64,000 nucleotides of DNA from the NCBI GenBank assembly GCA_021404565.1, contig JAAWWF010000042.1, positions 62,001-126,000 of the forward strand, written 5' to 3'. The position numbers were made by a program, and so were the translations under genes. Under the pieces are notes generated by a model, which worked only from the letters and a program-made list of their open reading frames with translations, was not told the DNA's origin and made no database searches. Below are positions 1-64,000 of this stretch, one piece after another; position 1 is the stretch's first letter; each line of letters starts with the position of its first letter. The DNA comes from Roseivirga sp. (GTDB lineage: Bacteria; Bacteroidota; Bacteroidia; Cytophagales; Cyclobacteriaceae).

Positions 1-555
1 TGGCTCAAATTTTAAGTTCAGCTTGTTGAGCCTGTTGATGAAGTCTTCGCGAGAGATATTTTTGAAATCATTTTGCGTCAGTATACTGCCAAGGCCCGAC
101 CTATGTGTAAGGAGTTGGTCGAGTGTTATGGACTGAAGTTTGGTATCCAGGTTTGGGATGTATTTGGAAAGCGGGTCAGTAAGGCGAAGCTTCCCTTCCT
201 CTTCTAATTTCAGAATGGCCGTGGCCGTTAAAGGCTTGGTAATGGAGCCAATGGTCGAGATAGTGCTTGCCTTGAAAGGAATCCGCTTATCCCGGTTGGC
301 AAAACCATAACCTGATTTTAAAATGATCTCTCCTTCTTTTTCTACCAGAATCGAACCTGAAAAACCTTTGCTCTGAAGTTCGATAAGCCTCTTGTGAATG
401 GTTTCGGCATCAGAACCTTTTAAGGTTTCCGGGTTATTTACCTGTGCCTGGAGAGGTACTGAAAATACGAATAAGAGGAAACAAAGTGGTAAGAAGAACC
501 TACGCCAAAAGGTTTCAGAAGATTTCACTGAATTCGGAATAATGACAGTCTGCAT
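1..555 (-). CDS. Serine hydrolase, beta-lactamase/PBP4 family (partial, C-terminus beyond window)
   Basis: The first 185 residues of a secreted serine hydrolase are visible; the frame stays open to base 1, so the rest lies outside the window. A hydrophobic signal segment lies at about residues 18-37 and ends in a PLQAQ-like cleavage site. The catalytic SxxK motif is S104-I-T-K107 inside GSITKPLTA, and LLTHRSGLG further on is the usual signature of class C beta-lactamase-like esterases and DD-peptidases. These enzymes act in the periplasm on esters, D-amino acid peptides or beta-lactams; the substrate cannot be told here. The start is the ATG whose complement is at 553-555. Confidence 0.85.
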   Translation of the reverse strand, partial: MQTVIIPNSVKSSETFWRRFFLPLCFLLFVFSVPLQAQVNNPETLKGSDAETIHKRLIELQSKGFSGSILVEKEGEIILKSGYGFANRDKRIPFKASTISTIGSITKPLTATAILKLEEEGKLRLTDPLSKYIPNLDTKLQSITLDQLLTHRSGLGSILTQNDFKNISREDFINRLNKLNLKFEP

Positions 556-681
556 AGGCGAATCAAACTATATATTTCATATATGTAAAACATATGGCTC
601 TGAACCGTCAGATTTATGTTCTGAATCCTCATAGGTAGCAGTTCAGTCTGAGAGGTTTGCGGAAGGAGGGAAATAGATAAA

Positions 682-1542
682 CTACTTTAAATCGAAAACT
701 TCTTTCATTTTGTCTGAGTTAAGCCAGTCTTTGATTATTTCGGTTTTGGGGTTTTCAAGAAAGGGATGCTCCTGAAAGAGCTTCTGATAATCCTCATGAA
801 TGTCTTTTTGGAAGTCCTCTATCTTCTCTTCCAATACCTCGTCAATCCTTTTCAGTGTATCTTTTTGAAAGTGAAGATTCACCGGGTCCACAAAGCCCTT
901 TTCAATAAAGGCAGCCGTCTTGTTGGCACAGCGGCATGGGTTGTTCTTATTAACCAGACCGCACTTTTCATTCATGAAATTGTAGAGCTGTTGCCGGCTG
1001 CGGTGAAGTTTTACCCGAAAGTTGGCCTTAGAGATTTCCATGATCTCCCCACCAATGGTATCAGGAAATTCAAATAGCTCACCAAGGATATAAATCATCC
1101 GCTGTGCTGGCTCCAGGCAAAGTAACATCCCTTTCATACAGCTGAGCTTGGCTTCTTTTACCAGGAGTTTCCCTTCTGGTTCAATATGATTTGAGAGGGG
1201 GATATCCGGGGCCAGATCAAGCCCCTGACCGAAGGCTTCAAAAGAGAGAGAGTTGAGCTCTGTTTGTCGCCTTTTGCTATTGAGGAAATGGTTTTTGGTG
1301 ATGCGAAAGAGCCAGGTGGTAAACTGGCTGTCCTGTCTGAATGAGCTTAGTTTGGTGATCATTTTGATCAGAACTTCCTGGCTCAGATCAGCGGCTTCAT
1401 CCCGATCTCCTGTGAAATTGACTGCCACATTGAAAATCCAGTCCTGGTATTTCTTAATGAGCTTTTCCAGTGAACTGGAGTCTCCAGATATAGCTTGTTG
1501 AATCAGGAGAATATCGCGCTGCTGTGATGTTGTTGTACTCAT
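682..1542 (-). CDS. ECF-type RNA polymerase sigma factor with Cys-bearing C-terminal extension
   Basis: A 286-residue sigma-70 family protein. Region 2 spans about residues 27-90 (KKYQDWIFNVAVNF, ADLSQEVLIKM, FTTWLFRITKNHFLN) and a degenerate region 4 about 140-190, where YILGELFEF and ANFRVKLHRSRQQLYNFM replace the usual helix-turn-helix consensus. It is about 100 residues longer than an ordinary ECF sigma: after region 4 comes a Cys cluster (C194, C203, C205) and a charged helical tail. The Cys cluster may bind zinc or sense redox state; that is inference. It lies 63 bp downstream of the SnoaL-like gene on the same strand and is probably cotranscribed with it. No anti-sigma gene is adjacent. 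Confidence 0.85.
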   Translation of the reverse strand: MSTTTSQQRDILLIQQAISGDSSSLEKLIKKYQDWIFNVAVNFTGDRDEAADLSQEVLIKMITKLSSFRQDSQFTTWLFRITKNHFLNSKRRQTELNSLSFEAFGQGLDLAPDIPLSNHIEPEGKLLVKEAKLSCMKGMLLCLEPAQRMIYILGELFEFPDTIGGEIMEISKANFRVKLHRSRQQLYNFMNEKCGLVNKNNPCRCANKTAAFIEKGFVDPVNLHFQKDTLKRIDEVLEEKIEDFQKDIHEDYQKLFQEHPFLENPKTEIIKDWLNSDKMKEVFDLK

Positions 1543-1605
1543 AGTGTTAATTGAGATTTAAGTTAGAGACTTTTCCCCGAACGAAAGCCCGGGGAATTTG
1601 TCATA

Positions 1606-2088
1606 TCACTGTTGGTCATAAAGAAACTGGCCATGAGGATTGTCAAATACCATCAGCCAGGTTCCGTCTTTTTGCTTTCTGAGCACAGCCATGGAGAGGC
1701 CTTTTTGCCTGATCGCAGAACCATCGGGAGCGGTGCCTTTCATTTTCCAGGGAGCCAGATGGATCGCCATGTTTCCGTTTACAAATACCTCATGTCCTCC
1801 ATAGGTAAATATGGGATTGATCTTAAAAGCTTGTTCGAAGGCCGCTCTGATAGCCGCTCTGTTACTGATTGAAAGCTCGGGCTCGAATACTACTGTGGCT
1901 TCCGTCTCATAGCTGGCCATTACTCCATCAATATCTCCTTTGTGAAAGGCAGTCGTCATCGCCAGAACGGCATCCAGTACTTCTTTTTGCTGGTCGTTGA
2001 ATGTGTTTTTCATCTTCTGTTTTGTTTGTGATAGTCCTGTTGAGACCATGCTACTCAGCATGACCATCAGAATGAATGTTCGTTGCAT
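1606..2088 (-). CDS. Secreted SnoaL-like / DUF4440 protein (NTF2-like fold)
   Basis: A 160-residue protein with a signal peptide (about residues 1-20, ending GLSQ). The remainder matches the YybH/SnoaL-like pattern of the NTF2 fold: VLAMTTAFHKGDIDGVMASY near the start of the domain, AIRAAFEQAF in the middle and WLMVFDNPHG near the end. Such proteins often bind small ligands or have isomerase or cyclase-like activity; no catalytic residues can be assigned here. It is the first gene of a likely operon with the downstream ECF sigma factor. A role as an envelope ligand sensor for the sigma factor is possible but not shown. Confidence 0.75.
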   Translation of the reverse strand: MQRTFILMVMLSSMVSTGLSQTKQKMKNTFNDQQKEVLDAVLAMTTAFHKGDIDGVMASYETEATVVFEPELSISNRAAIRAAFEQAFKINPIFTYGGHEVFVNGNMAIHLAPWKMKGTAPDGSAIRQKGLSMAVLRKQKDGTWLMVFDNPHGQFLYDQQ

Positions 2089-2273
2089 ATTTGTTGCATT
2101 TGAGGTTTTGACACAGGCGAAAGCCGACTGTTACAGCGATCGAAGATTTTTTTGAAAAACAGTGAGAAAGGATTCAACCACTCAAAAGATTTGATGCTCC
2201 TGATTGGCGGGCATTGGCTATATTAAGGAAGGTTGACTCTTGGTCGGCCTGCAACCGAATTTAACTTACTACT

Positions 2274-3974
2274 ATGAAGCTCAACAGATTCCCCTCTCAA
2301 AAGAGGCTGAACAGGATCTGCGCGATTGTCTTTTGCGCATTCTTCAGCCTCGGCCTTTTCAGTCACAAAGCACTTGCACAACGAAAGAAACCACCACAAG
2401 ACCTGGCAGCCGTACAGACCGGTAAGATGATTGCCGCCCCGGACCGGGCCAGCGATGAAGGTGACGGGCCTTTCGAGCGGCTGATTATTCGTGGTGCCAT
2501 CCTTATTGACGGAACGGGCGCACCACCGCGAGGCCCTGTGGATATTGTGGTGGAAGGCAATAAGATCGTAGAAATCAAATCGGTGGGAATACCCCACGTA
2601 CCTATCAAGGAAAGCGGGAGACCGAAGGGCGCGACCAAAGAAATTGATGCCCATGGCAAATATGTAATGCCAGGCCTGATAGACCTGCACGTGCATACCG
2701 GAGGTGCTCCTAAGGCCCCGGAAGCGGAGTATAGCTACAAGCTTTGGCTCGCCAATGGCATTACCACGGTCAGGGGTGTGCCTACCTCACGCGATCTGGA
2801 CTGGTCGCTTGCTGAGCAGGAGCGCAGTGCCAAAAACGAGATTGTGGCACCCCGTATCATTGAATTCCACCGCATGGGCGTGGGTAAGGAATGGGGAGGG
2901 AAACCCATCCATACTCCGGAAGCAGCCAGGGAGTGGGTGCGCTATGCAAAGAAAAAGGGGGTACAGGGACTAAAGCTGGGGTCGCACCGACCTGAGATCA
3001 TGGCTGCTCTGCTTGACGAAGCAAAATCGCTGAATATGGGCTCTACTGCTCACCTGGGGCAGACCGGAGTGGCCCAGATGAACGCCATTGATGCGGCCAG
3101 GTTGGGCCTGACCAGCATGACCCATTTTTATGGCTTGTTTGAGTCGCTTTACAAGGGCTATGATGTACAGCCCTGGCCGGTGGATATGAATTACAATGAT
3201 GAGCAACACCGCTTCGGGCAGGTGGCCCGTCAGTGGGATAAGATTCATGAGCCCGGGAGCGATGAGTGGAATGCATTGATTGACGAATTCCTGGAGCTCG
3301 ACTTTTATATCAACCCTACCATGACGATTTACTCTGCCGGCCGCGATGTGATGCGTGCCCGCAATGCTGACTGGCATGCAAAGTACACCCTGCCCAGCCA
3401 GCAGGACTTTTTTGAGCCCAGCCGAAGAAGCCATGGCGCCTATTGGTTCTATTGGACGACAGCCGATGAGATTGCCTGGAAAAACTTCTATCGTGTGTGG
3501 ATGCGTTTTCTGAATGATTATAAAAACAAAGGTGGTAAAGTAACCCTGGGCTCAGACTCTGGCTTTATTTACCAGCTCTATGGCTTTGGCACCATCCTGG
3601 AGCTTGAGCTGCTGCAGGAAGCGGGCTTTCATCCGCTGGAGGTCATCAGAGCGGCTACCATGCATTCAGCTGAAGAGCTCTTCAAGCCCTGGAACAAACC
3701 CATAGAATACGGGGTGGTGCGACCCGGAATGCTGGCAGATATGATCATTGTAGGAGAGAATCCCCTGGCGAACCTGAAAGTACTCTATGGGACAGGGGCA
3801 GTAAAACTGAACGATGAAACCGGTTTGCCCGAGAGAATCGGAGGCATTGAATACACCATTAAAGATGGTATTGTATATGACGCCAAGCAGCTCTTGAAAG
3901 ATGTGGAAGCAATGGTAATCAAGCAGAAAACCGAACGTGGCCTGCTCGACCCGGTAAAGATTAAAACGAAATAG
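2274..3974 (+). CDS. Secreted amidohydrolase family protein
   Basis: A 566-residue metal-dependent hydrolase of the amidohydrolase superfamily (TIM barrel with flanking beta-sandwich). The signal peptide is about residues 13-36 (CAIVFCAFFSLGLFS, then ALAQ). The first metal motif is PGLIDLHVHTGG with H139 and H141; later ligand candidates are the His in STAHLGQ, the His in MTHFYG and the Asp in TLGSDSGF. The beta-sandwich returns near the end with RPGMLADMIIVGENPLANL. The substrate class (imidazolonepropionase-like or dipeptidase-like) is unclear. The start ATG at 2274 gives the intact signal peptide. It stands upstream of the M28 peptidase on the same strand with a gap of about 115 bp. Confidence 0.85.
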   Translation: MKLNRFPSQKRLNRICAIVFCAFFSLGLFSHKALAQRKKPPQDLAAVQTGKMIAAPDRASDEGDGPFERLIIRGAILIDGTGAPPRGPVDIVVEGNKIVEIKSVGIPHVPIKESGRPKGATKEIDAHGKYVMPGLIDLHVHTGGAPKAPEAEYSYKLWLANGITTVRGVPTSRDLDWSLAEQERSAKNEIVAPRIIEFHRMGVGKEWGGKPIHTPEAAREWVRYAKKKGVQGLKLGSHRPEIMAALLDEAKSLNMGSTAHLGQTGVAQMNAIDAARLGLTSMTHFYGLFESLYKGYDVQPWPVDMNYNDEQHRFGQVARQWDKIHEPGSDEWNALIDEFLELDFYINPTMTIYSAGRDVMRARNADWHAKYTLPSQQDFFEPSRRSHGAYWFYWTTADEIAWKNFYRVWMRFLNDYKNKGGKVTLGSDSGFIYQLYGFGTILELELLQEAGFHPLEVIRAATMHSAEELFKPWNKPIEYGVVRPGMLADMIIVGENPLANLKVLYGTGAVKLNDETGLPERIGGIEYTIKDGIVYDAKQLLKDVEAMVIKQKTERGLLDPVKIKTK

Positions 3975-4090
3975 CAATAAGAGCAGCATCTCTCAGGGGC
4001 TGCCTTCGTAAGATAAGGGCAGTATTGGTTGGTCCGTTCAAGTCAATCAATGCTGCCTTTTTTATATTTATAGAACAAGCCCAAAGCTTT

Positions 4091-5059
4091 ATGCTCAGAC
4101 TCATCATATTAAATGCCCTGCTTTTGCTCACCACAAGCTCCTTGTTGGCCTATCAGAACAGCGGGGTTGAGGAAAAGAATATCAGGAACCATGTAGAATA
4201 TCTGGCTGCCGATGAATTGGGAGGGAGAGGTACGAACAGCAAAGGCTATATCAAGGCGACTGATTATGTGGAAGCACATTTTAAGGCTTACAAACTCCTC
4301 CCGCTGATGAAAAATGGTGGCAAAGCAAGCTATTTTCAAGACTTCAAACTCAAAACGCATGAGGCGAGGAATATTAAGTCGAAGCAGGATTTTAGTTCGG
4401 TTGCCAGCCGGAATGTGCTGGGTTGGATACAGGGCACCGACCCGACTTTAAAAGAGGAGTATATCGTACTCTCAGCACACCTGGACCATGTAGGTACCAT
4501 TGATGGGCGCATTCATAACGGTGCGAATGACAATGCCACGGGCAGCGCTGCGATTATGGAATTGGCCCGGGTGATTGCGCAAAAACCACTAAAGCGCTCC
4601 GTGATTTTTGCACTCTTCGGGGCGGAGGAAATAGGGCTGGTAGGGAGTAAATACTTTGTGGAGAATTCTCCGGTACCCCTCTCGAAAGTAGTGGCCAACC
4701 TCAATGTAGATGGAGTGGGTGCCTATGTAAACCAACCAGGCGATCAGGTGAAACTGATGGCATTGGGCGCTGCTTTACCTTGTGCCGACCTTCAGGAAAG
4801 ATTGATTAAAGTCAATGCTGATACGGAAAAACTGGAGCTTTCCACGGAAGATCCACAGGGGTATATTATGAGAAGTGACCAATATAATTTCTTAAAGAAT
4901 GAGGTTCCGGTGATCATGTTTACCGACTATGGCAATGGGCATTATCACAAACCAACAGATGACGCTCACAGATTGCAGTATGGTAAACTCGCCCGCCTGG
5001 CCAATATGATTTATCAGCTTTGCGGAAACCTGGGGAACGGAAAACCCCTTTGTCGATAG
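4091..5059 (+). CDS. M28 family zinc aminopeptidase, secreted
   Basis: A 322-residue M28 metallopeptidase that removes N-terminal residues from peptides outside the cytoplasm. The ATG at 4091 is preferred over an in-frame ATG at 4025 because it begins directly with a signal peptide (MLRLIILNALLLLTTSSLLA). Counting from that start, the co-catalytic zinc site is complete: H130 (SAHLDH), D147 (GANDNATG), catalytic E179 with zinc ligand E180 (GAEEIG), D207 (NVDGVG) and H284 or H286 (GNGHYHKPTDD). An internal loop is shorter than in larger M28 enzymes. It may share a transcript with the upstream amidohydrolase. Confidence 0.88.
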   Translation: MLRLIILNALLLLTTSSLLAYQNSGVEEKNIRNHVEYLAADELGGRGTNSKGYIKATDYVEAHFKAYKLLPLMKNGGKASYFQDFKLKTHEARNIKSKQDFSSVASRNVLGWIQGTDPTLKEEYIVLSAHLDHVGTIDGRIHNGANDNATGSAAIMELARVIAQKPLKRSVIFALFGAEEIGLVGSKYFVENSPVPLSKVVANLNVDGVGAYVNQPGDQVKLMALGAALPCADLQERLIKVNADTEKLELSTEDPQGYIMRSDQYNFLKNEVPVIMFTDYGNGHYHKPTDDAHRLQYGKLARLANMIYQLCGNLGNGKPLCR

Positions 5060-5153
5060 ATGAGACGGTTTTCTCTGCGATGGTGTCAGTTTTCATTAAT
5101 AATCAGTCTAGGACTATTCGAATGTTTTTTATTGTTAAAAAATTGAATTATAT

Positions 5154-5172
5154 TTAATCATTGACTGATTAA
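5154..5172. promoter_or_regulatory. Inverted repeat upstream of the DyP operon
   Basis: A perfect 7-bp inverted repeat, TTAATCA - 5 bp - TGATTAA, lies in the 189-bp gap before the 5249 gene, 76 bp upstream of its ATG, within an AT-rich stretch. The dyad geometry fits a dimeric regulator binding site. No T-run follows, so a terminator is less likely. The binding protein is unknown. Confidence 0.35.
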
Positions 5173-5248
5173 TCCTACACAAACGACTTGGTTTTTTATT
5201 AAAGGGGTACCTGTTGGGTGCTTCAATTTTTAATATAAATATCAAACC

Positions 5249-6223
5249 ATGTCCTTATTAGCAAATTTTGACACTCCCGCAAGCCTGCGGGATGCCGGTG
5301 CTGCTCATCAGTTTTATACTGATTGGAGCGACTATGTCTCGGGGCTTATCGGAGGTACCACACTGGGGAACGGTGGAGGGGCTTTTTACAACCCTACCCA
5401 AACAGATGTATCTGTAGCCGGTGAAAAAGCCATGACCTGGATGGGTTTTCCCAGAGACCTTATTTTACCGGGCAATCGTGATAACAAACCGGCAGCCTAC
5501 CTGGCAGCCGATGGTAATGCATCTACCAGATCAAGACAAAACGAGTACTTTGAATGGCAGGTAGAAACGAGCAATAACAAGATTACCAAGATAACTTTTG
5601 TAACGGAGCTGCCCGAGTATTATGAGCAAATGTGGGCGACTGACCCCGCTTTGGTTGTTGCGCTTTACAGAAGCATTCTGAATAACAATGCGATCCAACA
5701 ATCAGATCTGGAAACCGCTACAGGGGCTTATAACAAGTTTAATCGCTACAATACCACAGATGGCATTGTACACTACATCCAACGGATTAATACACTTACT
5801 GCCGCAGTCGGGCTTTGCAAGCAATCTGTGACAGCACCCGCCCCTTATCGCGATAACTATGAGGCCAATGTAGACTATGCCACTGCCCGGACCTCAGTAG
5901 ACCCGAGAGTTTCTTATGATGTGCATATGCTGGTAAGAAAGGGACTCTATGTGACCTTGAAAGATCCGATCGGAATTTATATAGCAGACTGGGACGGAAG
6001 TGGCATTACACACCCGGACGGAAGTCCTGCAGATAACTACTGGAATGTTACCCGTGGCAACACCGGAATGGTACTCAGGCTTGAGTATGAGGTGCCGGCC
6101 AGTAAGCCTTTTGTGGTAGGGGATTTGAAAATTGGCGGTAGACGCATAGAGTATGGAGGTCAGCTGGCCGAATTCATTACAGTAGTTGTATCCGGTACGG
6201 CTGGTACCATAAACCAAAGATAG
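5249..6223 (+). CDS. Unknown protein coupled to DyP peroxidase
   Basis: A 324-residue soluble protein with no signal peptide or membrane segment; I do not recognise the family. It contains a Gly/Ala-rich N-terminal third, the phrase EYFEWQVETSNNKITKITF, many aromatic residues and one Cys in GLCKQS. Its stop is separated by only two bases from the ATG of the DyP-type peroxidase, so the two are almost certainly translated together. It could be an accessory, substrate-presenting or scaffold protein for the peroxidase. The sequence does not look like encapsulin (no HK97-like signature seen). The ATG at 5249 follows an AT-rich leader. Confidence 0.7.
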   Translation: MSLLANFDTPASLRDAGAAHQFYTDWSDYVSGLIGGTTLGNGGGAFYNPTQTDVSVAGEKAMTWMGFPRDLILPGNRDNKPAAYLAADGNASTRSRQNEYFEWQVETSNNKITKITFVTELPEYYEQMWATDPALVVALYRSILNNNAIQQSDLETATGAYNKFNRYNTTDGIVHYIQRINTLTAAVGLCKQSVTAPAPYRDNYEANVDYATARTSVDPRVSYDVHMLVRKGLYVTLKDPIGIYIADWDGSGITHPDGSPADNYWNVTRGNTGMVLRLEYEVPASKPFVVGDLKIGGRRIEYGGQLAEFITVVVSGTAGTINQR

Positions 6224-6225
6224 TC

Positions 6226-8001
6226 ATGGAAGATTTTATAAAGTTACAGGAGTCCTTAATGGGACATATACATCAGGAGATAGATCTCACCGATAACAAA
6301 ATTATTGGCTTTGATGAAATTAAGGAGGCCATGACCGGCCTGCACACATTGAAGCACCCGCTTCAGAAGGGAATCAGTACCCCGGTACTCACACCGCTGG
6401 TGAATAAGGATGTACCGGGTTCACCTCCTGAACCTGTTTATAACAATAAGGTGCAAGGTGATATCCAGGGAAATATTATTCCCGGTTTTAATAAGAACGT
6501 TCAGAAGTTTCTATTCTATAAAATCAAGAGCGCCAAGCGTACCAAGTCCTTTCTGAAATGGTTATTGCCTTACATATCTACTATGGAGGAAGTAATGGCT
6601 TTCAGAAGACTCTATAGATCCCGAAAATTCAGACTGGGCAGTAACCATACATTTTTGGCTTCAACCGGTGTCAACATTGCCTTTTCTTACAATGGCACCA
6701 TTAAACTGGTGGGGAAGCGCAATGCATCTGCCCTGGGAGATTTGAGCTTTAAGCAGGGAATGGCAGAACGATCGGCCTACCTGGGTGACCCGACCAGCAG
6801 CGCCTCACGGGGGCATCAGTCCAACTGGGTGGTTGGAGGAGAAGATAATGAAGCGGATATCATCATTATACTGGCTGCCGATAACAGGGGTAGCATGAAG
6901 CGGCTTTGTAAGCTCGTGGAGAGAAAGGCGGCAGCAGCGAGTATGGACCTGATTTTCACACAGGATGGAGAGACTTTACCCGGTAATTTACGAGGGCATG
7001 AGCATTTTGGCTTTAAAGACGGAATATCTCAGCCGGGTGTAAGAGGTAAGCTTAGTAATGATCCCGGAGATTATATCACTCCCAGGTACATAGCTGATGC
7101 CGATGACCGCAGACTCTATATGGCAAAACCCGGTCAGCTTTTGAACTGGCCCGGACAATTTTTGCTGGGAGAACAGCGACAAGACACAGAGGAGCTATAT
7201 GATGCGGGTACCGTGGGGAATAATTTTCCGGCCTGGGCCGCCCGGGGTTCCTATCTGGTGGTGAGAAGGCTTAATCAGGATGTACCCGCATTTTGGAAGT
7301 TTGCTACTTCAGCTGCTCAAAACCTGGGTATGTCGGCTACAAAATTTGCTTCTATGCTGGTAGGGCGCTGGCCCAGTGGTGCTCCGATCATGCGTCAGCC
7401 CAATGCCGATGATCCGGCCCTGGGTGCTGATCAATTTGCCAATAACCATTTTATTTTTGATGATAATACAAGGGCTTCTAACCTGAGGTTGATTCCCGGC
7501 TATCCCGGTGATAATTTTCCACAGGCAGCGGCTGATTTTCTCGCTACTGTTTGTCCTCACTTTGCGCATATCAGAAAGATGAATGCTAGAGACAGTGTGA
7601 CAGATTTAGGTAAACCTGAAGACAATCTGGCCAGGGCCATTTTGCGTAGGGGAATTCCCTTCGGGTCAGCCATAGTTGGGAAGGAGGCTCCCTCTGACGA
7701 ATTGATTAAGGAGGAAAGAGGACTTATGTTCCTTTCTTATCAGAGTAGTATTGAGGATCAATTCGAATTCCTGCAGCGCAGGTGGGCCAATTCCAGTGTA
7801 CAACCCAATTTTGGTGGGCACGACCCCATTATAGGTCAGGAGGGTGGCAATCGTCCGGGGAGCCGCGCAAGATTTATTGATTTTCCTACGGCTAATGGAG
7901 CAGTACGAATTCATTTCAAACCTGAATGGGTTACTCCTACAGGCGGAGGCTACTTTTTTGCACCATCCATTTCTGCTATCAAAAATGAGTTTGCCAACTA
8001 G
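6226..8001 (+). CDS. DyP-type haem peroxidase
   Basis: A 591-residue dye-decolourising peroxidase using hydrogen peroxide to oxidise bulky substrates. The diagnostic GxxDG motif is G262-F-K-D265-G followed by ISQPGVRG; D265 is the distal acid. The distal Arg is probably R347 in SYLVVRRLNQDVPAFW, and the proximal haem ligand is H448 in CPHFAHIRKMNARD. The pattern KPGQLLNWPGQFLLG is typical of the large (class C/D, fungal-like) DyPs. There is no Tat signal, so it is probably cytoplasmic unless carried by its partner. About 75 residues precede the domain. It follows the 5249 gene with a two-base gap. Confidence 0.92.
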   Translation: MEDFIKLQESLMGHIHQEIDLTDNKIIGFDEIKEAMTGLHTLKHPLQKGISTPVLTPLVNKDVPGSPPEPVYNNKVQGDIQGNIIPGFNKNVQKFLFYKIKSAKRTKSFLKWLLPYISTMEEVMAFRRLYRSRKFRLGSNHTFLASTGVNIAFSYNGTIKLVGKRNASALGDLSFKQGMAERSAYLGDPTSSASRGHQSNWVVGGEDNEADIIIILAADNRGSMKRLCKLVERKAAAASMDLIFTQDGETLPGNLRGHEHFGFKDGISQPGVRGKLSNDPGDYITPRYIADADDRRLYMAKPGQLLNWPGQFLLGEQRQDTEELYDAGTVGNNFPAWAARGSYLVVRRLNQDVPAFWKFATSAAQNLGMSATKFASMLVGRWPSGAPIMRQPNADDPALGADQFANNHFIFDDNTRASNLRLIPGYPGDNFPQAAADFLATVCPHFAHIRKMNARDSVTDLGKPEDNLARAILRRGIPFGSAIVGKEAPSDELIKEERGLMFLSYQSSIEDQFEFLQRRWANSSVQPNFGGHDPIIGQEGGNRPGSRARFIDFPTANGAVRIHFKPEWVTPTGGGYFFAPSISAIKNEFAN

Positions 8002-8099
8002 ATGTAATGCTTAGAGTGGTTTAAATGCTCAGGATCTCCGTAAGGAATATTCTGGGCATTTTTTGTGTCCATTGATATGAGACCTCCGGATAAGGACTA

Positions 8100-8846
8100 T
8101 CATGGTTCAGGGAGATGAAGCTCTCCCAACCGCATGACAGACATACCGGCTCCCCAGCCTGCACCATGGTCACTCTGCATGTTTTTAACATGTAGTGGAT
8201 GGATGCGATGTTCTCCAAAAGTGAGCATGGCCAGAATACTCCCGGGGCGGCTATGCCAGCTGGCCCAGGAGAGGGGAGACTCTCCGTTGATGTCTGTAGC
8301 TGTTTTATCAGCCCCGGCATCCAGTAGCAGTTGTATGCTCTCCTCATTGCCAAAGGCTGCCGCCCTGTGTAAGGGAGTTTCACCTTTGGTGAAGACATCG
8401 CGCATAAAAGCTCCGGATTCCTGACCGGGAATGGTCTTTACATTAACATTCGCACTGTAAGTCAGGAGAAGCTTGATGATCAGATTGTTTACCGGTCGAT
8501 TGGGCTGAGAAAGAACACCATGCAGAATGGACTCTCCGTTTTGCTCATTGCTTACATTGGGATCAGCCCCAGCCTCTAACAGGTACTGGCAAAGCTGCCA
8601 GTGACCATGAAAAGCGGCTCCGTTCAGGTCATAGTTTTTGCCCAGGAGAGAAAGATCTGCTCCCTTTGAAACGAGATAGCGCACGGCACTCACATCTCCA
8701 TAATAGGCACACCACCGGATCAGAGGTGTACCATGTTCATCAGCATCGGAAGGTTGATAACCATTGTCAATCAGATCGAAGATCAGGTCAGTCCTGCCAT
8801 CAGTGAATTTTCGAACCATAGCTTTTCGTTTTACTTCAGCACTCAA
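8100..8846 (-). CDS. Ankyrin repeat protein
   Basis: A 248-residue cytoplasmic protein built from about five ankyrin repeats between residues 20 and 200. Clear repeat cores are HGTPLIRWCAYYGDVSAVRYL, AAFHGHWQLCQYLLEAGADP and GETPLHRAAAFGNEESIQLL with the usual loop GADxTATDxNG. The last about 45 residues (WHSRPGSILAMLTFGEHRI and following) leave the ankyrin pattern and may cap the stack. Such proteins mediate protein-protein contacts; the partner is unknown. It is convergent with the DyP gene and lies 42 bp upstream of nothing else on its strand except the molybdenum enzyme stop codon at 8889. Confidence 0.85.
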   Translation of the reverse strand: MSAEVKRKAMVRKFTDGRTDLIFDLIDNGYQPSDADEHGTPLIRWCAYYGDVSAVRYLVSKGADLSLLGKNYDLNGAAFHGHWQLCQYLLEAGADPNVSNEQNGESILHGVLSQPNRPVNNLIIKLLLTYSANVNVKTIPGQESGAFMRDVFTKGETPLHRAAAFGNEESIQLLLDAGADKTATDINGESPLSWASWHSRPGSILAMLTFGEHRIHPLHVKNMQSDHGAGWGAGMSVMRLGELHLPEP

Positions 8847-8888
8847 CTCTAAAATAAAACAATTCCAGCTCTTAAGGGTCCAAAGTCC

Positions 8889-11042
8889 CTAAGTGAAAGC
8901 CTCTGAATCGATGGGTATTCTTCTCAATCGTTTGCCTGTGGCCGCGAAAATCGCATTCAGAATGGCGGGAGCTGTTACGGGTACAGAAGGTTCACCGGCA
9001 CCAGTTGGTACGTAGTCGCTGTCTACAATATGCACTTCTATAGGAGGCGTATTGTTCATTCTGGGCACCTGGTAGTCATGGAAGTTGGATTGATCCGTCA
9101 GGCCGTTTTTAATGGTGATCTCAGTCTGCATGGCAGATAAGGCCCATACGATTCCTCCCTCCACCTGTGCTTTTACCTGGCTGGGATTTACTGCCAGGCC
9201 GCAGTCAATCGCAGCAGTGATCTTGTTGATGGTGAGTTTCCCTTTCTTCAAAGATACATCGGCTACGATAGCGCAATATGCGGCATTATAGCTGGCACCT
9301 GCTATACCCTTACCGCTGTGCCTTTTGCTCTTTTTACCCCAATCTCCCTTGTCGGCTGCGAGGCGCAGGCATCCCTTTAACCTGGCAGGATATAGGTTTT
9401 CAGTGGTATACTCTGTTTTTTGCTCGATGATGTCGGCATCTATCAGGTGATTGAGTCTGAATTCCAGTGGGTCTTGCTTTGCCTGATGGGCCATCTCATC
9501 CATAAAGCTCTCCAGCCCAAGAATCCATTGGTGGGCTGCTACACTTCTCCATGACACATGTCCATTGAGGTATTTATCAGGCCTTATCGAGGTCATGCCC
9601 ATGTTGGGGATGCTGTATGTCAGTGCCCTGAAAGCTCCGATTCCACCAAGGTGACCTTTATAATCTGCCGCGATAATGCGATTGTTTTCATCCAGCAGTG
9701 CTGTCCAGTGCTGAATATATTGATCGTGGTAGCGATTGGTACCAATGGTATCTTCCCTCGTCCACATAAGCTTTACGGGTTTTTTGATTTTCTGTGAGAC
9801 CAGCACGGCCTCTTCGGTATAATCAGTGAAAAACCTTCTGCCAAAGCCACCACCAGACGGCAAGGCATGTATTGTCACCTGTTCTTCCGGTATTTCCAGC
9901 AGCTTGGCTATCCGGGCCTGATCAATGCCCGGGGCCTGCGTACCCAGCCATACCTCGGCTTTATCTTCATTTACATCTGCTGTGGCATTCAGTGGCTCCA
10001 TACAGGCATTTACCTGGTAACCGTTCAGGTAGGAGTGTACTATAGGGGTTGCTCCCTCAGCCTTAAGATAGCTGTCAGGATTACCCTTTTCGAAGGTCCT
10101 CTTTTTAGGTACTTCCATTTTGGCCTCCAGTTCCCTGGCTACATCGGTGCAGCTCCTGTTTTGATTATCTCCCAGGTCCCATTCCACCTTGAGCTTTTTC
10201 CTTCCCTTAACGGCTGCCCAGGTAGAGGTAGCCACCACCACCACACCGGCCCTGACACCTCCCCAGTAGCCGTTTTCTTCACTTCGGGCATTGCCGTCAT
10301 GACTATATACATCTATGACGCCTTTTACCTTTCGCGTTTCGGTATCATCAAAGGACTGTACCCGCCCTCCGAAAACCGGTACACGCTCTATCACAGCATA
10401 GACCATACCCGGCACCTCTTGATCCAGTGAATAAGGGTTTGTACCTGTGACTATTTTCTGCTGCTTGGGTCCGGCAATAGACTTGCCGATCAGCTTGTAT
10501 TCACTTTTCGATTTGAGTTCAGGATCTTCAGACAAAGTAAAACCTGCAGCCCGGCTGGAAAGTGACCCGAAGCTTAATTTCCGACCTGTGGGTTTATGGA
10601 CGACATGGCTGTCTTCAGTGAAGCATGTGGATGGAAGTACTTTCCACTCTTCGCTGGCAGCTTTGATCAGTACTTTGCGAGTGGCGGCAGCCGCTTTCCT
10701 CAAAGGTATCCAATTGGATGACAGGCCGTAACTGCCCCCGGTACCAGCCCACAGGCCATACTTTGTTACATTGCCCTCAGCCTGGTGAATAATAAGTTCT
10801 TTCCAACTGGCCCCCAGTTCATCCGCCAGTACCTGTGCCAGGGCTGTGGTTGTACCCTGACCAATTTCGTACTGTGTACTTACCAGTGTTACGGTGTTAT
10901 CCGGTCTGATTCTGATAAAGAGGTTAGGTTCCCAAACTCCGGCTGAGTCACTGGCCAGCAATGAGTTTCCAGGTAAAAAAGTGCTCAGTACCAAACCACC
11001 TCCCGTGAGACCGGAGAGCTTTATAAAGTTTCTTCTGTTCAT
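8889..11042 (-). CDS. Molybdopterin-binding large subunit of an aldehyde/isoquinoline oxidoreductase (xanthine oxidase family)
   Basis: A 717-residue large subunit of the IorB-like branch of molybdenum hydroxylases. It starts with a twin-arginine signal (MNRRNFIKLSGLTGGG), so the folded enzyme is exported to the periplasm. Family marks are ALPSGGGFGRRFFTDY, the cofactor loop CMEPLNATA and, near the end, GAGEPSVPVTAPAILNA containing the catalytic Glu. It hydroxylates an aromatic heterocycle or aldehyde using water; the substrate is not predictable. The 2Fe-2S subunit lies immediately upstream, five bases apart. Neither a cytochrome c subunit nor an XdhC-type maturation factor is adjacent. Confidence 0.9.
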   Translation of the reverse strand: MNRRNFIKLSGLTGGGLVLSTFLPGNSLLASDSAGVWEPNLFIRIRPDNTVTLVSTQYEIGQGTTTALAQVLADELGASWKELIIHQAEGNVTKYGLWAGTGGSYGLSSNWIPLRKAAAATRKVLIKAASEEWKVLPSTCFTEDSHVVHKPTGRKLSFGSLSSRAAGFTLSEDPELKSKSEYKLIGKSIAGPKQQKIVTGTNPYSLDQEVPGMVYAVIERVPVFGGRVQSFDDTETRKVKGVIDVYSHDGNARSEENGYWGGVRAGVVVVATSTWAAVKGRKKLKVEWDLGDNQNRSCTDVARELEAKMEVPKKRTFEKGNPDSYLKAEGATPIVHSYLNGYQVNACMEPLNATADVNEDKAEVWLGTQAPGIDQARIAKLLEIPEEQVTIHALPSGGGFGRRFFTDYTEEAVLVSQKIKKPVKLMWTREDTIGTNRYHDQYIQHWTALLDENNRIIAADYKGHLGGIGAFRALTYSIPNMGMTSIRPDKYLNGHVSWRSVAAHQWILGLESFMDEMAHQAKQDPLEFRLNHLIDADIIEQKTEYTTENLYPARLKGCLRLAADKGDWGKKSKRHSGKGIAGASYNAAYCAIVADVSLKKGKLTINKITAAIDCGLAVNPSQVKAQVEGGIVWALSAMQTEITIKNGLTDQSNFHDYQVPRMNNTPPIEVHIVDSDYVPTGAGEPSVPVTAPAILNAIFAATGKRLRRIPIDSEAFT

Positions 11043-11047
11043 AAGGA

Positions 11048-11503
11048 CTAGCTGTTTTCGGAGGCTCTTTTAATGGCTTTTTGAATGCGGGAGTAGGTGC
11101 CACAGCGACAGATATTGCCTTGCATAGCCGCTTTGATCTCACGGTCATTGGGGCGTTTCTTTTTCTGTAATAGCGCTGCCGCGGTCATAATCTGGCCTGT
11201 TTGACAATAGCCACATTGGGGTACATCTTCTGCCACCCAGGCTTCCTGCAGGGGGTGAAGTTCATCGCTGGAACCAAGCCCTTCAATGGTGGTGATGCTT
11301 TGGGTAGTGATAGATGAAATGGGAATAGAGCAGGAGCGTACCGCCACGCCATCCAGGTGCACTGTGCAGGCCCCACATTGGGCAATGCCGCAGCCATATT
11401 TGGTGCCAGTAAGCTTTAATCTGTCTCTTAGTACCCAGAGTAGTGGAGTATCGGGCTCATCATCCACACTGTATTGTCGATTGTTAATCAGGAGTGTTGT
11501 CAT
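11048..11503 (-). CDS. 2Fe-2S subunit of the molybdenum hydroxylase
   Basis: A 151-residue two-cluster ferredoxin-like small subunit. The plant-type 2Fe-2S cluster is held by C38, C43, C46 and C58 ([11 protein letters not shown], then RSC), the second by C97, C100, C132 and C134 ([11 protein letters not shown] and NICRCGTY). It passes electrons from the molybdopterin site of the downstream partner to an external acceptor. It is the first gene of the pair, has no signal peptide and is presumably carried through the Tat pore with the large subunit. Confidence 0.93.
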
Positions 11504-11635
11504 CGAAAAACTGTATTACGTAATCGCTTACGTAATACGAGCCTTTGACAAAAAAGCTTTAGGCTTCTGCCTAAAACCAATTTTTGATATACCTATAGCT
11601 CTATTTGCCCGACTAACTGCAGGGTGGGTTTTTGT

Positions 11636-12197
11636 TTACCCTTTGATTTTCATAAAGTCGTTGATAAAGTTGCAGAGGTAAACAAAGTCGTCTTCCAGAT
11701 ATTTCACTTTTTCACCGGTTAGCCCAAGCACTTTTATCTCTTCCTGATTATTGAGTAAGAGGTAATAAGTACCCGTGTGCAGTAAGCCCATCTTCAGCCT
11801 TATTGATTGCATAAAGCACCCTGGAGATGTTCGCGCTCTCAATCTCCAGGGGACCACCTTTCCTGCGTTCTATGCAAAACTTCTCAGGGGTTATGATCTT
11901 ACGATACTTATTATCGATTTTCTTTTTGAAGTAGTTCTTGATTTCTATTCCGCCTGCTACAATGGCGGGAAGGCCAATAAGACCGGTATACCTCAATCTT
12001 CCATCTAAATCCAGAATGAGAATCACTACTACTATAGCGGCTACTCCTACGATGATGAGTCCAAGTCCGAAGGCCAATTTAAACACATTGTCCTTTGCTC
12101 TGCCGAGGACAAGCGTCTGGGATTGCTCATCCAGGTCAAACTTGAGGTTGTGTCTTTTTAGCTTGAGATTAAGTGTATAAATGCTCTTGGAATCCAT
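11636..12197 (-). pseudogene. Membrane protein gene with an apparent +1-base frameshift
   Basis: Two overlapping frames read as one protein. The first (start 12197) runs 149 codons with two hydrophobic segments (LGLIIVGVAAIVVVILIL and YTGLIGLPAIVAGG), then degenerates to AHGYLLPLTQ and stops at 11748. The second frame continues naturally with HTGTYYLLLNNQEEIKVLGL and ends at 11636. Removing one G from the GGG at 11787-11789 would join them into a 186-residue protein reading KAEDGLLHTGTYY. The family is unknown; the layout (short N-terminal domain, two membrane segments, cytoplasmic tail) suggests a PH-like inner-membrane protein. A sequencing error, a real null allele or slippage cannot be separated here. 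Confidence 0.65.
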
Positions 12198-12247
12198 CCT
12201 TATTTGTTCGGTTGTTGTGCTTTAAGCTCTATGCTTAATTTGAGCAA

Positions 12248-13855
12248 TTAATTATCTTTCTTCACCATGGGGTAAGTAATGCCCAATTGCTCCAGATAGC
12301 TACCATACTTCTTTTCGTCATAGTAGAATTTTTCGAGTTGAGGTCTGAATTGGTCCATGATGCCTTTGTTGAGGTAGATCGGTGGATTGTCTTCAGCAGA
12401 AATCATGGGCTTATACTTGGTCTCTTTGCTCTGTACATTATTGAAGTAATCCCAGGCTTGCTCTACCAGCTCAGGCTTCAACAGAAAATCGAGGATGGTC
12501 ATGGCTTCAGCTTTAGCACCTGCCGTGGCTCCTTTGTGCGCAATAGGAGTGGCCATGGCAATCGCATTGCTCCAGTGGTGTCCCTGCAGTCCGGGGATGT
12601 TAGAAGGGAACCTCATGGTGACGGTAGGCACTTTCCAGGAGACATCACCTATATCATCAGAACCACCACTTCGGGGAGTCCTTACCGGAAGCCCGAGACT
12701 GGAAAGCTTGGTGTTCAGTCCCTTTTTATTGTTGGACGATACTTCTGCTTGTACTGCTTTCGCCAGGATCTGATCAGCTTCACTCCATTCCGGCAGGCCC
12801 ACGTCTTTGATGTTTTCATACATGGTTTCGGCAATCACCTTATTGAAGTGTCGGGGCCAGGCCGTACCCAAAATACGGGATGTCATTTTGGTATCAGTCA
12901 TCAGTGCAGCACCGGCTGCAATATTGTTGGCATCCTCGTACATATCCATAATCCCCTCATAGGTCACATCTCTCAGGTAAAACCAGATAGAAGCTTTAGA
13001 AGGTACCACATTGGGTTGGTCACCCGCATCGGTAAAGATAGAGTGAGACCTTTTGAGGTAGTGGAGATGCTCACGCTTGTAGTTCCAGCCTACATTCATC
13101 AGTTCAGCGGCATCCAAAGCGCTTCTGCCTCGCCAGGGAGCACCGGCAGAATGAGCCGCCTCACCTTCAAAGCTATATTCGACAGAAATCAAACCGGTAC
13201 CCGAGGCCTGCCCGTAAGACACCGACAAGTTGCTGCTCACATGGGTGAAAATGCAAAGATCAATATCATCAAAAAGGCCGTCCCTGGTATACCAGGCTTT
13301 GGCTGCCACAAGCTCTTCGGCTATGCCGGGCCATACAATCAGTGTACCTCCGATATTCTCCCGCTCCATGATTTGCTTTACCGCCAGGGCAGAGGTGATA
13401 TTGAGCGGAATGCCGGAGTTGTGGCCTTCGCCATGCCCGGGGGCTCCTTCTACCATAGGCTTGTGATAGGCTACGCCAGGATATTGCGATGCTTTCGGAA
13501 TACAGTCTACATCACTGCCAAGTGCGATCACAGGCCCCTCACCGTTTTTCCAGGTGGCAAACCAGGCGGTAGGAATTCCGGAGACTCCTTCTTCTATGGT
13601 AAAACCATTCTTCTTGAGTATACCCGTCAGATATTTCGAAGATTCAACCTCCTGAAAACCCAGCTCGGCAAAGCTGAAGATCTTATCGACCATTACCTGG
13701 GTTTGTTTGTGATTGTCTTCTACAATTTGAGAAGCTTCATTTTTGAGTTTTTCAATCTGCTTTTTAGAGTATTTCTTTTGAGCAGTTGCCTGGAGGCTGA
13801 GAAAGCACAAGCCAAAGCAGATCAGCCAAAGGCTGGTTTTAGAAGTTAATTTCAT
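12248..13855 (-). CDS. Secreted M20 family amidohydrolase (AbgB/aminobenzoyl-glutamate hydrolase-like)
   Basis: A 535-residue M20 metallohydrolase with a signal peptide (SLWLICFGLCFLSLQATAQ). The closest recognisable relatives are the AbgB-like amidohydrolases, which cleave amides such as p-aminobenzoyl-glutamate or N-acyl dipeptides. Metal-site candidates are in GSDVDCIP, GAPGHGEGHNSGIP and WPGIAEELV, and the dimerisation domain begins around EYSFEGEAAHSAGAPWRG. The C-terminal half contains TPRSGGSDDIGDVSW and HHWSNAI, also typical. It is a single gene divergent from the adhesin-like gene at 14083 and separated from it by 227 bp in which I see no clear promoter consensus. Confidence 0.87.
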   Translation of the reverse strand: MKLTSKTSLWLICFGLCFLSLQATAQKKYSKKQIEKLKNEASQIVEDNHKQTQVMVDKIFSFAELGFQEVESSKYLTGILKKNGFTIEEGVSGIPTAWFATWKNGEGPVIALGSDVDCIPKASQYPGVAYHKPMVEGAPGHGEGHNSGIPLNITSALAVKQIMERENIGGTLIVWPGIAEELVAAKAWYTRDGLFDDIDLCIFTHVSSNLSVSYGQASGTGLISVEYSFEGEAAHSAGAPWRGRSALDAAELMNVGWNYKREHLHYLKRSHSIFTDAGDQPNVVPSKASIWFYLRDVTYEGIMDMYEDANNIAAGAALMTDTKMTSRILGTAWPRHFNKVIAETMYENIKDVGLPEWSEADQILAKAVQAEVSSNNKKGLNTKLSSLGLPVRTPRSGGSDDIGDVSWKVPTVTMRFPSNIPGLQGHHWSNAIAMATPIAHKGATAGAKAEAMTILDFLLKPELVEQAWDYFNNVQSKETKYKPMISAEDNPPIYLNKGIMDQFRPQLEKFYYDEKKYGSYLEQLGITYPMVKKDN

Positions 13856-14082
13856 AAGTCGGTTGATAAGTCCTGATCCAAAATAGTGAATTCGCCCGAA
13901 TAAGGTTGTACCCTTTACTTTAGAGGGATAAAGATTATGATTTGTGGAGGATGTATTCGATTTTTAAGAGAGTGTTTGTCTAAATACCTTGTTGATTTAT
14001 AAGGTTTTAGGTCTTCTCTGCTGTTACTATATAGACCGAATCTTTTTATTTTGAACTGACCTGTCTTGATGCTTGATGTGAG

Positions 14083-17000
14083 ATGGTCAGAATCTATCAT
14101 TTGACCTGTTTAATTACCCATATCAGAATCTTAAGGCCTTTGCTGACAGGTCTGGTACTGATGTTAATGACATCTGAGCTTTTTTCGCAAACAAGCAGTA
14201 CCCTGGGACGAGAATTTTACTTTTCATATTTACCCAATACAGGAATAGATGAGGACTATGAAATGAGTGTTTTCCTTACCTCAGAGGTCAATAGTTCGGG
14301 TACCATAGAGGTAATCGGATCAGACTGGTCTCAGGAATTTACGCTGATCGCGAATAATACATTAAGAGTTGATATTCCGGCTGAATTTCGTCTGACAGCC
14401 CATGAGATCATCGAAAGCAAAGGTGTTTATGTAAGCACCCTGGCTGATGTAACCGCTTACGCCTATAATCACATGGCTGGTTCTTCTGACGGCAGTATGT
14501 TGTTGCCGTTGCCCTCCCTGGATAAGGAATATATCATTAACACCTGGAAATCAGATTTAAACTCTTTTGATGATCGTACGCAATTCTCTGTGTTGAGCGC
14601 CAATAACGGAACAGAGATAGAAATTACCTTTTCGACAAATGTGATGTACGATGGGGTGAAACTACATGATGCAGGAGAGGTATTAAACCTCACACTCGAC
14701 AGGGGAGAGTTGATCTATTTTGAATCTGAGATGGACCTGACGGGTACTATTGTGAAAATAGTGGGAGATGGTGCTGCTAATTGCAACAAACTGGCGGTCT
14801 TTGCCGGAAACAAGAACTTCAAAACGACTTCTCAGGGTGACGTGGGTACAGACCATGTTTATAATCAGCTCTACTCGGTGCGCGACTGGGGCAGGGAGTA
14901 TTTTGTAGTACAGCACGAGACCCGTGAAACAGCAGATCCGGTGACTATCGTGGCCTCAGAAGACAATACCTTACTTGAGATTACAGGGGTATTGCCCATT
15001 GTGCTCAATCGTGGAGAGTCTTTCAGGTTTTTTGCCAAAATCGAGCATTATATCAAAGCCGATAAGCCGGTTTCTGTGGCCCATTTTACCTCTTCGGGAA
15101 GACATGACCTGCAAGAGCGCGGTGACCTCAAGGCTGATCCTTTTATGATGACGATCAGCCCGCTCAAACAGATTTCCAACGACATCCGCTTTAACGTAAT
15201 TAATAGTCCGACCATTGAACAGCACTACCTGATAGCCGTCAGCCCCAGTGTCAGGCTGAATGTAGTGCTGGATGGAGTGGATATCTCAGATCAGTTTGAG
15301 CCTTTGAGTCTCGCTGGACAGTATTCTTTTGCGGCTATTCCTATCAGTCCGGGTGTACACCGGCTCGAGAGCAGAAGTGGTGTAGTGGCACACACTTACG
15401 GCTTTGGTGAAGAGGAAGGCATGGGTTATGCGGTGGGGGGCAACCTGGGCAATTTTGGTATCGACTTTCAAAGTATCAACTCAAACCTGGGACCGGGTCA
15501 GGTTTGTGCCGGTAATGATTTCAGTCTGTCCGTAAGCTCAGAAAGTGATATTCTCAGTGAGCTGTACACTTACTTTGCCTGGGATATGGGCGATGGCAAT
15601 CTCATCGAAGGGGAATCAGTAAGCCATAGCTATGATACTCCAGGAGTGTATACCGTCAATTTATATGCCTCCAAATCGCCAATTGCCTGCAGCGATCTGA
15701 CAGTGTCGCGGCAAATTGAAGTGATCGGAGCTGCTATAGATGAGATTGTAGGTCCCGCTGCAGTTTGCCCCAATGTTGGAGGGGTAGAATATATTCTGTC
15801 TGGTTCGGAGCCTGATTATAACTACCAGTGGTTTGTAGAGGGAGGAGACCTGCTAGCCACTTCCGGCCCGACAGCCGAGGTGGCCTGGACCTTTGGCGCT
15901 CCGGTAAACCGTTTGAAAGCCCTGTCGGTGTCACCACTGGGCTGTCAAAGTGATACGGTTTTTCTCGATGTCCGCTTTAATGAAATACTGGAACCAGTGT
16001 TACCATTGGGGGAGGCCTTTCTCTGTGGTGATTTTCTGAACATACCTTACCGCATACCCAACACCACAGGTTCGGTATATAGCTGGATTATTGAAGGCGG
16101 GCAGATTGCTTCCGGGCAGGGTACCAACGAGATCATTGTCAATTGGGACGGGGCGGGAAATCATAGGCTCTGGTATACAGAAAACTCTACCACCATTAGC
16201 ACTTTATGCGAAGGTACCTCCCCTCAGCTAAATGTGATTGTCAGTGAGCAAATGGATATTGAGATTAGTACAGATGCTGTTTCCTGCTTTGGGCAAAATG
16301 ATGGGAGCGCCAGCCTGAGTGTAACTGGCGGTGTTGGGCCTTATAGTATCGAATGGGAGACCGGCTCTACCCAAAATACAATCAGTGGCCTGGCGGGAGG
16401 TAGCTATGAGGTAGCCATTACAGATGGCGTGGGCTGTCAGGTTATACGCAGTGTGGTAGTAGATGAACCCGAGGTGCTGTCGGGGTTTGTGGTGGCTTAT
16501 GATGCCAATTGTGGTGAGGCGACCGGAAGGGCAGAGGCAATTGTTTCAGGAGGCTCCGGTAACTATAGCTATCGCTGGAAAGACAATTTTGTGAATGAAG
16601 CTGAGATCGCTGGTCTTGGAGCCGGCAATTATAGCCTGGTGATCAGAGATGACAAGGGCTGTGAGCTGATTCTCGATTATAGCATTGCAGTACCTCAGCC
16701 AATGGAGGTACAATTTGAGATGGAAAGTCCCTGTCCTGATACCACAGACGGACGTATGTCGCTGGTGGTCTCAGGAGGGACCGGGCCCTATTTGTTTGAA
16801 TGGGAAATTGCCCCTGACCATCATGGAAGCACGCTGGAAAACCTGCCCGGAGGTGGCTATCAGGTGACTGTTACTGATGGAGAAGGTTGTACGCTCTCCG
16901 TTACGGGTGAATTACTGGAGCAAGCCCCACGTGTGACCATCCCCAATTCATTTAGCCCCAATGGAGATGGAATGAACGAGGAGTTCAAGGCTGTTTATAA

Positions 17001-17208
17001 CTGTGCCATAGACTTTCAGATGCTGGTCTACAACCAGTGGGGTAATATCATTTTCTACTCTCAGGATATTGCCACGGGTTGGAACGGTACCTATGAGGGG
17101 CAGCACGTGCCTTCTGGTAACTATACCTACCGGATCATATACGGAGGTGAGGTGAATGGGAATGTCTATCAGGAAATCATCAATGGCAGGGTAAGAGTGA
17201 TCAAGTGA
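14083..17208 (+). CDS. Secreted multidomain protein: IgGFc-binding-like, PKD, SprB repeats, gliding-motility C-terminal module
   Basis: A 1041-residue type IX secretion cargo. After a signal segment (about residues 18-36) comes an IgGFc-binding-protein-like beta domain to about 470, a PKD domain near 485-555 (YFAWDMGDGNLIEGESVSHSY), one or two Ig/PKD-like domains to about 730, three SprB-like repeats between 735 and 930 (each CxGxxDGxASLxVxGGxGPYxxxW ... LxxGxYxVxVTDxxGC) and a CHU_C/type B sorting module at 945-1041 (NSFSPNGDGMNE, YNQWGNIIFYS, GTYEGQHVPSG). Such proteins are surface adhesins or matrix proteins in gliding Bacteroidota. It is monocistronic and convergent with the permease at 17221. 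Confidence 0.9.
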   Translation: MVRIYHLTCLITHIRILRPLLTGLVLMLMTSELFSQTSSTLGREFYFSYLPNTGIDEDYEMSVFLTSEVNSSGTIEVIGSDWSQEFTLIANNTLRVDIPAEFRLTAHEIIESKGVYVSTLADVTAYAYNHMAGSSDGSMLLPLPSLDKEYIINTWKSDLNSFDDRTQFSVLSANNGTEIEITFSTNVMYDGVKLHDAGEVLNLTLDRGELIYFESEMDLTGTIVKIVGDGAANCNKLAVFAGNKNFKTTSQGDVGTDHVYNQLYSVRDWGREYFVVQHETRETADPVTIVASEDNTLLEITGVLPIVLNRGESFRFFAKIEHYIKADKPVSVAHFTSSGRHDLQERGDLKADPFMMTISPLKQISNDIRFNVINSPTIEQHYLIAVSPSVRLNVVLDGVDISDQFEPLSLAGQYSFAAIPISPGVHRLESRSGVVAHTYGFGEEEGMGYAVGGNLGNFGIDFQSINSNLGPGQVCAGNDFSLSVSSESDILSELYTYFAWDMGDGNLIEGESVSHSYDTPGVYTVNLYASKSPIACSDLTVSRQIEVIGAAIDEIVGPAAVCPNVGGVEYILSGSEPDYNYQWFVEGGDLLATSGPTAEVAWTFGAPVNRLKALSVSPLGCQSDTVFLDVRFNEILEPVLPLGEAFLCGDFLNIPYRIPNTTGSVYSWIIEGGQIASGQGTNEIIVNWDGAGNHRLWYTENSTTISTLCEGTSPQLNVIVSEQMDIEISTDAVSCFGQNDGSASLSVTGGVGPYSIEWETGSTQNTISGLAGGSYEVAITDGVGCQVIRSVVVDEPEVLSGFVVAYDANCGEATGRAEAIVSGGSGNYSYRWKDNFVNEAEIAGLGAGNYSLVIRDDKGCELILDYSIAVPQPMEVQFEMESPCPDTTDGRMSLVVSGGTGPYLFEWEIAPDHHGSTLENLPGGGYQVTVTDGEGCTLSVTGELLEQAPRVTIPNSFSPNGDGMNEEFKAVYNCAIDFQMLVYNQWGNIIFYSQDIATGWNGTYEGQHVPSGNYTYRIIYGGEVNGNVYQEIINGRVRVIK

Positions 17209-17220
17209 GTCTGCCGAAGA

Positions 17221-19785
17221 TTACTCGTGCCTCAATGCCAATACAGGGTTTTGCAGGGCTGTTTTGGCCGACTGAATACTGACGGTGACAAAAGTAATCA
17301 GTAGGACCAGGACACCGGCCAGCCCGAAGATGACGACATTAATCGAAGTGCGGTATACGAAGGTGTCGAGCCAAAGTGAGATACAGTAGTAGCTGAGGCT
17401 ACCCGCAACGATGGTGGCAATGCCAATCAGCAGAAGAAACTCCCGATTCATAAGAAAGAGAATCTGCCTTAAAGGAGCTCCCAATACCTTGCGAATGCCT
17501 ACCTCCCTGGTTCTTAGCTGGGCCATATAGGCAGAAAGACCGACCAGTCCCATAATAGCGAGTGTTACCGCCAGTACAGATAAAACCATACTCAATGTTC
17601 CGGCTTTTTGCTCCTGCACATAGGCTGCCTGTATGTCGTCATCCATAAATTCAAGGCGTATGGGCGATTCGGGCATTACGGTATACCAGGCATCTTCTAT
17701 TGCCTCAAAGGCTGCCGTAACATTTTGCATATTGATTTTCACCAGGATGTTTTCATAACCCCGCCTCAACGATTTACGCGCAAAGATGAACTGGGGAACA
17801 ATTTCTTCATGTAACGATAGGGCATGGTAGTCTTCAAATACACCGGAAATGAAATTGTCTCGTCCGTTGGTACCCGGATTAAAGGTGATCTTTTTACCGA
17901 TAGGATCGTCCCACCCCATTACTTCTACAAATTTTTCACTAACCAGCAGTGAAATGTCAGGTAGCTGATCGGGAGTCTTTTCAAAGAAATCTCCATAAGC
18001 CCCCTGTACACCCATTACCTCGAAATAATCGAAATCTGTGGCGAATGAGAGTGCATCATTTCTTACCTCATGGCCCTCGGCCTGGTAGGCAAGCCCGAAG
18101 GTTTCCGTACCAGGCGGGGTGCCGGTGGTAAAACCCAGAATGTGGGGACTGCTAAGGCCAAGTGTCTTGATCGCATTGTATTTGTCGGCATCACCCAGGT
18201 CATAAATGTTCGATACTTTCACGATTCCCTCACGGTCAATTCCCAGGTCTTTGTTTTTAATAAACTGAAGCTGCTGATTAATAAAATAGGCTCCGGTGCC
18301 TAAAAATATCACTATGGTGAACTGAAGGGTGAGCAATACTTTTCTCGATCTCAAACCACCGGAGTCCGCCAGGTTTTCCTTAAACAGCTTTAGAGAAGAG
18401 ATATGGCTCATGGTCAGCACGGGGTGGAGGCCTGCGACCAGGCTGCTAAGCAGTGCAATAAGCAGGAGCAGACCAATATGTTGGGTAGAAGAGAGGAAGA
18501 GGTTTTCAAGGGGTACCTCTGTGAAGTTCCGAAAGGCCGGGAGAAGTGCTTCAATGATCAATAAAACTACCGGCAGCGTCAAAAAGGCCATAAGTACCGA
18601 CTCCAACAGAAACTGACCCGCCAATGCTTTTTTGGAACTGCCGAGCACCTTTCTAATGGCCATTTCTTTGGTACGGGCTCCGTAAATGGCTGCGGAAAGG
18701 TTCATATAGTTGGTACAACTGATGATCAGAATGATGATTGCAATGCCGGTAAAAAGGAAGAGATAGCGCTTATCGCCTGGTGGTTTGAGTTCAAAGGTAA
18801 GTGGCTTGGCAAAGTGAATTCCCTCAAGGGGTTGTAGCCCGATCTGGTGGTAGGGAAATCGGTTTTCGGGTAAGTCCAGGTTAACAATTTTTTCCTCAAG
18901 CGCTGCGATGTCCGCATTGTCCTGAAGTACCACATAGGTAAATACTCCATAAAAAGTCACATCGGCTGCGATCATCATATTAAAGGTCAGGTGGGTATTG
19001 GAAGGCAGGTCTTTCATGATACCGGAGACTTTCAGGGTCAAAGTATCCCATTGTATGATCTTGCCCACATGGGGTGCTTCACCCAGAAGTCTTTCGGCAG
19101 TTGATTCGGTTAATACCACAGAATTGGGCTCTTCCAGCATGGTGGCCTGGTTACCCTCCAGTGTGTTGAAGTTGAAGATGTCGAAAAATCGTGAGCCGGG
19201 ATTGGTCACCATGGTACGGGTACCAAAACGCTTATCTCCATAAGAGGCAAAGTGTTGCGGAGTTCTGCGAAACTTCACCATCTTTTCTATTTCAGGAAAC
19301 TGGTCCGTTTCAAGCTGTATGGCATAGTCATTCAATACCGAGGGAAACCAGGCTCTATGGTTGATCTCCCCGGTGACCCTGTAGGGGTTTTTGGAGTTGA
19401 AATGGAAATTGTCGTAGCTCAGTTCGTGGCTGGCATAGAGCAGCACCAGGGCGCAGCATGACAGCCCCAGGCTAAGGCCGGTAAAATTGATAAGCTGATA
19501 GCGTTTCTGTTTTTTCAGGTTTCTGAAGGCTACCACAAAATAGTTAGACAGCATGGCGATTGTGTTGGGTGATGAATAGCGTTTTTTTCGCCCTAGCAGG
19601 CTGAATCTCATAAAGCGAAGTCCGTTATAAATGAAATGCAGATCAGATCTGAACTTGCTCTTCCGCTGACGGTTGAGCTCATATTGCTCGAGCAAGTCTC
19701 CGATAATGCTCTCGTACAAGTGTTCCGGACAAACTCTTTCCAGCAGCTTTATTAACCAATGTGAAGGACCGGGGCTTGCAGGCAT
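17221..19785 (-). CDS. FtsX/MacB-like ABC permease with N-terminal prefix domain (PadR-linked)
   Basis: An 854-residue permease from the ATG at 19785; a TTG 30 bp upstream inside the PadR gene is less likely. The first 70 residues (LLERVCPEHLYESIIGDLLEQYE) form the permease prefix domain found in PadR-coupled transporters. Then two FtsX halves: a membrane helix, a periplasmic MacB-like domain and three more helices, repeated. Each half has the cytoplasmic motif RKVLGSSKK or RKVLGAPLR, and the protein ends NPVLALRHE. It may move lipoproteins, peptides or antibiotics out of the inner membrane, driven by an ATPase encoded elsewhere. It starts 10 bp after the PadR stop codon. Confidence 0.9.
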   Translation of the reverse strand: MPASPGPSHWLIKLLERVCPEHLYESIIGDLLEQYELNRQRKSKFRSDLHFIYNGLRFMRFSLLGRKKRYSSPNTIAMLSNYFVVAFRNLKKQKRYQLINFTGLSLGLSCCALVLLYASHELSYDNFHFNSKNPYRVTGEINHRAWFPSVLNDYAIQLETDQFPEIEKMVKFRRTPQHFASYGDKRFGTRTMVTNPGSRFFDIFNFNTLEGNQATMLEEPNSVVLTESTAERLLGEAPHVGKIIQWDTLTLKVSGIMKDLPSNTHLTFNMMIAADVTFYGVFTYVVLQDNADIAALEEKIVNLDLPENRFPYHQIGLQPLEGIHFAKPLTFELKPPGDKRYLFLFTGIAIIILIISCTNYMNLSAAIYGARTKEMAIRKVLGSSKKALAGQFLLESVLMAFLTLPVVLLIIEALLPAFRNFTEVPLENLFLSSTQHIGLLLLIALLSSLVAGLHPVLTMSHISSLKLFKENLADSGGLRSRKVLLTLQFTIVIFLGTGAYFINQQLQFIKNKDLGIDREGIVKVSNIYDLGDADKYNAIKTLGLSSPHILGFTTGTPPGTETFGLAYQAEGHEVRNDALSFATDFDYFEVMGVQGAYGDFFEKTPDQLPDISLLVSEKFVEVMGWDDPIGKKITFNPGTNGRDNFISGVFEDYHALSLHEEIVPQFIFARKSLRRGYENILVKINMQNVTAAFEAIEDAWYTVMPESPIRLEFMDDDIQAAYVQEQKAGTLSMVLSVLAVTLAIMGLVGLSAYMAQLRTREVGIRKVLGAPLRQILFLMNREFLLLIGIATIVAGSLSYYCISLWLDTFVYRTSINVVIFGLAGVLVLLITFVTVSIQSAKTALQNPVLALRHE

Positions 19786-19795
19786 AAGCTTCGAT

Positions 19796-20083
19796 TTAAT
19801 TGAGTTCAGGAACAAGGTTCCACAGCGCCTGTCTTTTTTGTTGGGTATCTTTCAATAGACTGATGCCCGCTTGAGTGAGCTGAAAGATGCGTTTTCTGCG
19901 ACCGCCCCTTTGAGCCGTGGCCCCCCCAACTCTCGATTTTACATACCCTTTGTCTTCCAGCCGGTAGAGGGTGATATGTACTGCACTCAGATTCACATCC
20001 CTGTCCATTCTGAGCTTGATTTCCTCAACAATGTTGATGCCATAGGCGTCAGCTTGTAACAGGGCACAGGTGACCATAACCAA
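19796..20083 (-). CDS. PadR family regulator with unusual start
   Basis: A winged-helix PadR regulator. Residues VNLSAVHITLYRLEDKGYV are the recognition region, followed by GGRRKRIFQLTQAG (wing). The frame continues upstream of the annotated TTG (20083) as KYKLFEEL, which matches helix 1 of the paralogue at 32608, but no ATG, GTG or TTG exists there; the only downstream ATG is at 20077. A promoter with tandem TTTTACAA boxes lies directly upstream and the second box runs into the expected start. It probably represses its own promoter and the adjoining permease gene. Confidence 0.75.
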   Translation of the reverse strand: MVMVTCALLQADAYGINIVEEIKLRMDRDVNLSAVHITLYRLEDKGYVKSRVGGATAQRGGRRKRIFQLTQAGISLLKDTQQKRQALWNLVPELN

Positions 20084-20103
20084 TTCTTCAAACAGCTTAT
20101 ATT

Positions 20104-20143
20104 TTGTAAAACAAATGTATTTATATATATTTTGTAAAACAAA
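20104..20143 (-). promoter_or_regulatory. PadR promoter with tandem TTTTACAAAATATA boxes
   Basis: On the minus strand a TTTG (20143-20140) is followed after 20 bp by TACATTTG (20119-20112), an exact fit to the Bacteroidota -33/-7 pattern. Each element is extended by the same TTTTACAAAATATA sequence, giving two direct repeats 28 bp apart that overlap the -33 and -7 regions. This is where a PadR repressor would block initiation. The promoter of the second PadR gene (32550-32605) has the same design. Confidence 0.7.
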
Positions 20144-20160
20144 TAAAACGAACCTGGTTC

Positions 20161-20433
20161 TTATGGTTGGTTGATATCAGTAATGGTTTTCGCAGTCTTA
20201 AAGGCACTGGAGTCTGCTGCGCTGAGTGCTTTTTTCTTGTAGCAGGTAAATTCGTATTCGATCAGTTCTTCGACCGGTTTTGGTGGTTCTTTCGGAAAGT
20301 AGCGAGGTTGTGCTTTCTTCAGCTTTTCGCGGTGTTGTGCAAATTGGTAATCATCTGCCGCCCTGAAGGTGAGGGCCAACAGAAAGGGGAAAAGGCAAAG
20401 AAAAATGAAAATGTATGTATGCTTTCTACTCAT
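20161..20433 (-). CDS. Small single-pass membrane or secreted protein, unknown
   Basis: A 90-residue protein with an N-terminal hydrophobic segment (YIFIFLCLFPFLLAL) followed by a charged, Lys/Pro-rich tail containing FPKEPPKPVEELIEYEFTCY. I do not recognise a family. It could be an anchored periplasmic peptide or a signal-peptide-bearing small protein. It lies 15 bp downstream of the repeat protein gene, on the same strand, and 77 bp before the PadR promoter, so it is probably the tail of the transcript starting at 26031. Confidence 0.6.
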   Translation of the reverse strand: MSRKHTYIFIFLCLFPFLLALTFRAADDYQFAQHREKLKKAQPRYFPKEPPKPVEELIEYEFTCYKKKALSAADSSAFKTAKTITDINQP

Positions 20434-20448
20434 TATTGTCCAACCCGC

Positions 20449-21237
20449 TTATCGTGATACATAGTGGAAGAAGTGCTTTTCACTTTCCAGCCATCGCTCA
20501 TTTTTTCTGACACTTACTAAGCCCGCAGTTTTTGTGCCATCCTTGTACGTGAAACTGGTTTTTCTCCATTCCAGTATACCTTCTGCTGTCACGCGACTGA
20601 TGGATTCTTCTGTTCGTTCTCCCTGGGAGTTGTAGTTATAACTGGTGATCAGTGACTTTTTCCAGGTGCCCTCTCTCATTTGAAAACCCGTTTTTTCCAC
20701 CAGTTTCTTCCCTTCAAACAGGTACTCGTCTTTATAGCTTTTGCTCCATGTTCCGTCTTTCAGGTTATAGTAAGTCTGGTCAGATTTAACGGAGCCCGCC
20801 TGTTCGTAAGTTGTGCTGTTCTTACGCGAGAGCTTCCATTCGCCTTCCCTGAACTGATCAATTAGCTCATTGATCAATCTGTCATGCCTATCCCTCTCTG
20901 CTCTGAACCGTAAGTTGGATATCCATTTTCCATCCTTCCATTGATAGAAGATCCGTTCCTTTTCCAGACCGCTTTGCTCATCATAGCTAAAGGCCATTTT
21001 AGTCTGATTATTCCAGGCAGCGTCTTTCATCTGCTGGTATATGGTTTGGCTGATTCTACCCTGCGCATCATAGCTGTTCAGCTCTTGTCGGGCATCTTTC
21101 CAGCTACCTTCCGACTGATACTGGATTACTTTTTTTGCCAGTAAACCCTGTGCGGTGAGCTCAGCTTGAAAGGAGATGCACATGCCGAGAATAACCTGTA
21201 ACAGACTTTTGATAAGCGTTTGATTGAGCTTTTTCAT
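20449..21237 (-). CDS. Secreted repeat protein (about six YD-like Trp repeats)
   Basis: A 262-residue protein with a signal peptide (SLLQVILGMCISFQAELTAQG) followed by roughly six imperfect repeats of 33-37 residues. Each repeat ends with a DGxW or EGxWK motif (KDGKWISN, REGEWKLS, KDGTWSKS, REGTWKKS) and carries a Y/F-D-xx-G turn, resembling a divergent YD-type beta-hairpin stack. It has no recognisable catalytic site. It is packed 30 bp downstream of an FtsX-like permease and may be its periplasmic or surface partner; that link rests on position only. Confidence 0.7.
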   Translation of the reverse strand: MKKLNQTLIKSLLQVILGMCISFQAELTAQGLLAKKVIQYQSEGSWKDARQELNSYDAQGRISQTIYQQMKDAAWNNQTKMAFSYDEQSGLEKERIFYQWKDGKWISNLRFRAERDRHDRLINELIDQFREGEWKLSRKNSTTYEQAGSVKSDQTYYNLKDGTWSKSYKDEYLFEGKKLVEKTGFQMREGTWKKSLITSYNYNSQGERTEESISRVTAEGILEWRKTSFTYKDGTKTAGLVSVRKNERWLESEKHFFHYVSR

Positions 21238-21267
21238 GGTTGTTGTTTTGAGTTTGACTGGGCTCGG

Positions 21268-23628
21268 TTATTCGTGTCTTAGGGCGACTACCGGATTCTT
21301 TGCGGCCGTTCTGGCTGACTGCAGGCTTACGGTCAATACTGTGACAAAGAGCACGGCAATACCGGCTCCTGCAAAGGTCAGCAGGTCTACATGAATGCGA
21401 TAGGCGAAACTGCCCAGCCATTGGGAGACGGCATAGTAACCCACCACTCCGGCCAGTCCCGTGGCTATCAGCAGAGAGGGGAGAAACTCCTTATTGAAAA
21501 TCATCAGTAAGCTGAGCAGGGGAGCGCCCAGTACCTTGCGAATGCCTACCTCTTTGGTTTTAAGTTCACTGATATAAGCTGTTAGCCCCACTAATCCGAG
21601 CACTGCCAGACCAATGGCCAGTGCCGACAGGATGATACTGAGCTTTGCTGTATGTGCATCGTTTTGATAGGCCTTCTGAATATCCGTTTCCATAAGCTCA
21701 AACCGTACGGGACCCTCAGGAACAAATTCATCCCAGACATTGCTGATGTAATCCAGCATTGCGGCCATATTCACGGCATTTACCTTTACGAGTATGTTCT
21801 GGTTTACATACTCCCGGTTGTCTCTGGCAAAGAGGAGCATTGGCGTTACATCCTGATGTAGTGAGAAAAAGTTATAGTCTTTGAAAACTCCCCTGATCTC
21901 ATGATAGCGAGGTTCAGGGCTGTCAGGTCTGGTATTGATTCGCTTACCGATGGGGTTGTCCCAACCCAGCTTTCTTACCAGGGCTTCGTTTACCAGCAGA
22001 GAGCTTCTGGGGTGCTCGTTGGAAGCCTCACTGAAATATGGTCCCTCCAGTCCTTCGATGTCCAGCACCTGGAAGTAGTCATGATCTGTACCCGCACTTA
22101 AGGCATCGCTATACGCTACCTCTGACCCCTCCGGTTGATAATTCATGGTATAATCTTCATCACCGGGAACATAGCCTTGTGAAACCCCTGATATGGATGG
22201 ATTTTCCATCAGCCTGTTCTTCAGGTTTCTGATATTATCCGCTCCCTGAAGTGCCCAGGCTTGCTTTATTTTTATCACCCCTTCTGCTTCAAACCCCAGG
22301 TCTTTGTTGGCCATGAATTGCAGTTGCTTGTTGGTGAAATAAGCCATGGCCCCCAGGCCGATCAGCAAGGTGAACTGTGTGGTAATCATTACTCTCCTCA
22401 TCAAAAGACCTCCGCGAAGCGATTTACTCTCTCTGCGAAACAGGTTGAGAATTTTGAGCTGAGGCAGTACAAAGGACGGATAGATGCCACCCAATACCCC
22501 GGTCAAAACGGCTATAGAAACCAATAACAGAATGCTTACAGGATCGGAAACGAATTTGTTTTCCAACTCAATGCCGATGAAATTATTGAATTCCGGCAGC
22601 AATGATTCTATAATGAAAATAACTACGGGCAGGCAGAGACAGGCGATGAGGACTGACTCAAACATAAACTGAAATGAGAGCTGGCCTTTGCTACTTCCCA
22701 ACACCTTGCGCATGGCTATCTCGTTGCTGCGTTTTGAATACAGTGCTGATGACAGATTGGTATAATTCGTCACCGAAATCACCAGGATGATCAGCGCAAT
22801 GAGTGAAAAAATAAAGAGCTGTGTCTTGTTGCCACCTTTTTTGAGTTCAAAAGTCATTTTCGAATTCAGGTGAATGCTTTCCAGGGGCTGCGCCTTTATT
22901 GCCGCAAGAGAGTCATACTCGTTCAATCCCAGGTTGAGTTGCTGGATTTTATCAGCCACCAAATCAGCATTTGTGTTGCGATTTATATTGGAATAGAAAA
23001 TGGAGGAGCCGTTACTTCTGTCTAAATAAGTAGGATGCACAATCAACTGCTCGAATTCGAGGTGGGTGTTGGTTGGCAGATCTTCGATCACTCCGGTAAC
23101 CTTAACCAGCAGACTATCGAATTTAAAAGTTTGGCCTACTGCCCCTTGTCCGGGGAAATATTTTTCAGCCAGAGAGGCAGTGAGTATGGCGGTATTGGGT
23201 GCAGAAACGAGGCTTTCAGGATTTCCCTGAAGCAGCTTGAAGTCAAACAAATTGAAGAACCGTGAGCCCGGCTCTAAAATCAACGTCTTGTTGGTATTGA
23301 ACTTTTGATTACCCACCGTGCTGTACTTTGAGGGTGTTCTTGATATCCTGACCATATTGGTCATACCGGGGAAGGGGTGCTTCATCAGCTCTTGGGTATA
23401 TTGAATTTCCATGGAGGGAATCCAGGGACCATACACCCTTTTACCGGCAAAACGATAGGTATCTTCAGGGTTGTGGTGAAAACTATCGTAGCTGGACTCA
23501 TGCTGAACATAGAGAACGACCAGGGCACAACAAGACAAACCAATGGTGAGTCCGGTAAAGTTGATCAGGTGATAGAGCTTTTGCTTTCTGTAATTTCGAA
23601 GGGCGATTTTTAAAAAACTTCTGAGCAT
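21268..23628 (-). CDS. FtsX/MacB-like ABC permease
   Basis: A 786-residue double-length FtsX permease without the prefix domain. The first membrane helix (LINFTGLTIGLSCCALVVLY) precedes a periplasmic MacB core-like domain, then three helices with RKVLGSSKGQL in the first half; the second half repeats this and carries VGIRKVLGAPLLSL near residue 675, ending NPVVALRHE. These are the membrane parts of type VII ABC systems that use transmembrane mechanical coupling. It starts 33 bp after the next permease gene (23662-26031), and the two may form a heterodimer. No ATP-binding gene is nearby. Confidence 0.92.
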   Translation of the reverse strand: MLRSFLKIALRNYRKQKLYHLINFTGLTIGLSCCALVVLYVQHESSYDSFHHNPEDTYRFAGKRVYGPWIPSMEIQYTQELMKHPFPGMTNMVRISRTPSKYSTVGNQKFNTNKTLILEPGSRFFNLFDFKLLQGNPESLVSAPNTAILTASLAEKYFPGQGAVGQTFKFDSLLVKVTGVIEDLPTNTHLEFEQLIVHPTYLDRSNGSSIFYSNINRNTNADLVADKIQQLNLGLNEYDSLAAIKAQPLESIHLNSKMTFELKKGGNKTQLFIFSLIALIILVISVTNYTNLSSALYSKRSNEIAMRKVLGSSKGQLSFQFMFESVLIACLCLPVVIFIIESLLPEFNNFIGIELENKFVSDPVSILLLVSIAVLTGVLGGIYPSFVLPQLKILNLFRRESKSLRGGLLMRRVMITTQFTLLIGLGAMAYFTNKQLQFMANKDLGFEAEGVIKIKQAWALQGADNIRNLKNRLMENPSISGVSQGYVPGDEDYTMNYQPEGSEVAYSDALSAGTDHDYFQVLDIEGLEGPYFSEASNEHPRSSLLVNEALVRKLGWDNPIGKRINTRPDSPEPRYHEIRGVFKDYNFFSLHQDVTPMLLFARDNREYVNQNILVKVNAVNMAAMLDYISNVWDEFVPEGPVRFELMETDIQKAYQNDAHTAKLSIILSALAIGLAVLGLVGLTAYISELKTKEVGIRKVLGAPLLSLLMIFNKEFLPSLLIATGLAGVVGYYAVSQWLGSFAYRIHVDLLTFAGAGIAVLFVTVLTVSLQSARTAAKNPVVALRHE

Positions 23629-23661
23629 GACGGTGGGTTTGTGTTGTTTTGAATTGGATGC

Positions 23662-26031
23662 TTATTCGTGTTTGAGGGCCATAACAGGATCGATCTGGGC
23701 AGACTTAACCGATTGCAGTGCGGTGATCATAAAAACAATCGAGTACACCAATGCGGCTGCCGCAATAAAGGTGACAGGGCTTAGGGCTATGGCATAGGCG
23801 TAATCATTCAGCCAGGTACTTACCAGCCAATAGCTGAAGGCACTGCCGATGATGGCCGAGAAAAGTATGGCCAGAAAGAGCTGACGGTTGAGTAAGGCGA
23901 TAATCTGTAGCAGGGAAGCTCCCAGTACTTTTCGCACCGCTATTTCCTTAGACTTAAGGCCTGTAACATAGATCATAAAGCCGATCAGGCCCAGCAGAGA
24001 AAGTACCACGGCCAATACCGAGAAGGTTACACTCACCTGACCGGTCTGTCGCTCTTTGGCATACATGCGTTTTACTGCTTCGTCCATCAGGTCGTATTCC
24101 AGGGGGACTGAGGGAACTACCTTGTTCCATTCCTCTGCAATGATATCCGTAACTTCCTGTAGGTTGTCAGTAGAGGCCCTTATCAGCAGATTGGTGTTGA
24201 CGAACTGTGGGTCAGGCCTTAAAGAGATGATCTGAGGGGTTACTTTTTCCTTTAGTGTGAAGTAGTGAAAATCTTTGAATACGGCCGAAACCTGTCGATG
24301 CAGCTCGTTTTGTGAGCCTGGTCGCAGAATCAGCTTTTTGCCAATGGGGTCGTCTTGCCAGCCAAAACGCTCGATAAAGCTTTCATTGACCAGCGATACG
24401 ATTTGCCCGTCCTCAGCTGACTGGAGTACGGTTTTAAAATCTCCAGCTGTGATGTTCATACCCATTACATCGAAGTAGTCGATGTCTACCCCATAAGAGA
24501 GCAGGTTTTCGTAAGTCTGGTCAGAACCTTCGGGTTTGTAGGCCAGAGGGTTGGAGCCATCACCCATCATGGGCCCAAAACTTACTCCGGCTACCTGGGG
24601 GTGTGTGAGTAGCTGAGATTTTAAGAGCTGGTAGTTTTTATATTCCCCGATTGAGAAGGCATTGGTTACCTTGATCACCCTGTCCGCATTGAAGCCCATG
24701 TCTTTGCTGTCCAGATAGTCTATCTGCCGGTTCATAAACCAGGCTGAGATGCCAAGGGTAAAGAGCAAGATGAACTGAACAAAGATGAGTGCATTGCGCA
24801 GCTTTACGCCACTGCTGTTGTTTACCGCAGATTTACTCTTAATCAGCTCGCTGATTTTGGTTCTGGTGAGCAGGGTAGCGGGGTAGGCCACCGTGATTAT
24901 GCTCAGGGTAATCACAAAAGCCAGGGTAACCGCCCAGTAGATAGGGGAGCTCAATAGCTTGTTTTGCAGGTTCACCTCAAGGAATTCACTAAAAACCGGC
25001 AGCAGAAAGTACAGGCCGAGTATTACCAGCGGAATGGTCATAAAGGTCATAAGTATTGACTCCCAGATAAAGGCGCGAATGATTTGAGAACGTGATTCTC
25101 CCAATACCTTGCGCATACCTATTTCCAGACCCTTGCTGCTATAAACAGCCAGGGAGAGGTTAATGTAGTTGGCAACGGCAATCAGCAGAATCAGCCCGCC
25201 AATAATCATAAAGACCGTGAGTTGTAGGATATCGCCCTTGCCTCCTGAACCGAAGACAGCATCAGATCCGAAATAGATGTCTTCTACAGGCATCAGGCGT
25301 ACCTCGGAGAGCGTGTGAAACTCATCCCGGGCCACGTCCATATCCTTAATCTTGACTTCCAGCCCAGTCGGATCAGCATCGTTTACAAGCTGTATATAGC
25401 TCTGCGTATGGAAATGATCCTGACCAAAAGTGACCGGGTTGGCATACAATATGTTGAAGTCAAGATGGCTGTTGGTGGGCAAGTCTTCTATTACCCCGGT
25501 GATTTTGAGGGGAATGGAGTCGTATTTAATCACCTGACCGAGAGGGGAGGTCTTGCCGAAGTATTTTTCTGCGGTAGAGGCCGTAATTACAGTGACATAG
25601 GGTTCATTCAGGAAGGTTTCCCGGTTGCCTAGTAGTTCTTTGAAACTAAACAGTTCGAAAAAATCGGAACCAGGCTTGGTCTGGTAGATTTTCTCCTCTG
25701 AATAGCGCTGGTTGTTATAGCTTAGAAAGGCCCGCGGATGTCCGTTTAGCTGCACTACCGTCTCTACCTCGGGGTAACGGCCTGAAGTAAGTTCTTTGCC
25801 ATGTTCCATACCAATATTGGAAAACCAGAGGTCGTTGTTGGTGATGGCTTCCAGTCGATAGGTGTTTTTTACATCCTTATGAAAGCTGTCATAGCTGAAC
25901 TCATGATCTGCATAAAGCAAAATGAGCATAGCGGCTATCATGCCTAATGACAGGCCTAGAATGTTGAGACTGTTGAGCAGCTTGTCCTTTAAAAAATTCC
26001 TAACGAGGAGGTTGGTAAAAATCCTGAGCAT
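23662..26031 (-). CDS. FtsX/MacB-like ABC permease, first gene of a permease operon
   Basis: A 789-residue paralogue of the 21268 permease with the same two-half design: helix LNSLNILGLSLGMIAAMLIL, periplasmic domain, GMRKVLGESRSQ in the first half, AVRKVLGASLLQI in the second and DPVMALKHE at the end. It opens the minus-strand run of genes that probably extends through 20161. Its ATG faces the ATG of the kinase at 26184 across a 152-bp region containing the phased GTTAA array, so it is the best candidate target of that two-component system. Confidence 0.92.
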   Translation of the reverse strand: MLRIFTNLLVRNFLKDKLLNSLNILGLSLGMIAAMLILLYADHEFSYDSFHKDVKNTYRLEAITNNDLWFSNIGMEHGKELTSGRYPEVETVVQLNGHPRAFLSYNNQRYSEEKIYQTKPGSDFFELFSFKELLGNRETFLNEPYVTVITASTAEKYFGKTSPLGQVIKYDSIPLKITGVIEDLPTNSHLDFNILYANPVTFGQDHFHTQSYIQLVNDADPTGLEVKIKDMDVARDEFHTLSEVRLMPVEDIYFGSDAVFGSGGKGDILQLTVFMIIGGLILLIAVANYINLSLAVYSSKGLEIGMRKVLGESRSQIIRAFIWESILMTFMTIPLVILGLYFLLPVFSEFLEVNLQNKLLSSPIYWAVTLAFVITLSIITVAYPATLLTRTKISELIKSKSAVNNSSGVKLRNALIFVQFILLFTLGISAWFMNRQIDYLDSKDMGFNADRVIKVTNAFSIGEYKNYQLLKSQLLTHPQVAGVSFGPMMGDGSNPLAYKPEGSDQTYENLLSYGVDIDYFDVMGMNITAGDFKTVLQSAEDGQIVSLVNESFIERFGWQDDPIGKKLILRPGSQNELHRQVSAVFKDFHYFTLKEKVTPQIISLRPDPQFVNTNLLIRASTDNLQEVTDIIAEEWNKVVPSVPLEYDLMDEAVKRMYAKERQTGQVSVTFSVLAVVLSLLGLIGFMIYVTGLKSKEIAVRKVLGASLLQIIALLNRQLFLAILFSAIIGSAFSYWLVSTWLNDYAYAIALSPVTFIAAAALVYSIVFMITALQSVKSAQIDPVMALKHE

Positions 26032-26087
26032 GTCGCAATGTTTGTATGAACTTACGGGCCATGCGACTCAGGGTGGATTAATAGAGA

Positions 26088-26133
26088 GTTAAGCTTACTT
26101 AGCGAAAGATTAAATTGGTTAAGGAAAAGTTAA
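26088..26133. promoter_or_regulatory. Phased GTTAA array upstream of kinase/regulator operon 1
   Basis: Five pentamers stand on one helix face: GTTAA 26088, CTTAG 26098, ATTAA 26109, GTTAA 26118 and GTTAA 26129, with steps of 10, 11, 9 and 11 bp. A further ATTAA at 26077 extends the phase upstream. The same step pattern recurs at 30367-30412 before the paralogous operon. Helically phased direct repeats are the usual target of OmpR/PhoB-type regulators. The array lies between divergent genes and could serve both the kinase operon and the permease operon. Confidence 0.7.
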
Positions 26134-26160
26134 AATCGAACGCAAAGGTTTAAAATCACG

Positions 26161-26168
26161 TATTTTCG
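26161..26168 (+). promoter_or_regulatory. -7 element of kinase/regulator operon 1
   Basis: TATTTTCG differs from the Bacteroidota TAnnTTTG consensus at one base. It lies 27 bp after the last GTTAA of the array and 15 bp before the ATG at 26184; operon 2 has exactly the same distances. No TTTG occurs at the -33 position, as expected for an activator-dependent promoter. The leader would be very short. Confidence 0.55.
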
Positions 26169-26183
26169 ATAGACGATAAAGCC

Positions 26184-27515
26184 ATGAATCTCTCAAAAAA
26201 GGCAATAACATTTGTAATAGGGCTGGCATCACTGGCACTGATCGGGCTTGCGGTAATTCAGGTACGCAACCTGAATTCATCGATAGAGACCAATCGCCAT
26301 ATTTTCCTGCAGACGGTAGATCTGTGCTCCGGTAAAATCGGAGATCTTTTCGGTAAAGACCACCACTACGCCTCCTTACTCTTTGATGCTGTTAAGCATG
26401 TAAACAAAACAGGGGAGCTCAATGATCCGAAATTGGATGGTCAGATTCGTGAACTGGTGGATAATGTATTCAGGGAGTTTGGTCTGGATCTGTCTTATGA
26501 ATATGCCGTATACAAACATACAGATATGGAGACCCCTGATGGAGCTCCTATTTTTAGCTTTGTGCTCGGAGACGAGGGCAGTAGTCTCGATTTTCAATTA
26601 AGGGATTGTACCAATCCTCAGGACCGTGGGCATGCCTGGTCTACACTCACCTGTTCCAAGGGCTTTGACGAGGACGAAGGCTATCATCTGGCCGTTTTCT
26701 TCCCCAATCAGGAGACTTATATATTCGCTCAGTCAAGCGGAGCACTTATGTTGTCAGTAGTCTTTATCCTGCTGCTACTTTGTTGTTTTGCATATACACT
26801 GATTGTCATTCAGCGCCAGAAAAAACTGTCTGTGATTAAGAACGACTTTATCAATAATCTGACCCACGAATTCAAGACTCCCATCGCTTCTATCTCGCTG
26901 GCTACCAGTATGCTGAAGCGCAAAAAAGAAGAGGTGGACGAGCGAAAAAGGGCCAATTACCTGGATCTGATCGAAAACGAAAGTAAGCGCCTGGAAGGGC
27001 AGGTAGATAAGGTGCTGCAGATAGCCATGATCGACTCCGGTAATTTTTCTCTCAATAAGAAAGAGCTGGATGTTCACGAGATCATTCATCGTGTAGTAGC
27101 CAGCATGAACCTGGTGGTGAACAAGCGCAAGGGAGCGATTAAACTGATGCTCAATGCGGCAAGTGCTAAGGTAATGGCAGATGAAACCCACCTGGTCAAT
27201 ATCATCTACAACCTGGTGGACAATGCCCTGAAATATACCGTGGATATTCCTGAAATTCTGATAACTACAGTGGATAGCGATCAAGGGATAGAAATATCTA
27301 TCAAGGACAACGGTATCGGTATCGGAGAAGAGATTCAGAAATACATTTTTGATAAATTCTACAGGGCCGAAACCGGCAATGTGCACAATGTAAAAGGCTT
27401 TGGTCTAGGGCTGAGCTATGTGAAAAAGATCATTGAGGCCCATAGTGGTAAGATTGCCTTGCAAAGCAAGCTTAATCAGGGCAGTGAGTTTCGTTTGTAT
27501 TTTCCATTCAGTTGA
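26184..27515 (+). CDS. Membrane sensor histidine kinase (operon 1)
   Basis: A 443-residue HisKA-type kinase. Two membrane segments (residues 9-27 and about 185-209) enclose a roughly 155-residue periplasmic sensor region of unknown fold containing two Cys (C142 and C157). There is no HAMP or PAS domain. The phosphoacceptor is H228 in DFINNLTHEFKTP; the ATPase domain shows NIIYNLVDNALKY (N box), DNGIGIG (G1) and GFGLGLSYVKK (G2). It phosphorylates the regulator encoded next. It is a close paralogue of the kinase at 30463. Confidence 0.93.
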   Translation: MNLSKKAITFVIGLASLALIGLAVIQVRNLNSSIETNRHIFLQTVDLCSGKIGDLFGKDHHYASLLFDAVKHVNKTGELNDPKLDGQIRELVDNVFREFGLDLSYEYAVYKHTDMETPDGAPIFSFVLGDEGSSLDFQLRDCTNPQDRGHAWSTLTCSKGFDEDEGYHLAVFFPNQETYIFAQSSGALMLSVVFILLLLCCFAYTLIVIQRQKKLSVIKNDFINNLTHEFKTPIASISLATSMLKRKKEEVDERKRANYLDLIENESKRLEGQVDKVLQIAMIDSGNFSLNKKELDVHEIIHRVVASMNLVVNKRKGAIKLMLNAASAKVMADETHLVNIIYNLVDNALKYTVDIPEILITTVDSDQGIEISIKDNGIGIGEEIQKYIFDKFYRAETGNVHNVKGFGLGLSYVKKIIEAHSGKIALQSKLNQGSEFRLYFPFS

Positions 27516-27520
27516 TTTTT

Positions 27521-28201
27521 ATGGGTAGGATTCTTTTGGTAGAAGACGATGACAGCTTCGGGTATATCTTAAAAGAGTATCTGGACATTCATGACTTTTC
27601 AGTCACCTGGGAGCAGGATGGTGAGGCCGGGCTTCGGGCTTTTCAGCAAGGCGTTTATGATCTCTGTATCCTGGATATCATGATGCCTTTGAAGGATGGT
27701 TTTACCCTGGCCAAGGAGATTCAGGAGCAGGACCCTGAGGTGCCTTTTATTTTTCTTACTGCCAAATCACTTAGGGTAGATAAGCTCAAAGGCTTTAGGC
27801 TAGGCTGTGATGATTATGTGGTGAAGCCCATTGATGAGGAACTCTTTATCGCTCGCGTGAAAGCCATTATCAAACGCTCGGGAGACAGCAACGGGGCACA
27901 ACAGTCACTGGCACACAGGATCGGGAAATACCTTTTTGATCCGGCCAATCAAACCCTGGTACTTGGTGAAAACGTACAGCGGCTGACCACCAAGGAAGCC
28001 AAGCTTTTACAACTGCTCTGTGAGAAGAAAAACCAGGTACTCGATCGCAATAAAGCCCTGAAAACTGTCTGGGGTGAGAGCGACTTTTTCAACCGCAAAA
28101 GCATGGATGTTTTTATCCATAAGCTCCGTAAATACCTGGAAGAAGACGATTCAGTGAAGATCACCAATGTGCACGGTAAAGGCTTTGTGTTGGAGGTTTA
28201 G
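27521..28201 (+). CDS. OmpR-family response regulator (operon 1)
   Basis: A 226-residue regulator from the ATG at 27521; a TTG at 27512 overlapping the kinase stop is less likely. The receiver domain has the acidic pair ED near residues 8-10, phosphoacceptor D52 in LCILDIMMP and the conserved Lys in YVVKPID. The winged-helix DNA-binding domain covers about 130-226 (LTTKEAKLLQLL, RKSMDVFIHKLRKYL). It is 5 bp downstream of the kinase. Its likely binding site is the GTTAA array upstream of the operon, which would make the system autoregulated. Confidence 0.93.
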   Translation: MGRILLVEDDDSFGYILKEYLDIHDFSVTWEQDGEAGLRAFQQGVYDLCILDIMMPLKDGFTLAKEIQEQDPEVPFIFLTAKSLRVDKLKGFRLGCDDYVVKPIDEELFIARVKAIIKRSGDSNGAQQSLAHRIGKYLFDPANQTLVLGENVQRLTTKEAKLLQLLCEKKNQVLDRNKALKTVWGESDFFNRKSMDVFIHKLRKYLEEDDSVKITNVHGKGFVLEV

Positions 28202-28210
28202 GAATGTGGC

Positions 28211-28243
28211 AGTCGTCCGACCACTCTGAGTGGTCAGACGACT
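28211..28243. terminator. Long hairpin between convergent genes
   Basis: A strong dyad: AGTCGTC C GACCACT - CTG - AGTGGTC A GACGACT, 14 paired bases with one C/A mismatch and a 3-base loop. It occupies the 51-bp gap between the convergent regulator and aminotransferase genes. It lacks a T-run, but hairpins of this kind at convergent ends commonly act as bidirectional transcription stops or mRNA 3-prime ends. It could also be a genome-wide palindromic repeat. Confidence 0.55.
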
Positions 28244-28252
28244 ACGCAACAA

Positions 28253-29701
28253 TCATCCCGCCTCCTTATTCAGCAGAGTTCGACAAAAATCCAGAAACAC
28301 CTGCAAATCATTGAAGTTGGTGACATAACCAATGGAAACTCTTACAGCTCCTCGTTTTTGACCCATAAACTCGATCAGATTGAAGTAGTCCTTGGCACCA
28401 TCCTGTCTGAAGTAGGCCTGAAGCTTTTCGGCCTTTAGCTGGTGATTGGTTTCGTCAATTCCCGGATTACAGAAGCAGCCGGTTCGAAGAGAAATGTTCT
28501 GCTCGAAAGCCGCCTGCTCAATGCTGATAAAATCATGAAGTCTTCCGAAGGAATCATAAAAGTTCATGGCCAGGGTGCCTCCTCGGTTTTCACCGTTTTG
28601 AGGTCCGTAGATTTCTATCAGCCGCTGACCATTTTTATGCCTGAGCTTGACCAGCTCACGCAGCAGGTACTCTGTAAGACAGGCTACGCGGGTGTTGATC
28701 TGCTGGATACCAATAGCCTCGATATATTCCAAGCCTGTTTTGATGGCGGGGATGTCCAGGTAGTTGACCGTGCCTTCCTCAAAGCGAGCGGCTTCCTTTT
28801 CCAGGTAGTGGCCATCACCCTGTACGGATACAATGGTAATCGTACCCCCTGCAAAAGAAGGTTTTTTAAGCTTTTCAAAGGCCGTTTTCTTCACGAGCAG
28901 CGCTCCCAAACCAGTGGGGTAACCAAAGATTTTATAGAAGGAGACTGCCACAAATTCAGGTTGATGCATAAGCAGATCCAGCCGGTCACTGGGCACAAAA
29001 GCCGCAGCATCGAGCAGTACATCCCAACCCAGAGACTGAGCTTCCTCAATCCATTCCAGATTGTGCTTGACTCCGGAAACGTTGCTCTGAGCAGGGAAGG
29101 CAAAGAGTTTGTTGTTTCCTTCCTGCTGCTTAAGGTTTTTCGAAAGCGCAGACCTGTCTATTCGCAGGTCTTCATCGAGCGGACTGTATTGAAATGGACA
29201 ACCTTTGGCCCGGGCAAACTCCCTGATTCCATTGACAGAGTTATGATTGTCAAAGGTCATCAGGAATTGTCCCTCTTTGGTAAAAGGATAGCATTCACCT
29301 ACAATTTTGACAGCCGCAGAAGCATTGGCTGTGAATATGCAGATATAGTCATCTCCGGCATTGAAGTAATCGAGTACCTTTTGCCGGGTAGCCTGAATGT
29401 GTGATTCTGCCAGGGCAGAGCTGGGGTTGATAGAGTGAGGATTACCCAGGATGGTAGATGACAGAAACTCCTGATGCTTTATGACCTGACTCTCTCCAAA
29501 GAGGTGCCCTCCAGTATAGTCGAGGTAGACGTGCTTCTGTTCGTCCAGCTTCTTAAAATCTACATCGCGTAACTGGTCTATGTCAGTAGTGGAGGCATAA
29601 TCGGGGAAATCGCTTAAAAACTGCTCATAATGTGACAGACCGATGGCATTACGGTTTTTTTGAAGAAAGGGGAGGGCGTTGAATAACCTGAGCATTTTCA
29701 T
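28253..29701 (-). CDS. PLP-dependent class V aminotransferase, molybdenum-cofactor-sulfurase-like
   Basis: A 482-residue fold-type I PLP enzyme. The Schiff-base lysine is K257 in SFYKIFGYPTGLGALLV, and D231 in LLDAAAFVPSD would contact the pyridine nitrogen. The stretch YLDYTGGHLFGESQV and the C-terminal RTGCFCNPG with C409 and C411 are shared with the N-terminal domain of eukaryotic Moco sulfurase (MOCOS) rather than with ordinary IscS/NifS. One of these Cys would carry the persulfide. The MOSC domain is absent. Its ATG overlaps the rhodanese stop (ATGA), so sulfur transfer between the two proteins is plausible. Confidence 0.8.
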   Translation of the reverse strand: MKMLRLFNALPFLQKNRNAIGLSHYEQFLSDFPDYASTTDIDQLRDVDFKKLDEQKHVYLDYTGGHLFGESQVIKHQEFLSSTILGNPHSINPSSALAESHIQATRQKVLDYFNAGDDYICIFTANASAAVKIVGECYPFTKEGQFLMTFDNHNSVNGIREFARAKGCPFQYSPLDEDLRIDRSALSKNLKQQEGNNKLFAFPAQSNVSGVKHNLEWIEEAQSLGWDVLLDAAAFVPSDRLDLLMHQPEFVAVSFYKIFGYPTGLGALLVKKTAFEKLKKPSFAGGTITIVSVQGDGHYLEKEAARFEEGTVNYLDIPAIKTGLEYIEAIGIQQINTRVACLTEYLLRELVKLRHKNGQRLIEIYGPQNGENRGGTLAMNFYDSFGRLHDFISIEQAAFEQNISLRTGCFCNPGIDETNHQLKAEKLQAYFRQDGAKDYFNLIEFMGQKRGAVRVSIGYVTNFNDLQVFLDFCRTLLNKEAG

Positions 29702-30303
29702 TGATTTGGGACGAATAAGGTGTTTTTACAAGAGAGTTCGCTGTCGGGGGTGTTTTTCCAGGCATTGAGGCCTCCCATCAGATTTCTGATTTTGGTAAAT
29801 CCATTGTCAGCAAGGATTTTACTTACCCTGGGGCTCCTGGCACTGATGGAGCAATGGACGAGAATCTCTTTGTCTTTATAGGCTTCCAGTTCATCCAGGC
29901 GCTGGTTGATCTCCCTGATGGGAATGTTGATCGCGTTTTTAAAATGTCCGAGCTGAGATACTTTCCCTTCAAACTCAGCGGCCGATCGCACATCTAAGAG
30001 CAGAAGATCGGGGTTGGCCTGAATAAGGTTACAGAGCTGGTTTGCCGTAATGTTCATATAGTTGAGCCCTTCATTGGGATTGATCGTATTGATGAGCTTC
30101 ATGCCGCAGGTTTTACAATTACCGGGACCATGTACCAGCTTGTCATCGTCTTCGCAGCCACAGGGAGTACATTTGTAAATGGGCCCGGTGCTTTTGGTAG
30201 TTTGTGCCTGGGTTTTCTGTGAAAGTACCAACAGCAGTGCCAGCAGCACCCCTACCACAATCATCAGGCTTTTGATATCTTGAGCTTTTATTTTCATAAA
30301 CAT
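29698..30303 (-). CDS. Membrane-anchored rhodanese with Cys-rich metal-binding-like domain
   Basis: A 201-residue protein: an N-terminal membrane segment or signal (SLMIVVGVLLALLLVLSQ), a small Cys-rich region at residues 43-70 with C45, C48, C50, C63 and C66 ending in CKTCGMKLI (as in heavy-metal-binding domains of copper ATPases and efflux proteins), and a rhodanese domain from about 85 with active-site C151 in VHCSISARSP. It would transfer sulfane sulfur outside or at the membrane. It is the first gene of the operon with the MOCOS-like enzyme and is divergent from the kinase at 30463, sharing the 159-bp region with the GTTAA array. Confidence 0.85.
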   Translation of the reverse strand: MFMKIKAQDIKSLMIVVGVLLALLLVLSQKTQAQTTKSTGPIYKCTPCGCEDDDKLVHGPGNCKTCGMKLINTINPNEGLNYMNITANQLCNLIQANPDLLLLDVRSAAEFEGKVSQLGHFKNAINIPIREINQRLDELEAYKDKEILVHCSISARSPRVSKILADNGFTKIRNLMGGLNAWKNTPDSELSCKNTLFVPNQ

Positions 30304-30366
30304 ATTTCTGATTTGACCTTGAGTTCAAAGCTAGAGAAGGCAGAAGGGTAGTTGGGCGAATGAGAC

Positions 30367-30412
30367 GTTAAGCCCCGTTAAAGAGACGTTAAATGTGTTA
30401 ATGAAAGGTTAA
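30367..30412. promoter_or_regulatory. Phased GTTAA array upstream of kinase/regulator operon 2
   Basis: Five exact GTTAA pentamers start at 30367, 30377, 30388, 30397 and 30408, steps of 10, 11, 9 and 11 bp, identical to the array at 26088-26133. The last pentamer begins 55 bp before the start codon in both operons. The region separates the divergent rhodanese operon from the kinase, so both may be controlled. Confidence 0.75.
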
Positions 30413-30439
30413 TGGGCGTTTTGCATATTTTGAGATGCT

Positions 30440-30447
30440 TATTTTTG
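30440..30447 (+). promoter_or_regulatory. -7 element of kinase/regulator operon 2
   Basis: TATTTTTG matches TAnnTTTG exactly. It lies 27 bp after the last GTTAA and 15 bp before the TTG start at 30463, the same distances as in operon 1. There is no -33 TTTG, which fits regulator-dependent activation. Confidence 0.65.
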
Positions 30448-30462
30448 AATAAATATTGACAG

Positions 30463-31788
30463 TTGAGATTCTCTAAGTGGACCATCTATATCGTGATTGC
30501 TGCTGTGGCTCTATGCATGGCAGGGCTTATCTATGTACAGCTTAGAATCTTTAAGGCTGATGTGAAGGTTTATGAGCAACAGTTCAATCTGACCATTCCG
30601 GAATACCTCAGCGAGTTGCAGGACGAAATCAGGCATGATGAAGCCTGGGTCAATATGGTCAACGAATTTGACGGTGAACAGGAGGCCTTTACCATCGAAT
30701 CCTTCGAGAAGCGCCCGGGAAATGAGATTCTTGGAAGGCTAAAGGATAAGATCGATTTTGTATTTGAAAAGAATAACCTCAGTATTGAGTATGAGATCAA
30801 AGGGCTGATCGCCTCTAACCATCGCTGCTTTTATTATTCCGAAGAGATGGATAGGACACTCCATCCTTTTATCAATGAAGTAACCCCCACAGATCATTTT
30901 CTTTGTCTCTGTGGACCCAGCCCGGGTGCCTCTCACGGTAGCCATGGAGCAGGTAATTACACAGCCTTTGATATCAGCTTCAACTACCCCAATTTCATCT
31001 CAGAAAATGCAGCCATGCTGCGGGTTACCATCCTCTTGCTCTTAGTCCTTGTACTGGCATTTGCTTATACCGTGATCACCATCAACAGGCAGAAAAAACT
31101 CTCACAGCTTAAAAATGATTTCATCAATAACCTGACACACGAATTTAAAACGCCCATTTTTTCCATATCACTGGCCTCCGGGCTTTTGAAGAGATCTGAA
31201 AAGGTAAAGGAATCAGAGAAGCTCTTTAAGTATGCCGAACTGATCGATAATGAAGGGCAGCGGCTCAAAAGCCAGGTAGATAAAATCCTGCAAATGGCCC
31301 TGATTGATTCTGGTAATTTTAAGCTTGAAAAGAAACAACTGGACCTACATGAGCTGATTGGCAAAGTGGCCAAGAACTTTGAACTGGTGGTAAATGAACG
31401 GGATGGATTGCTCAAGCTGGATTTGCACGCTGACATGCATGTGATTGTAGCAGATGAAACACACCTCAACAACATCATCTATAACCTGCTGGACAATGCT
31501 GTAAAATATACAGACGAGAAACCTGAAATTACCGTCAGCACTGTTGATTCGGACAAAGGTATTGAACTCAGAATCAGCGACAATGGGATAGGAATGGGAG
31601 AGGACGTACAAAAATTTGTCTTCGACAAATTCTATCGGGCTGAATCGGGAAATCTACACAATGTAAAAGGTTTTGGTCTTGGGCTGAGCTACGTGAAAAG
31701 TGTGATTGATGCGCATAAAGGCCGGATTATCCTGGACAGTAAGCGCAATAAGGGAAGTGAATTCAGTATTTTTTTACCCGCTAAATGA
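30463..31788 (+). CDS. Membrane sensor histidine kinase (operon 2), TTG start
   Basis: A 441-residue paralogue of the kinase at 26184. Membrane segments lie at about residues 7-26 and 185-207. The periplasmic region differs most from the paralogue and ends with a Cys/His-rich stretch (C148, C150, then ASHGSHGAGNY), which may bind metal. Kinase motifs: H226 in INNLTHEFKTP, NIIYNLLDNAVKY, DNGIGMG and GFGLGLSYVK. The start is a TTG directly behind an in-frame TGA; the conserved distance to the upstream -7 box and array supports it. It partners with the regulator that overlaps its stop codon. Confidence 0.92.
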   Translation: MRFSKWTIYIVIAAVALCMAGLIYVQLRIFKADVKVYEQQFNLTIPEYLSELQDEIRHDEAWVNMVNEFDGEQEAFTIESFEKRPGNEILGRLKDKIDFVFEKNNLSIEYEIKGLIASNHRCFYYSEEMDRTLHPFINEVTPTDHFLCLCGPSPGASHGSHGAGNYTAFDISFNYPNFISENAAMLRVTILLLLVLVLAFAYTVITINRQKKLSQLKNDFINNLTHEFKTPIFSISLASGLLKRSEKVKESEKLFKYAELIDNEGQRLKSQVDKILQMALIDSGNFKLEKKQLDLHELIGKVAKNFELVVNERDGLLKLDLHADMHVIVADETHLNNIIYNLLDNAVKYTDEKPEITVSTVDSDKGIELRISDNGIGMGEDVQKFVFDKFYRAESGNLHNVKGFGLGLSYVKSVIDAHKGRIILDSKRNKGSEFSIFLPAK

Positions 31789-32480
31789 TGAGTGATAAAA
31801 CGAGAATCCTCCTGGTAGAGGACGATGCTAATCTGGGATACATTCTGAAGGAATACCTGGACGTATACGACTTTGATGTAGACTGGGTCAAGGATGGCGA
31901 AGCCGGACTCGATCAGTTTAAGCGACTTAAGTACGACCTCTGTATCCTGGATGTCATGATGCCCAAAATGGATGGTTTTACACTGGCCGGGAAAATCAAA
32001 TCTTTTGCCCCGGAGGTCCCCTTGATTTTTCTTACCGCAAAAGCATTGAAGATTGATAAACTTAAAGGCTTTAAGCTGGGAGCCGATGATTATATCGTAA
32101 AACCGGTAGATGAGGAGGAATTGATCGCCAGAATCAATGCAATTATCAAACGCAGCGGTCAATTACAGGAGGAGCATCAACCCTCACTTTTTCAAATTGG
32201 CAATTACGAATTTGATTATGCCAATCAATCACTCGCCCGCAACGGTAAAAAGCAGCTCATTACCACCAAAGAGGCTGAAATCCTCAGGCTCCTGTGTATC
32301 AACAAAGGCAAGCTGCTCGACAGGCAAACTACGCTGAGAGAGCTATGGGGTGAGAGTGATTACTTCAATCGCAGAAGTATGGATGTCTTTATTTCCAAGC
32401 TGCGCAAATACCTTAGTGACGACCCTGCCGTGAAGATTACCAATGTACATGGAAAGGGCTTTGTCTTAGAAGCTCCCTGA
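31785..32480 (+). CDS. OmpR-family response regulator (operon 2)
   Basis: A 231-residue winged-helix regulator, paralogue of 27521. The receiver carries D56 in LCILDVMMP and the Lys of YIVKPVDEE; the effector domain covers about 135-231 (TTKEAEILRLL, RRSMDVFISKLRKYL). The first ATG overlaps the kinase stop by four bases, giving translational coupling. The recognition helix RRSMDVFISKLRKYL is nearly the same as in the paralogue (RKSMDVFIHKLRKYL), so both regulators could bind the same GTTAA arrays. Confidence 0.93.
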   Translation: MMSDKTRILLVEDDANLGYILKEYLDVYDFDVDWVKDGEAGLDQFKRLKYDLCILDVMMPKMDGFTLAGKIKSFAPEVPLIFLTAKALKIDKLKGFKLGADDYIVKPVDEEELIARINAIIKRSGQLQEEHQPSLFQIGNYEFDYANQSLARNGKKQLITTKEAEILRLLCINKGKLLDRQTTLRELWGESDYFNRRSMDVFISKLRKYLSDDPAVKITNVHGKGFVLEAP

Positions 32481-32510
32481 AGCTAATTCTCATTTCTCTA
32501 CAGTGTAAAG

Positions 32511-32534
32511 AATCTCTCCATTGGTAGAGGGATT
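32511..32534 (+). terminator. Weak hairpin after regulator 2
   Basis: AATCTCTC - 8 bp - GAGGGATT forms an 8-bp stem with one G:T pair 30 bp after the regulator stop codon and just upstream of the PadR promoter. It has no clear T-run, so termination is uncertain. Confidence 0.3.
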
Positions 32535-32549
32535 TGCTGAATTTATTTC

Positions 32550-32605
32550 TTTTACAATTTGTATAGAAATAGAAAAGACCTAGATTTGTTTTACAATTTA
32601 TATAC
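32550..32605 (+). promoter_or_regulatory. PadR promoter with tandem TTTTACAATTTrTATA boxes
   Basis: TTTG (32558-32561), 19 bp, then TAGATTTG (32581-32588) is an exact Bacteroidota promoter. TTTTACAATTTGTATA (from 32550) and TTTTACAATTTATATA (from 32589) are direct repeats 39 bp apart, one over the -33 element and one right after the -7 element. The ATG follows 19 bp after the -7 box. The same box family lies before the other PadR gene. Confidence 0.75.
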
Positions 32606-32607
32606 TA

Positions 32608-32940
32608 ATGAAGAAGACTTATCTTGGCGAATTTGAAGAAGTAGTGCTTACCATGGTGGGGGTGATAGGAGAGGGCGCCTATGGCAATAGAATTGTTGAA
32701 GAAGTAGAGAAGCAGCTCAATCGTTCAGTCAACCTCAGTGCGGTACACATTACACTTTACAGGCTTGAGGACAAAGGGCTTGTTAGTTCTGATATGGGAG
32801 GTGTCACCTCCTCAAGAGGCGGGAGACGCAAGCGGTTTTTCAAAATCACCAATCCGGGTTTAGCCATGCTTAAGGATTTGCAGGAACAGCGGACTAAGCT
32901 GTGGAAATTAATACCGGGTATGAATTCTTCAGCTTTATGA
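32608..32940 (+). CDS. PadR family transcriptional regulator
   Basis: A 110-residue winged-helix regulator. Helix 1 is LGEFEEVVLTMVGVI, the recognition region VNLSAVHITLYRLEDKGLV and the wing GGRRKRFFKITNPG; the C-terminal helix is LQEQRTKLWKLIPG. It resembles the regulator at 19796 closely over the whole DNA-binding domain. Its stop codon overlaps the ATG of the permease (ATGA), the typical arrangement of PadR-permease pairs in which the regulator represses its own operon until an inducer, often an antimicrobial, is bound. Confidence 0.92.
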   Translation: MKKTYLGEFEEVVLTMVGVIGEGAYGNRIVEEVEKQLNRSVNLSAVHITLYRLEDKGLVSSDMGGVTSSRGGRRKRFFKITNPGLAMLKDLQEQRTKLWKLIPGMNSSAL

Positions 32941-35612
32941 GTCAGGAAAGGAAGGTCAACCCTCCTGGTTTGTTAATCAGCTTTATGGAATTCTTCTGTC
33001 CCGATGAATTGGTAGAAGGGCTCCTTTGTGATTTCGAAGAGCAGTTCTATCAGGATTTAAAAAGTAAGGGAAGGATTAAAAGCAATGTCAGGTTTGCCTG
33101 GAATGTTGTACGTCTTCTGCACCCTCAGATCCTCTCCAGAAAACAGTTTTTTAAAAGGTCAAAATTCATATTTATGTTCAAATCTCATTTTATCGTTACG
33201 CAACGAAACGTCATCCGCAACAAATTTTACTCCTTTATCAATGTGCTTGGTTTGTCTCTGGCCATTGCCCTGGTGGTATTGGGAGTACTGTTTGCTGAAA
33301 GCGAATTTTCAAAAGATCAGTTCCATGTCAATAAGGACAAGGTATACCGGATTTATACAGAGAAAATAAAGAAAAAATCACAGGAAGTGCAGTTTGTAAC
33401 GGCCACTACCTCTATTCCTATGTCAAAAAATGTCAGGGCAGAATTTGATCAAATAGCCAGGTATACACGTTTTGGCAGCAACTCCGGCACTGTAACCGTG
33501 AACAATACGCATTATGACGAATCGGTACATTTTACAGATCCTGATTTCTTCAAAATGTTCTCATTTCCGGTTATTTCGGGTAATCTGGAGTCACCTCTTA
33601 AAGAGCTGAATGATATGGTACTAAGTCCCGAAATGGCGCTGAAATATTTTGGTGATGAAGATCCGATAGGGCAAACAATCAAAGTGAGTTTCAACAATCA
33701 GAAACAGGATTTTATAGTCTCTGCGGTGGTAGACCCGAAAGCTGGTGAATCCAGTATTCTCTTTGATATTGTATTACACATTGAGCAGTTTAAAGTAGTA
33801 GTGGGCGAGGAGACTTTTAATTCGGAGGTCTATCGTATGCTTGACAATTTTGTGCAGTTGCAGGAGGGTGTTTCTTCAACTGACCTGGAACCCTTGTTGT
33901 CCCGGTCGTATAACCGATCCTTCGAAAATGAGGACGTTCGTTTTAACGTGCGGCTTCAAGGGCTTACGAGCATGTACCTCGACACTTATGTGCCTGCCTC
34001 CATGGCCGAAAGGGGCGATCCAGTCAATGTTTATATTCTTATTGGCCTGATTCTGCTGGTTTTGCTCATTGCTGTGATCAACTTTGTAACCCTATCTACC
34101 AGCCAGGCGATGAAGCGAATTAAGGAAATCGGAGTCAGAAAGGCGATTGGTGCCGGCAGAGGTCATCTCAGAGAGCAGCTCATTGTGGAGGCCTTTCTGA
34201 TCACCTTCTTTTCGGCCCTGGCAGGAGTTACCCTGGCCTTTGTAGCTTTGCCCTATTTCAACGACTTATCCGAATCCCGGCTGGGTTTTGACTTCTCCCT
34301 GGTACAGGTAGCTATATTGATCGGAGTAGTTTGCCTGGTGGCTATAATATCAGGAGTAATGCAATCCGGTTTGTTAGTGACGATAAGAGCCACTGAGGCT
34401 TTGAGGGGTAAATTGTTGAATAACAAAACCAAAACCGGCTTGTTTAACAAAGCACTCATGACGCTCCAGTTCACATTGTCCATCGCATTGATTGTGGGCA
34501 CTGTAATTATGCGAAGCCAGCTTCATTTTGTGAGCGAAAAAAACCTGGGCTATAATCAGGAACGCCTGATTCAGATATCTACAAATAGTCCGGAAGATCG
34601 CGAGGCCTCTCAGCGATTGCTGAACCGTTTCAGAACCGAGATGCAGGAAGACCCGAATGTGCTGAGTGTTACGGGTACCATGAATGATTCTGAAGAACCC
34701 TGGACCATCATGGTTTTTCCACAGGAAGATGGTTCGCGGGAGCCTGTATATTTTAATCAAATAGACCCGGACTATCTGGAAACAATGGGTATTGATTTAG
34801 CTGAGGGTAGAGATTTTAATCGAAGTAGTGGTGATGCCATGATGAAAGAGATTTTGGTCAACGAGGCACTGGTGGAGCATTTCGGGCTCACCGATCCTTT
34901 AAATCAACAGATACCAGGGAAACACTTTACCAGCAGGCATAAGATCATTGGCGTGGTAAAGGATTTTCATTTTGCGGACCTGAAGCAGGAGGTAAAGCCG
35001 CTGATTCTCGCCATCTCCTCTGGTGCGGTTAGCTCTGGCTCCAGGGGGCTGAATACTTATCGCTGGCCACCTATGTTTAATAAAATAATGCTCCGCGCAG
35101 GTCCTGGAGATATAATGCCCGGCATTGATAAAATGGAGGAGACCTGGGCAGAGATCAATCCCGGGCACCCTTTTCTTATGCGCTTTGTAGATGATGTGCT
35201 GGAAACACAGTATGAGGCAGAAACCCGGTGGCAAAAGATCATAGACAGTGCCTCGGTGCTGGCCATATTGATTGCCTGGTTAGGGCTATTAGGCCTGACA
35301 CGATTGTCTGTTCAGAGAAAAATAAAGGAAATAGGGATACGGAAGGTATTAGGATCTTCAGTAACACAGGTGGTATATCTGCTTTCACGTAATGTTTTGG
35401 GGCTTATCATTTTAGCCAACCTGATTGCCTGGCCCATCGTATGGTGGCTCGCTGAAGGTTGGTTGGCCGATTTTGCTTACAGAATTAAATTGAATATCCT
35501 GTTGTTTGTGGTGGTTGGCCTGGCCATCCTGATTTTTGCCCTTTGCTCAGTAATCTGGCAGGTAATGAACGCAGCTATGGCCAATCCGGTGAAGTCTTTG
35601 CGTTACGAGTAA
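32937..35612 (+). CDS. FtsX/MacB-like ABC permease with N-terminal prefix domain (PadR-linked)
   Basis: An 891-residue permease from the ATG at 32937, which overlaps the PadR stop. The first about 75 residues (LLISFMEFFCPDELVEGLLCDFEEQF) are the prefix domain also seen in the 17221 permease. Two FtsX halves follow: helix FINVLGLSLAIALVVLGVLF, periplasmic domain, VRKAIGAGRGHL in half one; IRKVLGSSVTQV in half two; end NPVKSLRYE. Sequence motifs are more diverged from the other three permeases than those are from each other. No ATPase gene is adjacent. Confidence 0.92.
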   Translation: MSQERKVNPPGLLISFMEFFCPDELVEGLLCDFEEQFYQDLKSKGRIKSNVRFAWNVVRLLHPQILSRKQFFKRSKFIFMFKSHFIVTQRNVIRNKFYSFINVLGLSLAIALVVLGVLFAESEFSKDQFHVNKDKVYRIYTEKIKKKSQEVQFVTATTSIPMSKNVRAEFDQIARYTRFGSNSGTVTVNNTHYDESVHFTDPDFFKMFSFPVISGNLESPLKELNDMVLSPEMALKYFGDEDPIGQTIKVSFNNQKQDFIVSAVVDPKAGESSILFDIVLHIEQFKVVVGEETFNSEVYRMLDNFVQLQEGVSSTDLEPLLSRSYNRSFENEDVRFNVRLQGLTSMYLDTYVPASMAERGDPVNVYILIGLILLVLLIAVINFVTLSTSQAMKRIKEIGVRKAIGAGRGHLREQLIVEAFLITFFSALAGVTLAFVALPYFNDLSESRLGFDFSLVQVAILIGVVCLVAIISGVMQSGLLVTIRATEALRGKLLNNKTKTGLFNKALMTLQFTLSIALIVGTVIMRSQLHFVSEKNLGYNQERLIQISTNSPEDREASQRLLNRFRTEMQEDPNVLSVTGTMNDSEEPWTIMVFPQEDGSREPVYFNQIDPDYLETMGIDLAEGRDFNRSSGDAMMKEILVNEALVEHFGLTDPLNQQIPGKHFTSRHKIIGVVKDFHFADLKQEVKPLILAISSGAVSSGSRGLNTYRWPPMFNKIMLRAGPGDIMPGIDKMEETWAEINPGHPFLMRFVDDVLETQYEAETRWQKIIDSASVLAILIAWLGLLGLTRLSVQRKIKEIGIRKVLGSSVTQVVYLLSRNVLGLIILANLIAWPIVWWLAEGWLADFAYRIKLNILLFVVVGLAILIFALCSVIWQVMNAAMANPVKSLRYE

Positions 35613-35641
35613 ACAGAGATATTTGGAGAGACCTAATCAGT

Positions 35642-35796
35642 GAGACTGTTTCAAAAGCTATAACACTAGTCATTCCGTCCCAATGTCATTCTGAATTTAT
35701 TTCAGAATCGAAACCATTTTGTTCTCAGAGATGCTGAAACCTGCTTGCAGGCAGGCGAGTTCAGCATCTCTGAAAATTCACTTTTGAAACGGCCTC
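35642..35796. mobile_element. MITE-like element with 16-bp terminal inverted repeats
   Basis: A 155-bp non-coding element. The left end GAGACTGTTTCAAAAG (35642-35657) and right end CTTTTGAAACGGCCTC (35781-35796) are inverted repeats matching at 14 of 16 positions. Inside are two nested dyads: ATTCTGAA/TTCAGAAT at 35688-35708 and a 13-bp stem CAGAGATGCTGAA (35726-35738)/TTCAGCATCTCTG (35760-35772). The ends look like those of insertion sequences. No transposase is encoded and no target-site duplication is obvious. It fills most of the gap between convergent genes and may also act as a transcription stop. Confidence 0.65.
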
Positions 35797-35811
35797 TTTT
35801 AAATACCCAAC

Positions 35812-37695
35812 TCAGTTAATCTCCAAATCCTCGCTTTTCGGATAATCTACAGCATATTTTAGCTGTAAGACCCGTTTCTCACCCGGCTTTAATTTGAGTT
35901 GCCAGGTCACCAGACCGGTTTTATCATTCAGCTTGCCGCCATCGGTATTGAGCACATTGATTTTGATATTGTCTCTGGCAGATACAGGAACCTGATCATA
36001 GACTGATACTGAAATGTCCTTGGTTTTGGTATTCATCACAGTGATCTCAAAATGTCTCTCCTCTCGTTTTTTACCACTGAAAAAACGCTGCTGCTCAAAG
36101 TCTCTTTTGCGTTCGCGGTTGACAATAATGCCTTCATCCATGCCCATCGAGATTTCGAGGGTATCGGTACCTATATGCGTATCGATGATGGACTTGCCTA
36201 CAAAGCTGTTCTCGAAATAAAGGTTGGATTCACCATCCAGAAGGTTGAGTTCGGTCCAGTCAGGAATACGTGCCACTAAAAAGGCACTCTGCACAGCCTT
36301 GGGGCTGGTTGAATAGAGATAATCCGCTTCGAGTAATTCTGTTTTTATATCCACTACCTCAGGCTTACCGGATGAGGGGATGTCATAAGGCAAATCGATA
36401 TCATAAACGAAAGTTGTCTGGTAGTTGATCTGCTCATAGCCAAGCGGAATGCTCTCGTCTTTTTTACCTCTGTATTTCTGCCCTATCGAGGAAGCACCTC
36501 TGATTTGAACTCCTGCAACTCTGCCCTGTAGTGCACCCGTGACACTGTTACCATAGGCTGTAACTACTGCCTCACCTAACTCCTGGGTTTCGGGCGACAT
36601 TCTCATACTAATCATGCTACGGTTGGCAGGTACTTCTTGCGTAGTATAGCCCAGAAACCTGAAGACCAGTGTCTGATTGCCTGCAGGCAGTTGCAGGCTA
36701 TAGCGGCCACCGGCATCGGTAGGTACTCCCAGAGTCGTACCCTTTACCAGCACGGTAACTTGAGGTAGGGGTTCACCTTCCTCATCGGTAACAATACCCG
36801 TGACATGGCTGACCGACTGGGCTGATCCAGTATAACCGTAATTGCGATGGTCCCCAAGGTAATAGGGGCTGAGTTGGGGAGCCGTTCCGTTGGATTCCAG
36901 ATCGCCTGAAGATATTTTGAGCTTAACGTTGTTCCAGTCCACACCAGAATTCTGAAATACCCTGGCTTTATAGATCAGTGCCAGTGGACTGTGCGTGTCG
37001 ATAGCCCGGATGTCGTAGGCAGGAAACCAGCCCGCCTCCCTAATGGCATAACTGATGCCCAGGTCGGCCTTTTTTCCGGATTTTGCATTGAGCACGAGAA
37101 AGATGCTGGAGGAGGGTTTCTTTTCTTCCTGGTTCTGACTGCTTAACTGCTCATCAATCGCTTTTCTTTCTTCGATCAGAACGAGTTTTTGCCTGTTTAG
37201 TTTGTGCCTGGCACGGGTGATCTCTTCAAAGCGTTTGGTGAAATAACCTACGGCCGCCTGGAAGTCGTCATTTTTAATTCCCTGATCTCCCACAATTCCC
37301 ATATTCTTGTCGAGCAGTGTAATCTCTTTACTCAGTATGCTCAGCTCCAGGTCGATGAGGGAAATACTATCCATCACTTTTTTTCTCCTCTTGAAAAGCG
37401 TGGTTGATTTTTCAGCATTGTTCTGATTATCAATAAAGTCGAGCTCATGTCTAACAGAGAGAATTGTGAAATCTGTGCCGTTGATTTGGATCGTATTGGG
37501 GTCCAGGTTGGCCGAAAGGCCCTTGATGCTGAGCTCATTCTTACCTGTTTGAAGTTGTACCGATCCGGCTCGTTCTATCTGGGCTCCTCTGGTATATACC
37601 TGAACTGATTTGATGGTTGATTTGACTTCTGTTTGTGCTGGAAGCATATTGATAGTCAAAAAAAGAATGACGATTGACGTGAAGTGTTTTCTCAT
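35812..37695 (-). CDS. MuiA/DUF4139 family protein with inserted CarboxypepD-regulatory and plug-like segment
   Basis: A 627-residue secreted protein of the mucoidy-inhibitor A (DUF4140/DUF4139) family. Signal peptide 1-20, a coiled-coil region at about 95-195, and the beta domain around ISYAIREAGWFPAYDIRA. The beta domain is interrupted at about 298-368 by a carboxypeptidase-regulatory fold (GIVTDEEGEPLPQVTVLVKG ... FRFLGYTTQEV) followed at 372-402 by AVVTAYGNSVTGALQGRVAG, which resembles the start of a SusC-type TonB plug. The DUF4139 part then resumes to the end. Function is unknown; a role in envelope assembly is inferred from secretion and domains. Confidence 0.85.
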   Translation of the reverse strand: MRKHFTSIVILFLTINMLPAQTEVKSTIKSVQVYTRGAQIERAGSVQLQTGKNELSIKGLSANLDPNTIQINGTDFTILSVRHELDFIDNQNNAEKSTTLFKRRKKVMDSISLIDLELSILSKEITLLDKNMGIVGDQGIKNDDFQAAVGYFTKRFEEITRARHKLNRQKLVLIEERKAIDEQLSSQNQEEKKPSSSIFLVLNAKSGKKADLGISYAIREAGWFPAYDIRAIDTHSPLALIYKARVFQNSGVDWNNVKLKISSGDLESNGTAPQLSPYYLGDHRNYGYTGSAQSVSHVTGIVTDEEGEPLPQVTVLVKGTTLGVPTDAGGRYSLQLPAGNQTLVFRFLGYTTQEVPANRSMISMRMSPETQELGEAVVTAYGNSVTGALQGRVAGVQIRGASSIGQKYRGKKDESIPLGYEQINYQTTFVYDIDLPYDIPSSGKPEVVDIKTELLEADYLYSTSPKAVQSAFLVARIPDWTELNLLDGESNLYFENSFVGKSIIDTHIGTDTLEISMGMDEGIIVNRERKRDFEQQRFFSGKKREERHFEITVMNTKTKDISVSVYDQVPVSARDNIKINVLNTDGGKLNDKTGLVTWQLKLKPGEKRVLQLKYAVDYPKSEDLEIN

Positions 37696-37855
37696 GAGAT
37701 GTATTTTAGTTTAACAAAGACCCTTGTTTTATATACATCATGATGCAGAGGAGAGACTGATTCCATAAAGTAACGGGCAAAATCTTTGAAAAACAGAATC
37801 AGTCATTGAGGCGAGGAGCTGCATAAAAGGGGCTGCGCAGCCTGATTCATAAATA

Positions 37856-37878
37856 AGTTTTACATTTTGTAAAATTAT
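37856..37878. promoter_or_regulatory. TTTTACA-TTT-TGTAAAA palindrome upstream of the small T9SS cargo
   Basis: A perfect 7-bp inverted repeat with a 3-bp centre, beginning within 37856-37860 and about 80 bp upstream of the ATG at 37959. It shares the TTTTACA/TGTAAAA core with the boxes before both PadR genes, so a PadR protein may bind here. The match to the -7 consensus downstream is poor. Confidence 0.4.
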
Positions 37879-37958
37879 TTATATATTAGGTAGTTGTCTG
37901 GTTCACAGCCAGATAACGAGCTGACTCTCCTTCACTTATCAATCTTCATTAAGATATA

Positions 37959-38324
37959 ATGATGATTAACGTCAAACGATATGGCCTATTGGTCATGCTC
38001 TTTCTCCTTCAGGTAAATCTGCAGGCACAGGACCAAGATTCGGTAGCCCGTATGGGGGGAGAAATTTCTTTAGAGCGGATTCGTATATTCCCCAACCCTG
38101 CGAGTGCTTCAGGTAGTCTCAATTTTAATAGGGTACCTGCCGAAGTAAAGGAATTGAAATTCTTTAATACTCATGGGCGACTTGTCAAGACTTATAAGCC
38201 CAACAAGAAGGCTAAGTTTCAGATAAATATCAGCAGCTTTTCAACAGCCGGTATTATGGTGATCAAATTTATTTCTGAGGACGACCAGTACCTGGGTTTT
38301 AAGAGAGTGCTTCTGAAGCGATGA
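37959..38324 (+). CDS. Small secreted protein with type A T9SS sorting domain
   Basis: A 121-residue protein: signal peptide (YGLLVMLFLLQVNLQAQ), a short linker and then an almost complete Por-type C-terminal sorting domain from about residue 38 (RIRIFPNPASASGSLNF ... VKELKFFNTHGRLVKTY ... GIMVIKFISEDDQYLGFKRVLLKR). There is essentially no cargo domain in front of the sorting signal. It may be a peptide-sized surface protein or a remnant of a larger one. It is convergent with hutI, eight bases apart. Confidence 0.85.
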   Translation: MMINVKRYGLLVMLFLLQVNLQAQDQDSVARMGGEISLERIRIFPNPASASGSLNFNRVPAEVKELKFFNTHGRLVKTYKPNKKAKFQINISSFSTAGIMVIKFISEDDQYLGFKRVLLKR

Positions 38325-38332
38325 TCAATTGT

Positions 38333-39559
38333 TTAGTATTTATCCCCGTTGATATACACTGAATCAATCCACTCCACCCCAAAATGGTAAGCGATGGAGT
38401 AGGGGTTGGTGCCTGGTTTGGCTACGATAAAATTGGCAAGTTTTCCTTTCGTGATACTCCCGACTTCGCTGCCTAGCTCCAATGCAAAAGCAGCGTTATA
38501 AGTAGTGGCGTTGATGGCCTCTTCCGGCAGTAACTTCATTTTGATACAGGCCAGCGCATTGATCATAGACATACTGTAGGAAGGTGAAGAGCCGGGGTTA
38601 AAATCTGAGGCAAGCACCAGAGGAAGGCCACTTTCAATAATCTTTCTGCCCGGGGTGAAGTCGATATTAAGAAAGAAGGAACAACCCGGCAAGGCCACTG
38701 GAATGGTGTCCGAGTCTTTGAGCAAGGCGATTTCGTCTTCCGATAATACTTCCAGGTGATCTACTGACAGCGCTCCGTTTTCGATGGCCGCCTCGATGCC
38801 CCCGATAGAGTTGAACTGATTGACATGTACTTTAGGTTTAAGCTCATATTTATCTCCTGCTTCCAGAATCTGGCACATTTGCTCCTTAGAATAATAGCCC
38901 TCCTCACAGAAAACATCTATGTAGTCTGCCAGGCCTTCAGAGTAAATCTGGGGAAGCATTTCATGAATGATGGATTTGATATATTTCTCCTGATCAGCAT
39001 AGGGGAAGGCATGGGCACCGAGGAAAGTAGACTTAATAGGAATAGCGAAGCGATCTTTGAGTTTGGCAATTACCCGGAGGATTTTAACCTCTGCTTCAGT
39101 AGTTAAACCATAACCACTCTTGATTTCTATAGCACCTGTTCCTTGCCTGATTACTTCTTCCAGCCTTTTGGAGGCGCTTTCGAATAACTCTTCCTCACTG
39201 ACTTGCTGTAGTTTTCTGGCTGAATTGAGAATCCCACCACCTGACTCAGCAATGGTCTGATAGTCGATGCCTTTGATCTTCATCACAAACTCTTCGTCCC
39301 GGTCTGCAGCGTAGACCAGGTGGGTATGGCTGTCTACAAAGGTGGGCATCACCATGGCGCCATTTAAGCTGACAGATTCATCGGCTGTCACTTCATCAAC
39401 GGTATCCATTTCACCCCAGTCTGCAATACGCCCGTCCTCTGTAAGGAGCCACATATCCTTTAAAACAGGGAGGTCCCTCATCATGGCACCGCGTAGCAGG
39501 TTATTGCTGGTCGGCCTTACCTGCACCAGTTGACCAATATGTGTGAAAAGCTTTTTCAT
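38333..39559 (-). CDS. hutI: Imidazolonepropionase
   Basis: A 408-residue amidohydrolase that opens imidazolone propionate to N-formimino-L-glutamate, the third step of histidine degradation. Metal-site motifs are PTFVDSHTHLVYAADRDEEF near residue 70, KPKVHVNQFNSIGG around 235, VDHLEVLSEDE and LVLASDFNPGSSP (Asp). TGAIEIKSGYG also fits the family. Length is normal. It is third in the hutH-hutU-hutI order with 87 bp after hutU. Cytoplasmic, no signal. Confidence 0.95.
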   Translation of the reverse strand: MKKLFTHIGQLVQVRPTSNNLLRGAMMRDLPVLKDMWLLTEDGRIADWGEMDTVDEVTADESVSLNGAMVMPTFVDSHTHLVYAADRDEEFVMKIKGIDYQTIAESGGGILNSARKLQQVSEEELFESASKRLEEVIRQGTGAIEIKSGYGLTTEAEVKILRVIAKLKDRFAIPIKSTFLGAHAFPYADQEKYIKSIIHEMLPQIYSEGLADYIDVFCEEGYYSKEQMCQILEAGDKYELKPKVHVNQFNSIGGIEAAIENGALSVDHLEVLSEDEIALLKDSDTIPVALPGCSFFLNIDFTPGRKIIESGLPLVLASDFNPGSSPSYSMSMINALACIKMKLLPEEAINATTYNAAFALELGSEVGSITKGKLANFIVAKPGTNPYSIAYHFGVEWIDSVYINGDKY

Positions 39560-39646
39560 AATTGAATTTAAGTTTTTTGTAGGAACCTAAGCGAGCGATT
39601 GGGAAGTGATTTAGGAAAGATATAGGACCAAAGACGAGTTGCCTAT

Positions 39647-41665
39647 TTACACTAACCGCTCAACCAAACTGTCATCCACCAGGTTAGGAATCGTTACTTT
39701 CAATCTCGGTTCAGCATCCATTGCTCTTTGAATAGACTCCATAGCATGGGGGTTACGGGCCCAGTTTCTTCTGGCTATGCCATTGTTTACGTCCCAGAAA
39801 AGCATGCTTTCGAGTCTTTTGTCTGCTTCAGCAGAACCGTCCAATAACATACCAAAGCCACCATTGACTACTTCGCCCCAGCCCACGCCACCGCCATTGT
39901 GCAACGATACCCATGTGGCACCTCTGAAAGCGTCACCCACAAAATTATGAACCGCCATATCTGCGGTAAAGCTCGAACCATCATAGATATTGGAGGTTTC
40001 TCTATAAGGAGAATCCGTGCCGGATACATCATGGTGGTCCCGACCTAAAACTACCGGCCCGATTTTACCTGCTTTGATAGCCTGATTAAAGGCTTTGGCA
40101 ATTTGAGTCCGGCCTTCAGCATCTGCATAGAGAATGCGCGCCTGTGAGCCTACCACCAGTTGATTTTTCTCGGCCTCTCTCACCCAATGGAGATTGTCTC
40201 TGAGCTGAGGTTGAATAGAGGCAGGAACCACTTTCAGCAGCTCTTCCAGCACCTCTGCAGCAATTTGGTCCGTAGCCCTAAGGTCCTCAGGTTTGCCTGA
40301 GGTACAAACCCAGCGGAAAGGCCCGAAGCCATAGTCGAAGCACATAGGGCCCATGATATCCTGAACATAAGAAGGATACCTGAAGGTGATTCCGTCAGGG
40401 GCCATTACATCAGCTCCGGCACGTGAGGCCTCCAGCAGGAAAGCGTTTCCATAATCAAAGAAATAGGTGCCCCTTGCGGTATGTTGGTTAATGGCCGTAG
40501 CCTGCCTTCTCAAAGAAGCATAAACCTCTTCCTTAAACGCTTCAGGGTCGTTGGCCATCAGTTCATTGGCATCTTCAAAGCTCAGCCCTACTGGGTAATA
40601 ACCTCCGGCAAAGGGATTGTGAAGCGAGGTTTGATCCGATCCAAAATCTACTTTTAAATCATGCTCAGCAAATTTTTCCCATACCTCTACGATGTTGCCC
40701 AGGTAGGCAAAGGAGGTTTTAGATTTTTCGGCTTTGGCCTTTTTAACCTTTTCTATCAGTAAGTCAATATCTTCCACTACTTCGTCTACCCAGCCTTGTT
40801 CCTGTCTTTTCCAGGCGGCTTTCGGGTTTACCTCGGCAGTAACCGATACAACTCCCGCTATGCTGGCTGCTTTGGGTTGTGCGCCACTCATACCTCCGAG
40901 TCCGGAAGTAACAAACAGGAGCCCTCCAAAATTGTCAGAGCCCGACTTCATACGAGCTGCATTCAATACCGTAATGGTAGTTCCATGCACAATGCCCTGT
41001 GGACCTATATACATGTAAGAGCCCGCTGTCATCTGACCATATTGGGTTACCCCTAAAGCATTAAACTTCTCCCAATCATCTGGTTTGGAGTAATTGGACA
41101 CCATCATACCGTTGGTAACCACGACTCTCGGAGCTTCACTGTGGGATGGGAAAAGTCCCAGAGGATGACCTGAATACATTACCAGTGTCTGCTCATCCGT
41201 CATTTCAGCCAGGTACTTCATCACCAGGCGATACTGCGCCCAGTTTTGAAACACTGCTCCATTGCCTCCGTAGGTAATCAGTTCATAGGGGTGCTGTGCA
41301 ACTTTGGGGTCCAGGTTGTTCTGGATCATCAGCATAATGGCTTTGGCCTGCTGCGACTTGCCGGGATATTCATGGATTGCCCTGGCCAAAATCTCATAAG
41401 AGGGCATAAACCGGTACATATAAATGCGGCCGTATTGCTTTAACTCTTCCATAAATTCTGGCGCCAACTGTGCATGCCATGCTATAGGGAAATAGCGCAG
41501 TGCATTGCGAATGGCCAGTTTTTTCTCCTCAGCGCTTAGAATGTCCTTACGCTTTGGGGCGCGGCTGATGCCCGCATCTAAAACCGGCATGGCCGGGATG
41601 GAGGATGGAATACCTTCTAAAATTGCTTCCTGAAAATTCATCTTCGAGGGATTAATGTTGATCAA
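39647..41665 (-). CDS. hutU: Urocanate hydratase
   Basis: A 672-residue urocanase, adding water to urocanate with tightly bound NAD as electrophile. Family motifs: YGGNGAVFQNWAQYRLVMKYL, SGHPLGLFPS, TNGMMVSNYS, GGLLFVTSGLGGMSGAQ (dinucleotide site), VLGRDHHDVSGTDSPYRET and WVSLHNGGGVGWGEVVNGG. It is about 110 residues longer than the Pseudomonas and Bacillus enzymes and closer in size to the animal-type urocanases. Its ATG lies 14 bp inside the hutH gene, so the two are translationally coupled. Confidence 0.96.
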   Translation of the reverse strand: MININPSKMNFQEAILEGIPSSIPAMPVLDAGISRAPKRKDILSAEEKKLAIRNALRYFPIAWHAQLAPEFMEELKQYGRIYMYRFMPSYEILARAIHEYPGKSQQAKAIMLMIQNNLDPKVAQHPYELITYGGNGAVFQNWAQYRLVMKYLAEMTDEQTLVMYSGHPLGLFPSHSEAPRVVVTNGMMVSNYSKPDDWEKFNALGVTQYGQMTAGSYMYIGPQGIVHGTTITVLNAARMKSGSDNFGGLLFVTSGLGGMSGAQPKAASIAGVVSVTAEVNPKAAWKRQEQGWVDEVVEDIDLLIEKVKKAKAEKSKTSFAYLGNIVEVWEKFAEHDLKVDFGSDQTSLHNPFAGGYYPVGLSFEDANELMANDPEAFKEEVYASLRRQATAINQHTARGTYFFDYGNAFLLEASRAGADVMAPDGITFRYPSYVQDIMGPMCFDYGFGPFRWVCTSGKPEDLRATDQIAAEVLEELLKVVPASIQPQLRDNLHWVREAEKNQLVVGSQARILYADAEGRTQIAKAFNQAIKAGKIGPVVLGRDHHDVSGTDSPYRETSNIYDGSSFTADMAVHNFVGDAFRGATWVSLHNGGGVGWGEVVNGGFGMLLDGSAEADKRLESMLFWDVNNGIARRNWARNPHAMESIQRAMDAEPRLKVTIPNLVDDSLVERLV

Positions 41666-43220
41666 AAGATTCGGTAAATGGGCTTTCTAAGTCCGGTGCT
41701 CCTATTTTTCGGGCGATTTCTGAAAGGGCTCGGCTAACCACAATTTCATGCGCTGTGGTAATGTCATGGGCAAATACCCTGTCGGCCTCTGCGTGGTCTA
41801 CCTTTTGGCGTACGTGCGCATGGCAGGCTTCCAGTATGGCTCCGGATTTAAGCGGTCTGCGGAAATCAAAAGCCTGTGCTGCACAGAGCAATTCTATGGC
41901 GAGAATGCGTTCAAGGTTGCCAATGATCTGAAGTGCTTTTCTACCGCTGATGGAGCCCATGCTGACGTGATCTTCCTGGCCCAGCGATGTGGGAATACTG
42001 TCCGCACTGGCCGGATACACCAGGCTCTTGTTTTCACTGGCCAATGCAGCTGAGGTGTATTGAGGAAGCATAAAACCAGAATTAATGCCCGTGTTCTTCA
42101 TCAACAGCTGAGGAAGGCCTTCAATATTACCTTCCAGAGAGAGATAGATTCTGCGATCGGAGATATTACCGATTTCGGATGCAGCCAAGGCGCAGAAATC
42201 AAGAGGCAGTGCCAGGGGCTGACCATGGAAATTGCCTCCACTGATGGTTTCATCAGCACTTAAAAGAATAGGATTATCCGTGACGGCATTTAATTCGATT
42301 TCCAGCTGCTCTTTCAGGTGAAGCCAGGAGGCTCTGGATGTACCATGGACCTGGGGAATGCAGCGCAGAGAGTAAGGATCTTGTACCCGGCTGCAGTTGG
42401 CATGGGAGTCCAGTATTTTGGAGTTTTTAAGCAGGGCCCTCATGCGATGCGCCACATGAATGTTACCTGGAAATGGCCTGATGGCGTGAAGCTTTTCGCT
42501 GAAAGGTTTGACCGATCCCAGCAGGGCTTCAATCATCATGGCTCCAATGATATCGGCTATATCCAGGCAGTTGTATAATCTGTCTACAACCTCAACAGCA
42601 TGAGCGGCAATAAACTGAGTACCGTTAATGAGGGCCAACCCTTCCTTTGGTCCCAGCTGGATTGGTTTGATATTTCTTTGGGTAAATAGCTCAGCCGTTT
42701 TAATATTTTCTCCATTGACCTGAACCTGCCCCAGACCAATCAGGGGCAAAAAGGCATGAGCCAGGGGGGCCAGATCTCCGGAGGCGCCAACAGAGCCTTG
42801 TGCTGGGACTACTGGAATGATATCCTCGTCAATATGCCATAAGATACGTTCAAGGGTGGTGAGGGCGATGCCTGAAAAACCCCTGGCCAGAGAATGCAGC
42901 TTAAGGATGAGCATTAGCTTAGCGATTTCGGTGCTGATGGGTTCACCTACGCCCACACTATGACTCTTCAGTATGTTTTCCTGTAGAATCTGGGTGTCTT
43001 CGGCCGAAATGATGGTAGTGCATAAAGGACCAAAGCCAGTATTAACACCGTACACGGTATCTCCCTTTTCTACAATTTCTCTTACATCGGCCTCACTCTT
43101 AAGAATGCGTTTTCGGGCTTCTGCATTGATAATGCCTTGTATTTCTCCCCGGGCAATCGCCAGTGTAATTCCCGCAGTAAGGTGATCCACACCATAGCAA
43201 AACGTCTTTTCCATACTCAA
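41652..43220 (-). CDS. hutH: Histidine ammonia-lyase
   Basis: A 522-residue aromatic amino acid lyase that removes ammonia from histidine to give urocanate. The MIO cofactor forms from A146-S147-G148 in QGSVGASGDLAPLAH. Other marks are YGVNTGFGPLCTT, LINGTQFIAAHAVE, DPYSLRCIPQVHG and FHGQPLALPLDF. First gene of the hut unit, divergent from the LysR regulator across 100 bp. Two Met codons (43220 and 43214) could start it. Confidence 0.96.
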   Translation of the reverse strand: MSMEKTFCYGVDHLTAGITLAIARGEIQGIINAEARKRILKSEADVREIVEKGDTVYGVNTGFGPLCTTIISAEDTQILQENILKSHSVGVGEPISTEIAKLMLILKLHSLARGFSGIALTTLERILWHIDEDIIPVVPAQGSVGASGDLAPLAHAFLPLIGLGQVQVNGENIKTAELFTQRNIKPIQLGPKEGLALINGTQFIAAHAVEVVDRLYNCLDIADIIGAMMIEALLGSVKPFSEKLHAIRPFPGNIHVAHRMRALLKNSKILDSHANCSRVQDPYSLRCIPQVHGTSRASWLHLKEQLEIELNAVTDNPILLSADETISGGNFHGQPLALPLDFCALAASEIGNISDRRIYLSLEGNIEGLPQLLMKNTGINSGFMLPQYTSAALASENKSLVYPASADSIPTSLGQEDHVSMGSISGRKALQIIGNLERILAIELLCAAQAFDFRRPLKSGAILEACHAHVRQKVDHAEADRVFAHDITTAHEIVVSRALSEIARKIGAPDLESPFTESFDQH

Positions 43221-43268
43221 TTAGTTTTGGACTTCCGGTCCTTTCAGAGATCGAAGCTACTCAGAGTT

Positions 43269-43295
43269 TTTAATTACTCTAAATGAGTTATTTTT
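43269..43295. promoter_or_regulatory. Hut intergenic dyad, likely LysR-type operator
   Basis: In the AT-rich 100-bp divergent region, AATTACTC - 4 bp - GAGTTATT forms a partial dyad centred near 43282, with the T-N11-A spacing usual for LysR regulators nearby. It lies roughly 40 bp before the LysR ATG. It is the obvious site for control of hutH in response to urocanate or histidine; this is inference from position. Confidence 0.35.
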
Positions 43296-43320
43296 ATTAA
43301 TTAATAACTGAAAGTAATTA

Positions 43321-44187
43321 ATGGAGATTCGACACTTAAAATATCTGATGGCTGTAGGGCAGGAACTTCACTTCGGAAAAGCTGCGGAGAAGCTGTTTAT
43401 TACTCAGCCAGCCCTGAGTCGGCAAATTCAGCAACTGGAGGAAGAATTGGGTGTAAAACTGCTGGAGCGTGATAAACGAAATGTAGCCCTTACGACTGCC
43501 GGGGCTTATTTGCTGGACGAGGCTGAATACATCATTAATCACCTGAATCAGGTAATAGAATCGACCAGAAGAAAGGCAAAGGGTGAAGAAGGAGAGGTGC
43601 GCATTGGTTTTGTGGGTTCTGCTATGCAGGATGTAATTCCTGATTTGCTGGTACGGCTCAACCAACAGTACCCTAAGCTTCACACCTCGCTGGATGAACT
43701 GAGTAACAAGGAGCAGTTGAGTGCACTGATTCACGATAGGCTGGATATTGGCTTTGTAAGAATGGAGAGAGTACCTACGGACTATGGACAAAAGGTGGTA
43801 TTTGAGGATAGCTTTTCATTGGTACTTCCAGCCGATCACCAAATCACTAAAGACAGTTTTGAGAGTTTAATTCAGCTAAAAGCGGAACAGTTTATTCTCT
43901 TTTCACATGAATACAGCCAGGAATATTATGAGAACATCATGAGCATTTTTGCCGACCATGGGTTTGAACCTAATGTATCACATCGGTCTGTACATGCCAA
44001 TACTATCTTCAGATTGGTGGAGAAACATCTGGGGGTAGCCATTGTGCCCACGGCTCTGGCCTCGGGAGTGAGTTTGGGCGTTCAGTTTATCCCTCTGGCC
44101 TCACTTCCTCAGCGAACCCGGTTAACAGCCGTATGGGATGAGCGCAATAGAAATGCTGCCTTGAAGAAGCTTATAGCCTTGCTTTGA
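43321..44187 (+). CDS. LysR family regulator, probably of the hut genes
   Basis: A 288-residue LysR-type regulator. The winged helix-turn-helix is in residues 1-60 (FGKAAEKLFITQPALSRQIQQ, LGVKLLERDKRNVALT), a linker helix to about 90 and a periplasmic-binding-protein-like effector domain to the end (VRIGFVGSAMQDVIPDLL). Divergent orientation next to hutH points to control of histidine degradation. Most well-studied hut systems use HutC (GntR family) or HutP instead. Confidence 0.92.
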   Translation: MEIRHLKYLMAVGQELHFGKAAEKLFITQPALSRQIQQLEEELGVKLLERDKRNVALTTAGAYLLDEAEYIINHLNQVIESTRRKAKGEEGEVRIGFVGSAMQDVIPDLLVRLNQQYPKLHTSLDELSNKEQLSALIHDRLDIGFVRMERVPTDYGQKVVFEDSFSLVLPADHQITKDSFESLIQLKAEQFILFSHEYSQEYYENIMSIFADHGFEPNVSHRSVHANTIFRLVEKHLGVAIVPTALASGVSLGVQFIPLASLPQRTRLTAVWDERNRNAALKKLIALL

Positions 44188-44242
44188 ATATAGGCTGATG
44201 TGCAGCAAACAGCCCTCTTACTACGCATATGAGTAGCAGAGT

Positions 44243-44278
44243 CTTATACCCCACAATAAGTGACGGTATAAGGTTTTT
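44243..44278 (+). terminator. Rho-independent terminator after the LysR gene
   Basis: CTTATACC - 14 bp - GGTATAAG, an 8-bp perfect stem, is followed directly by GTTTTT. It lies 56 bp after the LysR stop and before the convergent AraC gene. The 193-bp gap otherwise shows nothing coding. Confidence 0.55.
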
Positions 44279-44380
44279 CATTATAAAATTCGGTTGTAGC
44301 GGATTATTAAAAATACACTGAATAAATATATGTAGAATTGATTTAGTTCAAAATGTATTTTCGAACTATTGTTCCGGTTT

Positions 44381-45247
44381 TCAGAATACGGAAGTTGTTT
44401 CGAATACCTTTCGGTAATCAGTAGGTTTATGGCCTGTGATTTGTCGAAACTGTCTGTTGAAGTAAGACAAGCTATTGTAACCACACGAAAAAGCTACCGC
44501 AGAAATGGGTTGATCTTCTGTGTTCAAAAGCTGCACTGATTTAGAGATGCGATACTCATTGAGGAACTGCGTAAAAGTTTTTGTGGTGAGTCGTTTAAAC
44601 AGTCGGCAAAAGGCGGGCACGGTCATGCTGGCCAGTTCAGCAGCATCATGAAGACTCACTTCATCCATGTACTTCTCGGCTATTAATGCATATACCTTAT
44701 TGATGCGGTTAAAGTCACCTGGTGCTACAGCCAGAGAGGCATTGTCAGGGTTGATCAGGCGATAGTCTTTTTGATGAGCAAGGTTGTTCAGAAAATCCAG
44801 CAACAGGATAAGCCGCTTAAAAGGGTCAGCGCCTATAATGTCATTGAGCCGTTTTTCTGAACTCTGCTTGATTGCATGACTGAAAATGATGCCCTTATGC
44901 GACCGCTTGAAAAGGTTTCTGATCTGATTCATTTCCGGCCGGTCAATAAAATCATCCCCCATAAAATTCTCTTTTAGCTGAAGTACTATCTCGTAATTGT
45001 CTTTGTGCTGGTAGTTGAGAAAGGGCAGGTGGGGTACATCCGGCCCGATGAAGATCAGCATACCATCTTCATAATAAGAAAGCTGATTGCCTATGCGCTG
45101 TTCTCCCATGCCCTTTTTTACAAAAACCATTTCGTATTCAGGGTGATGATGCCAGTAATTGATGTTACAGGTAAAGTGATAGGCATGGCGCTGGATGAAA
45201 AACGAGCTGCCGACATTGGGTGATACCTTTTCTACAAGGGGGCGCAT
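44381..45247 (-). CDS. AraC family regulator with cupin sensor domain
   Basis: A 288-residue regulator. The N-terminal half is a cupin-like ligand domain (FTCNINYWHHHPEYEMVFVKKG) and the C-terminal about 100 residues hold two helix-turn-helix units (VSLHDAAELASMTVPAFCRLFKRLT and QPISAVAFSCGYNSLSYFNRQFRQITGHKPTDYRK). Such proteins sense sugars or small organics. It is divergent from the VOC-MFS operon over 132 bp containing repeated CAATAT half-sites, so it probably controls that operon and itself. Confidence 0.92.
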   Translation of the reverse strand: MRPLVEKVSPNVGSSFFIQRHAYHFTCNINYWHHHPEYEMVFVKKGMGEQRIGNQLSYYEDGMLIFIGPDVPHLPFLNYQHKDNYEIVLQLKENFMGDDFIDRPEMNQIRNLFKRSHKGIIFSHAIKQSSEKRLNDIIGADPFKRLILLLDFLNNLAHQKDYRLINPDNASLAVAPGDFNRINKVYALIAEKYMDEVSLHDAAELASMTVPAFCRLFKRLTTKTFTQFLNEYRISKSVQLLNTEDQPISAVAFSCGYNSLSYFNRQFRQITGHKPTDYRKVFETTSVF

Positions 45248-45262
45248 GTCTCGAATTTACAA

Positions 45263-45329
45263 ATATTGATCTGAAAATAAGCCTGTTGTAATCTTTCGAT
45301 CAATATGGTTCAAAAATGGGCCAATATTG
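45263..45329. promoter_or_regulatory. CAATAT half-site cluster between AraC and VOC-MFS genes
   Basis: ATATTGATC (45263-45271) and GATCAATAT (45298-45306) form a perfect 9-bp inverted repeat. A further CAATATTG at 45322-45329 repeats the CAATAT core exactly 21 bp (two helical turns) after the one at 45301. AraC-family dimers usually bind direct half-sites about 21 bp apart. The cluster ends about 50 bp upstream of the VOC ATG. Confidence 0.5.
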
Positions 45330-45379
45330 TGTGGCTGATGCTCTGGCATCATTTGTTCCTTTGAAAAAATGCTTTTGCC

Positions 45380-45778
45380 ATGATACTTGAACATGTTGCT
45401 ATATGGACTTATCAGCTGGAGGAGTTGAAGCTGTTTTATGAAACCTATTTTGAAGGTGTAGCAGGAGATAAGTACACCAATTCGGGTAACGGATTTTCAT
45501 CTTACTTCCTGAATTTTTCAGGAGGCTCCAGACTCGAACTCATGCAAATGCCGGGGATCCCGGCCCATAAGAATGACATAAGAGCACAATTCACCGGGCT
45601 GATCCATATGGCTTTTGAAACAGGAAGTAAGGATGAAGTAAATGAATTGACCGAAAGGTTGAGAGGAGATGGCTATACGGTTGTAGGGGAGCCAAGAACG
45701 ACCGGTGATGGCTATTATGAGAGTGTCATTCTTGATCCCGATGAAAACAGATTAGAGATTGTATATCAACCAGCTTAA
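45380..45778 (+). CDS. VOC family (glyoxalase-like) protein
   Basis: A 132-residue vicinal-oxygen-chelate protein of two beta-alpha-beta-beta-beta units. Likely metal ligands are H5 (ILEHVAIWT), the Glu in SRLELMQMP, the His in LIHMAFETGS and the Glu in NRLEIVYQP, so the metal site looks complete. Relatives include lactoylglutathione lyases and dioxygenases; the substrate is unknown. The stop codon shares its last base with the ATG of the MFS gene, so it is cotranslated with a transporter and perhaps acts on the imported compound. Confidence 0.88.
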   Translation: MILEHVAIWTYQLEELKLFYETYFEGVAGDKYTNSGNGFSSYFLNFSGGSRLELMQMPGIPAHKNDIRAQFTGLIHMAFETGSKDEVNELTERLRGDGYTVVGEPRTTGDGYYESVILDPDENRLEIVYQPA

Positions 45779-46923
45779 TGATTCGCACGATTAGCAGTTT
45801 TTTTATAAAGCCCGAGCGCAGGGCGGTCGGCCTGGTCTTCTTCGTGCTCAGCCTGCTCTTTGGGGCCTGGGTTACCCGATTGCCTGAGATTAAAGAAACA
45901 TTGAATCTAAGCGAACGAGAGCTTGGGATTGCCCTCTTTTTTATGCCATTGGGTGCCATCACCTTATTACCGTTTTACAGTGCAATCATTGCTAAGTGGG
46001 GAGAGCGAAAAGCTACCATGGTGGGAATCATGGGGCTGCTGGTGGCCATTCTGCTGCCAGTGCTTGCCCCGACTTACAGCTGGTTGATGGCAGGGTTGTA
46101 TACATTGGGACTGGCCATGGGACTCACTGATGTGGCCATCAATGCCGCAGCTGCTGAGGTCGAGAAACAGCATCAATGTCAGATTATGTCGGCCAGCCAT
46201 GGCTTCTTTAGTCTTGGTGGAATGGTAGGTGCGGCCACCTCAGGAATTTTTATCTGGCTCGATATCAGCCCATTTATTCACCTGCTTTTTTGGTCAGCTG
46301 TCTTTGCCATTCTCATCCCGCTGGTTTCAAAGCACCTGTTGAACACATTGGAGGCACAGGCTAAGTCGAAAGCATTTCAATTGCCTTCACGGGCAGTTTT
46401 GGGCCTGGCCTTGATTGCCTTTTGTATTATGATGAGTGAAGGAGGCATTACTGACTGGAGTACGATTTATATCAAAGAAGATCTTTTGGCAAGTGCCGAA
46501 ACAGCAGGTTTGGGTTTTGCAGGTTTTTCTGCGCTGATGGCCATTGGTAGATTTCTGGGAGATGGACTGATCGCAAAGTATGGTGCCAGGTATCTTATGA
46601 TTTTGTGTTGTTCTATATCTGTGATGGGATTGGGCCTGACCCTTATAGGTTCAGAAGTATCTGCCATTGCGGGTTTCAGCCTGGCAGGTTTGGGGTACTC
46701 TGTCATTGTACCTATCCTGTTCAGCAAGTCAGCTAAGGTCAAAGGGGTAACACCTTCTAAAGGAATCGCTTCGGTAGCCTCTGCCGGCTATATTGGCCTG
46801 CTGGTGGGGCCGGTAGTCATAGGCTTTATTGCCAATGACATCAGTCTGAGTGGTGGCTTTGTTTTTCTGATGAGTCTTACGGGATTGGCGCTTATAATGT
46901 CGCTGAGATCTTCCTGGAGTTAA
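45778..46923 (+). CDS. MFS transporter (fucose-permease-like)
   Basis: A 381-residue inner-membrane transporter with about 12 helices. The first helix is AVGLVFFVLSLLFGAWVTRLPEIK, and the loop motif AKWGERKATMVGIMG between helices 2 and 3 is the MFS signature. The segment LGLAMGLTDVAINAAAAEVE resembles sugar-type permeases. Its start codon overlaps the VOC stop by one base. The AraC regulator upstream suggests induction by the transported substrate. Confidence 0.88.
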   Translation: MIRTISSFFIKPERRAVGLVFFVLSLLFGAWVTRLPEIKETLNLSERELGIALFFMPLGAITLLPFYSAIIAKWGERKATMVGIMGLLVAILLPVLAPTYSWLMAGLYTLGLAMGLTDVAINAAAAEVEKQHQCQIMSASHGFFSLGGMVGAATSGIFIWLDISPFIHLLFWSAVFAILIPLVSKHLLNTLEAQAKSKAFQLPSRAVLGLALIAFCIMMSEGGITDWSTIYIKEDLLASAETAGLGFAGFSALMAIGRFLGDGLIAKYGARYLMILCCSISVMGLGLTLIGSEVSAIAGFSLAGLGYSVIVPILFSKSAKVKGVTPSKGIASVASAGYIGLLVGPVVIGFIANDISLSGGFVFLMSLTGLALIMSLRSSWS

Positions 46924-46951
46924 TAGTACTGCAGGGTGCTGACTGGCGGGA

Positions 46952-47410
46952 CTAATTGTCCTTTATTTCAACCAGGTTCACGTAATCTTTGGTGCCCATG
47001 CGTTTTACAGAAATTTCTCCATCCTTGAATTCGAGCACTGCTATGGCCGATACTTTTATAGACTGTCGTGCCCATTTAAGATGATCGTTGACATTGCCTT
47101 CGATGTTCATCTTCTTAGGCTTTTGATTGGTGTCGTTTCTGTAGCTGATGAGACAGGAGTTGCCACGATTGTCAACCAGAATTTGTAGGCCTAATACCCC
47201 TTCAATTTTACTCTTCATTTTATCATCCCAACCCTGGGTTACAGCTTCTATGATTTTAGCATTATCTATTTTGGCAATGATAGAATCCGATTCCAGTACA
47301 AACTGATCGAGATAACAGTTATTGGTAACTTCAGGATAAGCATGTTGTGCAAAAACCGGTGCACAAAAAAACATTGTTAGTGCGATAAAGAGGTGTTTCA
47401 GTGTTTTCAT
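46952..47410 (-). CDS. Small secreted protein, unknown
   Basis: A 152-residue protein from the Met at 47410, which starts a signal peptide (MKTLKHLFIALTMFFCAPVFAQ); an upstream Met at 47461 is less likely. The mature part contains LGLQILVDNRGNSCLISYRN and a C-terminal SAIAVLEFKDGEISVKRMG. These fragments faintly recall the C-terminal domain of TonB-like energy transducers, but I cannot assign a family. It is convergent with the MFS gene, 28 bp apart. Confidence 0.65.
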   Translation of the reverse strand: MKTLKHLFIALTMFFCAPVFAQHAYPEVTNNCYLDQFVLESDSIIAKIDNAKIIEAVTQGWDDKMKSKIEGVLGLQILVDNRGNSCLISYRNDTNQKPKKMNIEGNVNDHLKWARQSIKVSAIAVLEFKDGEISVKRMGTKDYVNLVEIKDN

Positions 47411-47540
47411 AGCGGCAACTAAGATAATAAATATGTGATGTTTAATATAGTTGGTCGCCAATCTTAAACTCCTTCTGAATAAAACCCCTTTTGAATTTCA
47501 GGGTACTCAGGTATTTTAGACAGAACTAAACCAACTGACC

Positions 47541-49565
47541 ATGAGACGCTTATCCATTTCCTTACTCTTAGTTTTCTGTCTTTTTAACCTTTTGCTCGGT
47601 CAGCATGGCGAATGGACACCCGAGGTAAGTATGAAAGTGAAAAATGTCAATGGTACGGCTATTTCACCAGATGGAAAATACATGGCCTATGTAGTCAGAA
47701 CCCCACTGATGAAGGGAGAAAAATCAGAGTATAACAGCCAGATTTGGGTAGCTGCCAAAGATGGCTCTTTCAATGAGCAGTATACGCGTGGAGCCAAGTC
47801 GTCTACCTCTCCTTCATTTTCTCCTGATGGGAAACAAATAGCTTTTCTCTCTTCAAGAGGTGGCAAAAATCAGGTATGGCTGATGCGGGTCTTTGGTGGA
47901 GAGCCTGAGCAGATCAGCAAAGCCGAAGCCGGTGTCAGTAGCTTTCAGTGGTCTCCCGATGGCAGTACCATAGCCTACACCATGCGCGACCCGCAAACGG
48001 CTGAGGAAAAAAAGGCCAAAAAAGAAAAGACAGACGTGATTCTGGTCGACAAGAACTTTAAGTATAACCATCTCTACACCGTAAAGCTGAAAAAGGATGA
48101 AGAGGGAAATCGTGTGTCCCAAAGATTGACCGAGGGTAATTTTACCGTGAACTCATTTGACTGGTCGCCTGATGGTTCGCGTATTGCATTCGATCATCAG
48201 GAAGACACTAATATCAACACCGGTTTTATGAATACGGACATTTCCATTGTACCGGCCGACAGCGGAAGAATGGTCACCATTGTTGATCAACCTGGAGCGG
48301 ATCGTAGTCCTAAATTCTCTCCTGATGGCAAGTCTATCGCCTTTGTATCTCATGGAGGGCAGCCTGAACCGATTGGCCTGGGAGACCTTTTTGTGGTGGA
48401 AGCTTCGGGTGTGAAAATGCGTCAGCTGATGGAAACTCCCAATCGTAGTGCGAACCTTATTGACTGGACACCGGACGGGAAAAACCTGATTATTACCGAG
48501 AATGTAGGTACTAATTCGCATGTGATATCTATTCCTGCCAAAGGTCGTAAGGCTACCGTGATTACTAGTGGCGATCTGAATTTTTCCGGAGATCGGCCGG
48601 CCCTGATTACCAAATCGTCCAGTGGTACTTTCCGTTCTGTAGTTTTTGATAAGAGCATGGAAAACATGGCCTATTCCTATCAAAATCTGAATACTCCCGC
48701 TGAAATCTATACCTCTTCGGTCAATAATTTTGAAAGCGAGCAAATCAGCCATGTCAACGATGCTTTAGATCTGCCTGCTCTTGCGAAAACAGAGCTTATC
48801 TCCTGGAAATCCAAAGATGGCTTACTCATTGAAGGCTTATTGACCTACCCTGCGAATTATGAAAAAGGAAAACGTTATCCCGTCATACTTCAGATTCATG
48901 GAGGACCGGGTGGTGTTTTTTCTCAGGATTATAATGGTCGTCCCGGTATTTATATGGCTGAGTACTTTGCTCAAAAAGGATATGCCATTATAAAGCCTAA
49001 CCCACGGGGAAGTACAGGTTACGGCAAGGAGTTTCGCTATGCTAATTTCAAAGACTGGGGCTTTGGTGATTTTGATGATGTGACCACCGGAGTTGACAAA
49101 GTGATCGAAATGGGTATAGGGGATGTAGATAAGCAATTTGTCATGGGCTGGAGTTATGGAGGCTACCTCACCAGTTTTGTAGTCACCAAAACCAATCGTT
49201 TTAAGGCTGCCAGTATGGGGGCAGGTTTACCAAACCTGGTTAGTATGGTGACTACCACAGATATCCAGGACTACCTCGTGGGTCATATGGGAGGGGAGTT
49301 CTTTGATGATTACAAGGGCTACGAAAAACACTCTGCTATTTATCAAATTAAGAATGTGGAAACACCGACTCAGGTGATTCATGGGGCGAATGATCTCAGG
49401 GTTCCATTCACCCAGGGGCAAGAGTTCTACCGAGCATTGAAAAGACTGGGAGTAGATACGGAGATGGTGGTATATCCGCGAACACCACATGGTCCCAGAG
49501 AGCCTAAGTTTTTGATGGATGTTTCTGACCGCATTCTTACCTGGTTTGAGGCACATATGGAGTGA
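47541..49565 (+). CDS. S9 family peptidase (acylaminoacyl-peptidase/DPP-like), secreted
   Basis: A 674-residue prolyl-oligopeptidase family enzyme. A signal peptide (ISLLLVFCLFNLLLGQ) is followed by a beta-propeller to about residue 400 with several TolB/WD-like blades (FSPDGKQIAFLSS, WSPDGSTIAYTM, FSPDGKSIAFVS) and an alpha/beta hydrolase domain. The catalytic triad is S538 (MGWSYGGYL), D618 (HGANDLRVP) and H650 (RTPHGPRE). It removes blocked or ordinary N-terminal groups from short peptides in the periplasm or outside. Confidence 0.93.
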   Translation: MRRLSISLLLVFCLFNLLLGQHGEWTPEVSMKVKNVNGTAISPDGKYMAYVVRTPLMKGEKSEYNSQIWVAAKDGSFNEQYTRGAKSSTSPSFSPDGKQIAFLSSRGGKNQVWLMRVFGGEPEQISKAEAGVSSFQWSPDGSTIAYTMRDPQTAEEKKAKKEKTDVILVDKNFKYNHLYTVKLKKDEEGNRVSQRLTEGNFTVNSFDWSPDGSRIAFDHQEDTNINTGFMNTDISIVPADSGRMVTIVDQPGADRSPKFSPDGKSIAFVSHGGQPEPIGLGDLFVVEASGVKMRQLMETPNRSANLIDWTPDGKNLIITENVGTNSHVISIPAKGRKATVITSGDLNFSGDRPALITKSSSGTFRSVVFDKSMENMAYSYQNLNTPAEIYTSSVNNFESEQISHVNDALDLPALAKTELISWKSKDGLLIEGLLTYPANYEKGKRYPVILQIHGGPGGVFSQDYNGRPGIYMAEYFAQKGYAIIKPNPRGSTGYGKEFRYANFKDWGFGDFDDVTTGVDKVIEMGIGDVDKQFVMGWSYGGYLTSFVVTKTNRFKAASMGAGLPNLVSMVTTTDIQDYLVGHMGGEFFDDYKGYEKHSAIYQIKNVETPTQVIHGANDLRVPFTQGQEFYRALKRLGVDTEMVVYPRTPHGPREPKFLMDVSDRILTWFEAHME

Positions 49566-49773
49566 CGGAGGGTTTATTATTTCCGGCAGCTGAGAAAAAA
49601 GTTGATGTTTTTGATGAGAAGCATGCTTTAGTGGATAAGCGCTGTATTTCAGAGAATGAACGTGTTAAAAATAACATTTTACGGCCTGTTATGGTGGTGT
49701 AATGAGTTGTAATACAGTGAGTTGATTGTAACACTGTCGGGGCGGTGCGTTGTGAGGCAAAAAACAACGCAAT

Positions 49774-50544
49774 ATGAAAAAGACATCTATCTCAACCTTA
49801 ATTCTTGTACTTCTTGCCGTGCTGTCTTGCGAAGAAAACGCCACGCCAGATCCAACCATCGAACTTCCTAAGCTAACGCGCATGGATAATACGGATGGTA
49901 GCTCAAACACAATCTCCACCTACTATGAGTACCAGGGCAATCTGCTGACAAAGAAGACTGCCGGCCCCTTTGAAACGGTTTATACTTATGAGGGTCAGAC
50001 TTTGGTTTCTGAAGAGTCTTATGCAGCAGGTCAGCTTATGTTTAAGAAGGAATACACCAAAGAAAGCGAAGATAAACTGGTACAGACCATGTACAGGCCT
50101 GATGGAGGAAATTTGGCCCTTAGCCAGGAGTGGGAGAGCTTACAACTCAGCGAAACAGAAATCAGGTTAAACGCCTACAATTATTCGTCTGGTCAGAAAG
50201 TACTGAATCACTACCGTATCATGACCGTGGCTGATGGAAATCTCTTGCGGGAAGAATCATTTAATGCCGATGGTACCAGCCAAAACATTGTGGTGACATA
50301 TCAATACCATGAAGGTGTTAACCCTTTGAAGTTTGTACTGGGCGAGGTTGATTTCAATATTCACTTTTTCAACTACAGTAAAAATCTTGTCAGTGCATCA
50401 TCTCTATCGCTGAGTGGTAATTTATCCGAGGAGACCTCATATACGATTGAACTCAACGAGTTTCAGTTGCCGGAGAAGATGACTACGACACTCACCAGAA
50501 ATGGTATGGCGATTACGAATACGTACTTGTATTACTATGAATAA
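49774..50544 (+). CDS. Lipoprotein of unknown function
   Basis: A 256-residue lipoprotein; the lipobox is LAVLSC with lipidation at Cys18, followed by EEN, so it is probably surface or outer-membrane attached. The body consists of beta-hairpin-rich YD-like units (YYEYQGNLLTKK, VYTYEGQTLVSEESY, KKEYTKESEDKLVQT). A dyad ACAGTG/CACTGT at 49714-49737 lies between it and the upstream peptidase gene, which ends 208 bp away. Confidence 0.7.
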   Translation: MKKTSISTLILVLLAVLSCEENATPDPTIELPKLTRMDNTDGSSNTISTYYEYQGNLLTKKTAGPFETVYTYEGQTLVSEESYAAGQLMFKKEYTKESEDKLVQTMYRPDGGNLALSQEWESLQLSETEIRLNAYNYSSGQKVLNHYRIMTVADGNLLREESFNADGTSQNIVVTYQYHEGVNPLKFVLGEVDFNIHFFNYSKNLVSASSLSLSGNLSEETSYTIELNEFQLPEKMTTTLTRNGMAITNTYLYYYE

Positions 50545-50553
50545 GAAGAGAAA

Positions 50554-51564
50554 CTATTTGACGCGAAGCTCCTGATCAAGCGTTCGCATGGTGGAAATGC
50601 TCAGTTCCTTTTTGAGCATTTCTGCTTCTTCTGAGAATAACCCTACGCCATTGCTACCAATAAAATAGTAACCGTCTTCCCGATGTACTGAGGTGTAATT
50701 ATCGGAGGTTACCAGGTTCTCAATTGTATCCAGGCGCTCTTCAAACTGCCCCAGCAGAGCGCTGAAATGGTTGTCTATGTCTGTATAGGCTTTGCGCAAA
50801 TTGGTGTTGGCCATGATGCCTTTATATACATCAGGGTAGTCGCTTTTGGCCAGCTCAAGATACTTGAGTATATAATACTTAAACTCGTAATAGGCGAAGT
50901 AAGTCCCGGCCAGGTTGCTTACATGTTCGAGGTAAACTTTGTTGTTGTCATTAGCCTTGTCCTTGTAATACTCAAAGAGGTCGTAAGCAGTTTTAGTACC
51001 GTGATAGTAGGCATTCCACTCGTCCATCAGGCCATAGATGCCCTGAATCTGACTGCCGAGGTTATTGTCTTTTGGGGTAATGTATGGATTAAAGCGAAAG
51101 GTTCTTAAGGCTTTAGGGATCTTCTGTTTCAGCTTGTTGCTGGTAAAAACTTCTGTATGCTTTACGAGGTAAATATCATCCTTATCGAGAAAGAAAGCCG
51201 AGTAGTCGTCTCCAAAATCATAATTATTTGCCCCAGATGCCTGAAGAAGCACATAGGCATAGCGAGAAGTAAAGCCGTGCATAGTCTCATGAACGACTGT
51301 ATTGAGTGATTCAATAATGCCTTTTTCCGTGCGCTCGTCCAGCCATTCCGTAGGGGACTGTTCGGCCGAAAGGGTGATTTCAGTACCAGATAAGTTGAAT
51401 TTGTTGGGTGTTTCGGCCAACAAGGTCATCATATCAAAGCTTTCGGAACTGTATTGTTGTAGATAGTCCAGAATTTTGGTCTCTGCCTCTTGGGTGGAAA
51501 GCCTTTGGGCCGATAGAGAAAGTGAGGCAAACAGGAATGTTAGAACGATTACGTTGAGCCTCAT
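50554..51564 (-). CDS. Putative secreted zinc metallopeptidase (HExxH)
   Basis: A 336-residue protein with a signal peptide (VIVLTFLFASLSLSAQ). Residues 92-96 are H-E-T-M-H, the zincin motif, preceded by the hydrophobic NTVVHE typical of active sites, and E182 in GLMDEWNAYYHG may be the third ligand of a gluzincin. Many aromatic residues follow. I cannot name a MEROPS family. It is convergent with the 49774 lipoprotein and alone on its transcript. Confidence 0.6.
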   Translation of the reverse strand: MRLNVIVLTFLFASLSLSAQRLSTQEAETKILDYLQQYSSESFDMMTLLAETPNKFNLSGTEITLSAEQSPTEWLDERTEKGIIESLNTVVHETMHGFTSRYAYVLLQASGANNYDFGDDYSAFFLDKDDIYLVKHTEVFTSNKLKQKIPKALRTFRFNPYITPKDNNLGSQIQGIYGLMDEWNAYYHGTKTAYDLFEYYKDKANDNNKVYLEHVSNLAGTYFAYYEFKYYILKYLELAKSDYPDVYKGIMANTNLRKAYTDIDNHFSALLGQFEERLDTIENLVTSDNYTSVHREDGYYFIGSNGVGLFSEEAEMLKKELSISTMRTLDQELRVK

Positions 51565-51685
51565 AAGTTATTCTTTGACCGGAGAATATAGGGAATAACG
51601 GAACCATTTCCGATAAGTTATTGGCTATCATGAAATTAATTCAATTCGCATACTCTTTGATATGCTTTTTACCCAAGGTGATTTC

Positions 51686-52336
51686 TTAACGGGTACTGAT
51701 TATTTGATACTTGATGGCAAGTTTGACTGCATCTACCTTATTATGAACCTGGAGTTTTTGGTAGACATTTTCTATGTGCTTTCTCACCGTTTTAGGGCTG
51801 ATGAATAAATCATCGGCAATCTGCTGGTAGTTGTGACCATTGGACAGCCCGGTGAGAATCTGTAATTCCCTTTTGGTCAGGTTAAAGTCCTTGCGCACCT
51901 CTTCGGTATTTCTGCGGATAAGCTGGAGCGTCTTGGAAGCAATACTGCGGCTCATCGGGGCACCTCCCTCCATGGCCTCTCTCATGCCTTCGATCAGTTT
52001 GGCAGGTTTTTCATCTTTCAGTAGGTAGCCGGAAGCTCCGGCAAGGATTGACTCAAAAATTCTGTCATTGTCATCAAATACGGTGTGGATAATGACCTTA
52101 GTGGAAGGGTATGTTTTTTTGACTTGGCTGGTAGCCTCAATGCCGTTCATGGCCGGCATGTTGATGTCCATAAGCAAGAGGTCGGCTGGTTCAGACTCCA
52201 TTTGTTCCAGGGCCTCAATGCCGTTTCTGGCTGTCCAGATGAGTGTTACCTCATCGAACATCATCAGCTTAGTACTGATCGACTGGACCAGATTAGGGTC
52301 ATCTTCAACAAGGCCAACTTGAATTTTCATCTTCAA
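51686..52336 (-). CDS. NarL/LuxR-type response regulator
   Basis: A 216-residue regulator. The receiver has E11-D12-D13, phosphoacceptor D57 in LLLMDINMP and the Lys of LLKDEKPA; the LuxR helix-turn-helix lies near 150-210 (LTKRELQILTGLSNGHNYQQIADDLFISPKTVRKHIENVYQKL). It follows the propeller sensor kinase by 30 bp on the same strand and is its natural partner. The DNA target is unknown. Confidence 0.93.
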   Translation of the reverse strand: MKMKIQVGLVEDDPNLVQSISTKLMMFDEVTLIWTARNGIEALEQMESEPADLLLMDINMPAMNGIEATSQVKKTYPSTKVIIHTVFDDNDRIFESILAGASGYLLKDEKPAKLIEGMREAMEGGAPMSRSIASKTLQLIRRNTEEVRKDFNLTKRELQILTGLSNGHNYQQIADDLFISPKTVRKHIENVYQKLQVHNKVDAVKLAIKYQIISTR

Positions 52337-52366
52337 TAAAACTAACCAAAAACTACAGGTAATGCA

Positions 52367-55300
52367 TCAGGCATATGACGTACTTTTGATGATAGGGACC
52401 GTAAGATCCAGCAGGGTTCCCTTCTCTGAACTCGACAGTTGAAAGCTACCATGCATCTCCAAAACCCGCTCTTTGATATTGCTGAGTCCGTAATGTCCCT
52501 TTTTTTCATCTCCATCAAAGCCAATCCCATTGTCCCGGATGGTCATCTGAAGTTGCCCACCCAGATTGATGATTCGTACCTGTATTTTGCTGGCCTGTGC
52601 ATGTTTGATTACATTAATCAGGCCTTCCTGGAAGATTCTGAACAGGTTCATTGTCAGGGTAGGATTTAAGATCACATTCTCGCCTTTTTGTACGAGGGTA
52701 AATGCGATGTTGGTGTTTTCGCAGATCTTATTTCCATGATCTTCTGCCTTCTCTATAAATTCAGAAAGTGGAATCTCGTTCTTATTAATCACCCATATGG
52801 ATTCTCTTAAAAACCTGAGTGTCGACCGCGTAAAGTCCCCGAGATCACTCAGCTTGTCTGTTACCGCTGCCTGCTCTCTATGTTGGTATGATATGTTGTC
52901 GAGCGATGAAATGATATGAGCAATATGTGAGCCCACGTTATCGTGAAGATCTCTGGAAATACGCTCTCTCTCGTTTTGAACCTGCTGCTTGACTTCAATG
53001 TCTTTGAGGCGCGATCTGAGTCGGTTGTGGTAGTAAGCTCTGATAATGGAAATGGTGAGGAGGAGTATGAGCACAATGACAGAACTGATAAACCACCAAC
53101 TGAGATAAAAAGGGGGATGTACTACCAGCAAAACTCTGGAAACCGGGCTGATGGAACCATGAGTATTCAAAGTCCTTACCTGAAGTATGTTTGTTCCGAA
53201 AGGAAGTGTAGAATAGGTCGCTCGTCTGTTGTTTGCATCTGTCCTGATCCATTGATCATCAATCCCTTCTATCTTGAATTCATACAGAAGCCTGTCTGCA
53301 TTCCTGTAAGCGAGTGTGGCAAACTCAAGTGACACCACCTTATCACGCGGGTACAGGTCGATCGTTTCTCCATTTTGTATGGTAGCTCCCGTGTCTTCAT
53401 AATTGATTTTGAACCCTGTGAATCGTGGAGCCTTTGCCGGAATATTCTTTTCAATGCTATCAGGATGAAATATGATCAGTCCACCGGCCGTCCCGAATAG
53501 CAATTCGCCTTGTTCGTTCTGATAGCTGGAATTAATGGCAGTTTCATTGAAGACCAGGCCGTCTTCTCTGTTGAAATTGACGAATACTGAATCAGCCGGA
53601 TCAAAAAGAGAAATGCCTCGATTCGTTCCCATCCACAGTCGGTGGTTTTTATCCATTTGTAGTGAGGCTACCACATTGTTAGCGAGCCCATTTCTTTGGG
53701 TAAAGTGTTGATACCCGGGCTTCTTAGCATCAAACAAATCCAGGCCTCCTCCGAATGTAGCCAACCAGATTTTGTCACCCGGGGCTTCCTGAAAGTCGTT
53801 CACAAAATAAAAACCCGGACTGTTATTTTCATTCTGTTTGTACTCGAAATGAGTCAGTTTTTGGTTATCGGGGTTGTATCTGAAAAAGCCACTGTTGCTA
53901 CCCAACCAGAGCTTATTATGGGAATCTACATAGCCTTTGAAAAAATACTGTGTGTTCAGTTCTTCCGGCAGCCAACGGTCTTCCACCCGAAGATTGTCGC
54001 TTACTCTGTAAATACCTTTGAAGGTCGTTACCCAATATCGGTTCTCAAACCGTACTACTGAGGTGATTTGATTCGAAATGGCATCTCCTTTATTGAAAAC
54101 CAGCTTGCGGATCAGTCGGTTTCCGGAATCGAAGATATGGAGTCCCTTACCATGGACTCCCAGCCATCGATTGCCACTTTCGTCCAGATAGATCATATTG
54201 ACCCGCTTGCCTTTGATGCTCTTATGCATTAAGGGTTTGACCGACTTCATTGCTTCAGGTGCGAAATCAGAACCCGAAAATGAAACACCGGCTTTGAGCG
54301 TGATCCTGTCAACCCCGTTTTCTGTCGCGACCCAATATTCGTTTTCATCCACCTGTGCCATGCTCCAGACCATGGATGAGCTCAAACCGCTGCTTGTATC
54401 CAGAAACCTGAACCTGTCCTTCTCTTGGTCATAGAGGAAAAGACCATTGTTGGAGGTGCCGACCCAAAGCATATCATTGCTGCCCTTGAAAATGGAAAAT
54501 ATCACTTCAGAGCTAAGGATATCGGCACTTTCGCCAACGGGATTAAAATCCACAAATTGAGCCTCTTCCAGATTGATGATCTGAAGACCATTATTTGTGG
54601 ATAGCCATAAGTGACCACGCGGACCAAAGTTAATCGCATGAATATTGTCGCTGGTCAAATGCTCCAGAAAGGGAGTTATCTCCCTTTTCGTCTGGTCAAA
54701 TAGAAAGAGCCCCACGCTGGTACCAATAAGGTATTTCTGCTCAGTCCACCGGACGACCTGGTTGTCGGAAGTAACAAAACTACCGGGAGCAAGTGTGAAG
54801 GGAGTCATTTCTGAAGAGTCTCCTGAAACGATAAGGACACCTGCTTTGCCGAAAAATAAAAGATCGTGATCAGTGCTTTTGATAGAGAAAGGGCTGGTTG
54901 TTTCAAGATCAGTAATCAGAGTTTCGTGGTTTTTAACACTGTCTAGCAAAGGAAGCTCTTCTTCATGGTCGATGATGTGTACCTTATTGCCTAACAATAC
55001 ATAGGCCCGGTTGTCTAAGTGCGCCAGGGAGGTAGGGCTTTGACTCTGGCCTGTATAGAATTTGGTGAAGGTGCCTGATTGTCTATTCAGTCGATTGACC
55101 CCATTGCGACTACAAATCCAGATGTTACCCTGCTCGTCCTCTGTAATATTCCACAGAAAGTTGTCAGAAATGCTTGTGCTGTCCATTCGGTTGGGCAGGT
55201 ACTGCTTGATTTCATAACCGTCATATCGATTGAGTCCGTCCTGTGTGGCTATCCATATGTAACCTTCACTGTCCTGAAAAATGTCGTTGACTGTATTCTG

Positions 55301-55420
55301 GGAAAGGCCATCGGTAATGTCCAGGTGTTCGAAGCGATACTGACTTGTTTGGGCATCGATACTCAGGCAGGTTATGACCCCGATAAGAATAAAAATATGT
55401 CTGCTTTTATGAAGGAACAC
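52367..55420 (-). CDS. Two-component sensor kinase with regulator-propeller domain
   Basis: A 1017-residue sensor of the reg_prop type. A signal-like N-terminus is followed by two seven-bladed propellers of about 14 repeats (GLSQNTVNDIFQDSEGYIWI, GLANNVVASLQMDKNHRLWMG), a Y_Y_Y domain at about 675-740 and a membrane helix (WWFISSVIVLILLLTISIIR). The kinase is the HisKA_3 type: H826 in ERISRDLHDNVGSH, then HATPase motifs IRDNGIGFD and GHYGLSNIKERV. In Bacteroidota such sensors often detect polysaccharide fragments, but no SusCD genes are adjacent. Confidence 0.94.
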   Translation of the reverse strand: MFLHKSRHIFILIGVITCLSIDAQTSQYRFEHLDITDGLSQNTVNDIFQDSEGYIWIATQDGLNRYDGYEIKQYLPNRMDSTSISDNFLWNITEDEQGNIWICSRNGVNRLNRQSGTFTKFYTGQSQSPTSLAHLDNRAYVLLGNKVHIIDHEEELPLLDSVKNHETLITDLETTSPFSIKSTDHDLLFFGKAGVLIVSGDSSEMTPFTLAPGSFVTSDNQVVRWTEQKYLIGTSVGLFLFDQTKREITPFLEHLTSDNIHAINFGPRGHLWLSTNNGLQIINLEEAQFVDFNPVGESADILSSEVIFSIFKGSNDMLWVGTSNNGLFLYDQEKDRFRFLDTSSGLSSSMVWSMAQVDENEYWVATENGVDRITLKAGVSFSGSDFAPEAMKSVKPLMHKSIKGKRVNMIYLDESGNRWLGVHGKGLHIFDSGNRLIRKLVFNKGDAISNQITSVVRFENRYWVTTFKGIYRVSDNLRVEDRWLPEELNTQYFFKGYVDSHNKLWLGSNSGFFRYNPDNQKLTHFEYKQNENNSPGFYFVNDFQEAPGDKIWLATFGGGLDLFDAKKPGYQHFTQRNGLANNVVASLQMDKNHRLWMGTNRGISLFDPADSVFVNFNREDGLVFNETAINSSYQNEQGELLFGTAGGLIIFHPDSIEKNIPAKAPRFTGFKINYEDTGATIQNGETIDLYPRDKVVSLEFATLAYRNADRLLYEFKIEGIDDQWIRTDANNRRATYSTLPFGTNILQVRTLNTHGSISPVSRVLLVVHPPFYLSWWFISSVIVLILLLTISIIRAYYHNRLRSRLKDIEVKQQVQNERERISRDLHDNVGSHIAHIISSLDNISYQHREQAAVTDKLSDLGDFTRSTLRFLRESIWVINKNEIPLSEFIEKAEDHGNKICENTNIAFTLVQKGENVILNPTLTMNLFRIFQEGLINVIKHAQASKIQVRIINLGGQLQMTIRDNGIGFDGDEKKGHYGLSNIKERVLEMHGSFQLSSSEKGTLLDLTVPIIKSTSYA

Positions 55421-55515
55421 TTGAAGGAGTAATTAAAACAAAAGCCTGATGGTCTAATATACGGCATTTGCCTTATTGAGCATTTTGTGGTACTGGACTA
55501 GTTTGAAGTCTTAAT

Positions 55516-57180
55516 ATGCAAAAGAACCCGAAAGTGTATGTGGAAGAGGGCGCGATCATCAGGCTGACTCTGGTGATTTTTTTATGCTTTGGCAGTTTGA
55601 TGATGAACGCCCAATCCTTAAAGCACCTCGATGAATTGGGGAAAGCCTATAATGTAAAGAGCGTAAAATCTTGGACGGATGAGAATGAGGGAGTAACCTT
55701 ATCCCGTGCAAGTGACGAGCGCTACCTGGCCGTTACGCTTCCTCAATTCGGGAAGGTCTACAGGTATGACTTCAATAAAGTAAATGGCGCTATGCAGCTG
55801 CTGGGCGTATACTTTGGGAAAGCGGCCTTGCTAAAAGAGCTTTTCAGCATCAGTGAGAAGGAGCGTTTTAAAGACAATGCACAGACTTTACCTTTCGGGC
55901 TGAAAATCGGAATGACGCAGGAATCGGTGGAGGCCATTACCGGAAGGTTGGTAACTCATGCCGCTTCAGGTTTCGAAGAGGTAGAGGAGGCTTATCTCAC
56001 CAATCTTCCCGGGTTCAGATTTCTGGATGTTACTTTCTGGTTTCAAGACAAGCAACTTGTCTATTTCAAGATCGAAACGAATCGTGACGGTGCAGTTACT
56101 TATCAAAGACACCTGAAGGCATTGAATAATTCGATGCAAATAGGCATTAAAGCGGCTATCGAGGAAAAGTACCGGACACTGATAAAGCTGAGTTATGGCT
56201 CGGTTGCCAATGGCATAAGAGGACTCCTGGGTGAGTACAAATCTGAAAAAATACGCAACTCTGAAATGCCTTTATTAAAAAGGTTGAAATATACCTTTCG
56301 AGTTGATACGGTGATGACCCTGCCCGATCAGGGGTACAGGATGGTTTGGTGTATGGCACGGCATAAGGACAAGCAGAGCTTCTATGATGAACTGCTTCAT
56401 TATTTGAACATGATGTTCAATAAGGGCTATCGTAACAATAGCTATGAGGGGGCTTTGATTGATGTCTATCAGCAGGATGAGATAGACGATTTTGAGCATT
56501 ACTTTTTTGATGCTGTTGATCGGGGTAATTATAGGGAGAAGAACACTAAAACCGTTTTTCGGATTTACCAGGTAGCAGAAAGTAATGAGGTGGTCCTGGA
56601 GACCTATGAGCCTGCCGACAACAGGGTTGAACCCACCAGGCCGACTTGCATCGGAGTTTGTGAACCTGAAAACCCCGATCTGGCACTCAGCGATGATGAG
56701 TATCTGGAAAAACTAGGGGTAGATATCGAATTGTTGAAAACACGCTTTGCCAAACATGAGGGTAACTCATGGTTGAAGATTCTGGGTGGAGGTGAATGGA
56801 CTTCTACCATTGGTTTCGAACAAGTGAATGGTTACAATGAAGAGACCGGGACACGATGGTTAAAGGGGCTTGAATTCAAATTGGATAAGGAGTTCAGCCG
56901 GAGTGTTTTTAAGGGCAGCTTGCCATTGGGGTTCAAAAAGGGAATGAAACTATCGCAAATCAAGACTATTATTCCTGGGGTAGAGTATGAGAAGTGGCAC
57001 TCCAAGGAGGATTGGTTTACAACCTATGAAGGAATAAGAATCTCACCCCGAATCGCCCTGGACCTCACCATGTCGTTCAGATCGGGAAAACTGGGCAGAT
57101 TGGTTGTGGAAATGGATGAGAAGCTCGCTAATTCACGGGAGTGGGAGATTTTGAAGCATCGGATTTTCACGAAAGAATAA
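55516..57180 (+). CDS. Unknown secreted protein with an internal duplication
   Basis: A 554-residue protein with a possible signal segment at about 16-33 (LTLVIFLCFGSLMMNAQS). Two distant parts resemble each other: LPFGLKIGMTQESVEAITG near residue 133 and LPLGFKKGMKLSQIKTIIPG near 475, each followed by a stretch rich in aromatic beta-strands (LDVTFWFQDKQLVYFKIE / LDLTMSFRSGKLGRLVVEM). This GMxxxxVxxxxG pattern is common in bacterial proteins of unknown role and in some immunity-type proteins. It is divergent from the propeller sensor and followed by two more unknown genes. Confidence 0.65.
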   Translation: MQKNPKVYVEEGAIIRLTLVIFLCFGSLMMNAQSLKHLDELGKAYNVKSVKSWTDENEGVTLSRASDERYLAVTLPQFGKVYRYDFNKVNGAMQLLGVYFGKAALLKELFSISEKERFKDNAQTLPFGLKIGMTQESVEAITGRLVTHAASGFEEVEEAYLTNLPGFRFLDVTFWFQDKQLVYFKIETNRDGAVTYQRHLKALNNSMQIGIKAAIEEKYRTLIKLSYGSVANGIRGLLGEYKSEKIRNSEMPLLKRLKYTFRVDTVMTLPDQGYRMVWCMARHKDKQSFYDELLHYLNMMFNKGYRNNSYEGALIDVYQQDEIDDFEHYFFDAVDRGNYREKNTKTVFRIYQVAESNEVVLETYEPADNRVEPTRPTCIGVCEPENPDLALSDDEYLEKLGVDIELLKTRFAKHEGNSWLKILGGGEWTSTIGFEQVNGYNEETGTRWLKGLEFKLDKEFSRSVFKGSLPLGFKKGMKLSQIKTIIPGVEYEKWHSKEDWFTTYEGIRISPRIALDLTMSFRSGKLGRLVVEMDEKLANSREWEILKHRIFTKE

Positions 57181-57203
57181 TTGTCGTCAATCAGCCTCGT
57201 ATT

Positions 57204-58217
57204 ATGTCCATTACTATTTCACAAAGAGAACTCAGCCCTGAAGAAGCAAAAATGCTCCGGCAGAGACTTTGGGCGATAGGTGTCTTCGCACTTATCTCGG
57301 GAGTGATGTTCTATGTTTTCTTCACCCAGGTGGGGATAAGTTTCGCTGATGGTGGTTTCTATGCATTCCTCATTTTTGGCGTATTTTTCTTCGGGGTGCT
57401 GGTTTACATTATTTCCGGGCCTGTCCGTGACCTTTTTAAAGGCACCAAACAGGTGATTCAGGGAGTGGTTACTGACAAGCACCGATACAAATCGAGTAAA
57501 ACCGGTAAGGGCAGAAAGGGATCGAATTCGAAACCGAAATACTACCTTCACTTTGGTGATAAGAAGTTTTATGTAGAGTATAAACACTTTGCGGCTGTGA
57601 ACGTGGGCGAAAAAGTAGAACTACACTATGCACAGCATTCAAATGTTTCTTTGGAGCTGGTAAGTTTATCTGGACATAAGGAACCAGCTAGAGAGGAAGA
57701 AAAGAAAACACTCAGGGAGCAGATATTTGAATGGAATGAGCAGCGTGAGAACCTTCCCAGAAAAGAACTGGTCATGTCTCATGAAGATGTGAGGCTGTTG
57801 AAGAAATATCGTAACAAAACCATCGGTTTCAATTTGTCATTTGTATTCATTGGGGGATTTATGTGTGTGGCTTTTACCGTTGGTGCCCTGTTGTGGTGGG
57901 TAATGATCTTCCCCAGCCTGCTATTACTATTGCTCGTATTCTTTTTTGCACGAGGAGCATTAAGAACTCAGAGGAAATACAGGCGTGATGTGGACTTAGG
58001 GATAAAAGTGGCTGTCAAAACCAAAATTCTGGACAAGCAAAAACATACAAGAAGCGGAAAGGGCTTTCTGGTGGAGACTGAATTGGGAACACACGCTGTC
58101 AGCGCTCATACCTATGAAGTTTTACAGCCTCAGGAAGATGCGATTGTATTTATGGCTAAAGAGTCGGGCTGGCTGATCGAAATCCAAACCAAAGAAATAA
58201 GCCAGGCTCTGAATTAA
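57204..58217 (+). CDS. Four-helix membrane protein, unknown (DUF3592-like pattern)
   Basis: A 337-residue protein from the ATG at 57204; an in-frame GTG at 57141 lies inside the upstream gene. Helix pairs are near residues 25-75 (LWAIGVFALISGVMFYVFF, FYAFLIFGVFFFGVLVYII) and 215-265 (GFNLSFVFIGGFMCVAFTVG, IFPSLLLLLLVFFFARGAL). A soluble beta-like region (GVVTDKHRYKSS ... YLHFGDKKFYVEYKHF) sits between them, and a similar one closes the protein, as in DUF3592-type duplicated proteins. It starts 23 bp after the 55516 gene. Confidence 0.65.
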   Translation: MSITISQRELSPEEAKMLRQRLWAIGVFALISGVMFYVFFTQVGISFADGGFYAFLIFGVFFFGVLVYIISGPVRDLFKGTKQVIQGVVTDKHRYKSSKTGKGRKGSNSKPKYYLHFGDKKFYVEYKHFAAVNVGEKVELHYAQHSNVSLELVSLSGHKEPAREEEKKTLREQIFEWNEQRENLPRKELVMSHEDVRLLKKYRNKTIGFNLSFVFIGGFMCVAFTVGALLWWVMIFPSLLLLLLVFFFARGALRTQRKYRRDVDLGIKVAVKTKILDKQKHTRSGKGFLVETELGTHAVSAHTYEVLQPQEDAIVFMAKESGWLIEIQTKEISQALN

Positions 58218-58411
58218 AATAGGGCATCTGCCCTATAGGAGAGAAAAGCTTGCCAGACTATATTTTCATCGAATAAGTACAACCAAACTGTTTATGAAAA
58301 TGCCTTTCTCAATCTTTAGGTTATCCACCCCGTTGTTTCCATCCGAAACCAGGCGCACATTGGTCATTCTGAAGAAAGAGTTGCTAAACCCTGAAACATT
58401 GATCAGTTGCC

Positions 58412-58885
58412 ATGGGATTCTTTGATCTGTTTAATAAAAAAGATAGGACAGAGGAAAAGACTGTGGTTCCCTTAAGTCAGGATCAAATTGCGCTGGCCGT
58501 TAAAGTCTTTGAAACCTACCCCAGCCAGGGTCAGAAAGGAATTTGTGATCTGATTGGTAAAAAGACGGGCAGGGCGGATTTGGCATCTGATTTATACCGG
58601 TTTATTCCCATCGCTTATGGCAGACTGATAGTGCAGGAGGTGAGCTACCCGGACCGTTATCTGGTCGAAAAAAAAGGAGACATTGCTGAATACGCATTCT
58701 CAGAAAACACACTGTATGTTCAGGTTGAACAATACATCACCCGAAAAATAAGAAAGCCTCCCTCTCAGATTGATATGCTCAATGTACTGAACCATAGCCC
58801 GGAATTCGATGCCATCAATCAGGCTTTACATGCCGGGAGCAAGCTTGAAGACCTTGTTTTGTCTCCTCCTTATTTTCTGGAATAA
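58412..58885 (+). CDS. Small soluble unknown protein
   Basis: A 157-residue protein with no signal peptide. MGFFDLFNKKDRTEE at the start is a common amphipathic or unstructured lead-in, followed by an alpha-helical domain (KVFETYPSQGQKGICDLIGKKTGR, RFIPIAYGRLIVQE). No family recognised. It is the third gene of the unknown cluster, 194 bp after the membrane protein gene. The gap includes on the minus strand an open 46-codon stretch that looks protein-like. Confidence 0.6.
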   Translation: MGFFDLFNKKDRTEEKTVVPLSQDQIALAVKVFETYPSQGQKGICDLIGKKTGRADLASDLYRFIPIAYGRLIVQEVSYPDRYLVEKKGDIAEYAFSENTLYVQVEQYITRKIRKPPSQIDMLNVLNHSPEFDAINQALHAGSKLEDLVLSPPYFLE

Positions 58886-58901
58886 GGGAAGTACGGTCTG
58901 A

Positions 58902-59645
58902 TCAGAAATCTGCAAAGAGCTTTAGTACATGTTCCTTTTGAGTGCGGCTTACGGGTACCTGATCGCCATTGGTCAGCACCAGATAACCTCCATCTCGTTT
59001 TACATATTTTTCGAGGTATTGTTGATTGATCAGGTGTGACTGATGTACCCGGGCAAAACCCTGATGCTTCAGGATTTCATAAAAATGACCGAGGTGTTTC
59101 GATACCAAAACCGTTTCGTTCTGACTGAGCACAAAGCTACAATAATTGTTGTCCGCTTCTATGCGAATGATCTTAGCCAGCTCCACCAGACGGATTTCAT
59201 CACTCAGGTTCAGGGCTATTTTCCGTGTTCCGCCTTTTAGAAAATCATTCAGGTTTGAAAGTTGAGACTGTTGATCGCTTTTGGCCGGTTTGAGCTTGGC
59301 CACAGCTCCGATGAGTTCCTCCTTATCGATTGGCTTGAGAATATAATCAAGCGCACTGAACTTGATGGCGTTGAGGGCATAAGAGTCAAAGGCGGTGACA
59401 AAAATTACCTGAAAATCTATAGGCTGGAGCTTTTCTAAAAGGCTGAATCCATTGCCTCCGGGCATTTCAATATCGAGAAAGACCACCTCCGGAGAGGTAG
59501 TCTTTATAAGATGTATAGCTTCTGCCACCGAGGCTGCCTGACCTGTTATTTCTATGCCGGGGCAGTGCTTTACCAGCAAGTGCTGCAGGTTCTCTCTGTT
59601 GTTAGTCTCATCATCAACAATAATGGCGCTGTATTGCTCAATCAT
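58902..59645 (-). CDS. LytTR-type response regulator
   Basis: A 247-residue regulator of the LytR/AlgR class: receiver domain with D11-D12-E13, D58 in VVFLDIEMPG and the Lys of YILKPIDKEE, then a LytTR DNA-binding domain at about 145-247 (RLVELAKIIRIEADNNYCSFVL, RVHQSHLINQQYLEKYVKRDGGYLVLTNGDQVPVSR). Its ATG overlaps the stop of the LytS-like kinase (ATGA). It likely binds the paired 9-bp repeats at 61265-61294. Confidence 0.94.
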   Translation of the reverse strand: MIEQYSAIIVDDETNNRENLQHLLVKHCPGIEITGQAASVAEAIHLIKTTSPEVVFLDIEMPGGNGFSLLEKLQPIDFQVIFVTAFDSYALNAIKFSALDYILKPIDKEELIGAVAKLKPAKSDQQSQLSNLNDFLKGGTRKIALNLSDEIRLVELAKIIRIEADNNYCSFVLSQNETVLVSKHLGHFYEILKHQGFARVHQSHLINQQYLEKYVKRDGGYLVLTNGDQVPVSRTQKEHVLKLFADF

Positions 59646-61204
59646 AAATCTTTGGGGATTTCTATGGTCACCCGGAAACCACCTTCTGGCAGCTTGCGAG
59701 TCAGTACACTGGCTTTTACATCTTTACCAAGCTGACGGGTAATGATATCAAGTCTTTCCTTACCCAGGTTTAGGCCTTTACTATTGCCCTGTCCTTTGTT
59801 GCTCCCTTCGCCATTGTCTGAAACCTCCAGTACACAGGCATTGTCTGTATAAAACACACTGAGCTGAATATGGCTGGCCTTTCCATTGACAACACCATGG
59901 ATCACAGCATTTTCCAGGTAAGGTTGCAATATCATCGAGGGCACAAGCATGTTCTGATTTACCTCTGAAGCTACATTGATATCATAGGAGAAGGGGGTTC
60001 TCATATTTTCCAATTCGAGGTACAACCTGCTTATTTCCACCTCCTGTGTGAGGGCATGTAGGGTGTCGTCTGACTGGGAGAGTACCATGCGCAACAATCT
60101 CGAGAGTTTGACGATATAGTCATTGGCCATTTCGCTATCCTGCTTGTTGATCAGGTTCTGGATGGCATTCAGAGCATTGAAGAGAAAGTGGGGATTGAGC
60201 TGTGCTCTGATTGCCTTCAGCTCAGCTTCGGAGAGTTTTTGCATCAGGTCCAGTTTCTGGATTCTGCGTCCGGTGAGATACCTGTAAACAGCAAATGCTA
60301 TAATCAAGAGAGGTAGTATGATTGCCAGCCAATACCCTCCCTGATGCCAGAATGAGTTTTTGATCGTAAAAGAATAGGAGATGCTGCGCTCACCATACTT
60401 CTTGTAACGGTTCTCAATAAGTATCATGTAGTTGCCCGGTGTCAGATCTGCCATGTTCACCAGGTTTTCGTCATTAGACATATATTGCAGCTCTTGCGGG
60501 CCATCTTTACCACCGTAGAGTGTGATGCCGACAATCCCTTGTCCATGAGTGGTAGAGAGTACCAGATTTTTAATGTCATGAGGGAAGGAAGGGTTCTCAG
60601 GCAAGCCATCTGGACTCAGCTTACTAACATAACCCTTATCCAGCCATTCTTCATAAGTTCTGTGGGTTTCGTCAGCATTGGTTTTTAAACCCTTCATCAA
60701 CCAGTTTTGAAGCTCTTCCATCAGAAAGATGTCGTAAACTTCCAGCTCCGGCCAATCTACCCGGTATTTAAACTGTAAGATACTTTGATCCGCGCCCCGG
60801 GGAGTGACTTTTAGGAGAGGACTTTCAACAATAATCTGATCCCCTCCGCCACCTGAATGGCTCCTCGTTCCCAAAAATGCCACACTATCGCCACCGTATA
60901 CAAAGTTGAAATTCTTAATGGTACGGGGAGGCGAACCAGATCTGTGGACTTTGTAAAACTGACCTTTGTCCTTTGTAATCTCCGGCAGGAACAGAATGAT
61001 CTGCGTCTTATGTGGTATCCACAGATTAATGGGCAGGTTCTCGTCATCAAAGCCATCGCAAAGAGTTGAGATATCCAGCAACTGATTGGTTTGACTGTCC
61101 CGCACCTGAATGCCCAAAGGTATGGGCCCTGTACTGATAAGGGTTTGCTGCGCCATGACCGTGGCGCTGCAAAAAAGTAATGTAATGATTAAAAGTATTC
61201 TCAT
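59642..61204 (-). CDS. LytS-like histidine kinase (HisKA_7TM-lacking, His_kinase domain)
   Basis: A 520-residue membrane kinase from the Met at 61204, which opens a signal peptide (MRILLIITLLFCSATVMAQ); an upstream Met at 61225 adds seven polar residues. A large extracytoplasmic domain runs to about 285, then one membrane helix (WLAIILPLLIIAFAVYRYL). The His kinase domain has the phosphoacceptor in IRAQLNPHFLFNALNAIQNLI (H339 from this start) and the ATPase site VSDNGEGSNKGQG with SKGLNLGKERL. It works with the LytTR regulator encoded next. Confidence 0.92.
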   Translation of the reverse strand: MRILLIITLLFCSATVMAQQTLISTGPIPLGIQVRDSQTNQLLDISTLCDGFDDENLPINLWIPHKTQIILFLPEITKDKGQFYKVHRSGSPPRTIKNFNFVYGGDSVAFLGTRSHSGGGGDQIIVESPLLKVTPRGADQSILQFKYRVDWPELEVYDIFLMEELQNWLMKGLKTNADETHRTYEEWLDKGYVSKLSPDGLPENPSFPHDIKNLVLSTTHGQGIVGITLYGGKDGPQELQYMSNDENLVNMADLTPGNYMILIENRYKKYGERSISYSFTIKNSFWHQGGYWLAIILPLLIIAFAVYRYLTGRRIQKLDLMQKLSEAELKAIRAQLNPHFLFNALNAIQNLINKQDSEMANDYIVKLSRLLRMVLSQSDDTLHALTQEVEISRLYLELENMRTPFSYDINVASEVNQNMLVPSMILQPYLENAVIHGVVNGKASHIQLSVFYTDNACVLEVSDNGEGSNKGQGNSKGLNLGKERLDIITRQLGKDVKASVLTRKLPEGGFRVTIEIPKDL

Positions 61205-61264
61205 GATTTTGAGTTTTTGATTCAAAACGAAGAACCAAAAAACCTAAGTTAGAAAAATGCTCAA

Positions 61265-61294
61265 TGAGAATTCGGTAAGCCCCGGTGAGAATTC
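61265..61294. promoter_or_regulatory. Paired 9-bp direct repeat, likely LytTR binding site
   Basis: TGAGAATTC at 61265-61273 and again at 61286-61294, separated by exactly 12 bp (21-bp period). This is the known geometry of LytTR regulator sites. It lies 40-90 bp upstream of the LytS-like kinase start, so autoregulation is likely. Confidence 0.65.
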
Positions 61295-61352
61295 AGCAGA
61301 TGACTATAAGTCCATGTAATAGCAAGTTCAAACTGTTCAAACTGTTCACCCT

Positions 61353-61377
61353 GTCGCAGGTTTTCCAAACCTGTGAC
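61353..61377. terminator. Hairpin downstream of the VOC gene
   Basis: GTCGCAGGTTT - TCC - AAACCTGTGAC, an 11-bp stem with one G:T pair and a 3-base loop. On the minus strand it follows the VOC stop codon by about 70 bp. It has no T-run; it may be a terminator or a dispersed palindromic repeat. The 223-bp gap holds this, two TTCAAACTG copies and the LytTR-type repeat. Confidence 0.45.
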
Positions 61378-61448
61378 TACCCTATGGCATTATTGCTGCT
61401 GCTTGAAAACCCAGCCGCTTGCCTTTGACGAGTGGCCGCAGCAATGCA

Positions 61449-61808
61449 TTACAGCTTCTGCTTAAAAACCATCGAATTGCGGTCCGGATCGTAAATGCCT
61501 ACAGACCGAAAGCCTCCTTCTTCGGTTACATGGCTCATCATTTGACCGCCATGAGATTTGGCTACCTGGAGTATCTGGTCCAGGTCATCCACCAGAATAT
61601 CAAACTGATGGCGGTTTTGCTCAGCGCTGTTTTGCGCCAGCTCGGCAGGGCAGAAGAGAAGCTTCAGGTCGCCCCATTGACCTGCGTAAAGTCTGCTGCT
61701 ATACATGTCCTGCTCAGTAAAATCGATGCCGAATACAGCCGTATAGAAATCGAGCATTTTAGACATGTCTGTAATGGCAAGGGTCAGTCCTTCTATTTGA
61801 TAGCTCAT
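61449..61808 (-). CDS. VOC family protein, metal site incomplete
   Basis: A 119-residue VOC-fold protein. The first metal position (usually His) is replaced in GLTLAITDMSKMLDFY, and the last (usually Glu) in YDPDRNSMVFKQKL, so it is probably a binding protein rather than a glyoxalase. Its ATG overlaps the stop of the penicillin acylase gene (ATGA), so it is cotranslated; a protective or ligand-binding role in that unit is possible. Confidence 0.8.
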   Translation of the reverse strand: MSYQIEGLTLAITDMSKMLDFYTAVFGIDFTEQDMYSSRLYAGQWGDLKLLFCPAELAQNSAEQNRHQFDILVDDLDQILQVAKSHGGQMMSHVTEEGGFRSVGIYDPDRNSMVFKQKL

Positions 61809-64000
61809 TTCTTTGGGTTTAAGGTGATTTTCTCAGCAGTAACTGATTCTACTTTTTCCCGACTGTAATAAACCGGGAAGAACTGATCTTTAGCCCAGGG
61901 CTCAAACAGGTTGCGATAATATGGACTTTCAGGGTTGCCCGACTGGCCCGGACCATTGGTGCCTATGGCAGCGTCCCAGTCACCCGTATTCACAATCATG
62001 CGAAAAGAAGCACCACTGCTTTGGCGCATATTGCCCCCTGAGGAGCCGGGAGTATAGGAATTCCCGCCCCTGGGCAAGGGCCCCAGATTAAGTTTGGCTT
62101 TATGTTCTTGATTGACTGCATTTCCCAGGGCATGCGCCATATAGGTATGCTTGTTATCGGCCTGACCATACTGCCATTTGCTCATATCGGAGCCCAGTTT
62201 TTCTTCCAGGCCATTTACTGCTGTCTTGAAAGCTTCGTAAAGAAATAGGTCTCTTTTTACCTTGGGTTGACTGCCAAACTTTCGCAGATCAACCGTGATC
62301 CAATCGACAATCTTTTTCATTTGAAGGCCCCTGATCAACCCCCGAGCTTCATCAGGTATAAATTTAGCCGAAGCCTGTTGTCTGATCTCGTTTTCCCAAG
62401 CCACGTAGATGGCTGCCGCGATTGAATTGGGCTCAAGTCTATAGTCCCAGTTTTTTAATTGATCCAGAGCTCTCTTGGCCTTTTGGTCGAACTTAAAATC
62501 CATGATCATGGGCACCAGGGTTCTTGCAGGAATAGATAAATAATCCACCTGTAGGGTCCTCATATCTTCCATGGTGAGTTTTTTTCCGGAGCTGAGTACC
62601 TCATTTACCCTGTCTCCACGATATGGGTCAGACCAGTTAAAGCCTATGGCATCCCAGTGTTCATAGTCATCCGGAGTGACACTTTGATTGGCCGTAGCGA
62701 AAAAGCCGGAGGCAGGATTAGTGGTATTGGGTTTCTCGATAATCGGCAGGTAGCCATCCCATTCGTAGCGACCGTCACCAGGCACAGGTACCATACCGCT
62801 GAAATTGCGTCTCAGTGGAGCAATGCCTACCGCTTGCCAGCCAATATTGCCCTCTTTATCGGCCCAGATCATATTCTCTCCGGGGATGTGGCTGTAGTTA
62901 CAGGCCTCTCGGAATTCCTCCCAGCTTTTAGCCTGATCCATGCGCAAAGATGCCAGATAAGGCGAACCTCCCGGCTCCAGCCAGGCACAGCGCACGGCAT
63001 AAGCTTTATTTCTTTCTGCATCAATATAGGCTACCGGACCATGGCGGGTATAACTCAGGTCCACCGTTTTATCTTCCTGCCCTTTCACTTTGATAGTTTC
63101 GGTGATAACCTCCATATCTACCCATTCGCCTTTGTATTTATATTGGTTCAGATTGTCAGGATTGAGGTCATAAACATAGAGGTCTTCCCCATCCGTTCTG
63201 AAAACGGTTAAACCCCAGGAACCATGGTCATTGTGCCCGATGGAAATACCCGGAATCTCAGGCTCTCCACCACCGATAACATTCCAGCCGGGAGCCACCA
63301 GGTGTGCCATGTAGCGCAGTGAAGGCACCGCTATGGTACGGTGCGGGTCGTTGGCCATATAAGTATTGCCGTCTTCCATCAGCTTGCCGCTCACTACCCA
63401 GTTGTTACTGCCAATGGAGTAGGTGTCATCCTCAAAGTCCTCATTCATGGCCAACAAGGCTTGTGATTCCGTGGCTGCCCGATAGGCTGGTAGCACATCC
63501 TCAGGCTGAAAACGCACACCTCTGCGATAGGCATTATATAGCTCCAGAATATTAGCAGAAAGCATTTCACTGGTGATGCTCGGGTCAAGCTTCATATCCG
63601 GCTCTTTGGGGTGAAACCAGTTCAGGTCTTTCACTGTAGCCTCACCCAACTTTGCTATGGCCCTGCCGTACTGTAATTCCTGACCGATATTGCCGAGAAG
63701 CCCCTGATGACGAGAAATCACTACCTCTGGAGTCCATTTTTCTGGCTTGATATCCAGCATCTTAAACTCAATAGGCAGGTTTTCAGGATCTGCCAGAGCT
63801 TCGGCTATATAGGCATTCACTCCATCTGCATAAGCTGTGATGATTTCGACCCCATCAGCATGATAGTAGTTCATCTCCTCTGTCATATCACCACGGAATT
63901 TGAAGAGCCGGGTACCGATATCCCTTTTCAACTCTCTTTCCCCCAGAATTTCCGCTACCGTACCCGTTGCCTGTCTTCTCCATATCTCAAACTGAAAGAG
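61805..64000 (-). CDS. Penicillin acylase family protein (partial, N-terminus beyond window)
   Basis: An Ntn-hydrolase of the penicillin/acyl-homoserine-lactone acylase family. The frame is open to the window end, giving 731 visible residues that begin LFQFEIWRRQATGTVAEILG, the typical early part of the alpha subunit. Self-cleavage would expose the nucleophile Ser encoded at 63407-63409 in IGSNNWVVSG, with ANDPH and the oxyanion Asn further on; PGENMIWADKEGNIGWQ and LPRGGNSYTPGS fit too. It cleaves amide bonds of acyl side chains in the periplasm; the true substrate is unknown. Confidence 0.92.
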   Translation of the reverse strand, partial: LFQFEIWRRQATGTVAEILGERELKRDIGTRLFKFRGDMTEEMNYYHADGVEIITAYADGVNAYIAEALADPENLPIEFKMLDIKPEKWTPEVVISRHQGLLGNIGQELQYGRAIAKLGEATVKDLNWFHPKEPDMKLDPSITSEMLSANILELYNAYRRGVRFQPEDVLPAYRAATESQALLAMNEDFEDDTYSIGSNNWVVSGKLMEDGNTYMANDPHRTIAVPSLRYMAHLVAPGWNVIGGGEPEIPGISIGHNDHGSWGLTVFRTDGEDLYVYDLNPDNLNQYKYKGEWVDMEVITETIKVKGQEDKTVDLSYTRHGPVAYIDAERNKAYAVRCAWLEPGGSPYLASLRMDQAKSWEEFREACNYSHIPGENMIWADKEGNIGWQAVGIAPLRRNFSGMVPVPGDGRYEWDGYLPIIEKPNTTNPASGFFATANQSVTPDDYEHWDAIGFNWSDPYRGDRVNEVLSSGKKLTMEDMRTLQVDYLSIPARTLVPMIMDFKFDQKAKRALDQLKNWDYRLEPNSIAAAIYVAWENEIRQQASAKFIPDEARGLIRGLQMKKIVDWITVDLRKFGSQPKVKRDLFLYEAFKTAVNGLEEKLGSDMSKWQYGQADNKHTYMAHALGNAVNQEHKAKLNLGPLPRGGNSYTPGSSGGNMRQSSGASFRMIVNTGDWDAAIGTNGPGQSGNPESPYYRNLFEPWAKDQFFPVYYSREKVESVTAEKITLNPKK

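Follow-up and report, generated by a model that had tools for sequence, protein, structure and literature searches.

The window, by which we mean the whole stretch of 64,000 nucleotides analysed here, carries two paralogous two-component systems on its forward strand. Operon 1 encodes a sensor histidine kinase of 443 amino acids (HK1, 26184..27515, +; an open reading frame with Pfam HisKA and HATPase_c matches), followed by an OmpR-family response regulator (RR1, 27512..28201, +), whose start is uncertain, with an alternative in-frame ATG at 27521. Operon 2 encodes a kinase of 441 amino acids (HK2, 30463..31788, +; open reading frame and Pfam) and a second regulator (RR2, 31785..32480, +). HK2 begins with a TTG, and this start is supported by a relative (L116) that has an ATG at the homologous position. 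The two kinases are 45% and the two regulators 63% identical. In both RR1 and RR2 the Pfam domains Response_reg and Trans_reg_C score above their cut-offs, which places them in the OmpR/PhoB family. The nearest curated family is RprY (NF051850), the regulator of the RprXY systems of Bacteroides and Porphyromonas, but at 277.7 (RR1) and 291.8 bits (RR2) both proteins fall short of its cut-off of 370, and therefore we regard them as RprY paralogs and not as RprY. None of the regulators of this genome reaches that cut-off, the highest score being 331.1 bits for a regulator on contig C77.

Each operon faces a divergent gene on the reverse strand. Upstream of operon 1 lie two MacB/FtsX-type permease genes with Pfam MacB_PCD and FtsX domains, Perm1a (23662..26031, −) as the first gene and Perm1b (21268..23628, −) downstream of it. 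The top NCBIfam family for the permeases is ADOP (TIGR03434), with scores of 234.4 bits for Perm1a and 260.4 bits for a further permease at 32901, below the cut-off of 622.3 bits. Upstream of operon 2 a rhodanese-domain protein is encoded (29698..30303, −; Pfam Rhodanese), and downstream of its gene a cysteine-desulfurase-like protein (28253..29701, −) that has the SufS family as its top NCBIfam match, under the cut-off. The cluster has at either end a gene for a PadR-family regulator (19796-20083, −, and 32608-32940, +) that adjoins a MacB/FtsX-like permease gene.

The intergenic region in front of each kinase gene contains an array of GTTAA-like pentamers. Array 2 (30367..30412, +) consists of five perfect GTTAA at 30367, 30377, 30388, 30397, and 30408, with steps of 10-11-9-11 bp. 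In array 1 (26077..26133, +), GTTAA at 26088, CTTAG at 26098, ATTAA at 26109, and GTTAA at 26118 and 26129 follow exactly the same steps, as had been predicted from the sequence, and a sixth pentamer, ATTAA at 26077, stands 11 bp upstream of 26088, so that the full series reads 11-10-11-9-11. Array 1 can thus be read as three head-to-tail pairs with a step of 11 bp, the pairs being 20-21 bp apart. Exact direct pairs of the form GTTAA-N6-GTTAA, the SaeR-type box, are present at 26118/26129, 30377/30388, and 30397/30408. The distances to the promoter and the gene are also equal in the two operons, and the original prediction was right on this point as well. The operon 1 box TATTTTCG (26161..26168, +) is -7-like, with one mismatch to TAnnTTTG, while TATTTTTG of operon 2 (30440..30447, +) is an exact match; both begin 32 bp past the start of the last pentamer, and the start codons (ATG at 26184 and TTG at 30463) lie 55 bp past it. 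TAnnTTTG is the -7 consensus described for Bacteroidota (PMC7366714). A TTTG at 30420, 20 bp upstream of TATTTTTG, could serve as the -33 element of operon 2. A scan of the region for sigma-70-type promoters returned 10 against 10.6 expected and was uninformative.

A random density of such arrays throughout the genome would have spoken against a regulatory role. A search of the 8.57 Mb genome for the five-pentamer geometry with at most three mismatches, as the original prediction had proposed, gave two matches, namely the two arrays, and none with the reversed-pattern control. When GTTAA was scored at the offsets 0/21/30/41, array 1 obtained 19/20 and array 2 20/20, and no other place scored at least 19/20 in the 644 kb of the genome that were covered (the window and 29 stretches of 20 kb each); the next-best place reached 17/20, and so did the best of six control geometries and five control motifs. 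Over the 194 genomes of the order the same five-pentamer pattern found eight matches in total against six for the control, so at this tolerance it is not a clean probe elsewhere. Five of the eight accompany genes for RprY-like kinases or regulators, namely the two arrays described here, one match each ahead of a kinase in genomes G180 and G172, and one in G091, where the regulator and kinase are about 3.2 kb away, past a PF14905 gene. The remaining three (a second place in G180, G188, and G088) were away from RprY-like genes. Shorter patterns were rejected as probes. GTTAAN4GTTAAN6GTTAA with at most one mismatch gave seven matches against none for the control in this genome, but over 41 genomes of the family the reversed control, with 132 matches, exceeded the 52 of the pattern, which makes this 15-letter core unusable on its own, and GTTAAN{2,14}GTTAA gave 236 matches against 393 for the control in this genome. 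An initial search for TTAA triples (21 against 6 on one strand, with a control of different letters) was used solely to locate places.

To examine how widely such pentamers accompany related systems, we collected 60 related kinases, three of them from this genome, from 45 of 118 genomes of the order (E ≤ 1e-70), and a second set of at least 80 named loci; both sets are samples and not a census. After seven were dropped as lacking a start, incomplete or duplicate, 133 of 140 upstream regions were usable. A pair of GTTAA 9-11 bp apart occurred in 108 of the 133 on the forward strand, compared with two on the reverse strand and none inside genes, and 29 permuted pentamers put to the same test gave a mean of 0.6 and a maximum of four regions. 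The arrays are therefore not special to the two operons of the window. Forward GTTAA numbered 355 and reverse 68, and the pair distances peaked at 10 (97 pairs), 11 (48), 20/21 (26/32), 30-32, and 40/41 bp. Among 93 representatives with less than 65% kinase-core identity the pair was found forward in 65 and reverse in four, so the enrichment is not due to close relatedness. The 25 regions without a 9-11 bp pair count against the operator model proposed below.

Within this genome the pair marks one type of system. It was present at six of the seven RprY-type kinase operons and at none of the 13 other kinases scored (Fisher p = 1.8e-4), two of these 13 (L015 and L020) having only about 115-130 bp of upstream sequence each. 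RprY-type here denotes the seven regulators with RprY scores of 226-331 bits, the next score being 175; 30 of 67 kinase matches had loci, and 10 of the 30 were left out since their start lay outside the locus. The single RprY-type kinase without a pair, on contig C15, counts against the operator model, and so do arrays of at least three GTTAA away from RprY-type kinases, on C17, C14, C61, C11 (45650), and C27 (26003). The GTTAA-like runs of three to five pentamers have steps of 11-9 on C17 (L224, about 3483), 10-9-10 on C11 (L225, 2651), 10-10-10-10 on C14 (L226, 3214), and 10-10-10 on C61 (L227, 3499). The shorter runs near unrelated genes (C17, C14, C61, and C11:45650) may be further targets or chance. 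An element on C7 (16094-16119; L240 5095-5120), GTTAACACACGTTAACACACGTTAAC, holds three GTTAA at a step of 10 on both strands and is flanked by an RprY-type kinase operon and an operon divergent to it. Tandem repeats of the heptamer GTTAATG with a period of seven (C1:385637-385669 and C23:15282-15314) are unrelated to the arrays and inflate the counts of short-spaced GTTAA pairs. The genome is about twice the size of three sampled genomes of the same genus (8.57 Mb against 4.1-4.2 Mb), in which no close relative of HK1 or HK2 was found, the best matches being 47-48% identical and of the C77 type.

The distance to the promoter is constrained as well. Counted from the start of the last pentamer, 76 of 131 regions have an exact TAnnTTTG 31-34 bp downstream (seven at 31, 34 at 32, 24 at 33, and 11 at 34 bp), while eight altered boxes used as controls occurred in zero to nine regions at 28-38 bp. 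As 34 regions have it at 32 bp, the distance seen in both operons of the window is the commonest of the whole set. Such a distance puts the downstream end of the array immediately before the -33 region, a location that would fit activation in a PhoB-like manner.

We then asked how the geometry is distributed over the lineages. In a FastTree tree of 169 kinase cores (three incomplete rows dropped), HK1 and HK2 both fall into one clade of 15 rows with a support of 95; its named members are, among the matches listed, Fulvivirga, Aquimarina, uncultured Cytophagia, Saprospiraceae, and Bacteroidia. Thirteen of the 15 score 16-20 out of 20 at 0/21/30/41, while among 151 regions outside the clade four reach 16, two reach 17, and none is higher. 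The exceptions are L184, which scores 15, and L261, which has nothing within 250 bp of the called start; in its genome (G220) an 11-10-11-9-11 array stands 331-383 bp before the called kinase start, a distance that counts against the operator model. The original prediction had described the geometry of operon 1 as matched exactly by operon 2. This is true of both operons, but too narrow, since the geometry is a clade-wide property and stands before orthologs of either paralog; it therefore predates the split of the paralogs and persisted as the spacers diverged. In relatives the +10 pentamer, to which CTTAG of operon 1 corresponds, is degenerate, and this leaves 0/21/30/41 as the conserved core. 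The spacers ahead of +21 and +41 are both often near TGAAAA in the clade. The array appears to consist of one upstream half-site followed by two GTTAA-N6-GTTAA units at a distance of 20 bp, of which the first has a weak left half, and this reading would account for the odd 10-11-9-11 steps.

Elsewhere in the tree the geometry differs between clades, examples being 11-10-10 (among others at the C77 kinase of this genome), 10-10, and a single step of 11. For the last pair the step was 10 in 92 rows and 11 in 42, of which three (L113, L114, and L260) were recoded to 11 though their last exact pair is 9. The final pentamer is GTCAA in L113 and L114, and L260 is from the same clade; L260 has TTGAG at 41, so its recoding uses the 0/21/30 sites alone. 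This step co-segregates with the regulator lineage. On the kinase tree it changes four times (mean of 36.1 in shuffled data, 0/500 as low), and on the regulator tree, likewise made with FastTree, it changes twice among 121 labelled rows (mean of 31.1 in 100 shuffles, the lowest being 26).

The recognition helix of the regulators varies little between the two step classes, by a comparison from which 27 of the 169 loci were left out for want of a recovered regulator. S198, D200, V201, and R207 are identical in 84 of 85 step-10 and 35 of 36 step-11 regulators; R197, M199, and K205 are found in 84 of 85 step-10 regulators and in 31, 27, and 26 of the 36 step-11 regulators, respectively, replaced mostly by K, L, and R. 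By this comparison the half-site would be common to both classes and the spacing different. Residue 202 was considered as a determinant of spacing, being Y in 80 of 85 step-10 and F in 31 of 36 step-11 regulators, and was rejected. There are just two to three independent pairs, and the seven exceptions make up two whole subclades of the kinase tree (L009, L273, L274, and L277; L163, L182, and L187), so that the residue is inseparable from ancestry. A tentative extension, to which we give somewhat less than even odds, is a spacing code in which half-site geometry, and not base sequence, would decide which of the approximately seven co-resident RprY-like regulators takes which promoter.

The place of array 1 between divergent operons had suggested joint control of the permease operon. 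The comparison supports this part of the prediction to some extent. Three other genomes have retained the divergent permease, HK1, and the array side by side, with identities of 62% (permease) and 67-68% (HK1) in G227, 51% and 60% in G261, and 61% and 66% in CP030886. In a fourth genome, G204, pentamers at 0/10/21 and 42/51/62 accompany the permease ortholog, while the sole kinase of the window clade that was found lies on another contig, beside another permease, and is nearer to HK2 in the tree; the array can thus stay with the permease alone. Since HK1 and the permease operon flank array 1 on either side, a complex bound there would probably also regulate the permease operon. The array is oriented away from its non-kinase neighbour in all six places looked at, i.e., the window, G204, G223, G091, G172, and C31 of this genome, so activation of such neighbours would need another arrangement.

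Other neighbours were noted in the course of the comparison. The divergent rhodanese gene is kept beside the HK2 ortholog of L116 (54% identity). Arrays stand beside genes for outer-membrane PF14905 proteins in G172 and, at 422 bp, in G091. On contig C33 of G223 (L230 5036-5077), adjoining an HK2-like system, a second 10-11-9-11 array is located 48 bp before a gene for an HlyD-type membrane-fusion protein and faces away from it. In the present genome a 9-11-9-11 array (GTCAA, GTTAA, GTTAA, ATTAA, GTTAA; C31:326160-326204, L222 5161-5205) lies 16 bp ahead of the start called for an operon that encodes a putative lipoprotein and a TonB receptor on the other strand; judged from this site, the operon is a candidate member of the same regulon. 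Small, apparently secreted proteins of 133-149 amino acids with no Pfam match are encoded divergently to the array in three clade members (L113 3440-3841, L115 3421-3837, and L119 3360-3809), and by eye they seem alike.

Direct-repeat operators are the rule in the OmpR/PhoB family, and boxes of the PhoB/OmpR type consist of head-to-tail half-sites about one helical turn apart that adjoin the promoter. The arrays differ from these boxes in having five or six half-sites, alternating steps of 9 and 11 bp, a lineage-specific spacing, and a position by a Bacteroidota -7 box. A closer likeness in letters is the SaeR box of Staphylococcus aureus, GTTAAN6GTTAA, of which TTAA is needed and the G less so (PMC5083920). 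The half-site, its orientation, and the step-11 pair are alike in arrays 1 and 2, and the variants ATTAA and CTTAA seen here agree with the looser need of SaeR for the G. SaeR sites are mostly single pairs, with two or three at some promoters (PMC5083920). The present systems differ in belonging to another phylum, in a regulator closest to RprY, and in an array of fixed geometry, while other clades here use a step of 10. The kind of operator is thus known from PhoB- and SaeR-type repeats, and the new part is its phased, lineage-specific geometry. Regulators that reach the RprY cut-off (at least 370 bits) were found in three of 119 genomes of the class. Two of the three RprXY operons, both of one genus, have a step-10 GTTAA pair upstream of the kinase gene; the third, in G370, has no such pair, which counts against the operator model. 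In the open-licence literature we found no description of GTTAA arrays for RprY-type systems or of lineage-specific spacing, and the word "consensus" has no match in the two RprY papers searched (PMC3646045 and PMC6032018).

Taken together, we infer that the arrays are tandem operators through which RprY-like OmpR/PhoB regulators activate their own kinase operons and, in the case of operon 1, probably the permease operon too, and we assign this reading a probability of roughly 0.7. According to the model, each regulator domain would read one GTTAA half-site, and two regulators would sit head to tail on GTTAA-N6-GTTAA with a step of 11 bp. Since these units repeat about every 20 bp, all of them would lie on one face of the DNA. 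Upon phosphorylation the cognate regulator would occupy the array head to tail, and the regulator bound at the promoter-proximal half-site, 32 bp before the -7 box and just upstream of the would-be -33 element, would help to recruit RNA polymerase and switch on its own operon, i.e., positive autoregulation. The fixed strand, spacing, and distance to the -7 box, the occurrence in this genome at RprY-type kinase operons and at none of the other kinases scored, and a spacing that tracks ancestry strongly support the array as a regulator site. The original prediction spoke of a binding site shared by the two paralogous OmpR-type regulators. By comparison of sequences the part concerning a site for an OmpR-type regulator is well supported, while sharing by RR1 and RR2 is only plausible. 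The two may cross-bind, as both belong to one clade with one geometry, and other paralogs may not, as they have other geometries.

The same regulators might instead bind the arrays to repress the kinase operon, and perhaps the divergent genes, in a negative autoregulation. Porphyromonas gingivalis RprY binds its own promoter in EMSA, a precedent for autoregulation as such, and the authors suggest that it represses genes including its own (PMC3646045). The orientation of the arrays, which face away from the non-kinase neighbours examined, would be compatible with repression as well. On the other hand, the array stops just upstream of the -33 region at a fixed 31-34 bp from the -7 box and leaves both this box and the start site uncovered. 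Such a position is usual for activators of the OmpR/PhoB family, and we consider repression unlikely. Rather improbable is that the arrays are occupied by some other transcription factor common to these operons instead of by the cognate regulators. GTTAA half-sites are also used by other members of the OmpR family such as SaeR (PMC5083920), so that the motif by itself does not tell which protein binds, but the spacing follows the ancestry of the adjacent regulator, with two changes among 121, and the pairs of this genome accompany RprY-type kinases and none of the 13 others scored.

Explanations that need no specific protein, or no function, fare worse. Blocks of A/T-rich DNA phased at about 10.5 bp upstream of a promoter are what intrinsically bent DNA or an UP-like element would look like. 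Neither would be expected to prefer one strand (355 forward against 68 reverse GTTAA), to be absent for 29 permutations of the letters (mean 0.6, maximum four regions), or to have lineage-specific spacing, which makes this explanation very improbable. As HK1/RR1 and HK2/RR2 are paralogous, the resemblance of their A/T-rich promoter regions might also be a coincidence or a remnant of recent duplication. This is hardly credible with just two sites of at least 19/20 in 644 kb and the same geometry ahead of the orthologs of each paralog in other genomes.

Activation through tandem operators, the reading we prefer, provides an operator model that can be tested on a large, little-studied set of two-component systems of Bacteroidota, including relatives of RprXY for which our searches yielded no consensus site, and makes self-regulated and neighbouring targets predictable from sequence. 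A MacB/FtsX-like permease operon and a rhodanese operon are thereby linked to particular sensor kinases. If spacing separates the paralogs, a genome with seven such systems would be a natural experiment on the insulation of duplicated signalling pathways.
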